Of a stretch of DNA of 10,769 bases, positions 1 to 10,769 are shown piece after piece. This DNA comes from an uncultured Bacilli bacterium (GTDB lineage: Bacteria; Bacillota_I; Bacilli_A; RF39; UBA660). Position 1 is the first letter of the stretch. The number at the start of each line of letters is the position of its first letter. The position numbers were made by a program, and so were the translations under genes. The DNA lies in contig CANRHY010000024.1 in the NCBI GenBank assembly GCA_947630515.1, positions 1-10,769 on the forward strand, read 5' to 3'. Under the pieces are notes generated by a model. That model worked only from the letters and a program-made list of their open reading frames with translations, was not told where the DNA came from and ran no database searches.

Positions 1-55
1 TTTCAATTTTTCGTAATAGAATTTTTTTTAAGAGTAATAATATAATTATATGTTA

Positions 56-91
56 AATGATACGGACACAATTAAAAATGTCCGTATCATT
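56..91. repeat. Perfect 13-bp inverted repeat (hairpin)
   Basis: Arm AATGATACGGACA (56-68) and its exact complement TGTCCGTATCATT (79-91) flank a 10-nt A-rich loop. A GC-containing 13-bp stem is striking in such AT-rich DNA. Neither side has a clean T-run, so a classical intrinsic terminator is not clear; it could still end a rightward gene that lies off the left edge. No gene is visible in 1-187. The stem sequence recurs in the coding strand of the surface-protein gene at 1122-1135. Confidence 0.6.
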
Positions 92-187
92 GCTATATTT
101 AGCCTTTATAATATTTTATATTTTTCATATTTAGGATAACATATACAAATTATGTATGCAATGTATATATTTGTCAGTAATCTTGAT

Positions 188-218
188 AAAAAAATAATTA
201 GTCTTTTGTTACTAATTA
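188..218 (-). terminator. Intrinsic terminator of the surface-protein/XRE operon
   Basis: Read leftward, TAATTAGT (218-211) pairs with ACTAATTA (202-195) around an 8-nt loop, and seven T follow (194-188). It begins five bases after the XRE stop codon. The stem is AT-rich and therefore weak, but position and U-tract are right. Confidence 0.6.
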
Positions 219-222
219 CTTT

Positions 223-456
223 TTATTCAAAAAATTTATTTATAGGAACTCTTAGTACTTCACTTATTTTGTATAGGTTATATATGCTGATACCTTGGCT
301 TAAATTATTACTTTCAAGTCCTCCAATAAGTGAAGTACTAACACCAATACGCTTGGCTAATTCTCTTTGTGTCATATTACCTTTATCTATATTATATAGT
401 AATCTATATCTTTTTATATTATTTCCTACTTTTTTATTTATCATCTCTTCTGTCAT
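223..456 (-). CDS. Small XRE-family (HTH_3) DNA-binding regulator
   Basis: 77 residues, essentially one XRE/Cro-CI helix-turn-helix domain. The HTH spans about residues 29-49, running from TQRELAKRIGVS (helix 2) into the recognition helix TSLIGGLES; the remainder gives helices 4-5, ending in VPINKFFE. There is no sensor or dimerisation domain beyond the fold, as in Cro-like repressors. The ATG lies 9 nt beyond the stop of the upstream surface-protein gene, and its ribosome binding site AAGGTG overlaps that TAA, so the two genes should be co-transcribed and translationally coupled. It probably binds the paired palindromes at 2273-2346, either repressing its own operon or opposing the divergent XRE protein. 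An ATGATAT half-site like those in the operators also lies at its start codon (455-461). The family is clear; the target is inference. Confidence 0.85.
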   Translation of the reverse strand: MTEEMINKKVGNNIKRYRLLYNIDKGNMTQRELAKRIGVSTSLIGGLESNNLSQGISIYNLYKISEVLRVPINKFFE

Positions 457-465
457 GATATCACC

Positions 466-2262
466 TTAGTTATTAGCAGCGGCACATTTAGCTGAGATTG
501 GTTGGACAACAAATGGGTCATTAATTTCTTTTCCATCAGCAAAATTTACCTCACCTGTTGCGTCAGATAGGGTTACACAGGATTTTAGAGAAATTACTGG
601 ACGAATCATGCACGATTCGAATACTTCTCTAGGGTATAGCCCGCCAGGATAATTACCATCGGGTTCTACTTGGTACACGTTTGCTTGGTCCCCGTCCTGA
701 ACATGAGCCGGACTCATTAGCCACCAACAACGATTCGAACAACTAAATCCACGACTGCTCGCGTAATAATATGCATATGGAGATTTCAAGCTCCAACCTG
801 GCTTTCCACCAGCATATACGATTTCGTCCTCAGTCATTAATCCTATTGGATTTTTTAATAGTGCGCTACTATTCATTCCACTAAATTTGTCTTCTTCTGC
901 TTGTAAAGTTTCTATTAAATTTCCTTGATAATCTACTCCGCACCTGTAACTCGGTCTCGAGATTTCTCTTGCTGATCGATCTAGAGCAGCATAAGTCATT
1001 ACACCGCGAGATTGATAGTTAGATGTTGCTCTATCATTACAATACACTGCTGTTTTACTTATGTATGAACCATATGAAGTTTTTATTTTTTGATTAAACC
1101 AGCCATTTAATGTGTATAAGTTTGTGTCCGTATCAGAACCCAGTATTGTCGTGTTAGTACTATTACCCCTATTATTGATTAAATTTCCAGTACTTCCATA
1201 TTTAAACCCTACGTATCTTGTACCTATCCCATATTCTTGATAATATCCTCCACCGGTGAATTGAGACGCACTCGTGCCTGACTCACTAGCCAAACCTCCA
1301 TACAATAATCTCAAACTTCCATCTTCATTTGTCCTGATTATTCTCCAGTAAAATCCAGCAAATGATACCCAGTTGTTGGTTACTGCTCCACTATAATAAT
1401 ATACTTTGTCCATTAATTTATCTGCTCCTGCTATACTGCTTTCTATGAAGTTTCCATCTTCATAGTATGCACTGGCTGTTGTATTAGTACTACTAAAATC
1501 TGCCCTTTGTGTATCTATCGTTTTTGGATATTGTTTTTTCATAATTTCATATACTTGCTCTGCTAGTGTTGGTTTATCTTCAGCTAATGTTACTGTACAT
1601 GTCATATCTTGTGTTACTGTTTCTGCTTTTACTGTATCTCCATCTATTGTACATTCACCATCTACTGTCATTTCTTCTGTTGTGTATCCATCTTCTGCTG
1701 TAACATTAAATGTTATTGTGCCATTCTCTTCTACTTGTTTTGGACTTTTATCTACATGCCCTCCTGTTACATTTACTGTTACTTCATACCCTTTATTTCT
1801 TACTGCTATGTAATTTGTAGTAGTTCCTACTTCTTGACTTCCTTTATATCCTCCACTTACATTAAATTCTACTGTTACATTACTGTCTGTTTCTATTACT
1901 ACTTTTATTTCTTTTGTATTTTTTCCATTTTCATATTTATTTACTTCTCCTGTTGGATTATCTGTTGTACTATTTAAGTAATATACTTTTGCATTAGAGT
2001 TACCATCTGTTATTCTATACTCTAAACTATATTTACTATCTATTCCATTTAAACTTGTTATTTTTATTGTTACTACTTTTGTTTCTGAAGTTGTTACTGT
2101 TGTTGTATTTTGATTATCTATTTGTATTCCATATAATAAATTACTTACAAGTAACTCGCTTGCTTTGTATTCTTTAGTATTAAGCACAAATATTGCATAA
2201 CTTGTACTTAGTATTATTGTAAGTAATATACTTGTTAATATTATTAAATTTCTTTTTTTCAT
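466..2262 (-). CDS. Secreted/anchored DUF6273-like surface protein with InlB-type repeat
   Basis: 598 residues from the ATG at 2262. An in-frame ATG four codons upstream (2274) overlaps the ribosome binding site GGAGG, so the inner ATG is preferred. Residues 2-23 are a signal peptide or signal anchor, resembling SipW-dependent leaders (ILSTSYAIF). Residues 24-155 are Thr/Asn/Val-rich and probably beta. About 158-227 is a divergent InlB B-repeat-like module. About 281-561 resembles the DUF6273/C-type-lectin-like domain, with FYWRIIRTNEDGS, YCNDR, RPSYRCG, GLMTEDEIVYAGG, WWLMSP and IRPVISLKS in order. Many cysteines in the C-terminal half suggest disulfides. No sorting signal is seen, so retention, if any, would be through the N-terminal segment. 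Binding or adhesion is a guess; no catalytic motif was recognised. The DNA for residues 515-554 is about 49% GC against roughly 20-25% for the N-terminal repeat region, suggesting a different history or diversification of the lectin-like end. Seven A follow the start codon (2253-2259), a possible slippage site. Confidence 0.75.
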   Translation of the reverse strand: MKKRNLIILTSILLTIILSTSYAIFVLNTKEYKASELLVSNLLYGIQIDNQNTTTVTTSETKVVTIKITSLNGIDSKYSLEYRITDGNSNAKVYYLNSTTDNPTGEVNKYENGKNTKEIKVVIETDSNVTVEFNVSGGYKGSQEVGTTTNYIAVRNKGYEVTVNVTGGHVDKSPKQVEENGTITFNVTAEDGYTTEEMTVDGECTIDGDTVKAETVTQDMTCTVTLAEDKPTLAEQVYEIMKKQYPKTIDTQRADFSSTNTTASAYYEDGNFIESSIAGADKLMDKVYYYSGAVTNNWVSFAGFYWRIIRTNEDGSLRLLYGGLASESGTSASQFTGGGYYQEYGIGTRYVGFKYGSTGNLINNRGNSTNTTILGSDTDTNLYTLNGWFNQKIKTSYGSYISKTAVYCNDRATSNYQSRGVMTYAALDRSAREISRPSYRCGVDYQGNLIETLQAEEDKFSGMNSSALLKNPIGLMTEDEIVYAGGKPGWSLKSPYAYYYASSRGFSCSNRCWWLMSPAHVQDGDQANVYQVEPDGNYPGGLYPREVFESCMIRPVISLKSCVTLSDATGEVNFADGKEINDPFVVQPISAKCAAANN

Positions 2263-2267
2263 TTTAA

Positions 2268-2272
2268 CCTCC
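2268..2272 (-). promoter_or_regulatory. Ribosome binding site deciding the surface-protein start
   Basis: GGAGG sits five bases before the ATG at 2262. The alternative ATG at 2272-2274 overlaps the site itself and could not use it. The site directly abuts palindrome O1, so the O1 hairpin in the mRNA would end exactly at the Shine-Dalgarno sequence. Confidence 0.8.
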
Positions 2273-2291
2273 ATATCATAAAATATGATAT
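2273..2291. promoter_or_regulatory. Operator O1: 19-bp palindrome
   Basis: ATATCATA-AAA-TATGATAT is an 8-3-8 perfect inverted repeat. It lies just downstream of the predicted transcription start of the leftward surface-protein operon and directly before its ribosome binding site. An identical site in reverse orientation is at 2328-2346. It is a candidate binding site for one or both flanking XRE regulators. Confidence 0.75.
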
Positions 2292-2299
2292 CTATTTAT

Positions 2300-2328
2300 A
2301 TATTACTATTTATTGTTGAATATGTCAA
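2300..2328 (-). promoter_or_regulatory. Promoter of the surface-protein/XRE operon
   Basis: Leftward -35 TTGACA (2328-2323, full consensus), a 17-bp spacer, and -10 TAATAT (2305-2300, 4 of 6). Transcription should start near 2293, just before operator O1. The first base of the -35 box is shared with operator O2, so an O2-bound protein should hinder polymerase. Confidence 0.7.
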
Positions 2329-2344
2329 TATCATATTTTATGAT
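2316..2344 (+). promoter_or_regulatory. Promoter of the divergent XRE gene
   Basis: Rightward -35 TTGAAT (2316-2321), a 17-bp spacer, and -10 TATGAT (2339-2344, 5 of 6). The -10 is the right half of operator O2. It overlaps the leftward promoter face to face, so the two promoters should exclude each other. Confidence 0.65.
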
Positions 2345-2346
2345 AT
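2328..2346. promoter_or_regulatory. Operator O2: same palindrome, inverted
   Basis: ATATCATA-TTT-TATGATAT is the exact reverse complement of O1. The centres of O1 (2282) and O2 (2337) are 55 bp apart, a little over five helical turns. O2 covers the -10 of the rightward XRE promoter and touches the -35 of the leftward promoter, so occupancy could control both. Confidence 0.75.
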
Positions 2347-2386
2347 ATTCTAATATCTCAGTTTGAGTTATGGTTAAATATATACG

Positions 2387-2393
2387 AAAGAGG
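2387..2393 (+). promoter_or_regulatory. Ribosome binding site deciding the XRE start at 2401
   Basis: AAAGAGG lies seven bases before ATG 2401. An in-frame GTG at 2395 leaves only one base after the site, so the ATG is preferred. Confidence 0.7.
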
Positions 2394-2400
2394 CGTGCAT

Positions 2401-2637
2401 ATGAATAGATTGAAAGACTTAAGAGAAGAACATGATTTACTTCAAAAAGATATTGCTAAATATTTAAATATGTCTCAAAATGGTTATTCTTATTATGAAA
2501 CAGAAGGACTAGATATACCTACTTCAATATTAAAAAAACTTGCTAGGTATTATAATACTAGCATTGATTATTTACTATATTTAACTGATAAAAGAGAACC
2601 TTATCCTAAAAGTATAATTGACGAAGAAAATATGTAA
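2401..2637 (+). CDS. Small XRE-family (HTH_3) regulator, divergent
   Basis: 78 residues, one XRE/Cro-CI helix-turn-helix domain. It begins MNRLKDLREEHDLLQKDIA; the recognition helix is about residues 25-33 (SQNGYSYYE), followed by the characteristic ILKKLARYYNTSIDYLL and a short charged tail. This compact type is common in Firmicutes, phages and integrative elements. It is transcribed away from the surface-protein operon, and its promoter -10 is embedded in operator O2, so autoregulation and repression of the divergent operon are the natural reading. It differs in sequence from the XRE protein at 223-456; two different short repressors sharing one control region is the layout of Cro/CI switches. 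DNA-binding function is secure by family; its exact target is inference. Confidence 0.88.
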   Translation: MNRLKDLREEHDLLQKDIAKYLNMSQNGYSYYETEGLDIPTSILKKLARYYNTSIDYLLYLTDKREPYPKSIIDEENM

Positions 2638-2651
2638 ATATCTTCTTTTTT
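2623..2651 (+). terminator. Weak candidate terminator after the divergent XRE gene
   Basis: GAAG...ATAT pairs with ATATCTTC (2638-2645) around the stop codon, with an AAA bulge in the left arm, and six T follow (2646-2651). The stem is short and bulged, so some read-through into the YtxH gene is plausible. Confidence 0.35.
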
Positions 2652-2673
2652 ATTAATATTTTATATAACTAAG

Positions 2674-2682
2674 TGATATAAT
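2674..2682 (+). promoter_or_regulatory. Extended -10 promoter of the YtxH gene
   Basis: TGATATAAT combines a perfect -10 (2677-2682) with an upstream TGn extension. No good -35 is visible at 17 bp (TTAATA-like sequence). Transcription would start near 2689, just before the AAGGAGAG ribosome binding site at 2693-2700. Confidence 0.55.
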
Positions 2683-2703
2683 AATTATAGATAAGGAGAG
2701 AAT

Positions 2704-3093
2704 ATGAGAAAAGAAAATATTAAAATAATAACTGCTTTTGGAACAGGTATCGTAATTGGAGGAATTGCTGGGATATTATTAGCCCCTCAAAGTGGTAAAG
2801 AAACTAGAAAAGAATTTAAAGAAAGTATATGTAAGATTAAGAAAAAATTAAAAAATTTAAAAGAAGAAAATGTAGTTGAATATATTGATAAAAAATTAGA
2901 CGAAATCGACTTAGATATAATTAAATTAGACGAATTTGATAATAATAAACTAATGAAAAAACACGCAAATAAAACTATAGATAAAATAAATAATTTAATT
3001 AAATATATTAATAAAAAAGGAATAGATGATTTTGAAGAATTAGTAATAGATTTAAAAGATAGAGTTTCTGATATATTAGAAAGTTTAGATTAA
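2704..3093 (+). CDS. YtxH-domain protein
   Basis: 129 residues. Residues about 8-27 are one glycine-rich transmembrane segment (FGTGIVIGGIAGILLAP), followed at once by the family signature LLAPQSGKETR and a long, highly charged Lys/Glu helix-rich tail. This is the YtxH layout: a short N-terminal membrane anchor with a cytoplasmic coiled-coil-like region. The family is linked to general stress in Bacillus, but its biochemical role is not established. A strong AAGGAGAG site precedes the ATG. It has its own promoter and converges on the cohesin-like gene, so a functional link with its neighbours is not implied. Confidence 0.85.
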   Translation: MRKENIKIITAFGTGIVIGGIAGILLAPQSGKETRKEFKESICKIKKKLKNLKEENVVEYIDKKLDEIDLDIIKLDEFDNNKLMKKHANKTIDKINNLIKYINKKGIDDFEELVIDLKDRVSDILESLD

Positions 3094-3099
3094 TTTTAA

Positions 3100-3128
3100 A
3101 AGACAAGAACTATTAAAGTCCTTGTCTT
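3100..3128. terminator. Bidirectional terminator between convergent genes
   Basis: AAGACAAG (3100-3107) pairs with CTTGTCTT (3121-3128); after one A/C mismatch ACT pairs with AGT, leaving a five-base loop. T-rich sequence follows on each side, stronger leftward. The stop codon of the leftward cohesin-like gene (3113-3115) lies in the loop region, so that gene's last codons form one arm of the stem. Confidence 0.75.
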
Positions 3129-3931
3129 CTTTCTTGTTCATTAGATTTTCTTACATATATAACAAATGATATAGCTACTAAAACGATAATAACAGGAATT
3201 AATATTTTTATTAAAATATTGCTACTTTTTTTATTATCAGTTGTAGTTTCTTCATCTTGTATATCTTTATTTGTTATAATTTCTTCTTTATTAGTAGTTT
3301 CTTTTTCTTCTTTATTTTCTACTTCTTCTTCGTTTTTTACTTCTTCACTTTGATTAGTAGTAGTTTCTTGATTTATTACATTATAGTTTTCATTAGAATC
3401 TGTAGTATCATTTTGAGTGTTTTCTTCACTACTAGGAGGATTATCTTGACTTGTAGTATTTTCTTCATATTTAATTTGATAAGAATCATTATTAGTACTT
3501 AACGGACTCATTACTTCTGATTTATAAGTTCCATCAATAATAGTTAAACTACTAAGTTCTAAACTATAACTCGTACTATTACTACCCTTATTATTAAACA
3601 CTAAAACTCCCAAATCAACGTCTCCATCTCTATCAAGTAAATTAACTTGTTTACCAGTAGTTAGAATTAAACGTATAATATTATTTTCATACGTTACTTT
3701 AGTATCATACTTTTTTAATTCACTATTCCATTTAATACTATCAAACTCTACATTTCCACTAACTTTAATACTTAAATCAAAACCACTTACATAACCAGAA
3801 GTTGTAGAAATAGTAGCATTTATTTTACCACTACTGAGTTCATTCAAAGTAAGTGTTCCACTAGCATGTAAGCTAGTAAGACATTGGAAGAATAAAAATA
3901 TAGAAAATATAGTAAACATACATTTTTTCAT
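3113..3931 (-). CDS. Membrane-anchored cohesin-like protein
   Basis: 272 residues. Residues 1-23 are a signal peptide (cleavage likely near LHA-SG). About 25-155 reads as a cohesin-like beta-sandwich: alternating strands around GYVSGFDLSIKVSG, then IKWNSEL, VTYENNIIRLILTTG, DGDVDLGVLVF and SLELSSLTI, following the cohesin order in which a GDG..L..L.F strand comes late. About 156-237 is an acidic Glu/Thr/Asn low-complexity linker suited to crossing the cell wall. Residues 239-260 are a transmembrane helix with a basic cytoplasmic tail (RKSNEQERRQGL). The protein would display a cohesin outside the membrane. Its ribosome binding site lies in the last codons of the dockerin-bearing M60 gene three bases upstream, so the two are coupled; an anchor for that enzyme is the obvious inference. 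The cohesin assignment is from pattern only; another beta-sandwich domain is possible. Confidence 0.7.
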   Translation of the reverse strand: MKKCMFTIFSIFLFFQCLTSLHASGTLTLNELSSGKINATISTTSGYVSGFDLSIKVSGNVEFDSIKWNSELKKYDTKVTYENNIIRLILTTGKQVNLLDRDGDVDLGVLVFNNKGSNSTSYSLELSSLTIIDGTYKSEVMSPLSTNNDSYQIKYEENTTSQDNPPSSEENTQNDTTDSNENYNVINQETTTNQSEEVKNEEEVENKEEKETTNKEEIITNKDIQDEETTTDNKKSSNILIKILIPVIIVLVAISFVIYVRKSNEQERRQGL

Positions 3932-3934
3932 AAA

Positions 3935-6900
3935 CTATTCCTCCCCTAACTTAATATTATGTAACTCATTAATTTCTGGTAAATTCTTAATAGATAGTGA
4001 TGTACTTGTAAGTCTTTGACCGTCAAGTGATAATGGGTCATCTACTCTATATAACTCTGCTCTTACATTTTTACCTATAAGGCTCTTATATTCTTCTTGT
4101 GACATAGCAAATACCCAGTATCCATCATGTACGTCATATACAGTGCCTTCACTTGTAAGTTCTGCAAATAATAAACCTTCTGCCTCTTCAAATAATATCT
4201 CTCCAGTATCAGCATCAACTAAAATTACAACATTAAATGCTGGATTACCACGATACTTACCAGTAAATACTACACTACCTTTTTCGATTTTACTAGGAGT
4301 TTCTTCCCCATCTACATTATAGTAGTAGTCACTTTCTAGTATACCATATCCACTTTCGTCTAAACTTACATCATCTCCAGGAGGAGCGATTAAATCTATC
4401 TCACTACCACTTATACCACTATTATTTTTAGAAACTATTTTTACATATGATATATCATTATAAGTATATAATTGATTACCACCAGTAGTTCCTTCTTTAT
4501 CAAAGTAAACTATATTAGTGTAATCATTACTTAGATTTAAATCAAATGTACCTTCTTTAGCTAAAATCCACTTTTCTCTATCAGTACTTACATATACTTG
4601 ATAATCAGTTATAGTAAAACTATCTAATACACCATCAGTTACTAAAGCTTTATATTTAATACCAGATAATGCAAGTTTACTATTTAAATCAATTATTATA
4701 TATGGTAAGTTACTATCTTTTTCATCGATTTTAACACTACCGTTAAATCCAAGAGATTCATCTCCATCAATTAAATATTTAACAGATAAATCTTCATAAT
4801 TAAAGTCTTCTTTTTCAGTATCTACATTATCACTTTCACCTTTATAGTTACTTTCAATATCAAAATTATCTTTAACTATACTTCCATCATGACTTACTTT
4901 AACTTCATCTAATACAAATTCTTTAGTCTTATTAAGAAGATAGTCATAGGCTACTACTTTATAAGTAACAGCTTGATTATTTAAAGCTCCTACTATATCA
5001 GTAAATGTGTTTTCTGTAGTAAACATTATAACTTCACCATTTCTAATAATTTCATATCCTAGTATTTTATCATCATCTTTGTTAACACTAAAGTTAAGAG
5101 TAATTCTCTTATTTTGAGTATCAACTTGACCAAAACTTGCAGTAACTAAAGTATCACTATCGATAGCACTTACATTATTAATTCTTTTACGTCTTGCTTC
5201 ATCATTTAAATACCATATAGCTTTAGAATACTTATCTTTATAATCTTTACTATTAATATAATCTCTTACATTTTGAGTTATTACATAACCCCATTTTTCA
5301 AAGAATGGAATTAAGTTTTCTCCTGCAGCATCGCTTGCATACATGATAAGTAATTCATCTTTAGTTCCAGATAAATTATTACTTCTACTTAATTTATTAA
5401 TTCTTGAATAAATAGAGTCACGATCTGTAAATGTTAGATTATCGTCATATGCTAAGTGTAATTGCCAGTACATACCTAAAGAAACAAACACATTTGTAGC
5501 TTTACCTGTAGTACCACTTGTAACTTTTTCATAAATCTTTGGATAGAAATTATTAACTTCTAACCTAGATTCACTCTTATCATTAGCAGTTTGTGCGAGT
5601 AATGCATAGACATTATTTGTAACTTCAGCAGTAGCTAATTTACCTTGATTTATTTGGTGACCAATTTCATGGCTTATACCCCAGCCGAAGTATCCATTAA
5701 AGTCTTCACTTTCATACTTTTTACCACCTAAAAGACCTTTAGTAGATTCATACTCAATACCTATATGAAGTCCTCCAGCATACATAAATGCTCCATCAAA
5801 CATTTTCATATAACGGATATTTATCCTACTTGTTGGTGCTTTATCAGTTGAAACGTTAGTATCATGTGATAAACCTTTGTGTCTGTAGAACATATTAACC
5901 ATTTCATCAAATGCTAAAGTGCTTTCATTTATCATATTAACTTGAGTATTTAACTCACTTGAGTCTTTAGAAATAGCTTCATATGTAGCAGTTGCGGGAA
6001 TTGAGAATAGTCCTTCATCTGTAGCAATTTCAGTAGAATTAAGAACACTAAATTTCTTATTAAATGTTAATCCTTCACTAGAATAGATTCCCTCTAAACT
6101 ATTAACATAACTCTTAAGTTCTGTAATATACTTCTCTATTAAAGATTTTCTAGTACTTTCATCTGTTACATTATATAAATTTAGATAAGGTATCTTTTCT
6201 CCACCACTTACACGAATTTTTATAGTTTCACTACCAGTAGCCTTCGGATATCTTACATAAACAGAACCGCCTCTTTCACTACTATTAGCTCCAATAGTAG
6301 GAACAGTAACTATATTTTGTCCTTTATGAAGTGGTACACTATAAGTTTGATTCCACTTATTAGCTTCAGCATAATATTGAGTAAATACAAGTTCTGGCAT
6401 AACATTACCTGTACTACCTACATAGATAACAAGTTCTTCTCCAGCTCTTGCCGCAATACCAAGTGGTTGATAGTCACTAATACTCATAGCAAAACCTAAA
6501 TGTTTATCATTTTGATTACTTATCTTAGGACTTATTTCTATTACATCATTTACATTAGTATCATTTAATATTTGTTTAGCATACTCTAAATCTTTTAAAA
6601 TAGTATCTCTTTCATAGTGATATTCATTACTATTTTCATCTATAGTATTAGCCCTTTTCTCTAAATCTTCTATAGTTTTAATATTAACATTACTATTAAG
6701 TTCAACTCTTAAATCATCTTTAAATAATTTAGCCACATCTTCTTCAAGTGAATCATATTCATATATTTTTACTTCACTCATTTGAACATTACCACCTGAA
6801 TAAGTAGATAAAGCAATTTGTACCCTGCTAGTAGTTATAGGTTCTAAACATTTTATAAAGAAATAAATTCTTCCATTAGAATCAGTCTTCCTTACAATAT

Positions 6901-8959
6901 TAGCAGCCATAGTTTTTGCTGTACTACCATTCATTTTATCACCATCGTAATAAAATACTTTAGCTTGATATAATGCATGATTATAATTATCTGGAACAGT
7001 TACTACAAAATCTTTTAATTTATACTCTTGGTCTAACACTATAATTGGTGTACCTTCTTTATAATAGCCGCCACCAGCATCCCATAAATTTTTATACCAA
7101 TATGATAAATGGTCATCATCTACTATAGAAAACTTATCTCCATTTACCATCTCACCATCTTTATATACGACGTCTTTTATATGGCTAGTTAACATATGAT
7201 ATCCATTAGAAGTATTAATTAGTTTATACTTTGGATAAATAGTTGGGTCTGCATTTTTAGTTTCACCACTAACAATAGTATAAGACTCACTTTCTCCTAA
7301 ATCATTATTACCAGTTATATATACTTGATAAGTAGCTTTAACTTTTAAATTTCTAAGTTCATAACTACTTGCTTTTATGTCTTTAACTACAGTGTATTCA
7401 CTTTCACTTTCTTCTTTATAATATAAATTATAACTTAAAGTATCTTTCATACTTTTCCAACCTATATTAAATCCAGCATATACGGGAGTTAGTACTACCA
7501 TATCAACCTTTGGTGGTTTTCTATTTGGAACAAGTGTAACGCTTACAATATCAGAAGGCTCACTTCTCCAGTCTCCATTAACAGATTGAACACTTACATA
7601 ATATTCTTGATAATTATCAAGTTCTTCTATTGTAAAAGTATTATAAGTAGTTTGATAAATAGTATTAGACATAATATTATCATTATTTACTTCTTGAAGT
7701 AAAATTTCATATCCAGTAACATTAGACATATTATCAAAAGTAACAGTCATCTTTTCACTAGCAGGTATTACATTCACATTAGTAGGCTTTTCAATATTAG
7801 GTTTAGGAACTTCTTCATAAACATTATTTAAAAAGTCGACTTTAGCAATCTCTGCTAAATTTTTATTTGATGATTTAGTTACTTTAATAGTTACTCTTTT
7901 AACCGCGACTTGTTTTCCAAGATCTATTACTATAGTATTTGGAGAACTTTTATCTGTAAAATTATGTGTATCATTTTTTATTTCATTACTTTTGTGAATA
8001 TCATCTAGTATAGTTCCATCTTCTAATTCTACACTAATGTCCATTTCTTCTGGAACATTTTCTTCTCCTACTTCTAAACGTATCTCGCTCATAAGCACAG
8101 AACTATCCATTTCTATATCTAATGAAGCTGGGTTTTCTTCTGTAATCTCGCCTTCGTTCATGGCCGCGAAACTAAGAGACCCATCATCATTTTGGGATAC
8201 ATCTGTTCCAGTAAATTTAACATTATTAGTATCAATTATATAAGAAGTATCAACTATACTAGCGCTTTCTTTTTCACCATTAATAATAGCAGTAATGTAG
8301 TTTAAATCAGCCACATCTACTACACCATCACGGTTTAAATCATATTTCTTTTCTTCACTTTCGAAATGTTTTAAAATGATTTCTTTATCTATATCATTTA
8401 CAGTATTATCATCGTTTACTTCTCCTGCTTCAAACATACCAGCAGTATTAGACAAACTTACACGCTTAGAATAATCATCTAGTGTTACAGATACATAAAA
8501 TGGCCTGTACCCGTCCCCATGATAACTAACTGTATAGTTGCCTGTCTTAATTCCGTAAACAGTAATGCCTATATATACCATATGATTTTCTTCATCTAAG
8601 CCACCTAAATCTAACCCTTGTTCATCAAGTTTTCTTACAAGTACTTCTACATTTTGCCCTTGATAACTCATAGTCTTCCTTACAGGTTCATCATAGTCAT
8701 CTATGTTTATATTTAAAGTGTTATTATCTAAATCTGTTAACTTTACATTTAAGTCTGTTTTTAAAGTATTTTGAATAGGTAAACTTAACTTTAAATCTAA
8801 TTCTAAATTACCAGTTAAATCCCCCATTTTACTTTCATTTACTTTATTATCTATAGTAGTTTGGTTTTCATGAAGTGACTCTAAAGCAAATAAATAATAT
8901 CCACCTACATAATTAAAAACAAAACAAAAGCATATAAAATAACTAAGTATTTTCTTCAT
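3935..8959 (-). CDS. Secreted M60 (enhancin-like) metallopeptidase with internal dockerin
   Basis: 1674 residues; AAAGGAGG (8970-8977) precedes the ATG by ten bases. Order: signal peptide (about 1-28); beta domain (50-170); dockerin (179-229) with two EF-hand-like loops, EVNDDNTVNDID (Glu at the first calcium position) and canonical DLNRDGVVDVAD; F5/8C-like region (235-385); two fibronectin III domains (about 391-478, 481-568); F5/8 type C/CBM32-like domain (575-735); M60 peptidase (about 815-1235); a fibronectin-like domain (1265-1355); another F5/8C-like domain (1385-1522); a C-terminal beta domain (1535-1660). The active site is HEIGH (1097-1101) with the downstream glutamate E1112, matching the gluzincin HExxHx(8-28)E pattern of M60. 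Characterised M60 relatives cleave mucin-type O-glycoproteins, and the CBM-like domains fit host-glycan binding. It has no membrane or sortase anchor, so the dockerin is its likely tether to the co-transcribed cohesin-like protein. An N-terminal rather than C-terminal dockerin is unusual. Confidence 0.92.
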   Translation of the reverse strand: MKKILSYFICFCFVFNYVGGYYLFALESLHENQTTIDNKVNESKMGDLTGNLELDLKLSLPIQNTLKTDLNVKLTDLDNNTLNINIDDYDEPVRKTMSYQGQNVEVLVRKLDEQGLDLGGLDEENHMVYIGITVYGIKTGNYTVSYHGDGYRPFYVSVTLDDYSKRVSLSNTAGMFEAGEVNDDNTVNDIDKEIILKHFESEEKKYDLNRDGVVDVADLNYITAIINGEKESASIVDTSYIIDTNNVKFTGTDVSQNDDGSLSFAAMNEGEITEENPASLDIEMDSSVLMSEIRLEVGEENVPEEMDISVELEDGTILDDIHKSNEIKNDTHNFTDKSSPNTIVIDLGKQVAVKRVTIKVTKSSNKNLAEIAKVDFLNNVYEEVPKPNIEKPTNVNVIPASEKMTVTFDNMSNVTGYEILLQEVNNDNIMSNTIYQTTYNTFTIEELDNYQEYYVSVQSVNGDWRSEPSDIVSVTLVPNRKPPKVDMVVLTPVYAGFNIGWKSMKDTLSYNLYYKEESESEYTVVKDIKASSYELRNLKVKATYQVYITGNNDLGESESYTIVSGETKNADPTIYPKYKLINTSNGYHMLTSHIKDVVYKDGEMVNGDKFSIVDDDHLSYWYKNLWDAGGGYYKEGTPIIVLDQEYKLKDFVVTVPDNYNHALYQAKVFYYDGDKMNGSTAKTMAANIVRKTDSNGRIYFFIKCLEPITTSRVQIALSTYSGGNVQMSEVKIYEYDSLEEDVAKLFKDDLRVELNSNVNIKTIEDLEKRANTIDENSNEYHYERDTILKDLEYAKQILNDTNVNDVIEISPKISNQNDKHLGFAMSISDYQPLGIAARAGEELVIYVGSTGNVMPELVFTQYYAEANKWNQTYSVPLHKGQNIVTVPTIGANSSERGGSVYVRYPKATGSETIKIRVSGGEKIPYLNLYNVTDESTRKSLIEKYITELKSYVNSLEGIYSSEGLTFNKKFSVLNSTEIATDEGLFSIPATATYEAISKDSSELNTQVNMINESTLAFDEMVNMFYRHKGLSHDTNVSTDKAPTSRINIRYMKMFDGAFMYAGGLHIGIEYESTKGLLGGKKYESEDFNGYFGWGISHEIGHQINQGKLATAEVTNNVYALLAQTANDKSESRLEVNNFYPKIYEKVTSGTTGKATNVFVSLGMYWQLHLAYDDNLTFTDRDSIYSRINKLSRSNNLSGTKDELLIMYASDAAGENLIPFFEKWGYVITQNVRDYINSKDYKDKYSKAIWYLNDEARRKRINNVSAIDSDTLVTASFGQVDTQNKRITLNFSVNKDDDKILGYEIIRNGEVIMFTTENTFTDIVGALNNQAVTYKVVAYDYLLNKTKEFVLDEVKVSHDGSIVKDNFDIESNYKGESDNVDTEKEDFNYEDLSVKYLIDGDESLGFNGSVKIDEKDSNLPYIIIDLNSKLALSGIKYKALVTDGVLDSFTITDYQVYVSTDREKWILAKEGTFDLNLSNDYTNIVYFDKEGTTGGNQLYTYNDISYVKIVSKNNSGISGSEIDLIAPPGDDVSLDESGYGILESDYYYNVDGEETPSKIEKGSVVFTGKYRGNPAFNVVILVDADTGEILFEEAEGLLFAELTSEGTVYDVHDGYWVFAMSQEEYKSLIGKNVRAELYRVDDPLSLDGQRLTSTSLSIKNLPEINELHNIKLGEE
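3940..3946 (-). promoter_or_regulatory. Ribosome binding site inside the end of the M60 gene
   Basis: GGGGAGG covers the final Gly-Glu codons of the peptidase gene and lies eight bases before the cohesin-like ATG. Ribosomes finishing the enzyme would be positioned to start the anchor, tying their synthesis together. Confidence 0.75.
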
Positions 8960-8991
8960 TTTCCTCTAACCTCCTTTCTTTTTAAATTTTA

Positions 8992-9012
8992 TAACATTCA
9001 TAAATAATGTTA
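8992..9012. promoter_or_regulatory. Inverted repeat in the M60 operon leader
   Basis: TAACATT (8992-8998) and AATGTTA (9006-9012) form a 7-7-7 palindrome starting where the predicted M60 transcript begins. It may be an operator or a weak 5' hairpin; no regulator is assigned. Confidence 0.4.
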
Positions 9013-9019
9013 CATAAGT

Positions 9020-9048
9020 ATTATACTAGAAAGAAAAAAAATAAACTA
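9020..9048 (-). promoter_or_regulatory. Probable promoter of the M60/cohesin operon
   Basis: A perfect leftward -10 TATAAT (9025-9020) lies about 60 bases before the M60 start. The -35 position (9048-9043, TAGTTT) is poor and sits inside the preceding gene's terminator stem. A weak -35 suggests either low basal use or need for an activator. Confidence 0.45.
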
Positions 9049-9067
9049 CTATTTTTAGTTTATTTTT
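9034..9067 (-). terminator. Intrinsic terminator of the 183-residue gene
   Basis: AATAAACTA (9064-9056, read leftward) pairs with TAGTTTATT (9048-9040), extendable by A-T pairs to about 12 bp, around a seven-base loop, followed by a T-run. It separates this gene from the M60 operon. Confidence 0.75.
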
Positions 9068-9075
9068 ATAAATAT

Positions 9076-9624
9076 TTATTTACATGGAGTTCTACTTAAT
9101 TTAGCACTTCTTAAATAATCTAAATTAAATACATTCTCTTCTATAAAATCATACATTTTTCTAGCACTTATTCCTTGATATGTATTAATAGATTTTTTTT
9201 CATAATCTATAAATATTTTATCTTTGTATTTATCACTATAGTTTTCCCAAATAATAAAAGGTATTTCATCTTTAATTAAAGAAACCATCTTTAATACATA
9301 TAAAACTACTACCCATGGGTCATTCTCATCTTTACTTGTACTTTCTATAAAACTTATTATTTCATTTATACTCTTATCTTTATATTCATTATACACTTTA
9401 GTATTATAGAATAACTTACTTAATAAGAATGTTTTAATACTAGATTTAACTTTTACATACTTATCTTGTATAGACATATCATAAAAACTACTTAAATCAT
9501 TTATAGATACTATTTTGTTATTACTAGGCATAAAAACACCAAATTGATTATAACTTTCATTACTACTAAGTAGTGTATTCATATCTCTATATATAGTATT
9601 CATATTATATTTATACTTTTCCAT
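9076..9624 (-). CDS. Hypothetical protein, unrecognised
   Basis: 183 residues from ATG 9624. That start has AGAGGGAG just upstream; a longer frame opening at a TTG at 9678 would begin inside the promoter -35 box and is rejected. There is no signal peptide or transmembrane segment, so it should be cytoplasmic. The composition is Lys/Asp/Ser/Tyr-rich and looks largely helical, with hydrophobic stretches such as IKTFLLSKLFY and WVVVLYVLKMVSLI forming a core. I see no nucleotide-binding, metal-binding or helix-turn-helix motif and do not recognise a family. It is a single-gene transcription unit with a near-consensus promoter and its own terminator, between two secreted-protein genes; the context alone does not establish a role. 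Confidence 0.75.
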   Translation of the reverse strand: MEKYKYNMNTIYRDMNTLLSSNESYNQFGVFMPSNNKIVSINDLSSFYDMSIQDKYVKVKSSIKTFLLSKLFYNTKVYNEYKDKSINEIISFIESTSKDENDPWVVVLYVLKMVSLIKDEIPFIIWENYSDKYKDKIFIDYEKKSINTYQGISARKMYDFIEENVFNLDYLRSAKLSRTPCK

Positions 9625-9649
9625 ACTTTCTCCCTCTTTAGCACATAAT

Positions 9650-9678
9650 ACTATACCATAAAGGCACCTTAAATTCAA
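9650..9678 (-). promoter_or_regulatory. Promoter of the hypothetical gene
   Basis: Leftward -35 TTGAAT (9678-9673), a 17-bp spacer, and -10 TATAGT (9655-9650) with a TGG extension. Transcription should begin near 9643, leaving a leader of about 20 bases that contains the ribosome binding site. Confidence 0.75.
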
Positions 9679-9687
9679 GAAAAACTT

Positions 9688-9720
9688 AAAAAAAAGACAC
9701 TTGATTCTCTCAAATGCCTT
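9688..9720 (-). terminator. Intrinsic terminator of the NPNTG surface-protein gene
   Basis: AAGGCATTTGA (9720-9710) pairs over 11 bp, with two G-U wobbles, with TCAAGTGTCTT (9704-9694) around GAGAA, and runs into eight T. It starts 13 bases after the stop codon at 9733. Confidence 0.85.
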
Positions 9721-9732
9721 TAATATTTACTA

Positions 9733-10617
9733 TTAGTTTGCTTTTCTTAATGCTAAAAGTAAACCTAAACTTATAAGTCCTATAAATCCATATAGAACGA
9801 TATTATCGCCAGTATTTGGATTTTCAGAATTTTCTTCTACAACGACATCTTTATATAGAACTTTAACTACTAAATCTTCAGATATAGCATCTTCTAATGA
9901 AAATTCTTTTTCTTCTTCATCTTTAGATACAACATACATACGGTCTAGTTCTTTTCCTTCTGGTGCTTCTAAGAAACTTTCTAAAATTTCTTTTTCAGTA
10001 TTAGAAAAATACTTATCTATAGTTTCTCCATCTTTTACTGTAAATGATTTAGTACCTTTTTCACTTTCAAATGTAAGTGTATGATAACCTTCAGATACTT
10101 CATCAAGTTTAATTTTCTCCACATTTAACTTAACTATAAATGTTTGGTCAACTGTATCATCACCATTCCAGTCAAATTCATATCTAATCATTTCTGGAGT
10201 TTCTTCAGATTTTGCTTTAAGAGCTTCTAAATCTTCCTCTTTAACTAAGAACCAAGCACTCATTTCTGTTTCACTAGGCTTATCTAAACCTTGTTCATAA
10301 GAATTTGTTTTAGTTCTTCCATCATAGAAAGTGTATGTATAAGTTGCTTTTGCTTTTTCATAACCAGCAGTTGGAGCAGTAACTTTAAATCCAATCCACC
10401 AGCCATCAACATTCCTTCCGATAGTTTCGTCCTTTGTAACCCATTCAAGATTTGCTTCATTAACTACATAAGTTACATCTTTAGTATTTGCTTCTGTTGG
10501 TGTAATAGTTACATTATCTGGAGTTATAGCTTCAAACTTACCAAATTCTTCTTCCGCACACAAACTAGGTACAAACATTAAAAACGCAAGTAATGTTGTA
10601 AACAATACCTTTTTCAT
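9733..10617 (-). CDS. Sortase-type (NPNTG) surface protein
   Basis: 294 residues; AAAGGAGGG lies three bases before the ATG. Residues 1-20 or so are a signal peptide ending PSLCAEE; the cysteine lacks a proper lipobox, so a lipoprotein is unlikely. About 25-170 is an Ig-like or beta region with WWIGFKVTAPTAGYEKA and a YTFYDG strand. About 178-260 resembles a degenerate Listeria-Bacteroides (InlB B-type) repeat, with HTLTFES, SFTVKDGETI and the closing ISEDLVVKVLYKD. The C-terminus has NPNTGD (266-271), a hydrophobic segment (273-289) and a short basic tail RKAN, the layout of an LPXTG-like sorting signal with N in place of L. It should be covalently attached to the wall by a sortase not encoded here. 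Function is unknown; binding or structural roles are typical. Its promoter contains a G8 tract, so expression may vary by slippage. Confidence 0.8.
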   Translation of the reverse strand: MKKVLFTTLLAFLMFVPSLCAEEEFGKFEAITPDNVTITPTEANTKDVTYVVNEANLEWVTKDETIGRNVDGWWIGFKVTAPTAGYEKAKATYTYTFYDGRTKTNSYEQGLDKPSETEMSAWFLVKEEDLEALKAKSEETPEMIRYEFDWNGDDTVDQTFIVKLNVEKIKLDEVSEGYHTLTFESEKGTKSFTVKDGETIDKYFSNTEKEILESFLEAPEGKELDRMYVVSKDEEEKEFSLEDAISEDLVVKVLYKDVVVEENSENPNTGDNIVLYGFIGLISLGLLLALRKAN

Positions 10618-10646
10618 ATTCCCTCCTTTCCTTATTGTGTATAATC

Positions 10647-10675
10647 ATTATACCCCCCCCAAGTGAATTAGTCAA
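10647..10675 (-). promoter_or_regulatory. Near-consensus promoter with G8 spacer tract
   Basis: Leftward -35 TTGACT (10675-10670, 5 of 6), a 17-bp spacer, and -10 TATAAT (10652-10647, 6 of 6). The eight spacer bases next to the -10 are all G (C8 on the given strand, 10653-10660). At the present length the spacing is optimal, so this copy should be on. Gain or loss of G would change the spacer to 18 or 16 bp. Confidence 0.85.
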
Positions 10676-10680
10676 TACAA

Positions 10681-10694
10681 AAACACCTGTGTTT
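10681..10694. promoter_or_regulatory. Palindrome just upstream of the G8 promoter
   Basis: AAACAC-CT-GTGTTT is a perfect 6-2-6 inverted repeat five bases from the -35 box, a typical place for an activator or repressor site. A related half-site (ACTTGTGTT) recurs 31 bp further out. Confidence 0.4.
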
Positions 10695-10737
10695 ATAGAT
10701 TATCAAAATAAAATAACTTGTGTTCATCAAAATAAAA
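10688..10737. repeat. Imperfect direct repeat upstream of the NPNTG gene
   Basis: TGTGTT occurs at 10688 and 10719, each followed by ATCAAAATAAAA (10702-10713 and 10726-10737); the second copy is seven bases shorter. The rest of 10738-10769 is A/T-rich with no gene seen. These may be paired protein sites or an AT-rich UP element. Confidence 0.4.
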
Positions 10738-10769
10738 AAACTAATTATTATCATTTTATTTTAGAAAAA

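Follow-up and report, generated by a model that had tools for sequence, protein, structure and literature searches.

In phage lambda, the CI/Cro switch consists of an operator array between divergent promoters, together with HTH_3 proteins. The RstR-like repressors and the repressor of ICEBs1 likewise have divergent promoters with operators over both. The window (the whole stretch of 10,769 nucleotides that was analysed) resembles the lambda arrangement in having an operator array between divergent promoters and HTH_3 proteins, and the RstR-like and ICEBs1 systems in having operators over both of these promoters. XRE_R, the HTH_3 protein encoded to the right of the array, is small, as are the RstR-like and ICEBs1 regulators, and matches the RstR model at 6.8e-11 and ICEBs1 Xre (7t8i) at 1.2e-7. 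Its score for the RstR family (NCBIfam NF041951) is 42.4, below the cut-off of 80, which places it outside that family. Unlike the RstR-like and ICEBs1 systems, the output here is a surface protein, and XRE_R consists of one domain, in which no sensor or inducer part can be seen. No phage or ICE gene is present among the Pfam matches of eight window ORFs (two ORFs are without a match), which for phage genes agrees with what the preliminary description of this DNA had noted. Unlike lambda, one repressor tracks the sites of the window and the second XRE protein shows no link to them. By itself, an autoregulated divergent repressor is of an ordinary kind.

The sites in the window very probably belong, as private operators, to one such autoregulated repressor. 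O1 and O2 would be operators of XRE_R, acting as a divergent repressor dedicated to one surface-protein gene, here called SURF; a probability of about 0.8 is given to this reading. The coordinates of the features are listed in Table 1.

Table 1. Features of the divergent XRE_R and SURF region, in window positions.
Feature	Position	Strand	Remarks
XRE_L, companion HTH_3 gene just behind SURF	223..456	-	
SURF, proposed target: surface protein, N-terminus hydrophobic, C-terminal domain of DUF6273 type	466..2262	-	
O1 operator, 8-3-8 dyad, AAA centre	2273..2291	.	at the expected leftward transcript start, just before GGAGG
SURF-operon promoter, TTGACA-17-TAATAT	2300..2328	-	consensus match only
XRE_R promoter, TTGAAT-17-TATGAT, overlapping the leftward promoter	2316..2344	+	consensus match only
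O2 operator, 8-3-8 dyad, TTT centre	2328..2346	.	over the rightward -10, touches the leftward -35
O3, candidate weak third operator, ATATCTCA-GTT-TGAGTTAT	2353..2371	.	7/8 paired; spacing to O2 exactly 25 bp
XRE_R, Cro/CI-type repressor of 78 aa, single domain, proposed O1/O2 ligand	2401..2637	+	HTH_3 match and helix-operator covariation

O1 and O2 share the general form ATATCATA-NNN-TATGATAT, each being an 8-bp perfect inverted repeat around a 3-nt centre (O1, ATATCATA-AAA-TATGATAT; O2, ATATCATA-TTT-TATGATAT). There are 36 nt between them, their centres are 55 bp apart and they are exact reverse complements of one another. The perfect 19-bp palindrome reported earlier, occurring twice in opposite orientation, is therefore correct as to the two copies, their places and their reverse complementarity, but it is perfect for 16 of its 19 bases only and the sense of each copy is set by the 3-nt centre alone. 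These are the only two perfect 8-3-8 dyads in the window. In 300 dinucleotide shuffles of the window the mean number of such dyads was 0.50 and a pair with the same half-site within 140 nt never occurred (0/300), nor did a two-dyad pair arise in any of 3000 shuffles of the 138-nt gap. The shuffles of window and gap rule out a chance origin for the pair. A looser search, with up to 3 mismatches, found two or more in 39 of 200 shuffles and by itself would not rule out chance. The host assembly (G000; 126 contigs, 900,548 bases, 74% complete) has the exact palindrome solely as O1 and O2, and seven further places match it with 2 mismatches. The weak dyad to the right of O2 scores 11/16 to the class half-site, which is the threshold used, and may be a third operator. 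An Rfam scan of the window gave no match.

A consensus scan found 8 promoter-like sites in positions 2200-2460, compared with 3.3 in shuffles, and the operators overlap both of the divergent promoters, which are identified by consensus only. The earlier placement of O2 on the rightward -10 and leftward -35, and of O1 at the leftward start, fits the consensus promoters at 2328..2300 and 2316..2344. The gene arrangement, with an XRE gene divergent from a surface-protein/XRE operon across the 138-nt gap, also stands as first described, both XRE proteins being of the HTH_3 type (XRE_R, PF01381, 46.4 bits with a cut-off of 23; XRE_L, 42.2 bits). The ATG at 2262 is preferred as the start of SURF because GGAGG is present at 2268-2272, although the ORF also opens at 2274. 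Description of the product as DUF6273-like is not borne out by its Pfam score (PF19789, 16.8 bits, below the gathering cut-off of 23.5) but is favoured by fold comparison, which supports a domain of this type, and PF19789 is carried by some SURF homologues. Downstream of XRE_R there is a gene for a YtxH-like protein and, farther on, genes for a peptidase M60 protein and others. The peptidase M60 protein (3935-8959, - strand) is 1674 aa long and matches peptidase M60 and fibronectin III; its F5/8 and dockerin-like matches are both below their cut-offs. This composition suggests the use of mucin or glycoproteins.

Homologues of XRE_R were taken from 60 loci of named genomes, of which 56 were analysed (L200-L203, being weaker or partial matches, were excluded from the counts), and with 7 others these provided 63 gaps. 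Among named genomes, the closest relatives of XRE_R are from uncultured Bacilli MAGs, many of them isolates 'Lapin...', and from Candidatus Caccenecus avistercoris, with the own genome possibly not covered. The exact 19-bp palindrome, which the preliminary description had proposed to follow through relatives, is in none of the 8 same-genus genomes. It was also rejected as a marker, being found in 3 of 98 genomes, which are the own and, as single copies beside unrelated genes, G030 and G047 of the family. A more telling test than the exact sequence is whether orthologous loci have diverged operators at equivalent places, and they do. The G008 orthologue, the closest with the same recognition helix (SQNGYSYYE), is 78% identical to XRE_R; its sites CATCCTATTTTATGATATC (matching O1) and ATATCACATTTTAGGATAT (matching O2) have changed bases and keep the 55-bp distance.

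Different recognition helices are paired with different half-sites: SQTGYSQYE with ATAACTTA, SQTGYSKYE with ATAATCTA, SQVAYSYYE with TTAAAACA, DQSNYSKYE with ATAGGTAA and KQQQYSEYE with ACAAAACA. Further helices are represented by single cases. Half-sites of the same helix class have a similarity of 6.40 of 8 and those of different classes one of 3.17, a contrast reached by 0 of 20000 label permutations in a test that ignores relatedness, covers the 33 of 63 gaps with a dyad of at least 7/8 (24 of the 33 being in five classes of two or more members) and includes some loci (e.g. L146, L154, L182) where the dyad used is unlikely to be the operator. The DQSNYSKYE and KQQQYSEYE pairings recur in separate genomes, which eases the concern over relatedness without removing it. 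There are exceptions. No such dyad is present at L011 (DQSNYSKYE) or at the second gene of L013 (KQQQYSEYE), each of which comes immediately after another gene, 6 of 35 genus-and-family homologues have no dyad of 7/8 within 150 nt, and G001, with the SQTGYSQYE helix, has a loose fit to the class half-site (12 and 14 of 16). With these exceptions, and with relatedness not fully controlled, the palindrome tracks the recognition helix of XRE_R across loci. This covariation makes XRE_R the likely ligand, in line with the earlier proposal that an XRE protein binds the palindromes.

Operator geometry was scanned at the 34 loci of the five helix classes, each class with its own half-site. At the threshold used, three or more sites are present in 20 of the 34 loci, two in 7, one in 3 and none in 4. 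Neighbouring sites are exactly 25 bp apart in 27 of 55 spacings, at 25 of the 34 loci and in all five classes, one of the 27 being that from O2 to the weak O3; the next commonest spacing, 28 bp, was found 5 times. The sequence GTCAA, the reverse complement of the TTGAC in the target promoter, was found in 47 of the 63 gaps, compared with 6.7 in mononucleotide shuffles. It is in 23 of the 34 five-class loci, and in 22 its first base is exactly 4 nt ahead of a site. By inspection, GTCAA is also 4 nt before O2 in the window, and this position marks O2 as the inner site and O1 as the outer. Many orthologues also have a middle site, which the window lacks. In just 20 of 63 gaps is there a TATGAT-like hexamer no more than 30 nt away from GTCAA.

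XRE_R presumably binds O1 and O2 as a dimer. On O2 it would block its own -10 and the SURF -35, and on O1 the start of the SURF transcript, with O2 serving both promoters and O1 that of SURF alone. XRE_R would hold itself at a low set level with SURF off or low, and SURF would come on when XRE_R falls or is lost. Binding, repression and release are predicted here from the sites, their placement over consensus promoters, the conserved architecture, the helix-site covariation and the repeated gene family, all of which are read from the sequence. With a lone single-domain repressor that controls both its own gene and its target, negative autoregulation is predicted, and this, together with target repression by XRE_R, is the most likely scheme. 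Bistability would depend on a feedback of which there is no sign here, and none of the observations calls for it. The same type of repressor, with the recurring spacing but with a different half-site and matching helix, would act at other secreted-protein genes of the lineage. Each switch could be insulated from the others because half-site and recognition helix differ between loci.

The wiring had been described initially as that of a two-repressor Cro/CI switch. In such a bistable switch XRE_R and XRE_L would compete for O1 and O2, each favouring its own transcript. Both are HTH_3 proteins, there is one in each transcript with the operators between them, and XRE_L is in the target operon, the position expected of a Cro-like partner. 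However, the operator follows the XRE_R helix and no second repressor is conserved with the operators, an XRE_L homologue being present at 1 of the 56 XRE_R loci (flanks at most 4 kb long and often less). There are 8 matches to XRE_L of at least 79% identity (range 79-95%) in the own assembly, yet the palindrome is not repeated with them. Among these other XRE_L cassettes, the SURF 5' end is on the contig only for C20 and C63 (98 nt); the C20 XRE_L is 95% identical, and its SURF gene is preceded by a poly-G leader, with no palindrome of this kind in the 5' region. A two-repressor switch is therefore improbable, and this part of the preliminary description is not upheld.

XRE_L belongs to a repeated surface-protein cassette. 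All 7 examined matches in the assembly (C50 is not among them) directly follow or overlap a SURF copy or piece. In relatives, the SURF C-terminal motif is found shortly upstream in 9 of the 15 returned XRE_L loci of at least 57% identity, with no more than 175 nt between the SURF stop codon and XRE_L, and with two of the 15 at a contig start. XRE_L is probably co-transcribed with SURF and probably acts elsewhere. A TATCACTA block was seen by eye in C1, C20, C30 and C22, as a candidate shared XRE_L operator. On C71 (L091, 3439-5260) the SURF gene is split by a frameshift near residue 510, and the XRE_L behind it is intact.

It is quite unlikely that the palindrome is instead bound by one XRE protein with many targets elsewhere, local autoregulation by XRE_R being incidental. 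Cross-regulation is conceivable, 18 of 38 HTH_3 matches in the assembly being in or next to SURF cassettes, but the exact palindrome is confined to this gap and none of the seven two-mismatch places is at an examined SURF 5' end. An invertible promoter, in which the inverted 19-bp copies recombine and turn the 36-bp promoter segment around, would have the required exact inverted copies flanking a promoter but is hardly credible, since each arm is itself palindromic and the sense of an inversion would lie in 3 nt, the homologous -35 keeps one sense and place (the GTCAA 4 nt before a site), the G008 arms are not identical and there is no recombinase among the Pfam matches of the 8 window ORFs.

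The genes divergent from XRE_R-type repressors generally encode proteins with a hydrophobic N-terminus, as in secreted or anchored proteins. This was found for divergent ORFs of at least 80 aa at 43 of 46 loci (10 of the 56 loci have no such ORF), compared with 45 of 149 other ORFs of at least 150 aa in the same loci. A surface protein as the output, as first proposed, is supported. SURF homologues were found by phmmer at only 9 of the 56 XRE_R loci, therefore several protein families are partners of this type of repressor.

SURF has 38 matches in its own 900-kb, 74%-complete assembly, and 1766 homologues were found among 7999 candidates scored in a large database. An adjacent divergent regulator of HTH or RHH-like type is present at 8 of 17 examined non-tandem SURF 5' ends. 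These are of the HTH_3 type on C24, C9, C28, C65, C81 and C14 (on C28 the match reaches 19.5 bits, short of the cut-off at 23), RHH and HTH on C60, and RHH-like on C2, where the assignment was made by eye and there is no Pfam match. The C60 locus (L103, 4347-4728) has a divergent ribbon-helix-helix gene then an HTH gene, with TAGTGATATC repeated in the promoter, and appears to be another private-regulator design. A poly-G leader is present at 6 of the 17 SURF 5' ends (C1, C20, C30, C77, C37 and C83), those on C37 and C83 being N-terminal fragments that were taken as SURF by eye and are outside the 38 matches. Two have neither regulator nor poly-G leader (C22 and C98), C106 was not classifiable and C63, with 98 nt of flank, was excluded.

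There are 15 distinct tracts of at least 8 G in the own assembly, in two modes. Six are just before TATAAT, four of these with a visible TTGAC-type -35. The other nine are G8/G9 tracts in a leader (L127, L128, L133, L135, L137, L139, L140, L142 and L143, on C1, C10, C20, C30, C37, C61, C77, C83 and C85), ahead of a terminator hairpin where the contig reaches, with three of the nine contigs ending before a gene. All of these leaders except that on C1 have a MKKIISFNFSHKKI-like leader ORF. The 12 tracts with a gene in view all precede genes with a hydrophobic N-terminus, as judged by eye. Several of the poly-G tracts listed for relatives precede or lie in genes that do not resemble surface-protein genes, which speaks against a role of poly-G at surface genes alone. 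One of the four tracts with a visible -35 is in the window, an eight-G tract at 10653-10660 (- strand) between TTGACT and TATAAT, with a spacer of 9+8 = 17 nt. It is upstream of the gene at 9733-10617, the product of which has a signal-like N-terminus, and is a candidate slippage-variable promoter.

The poly-G leaders before surface-protein genes are candidate slippage-controlled attenuators. Leader frames were scored on C30, C37, C77, C83, G002_C2, G004_C2, G008_C1 and G008_C6; left out were C1, C10, C20, G008_C10, G008_C19 and G001_C9 for the start codon and C61, C85, G005_C45 and G001_C9 for having no hairpin within the available sequence. In the first six of those scored, just one of the three G lengths lets the leader frame run into the 5' arm of the terminator hairpin. 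In G008_C1 two lengths read at least as far as the hairpin, and in G008_C6 one reads past it. By the G-length rule, C30 and C77 would be on, and C37 and C83 off. A search of 9 genus genomes with a leader-terminator pattern gave no match, the pattern being too tight and missing the own known copies as well. The Streptococcus gallolyticus pil1 locus is outlined in PMC3894217 as having a phase-variable leader attenuator with GCAGA repeats. The sister SURF leaders are predicted to be similar to pil1 as outlined there (PMC3894217), in that slippage would alter the length of the leader peptide and the ribosome would disrupt the terminator. Unlike that account of pil1 (PMC3894217), they have a poly-G tract rather than GCAGA, and this is absent at the SURF of the window.

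A non-coding template repeat rich in AAC is present on C37 (L314, around 7780-7833, - strand). It was found by pattern in the own assembly, and there is a copy with 3 mismatches in G002. Of 20 SURF variable regions, 11 match the template and differ from it chiefly at template A (229 of 410 positions, versus 39 of 870 elsewhere); the SURF copy of the window is not among the 11. Such changes are as a diversity-generating retroelement would make. An Avd-like gene and a 373-aa reverse transcriptase are found directly after SURF in G008 (L294, 966-2415) and after SURF and XRE_L in G002 (L296, 495-1944). The Avd-like match is 33 bits (cut-off 80) and the best model for the reverse transcriptase is that of a group II intron, at 100 bits (cut-off 300). 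This pair is possibly the retroelement machinery of the genus. The template was not found beside the reverse transcriptases of relatives, and the only reverse transcriptase found in the 74% complete own assembly is a different one, group II intron-like, on C28 (L054, 8272-9558), a few genes from a SURF/XRE cassette. The tentaclins are presented in PMC10743442 as diversity-generating retroelement targets with DUF6273 C-lectin domains that are phage receptor-binding proteins. The SURF family is like the tentaclins so presented (PMC10743442) in its DUF6273-type domain and in a variable region changed at template A. Unlike them (PMC10743442), the SURF proteins are dispersed chromosomal surface proteins, and the copy in the window does not fit the template.

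The combination of private repressors, poly-G tracts and a retroelement template on surface genes did not come up in searches of the open-licence PMC literature. The new part is a dedicated, apparently orthogonal repressor set on a surface repertoire that would be diversified by a retroelement. It is possible, although tentative, that this forms an expression-selecting layer, in which dozens of lectin-like surface proteins, many of them rewritten from the template, would each be under an insulated switch, either a private repressor helix-operator code or a poly-G attenuator, and the cell would show a changing subset of them. A shared XRE_L would then let the expressed copy influence its sisters. 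A whole repressor family dedicated to surface-protein genes is unusual, and makes this uncultured gut lineage a source of a natural set of apparently orthogonal repressors, as judged from the five helix-operator classes scanned, a few more seen by eye and the recurring 25-bp spacing. With poly-G tracts at surface genes and template rewriting of binding domains in the same genome, the generation and choice of variants in a small-genome gut commensal become testable.
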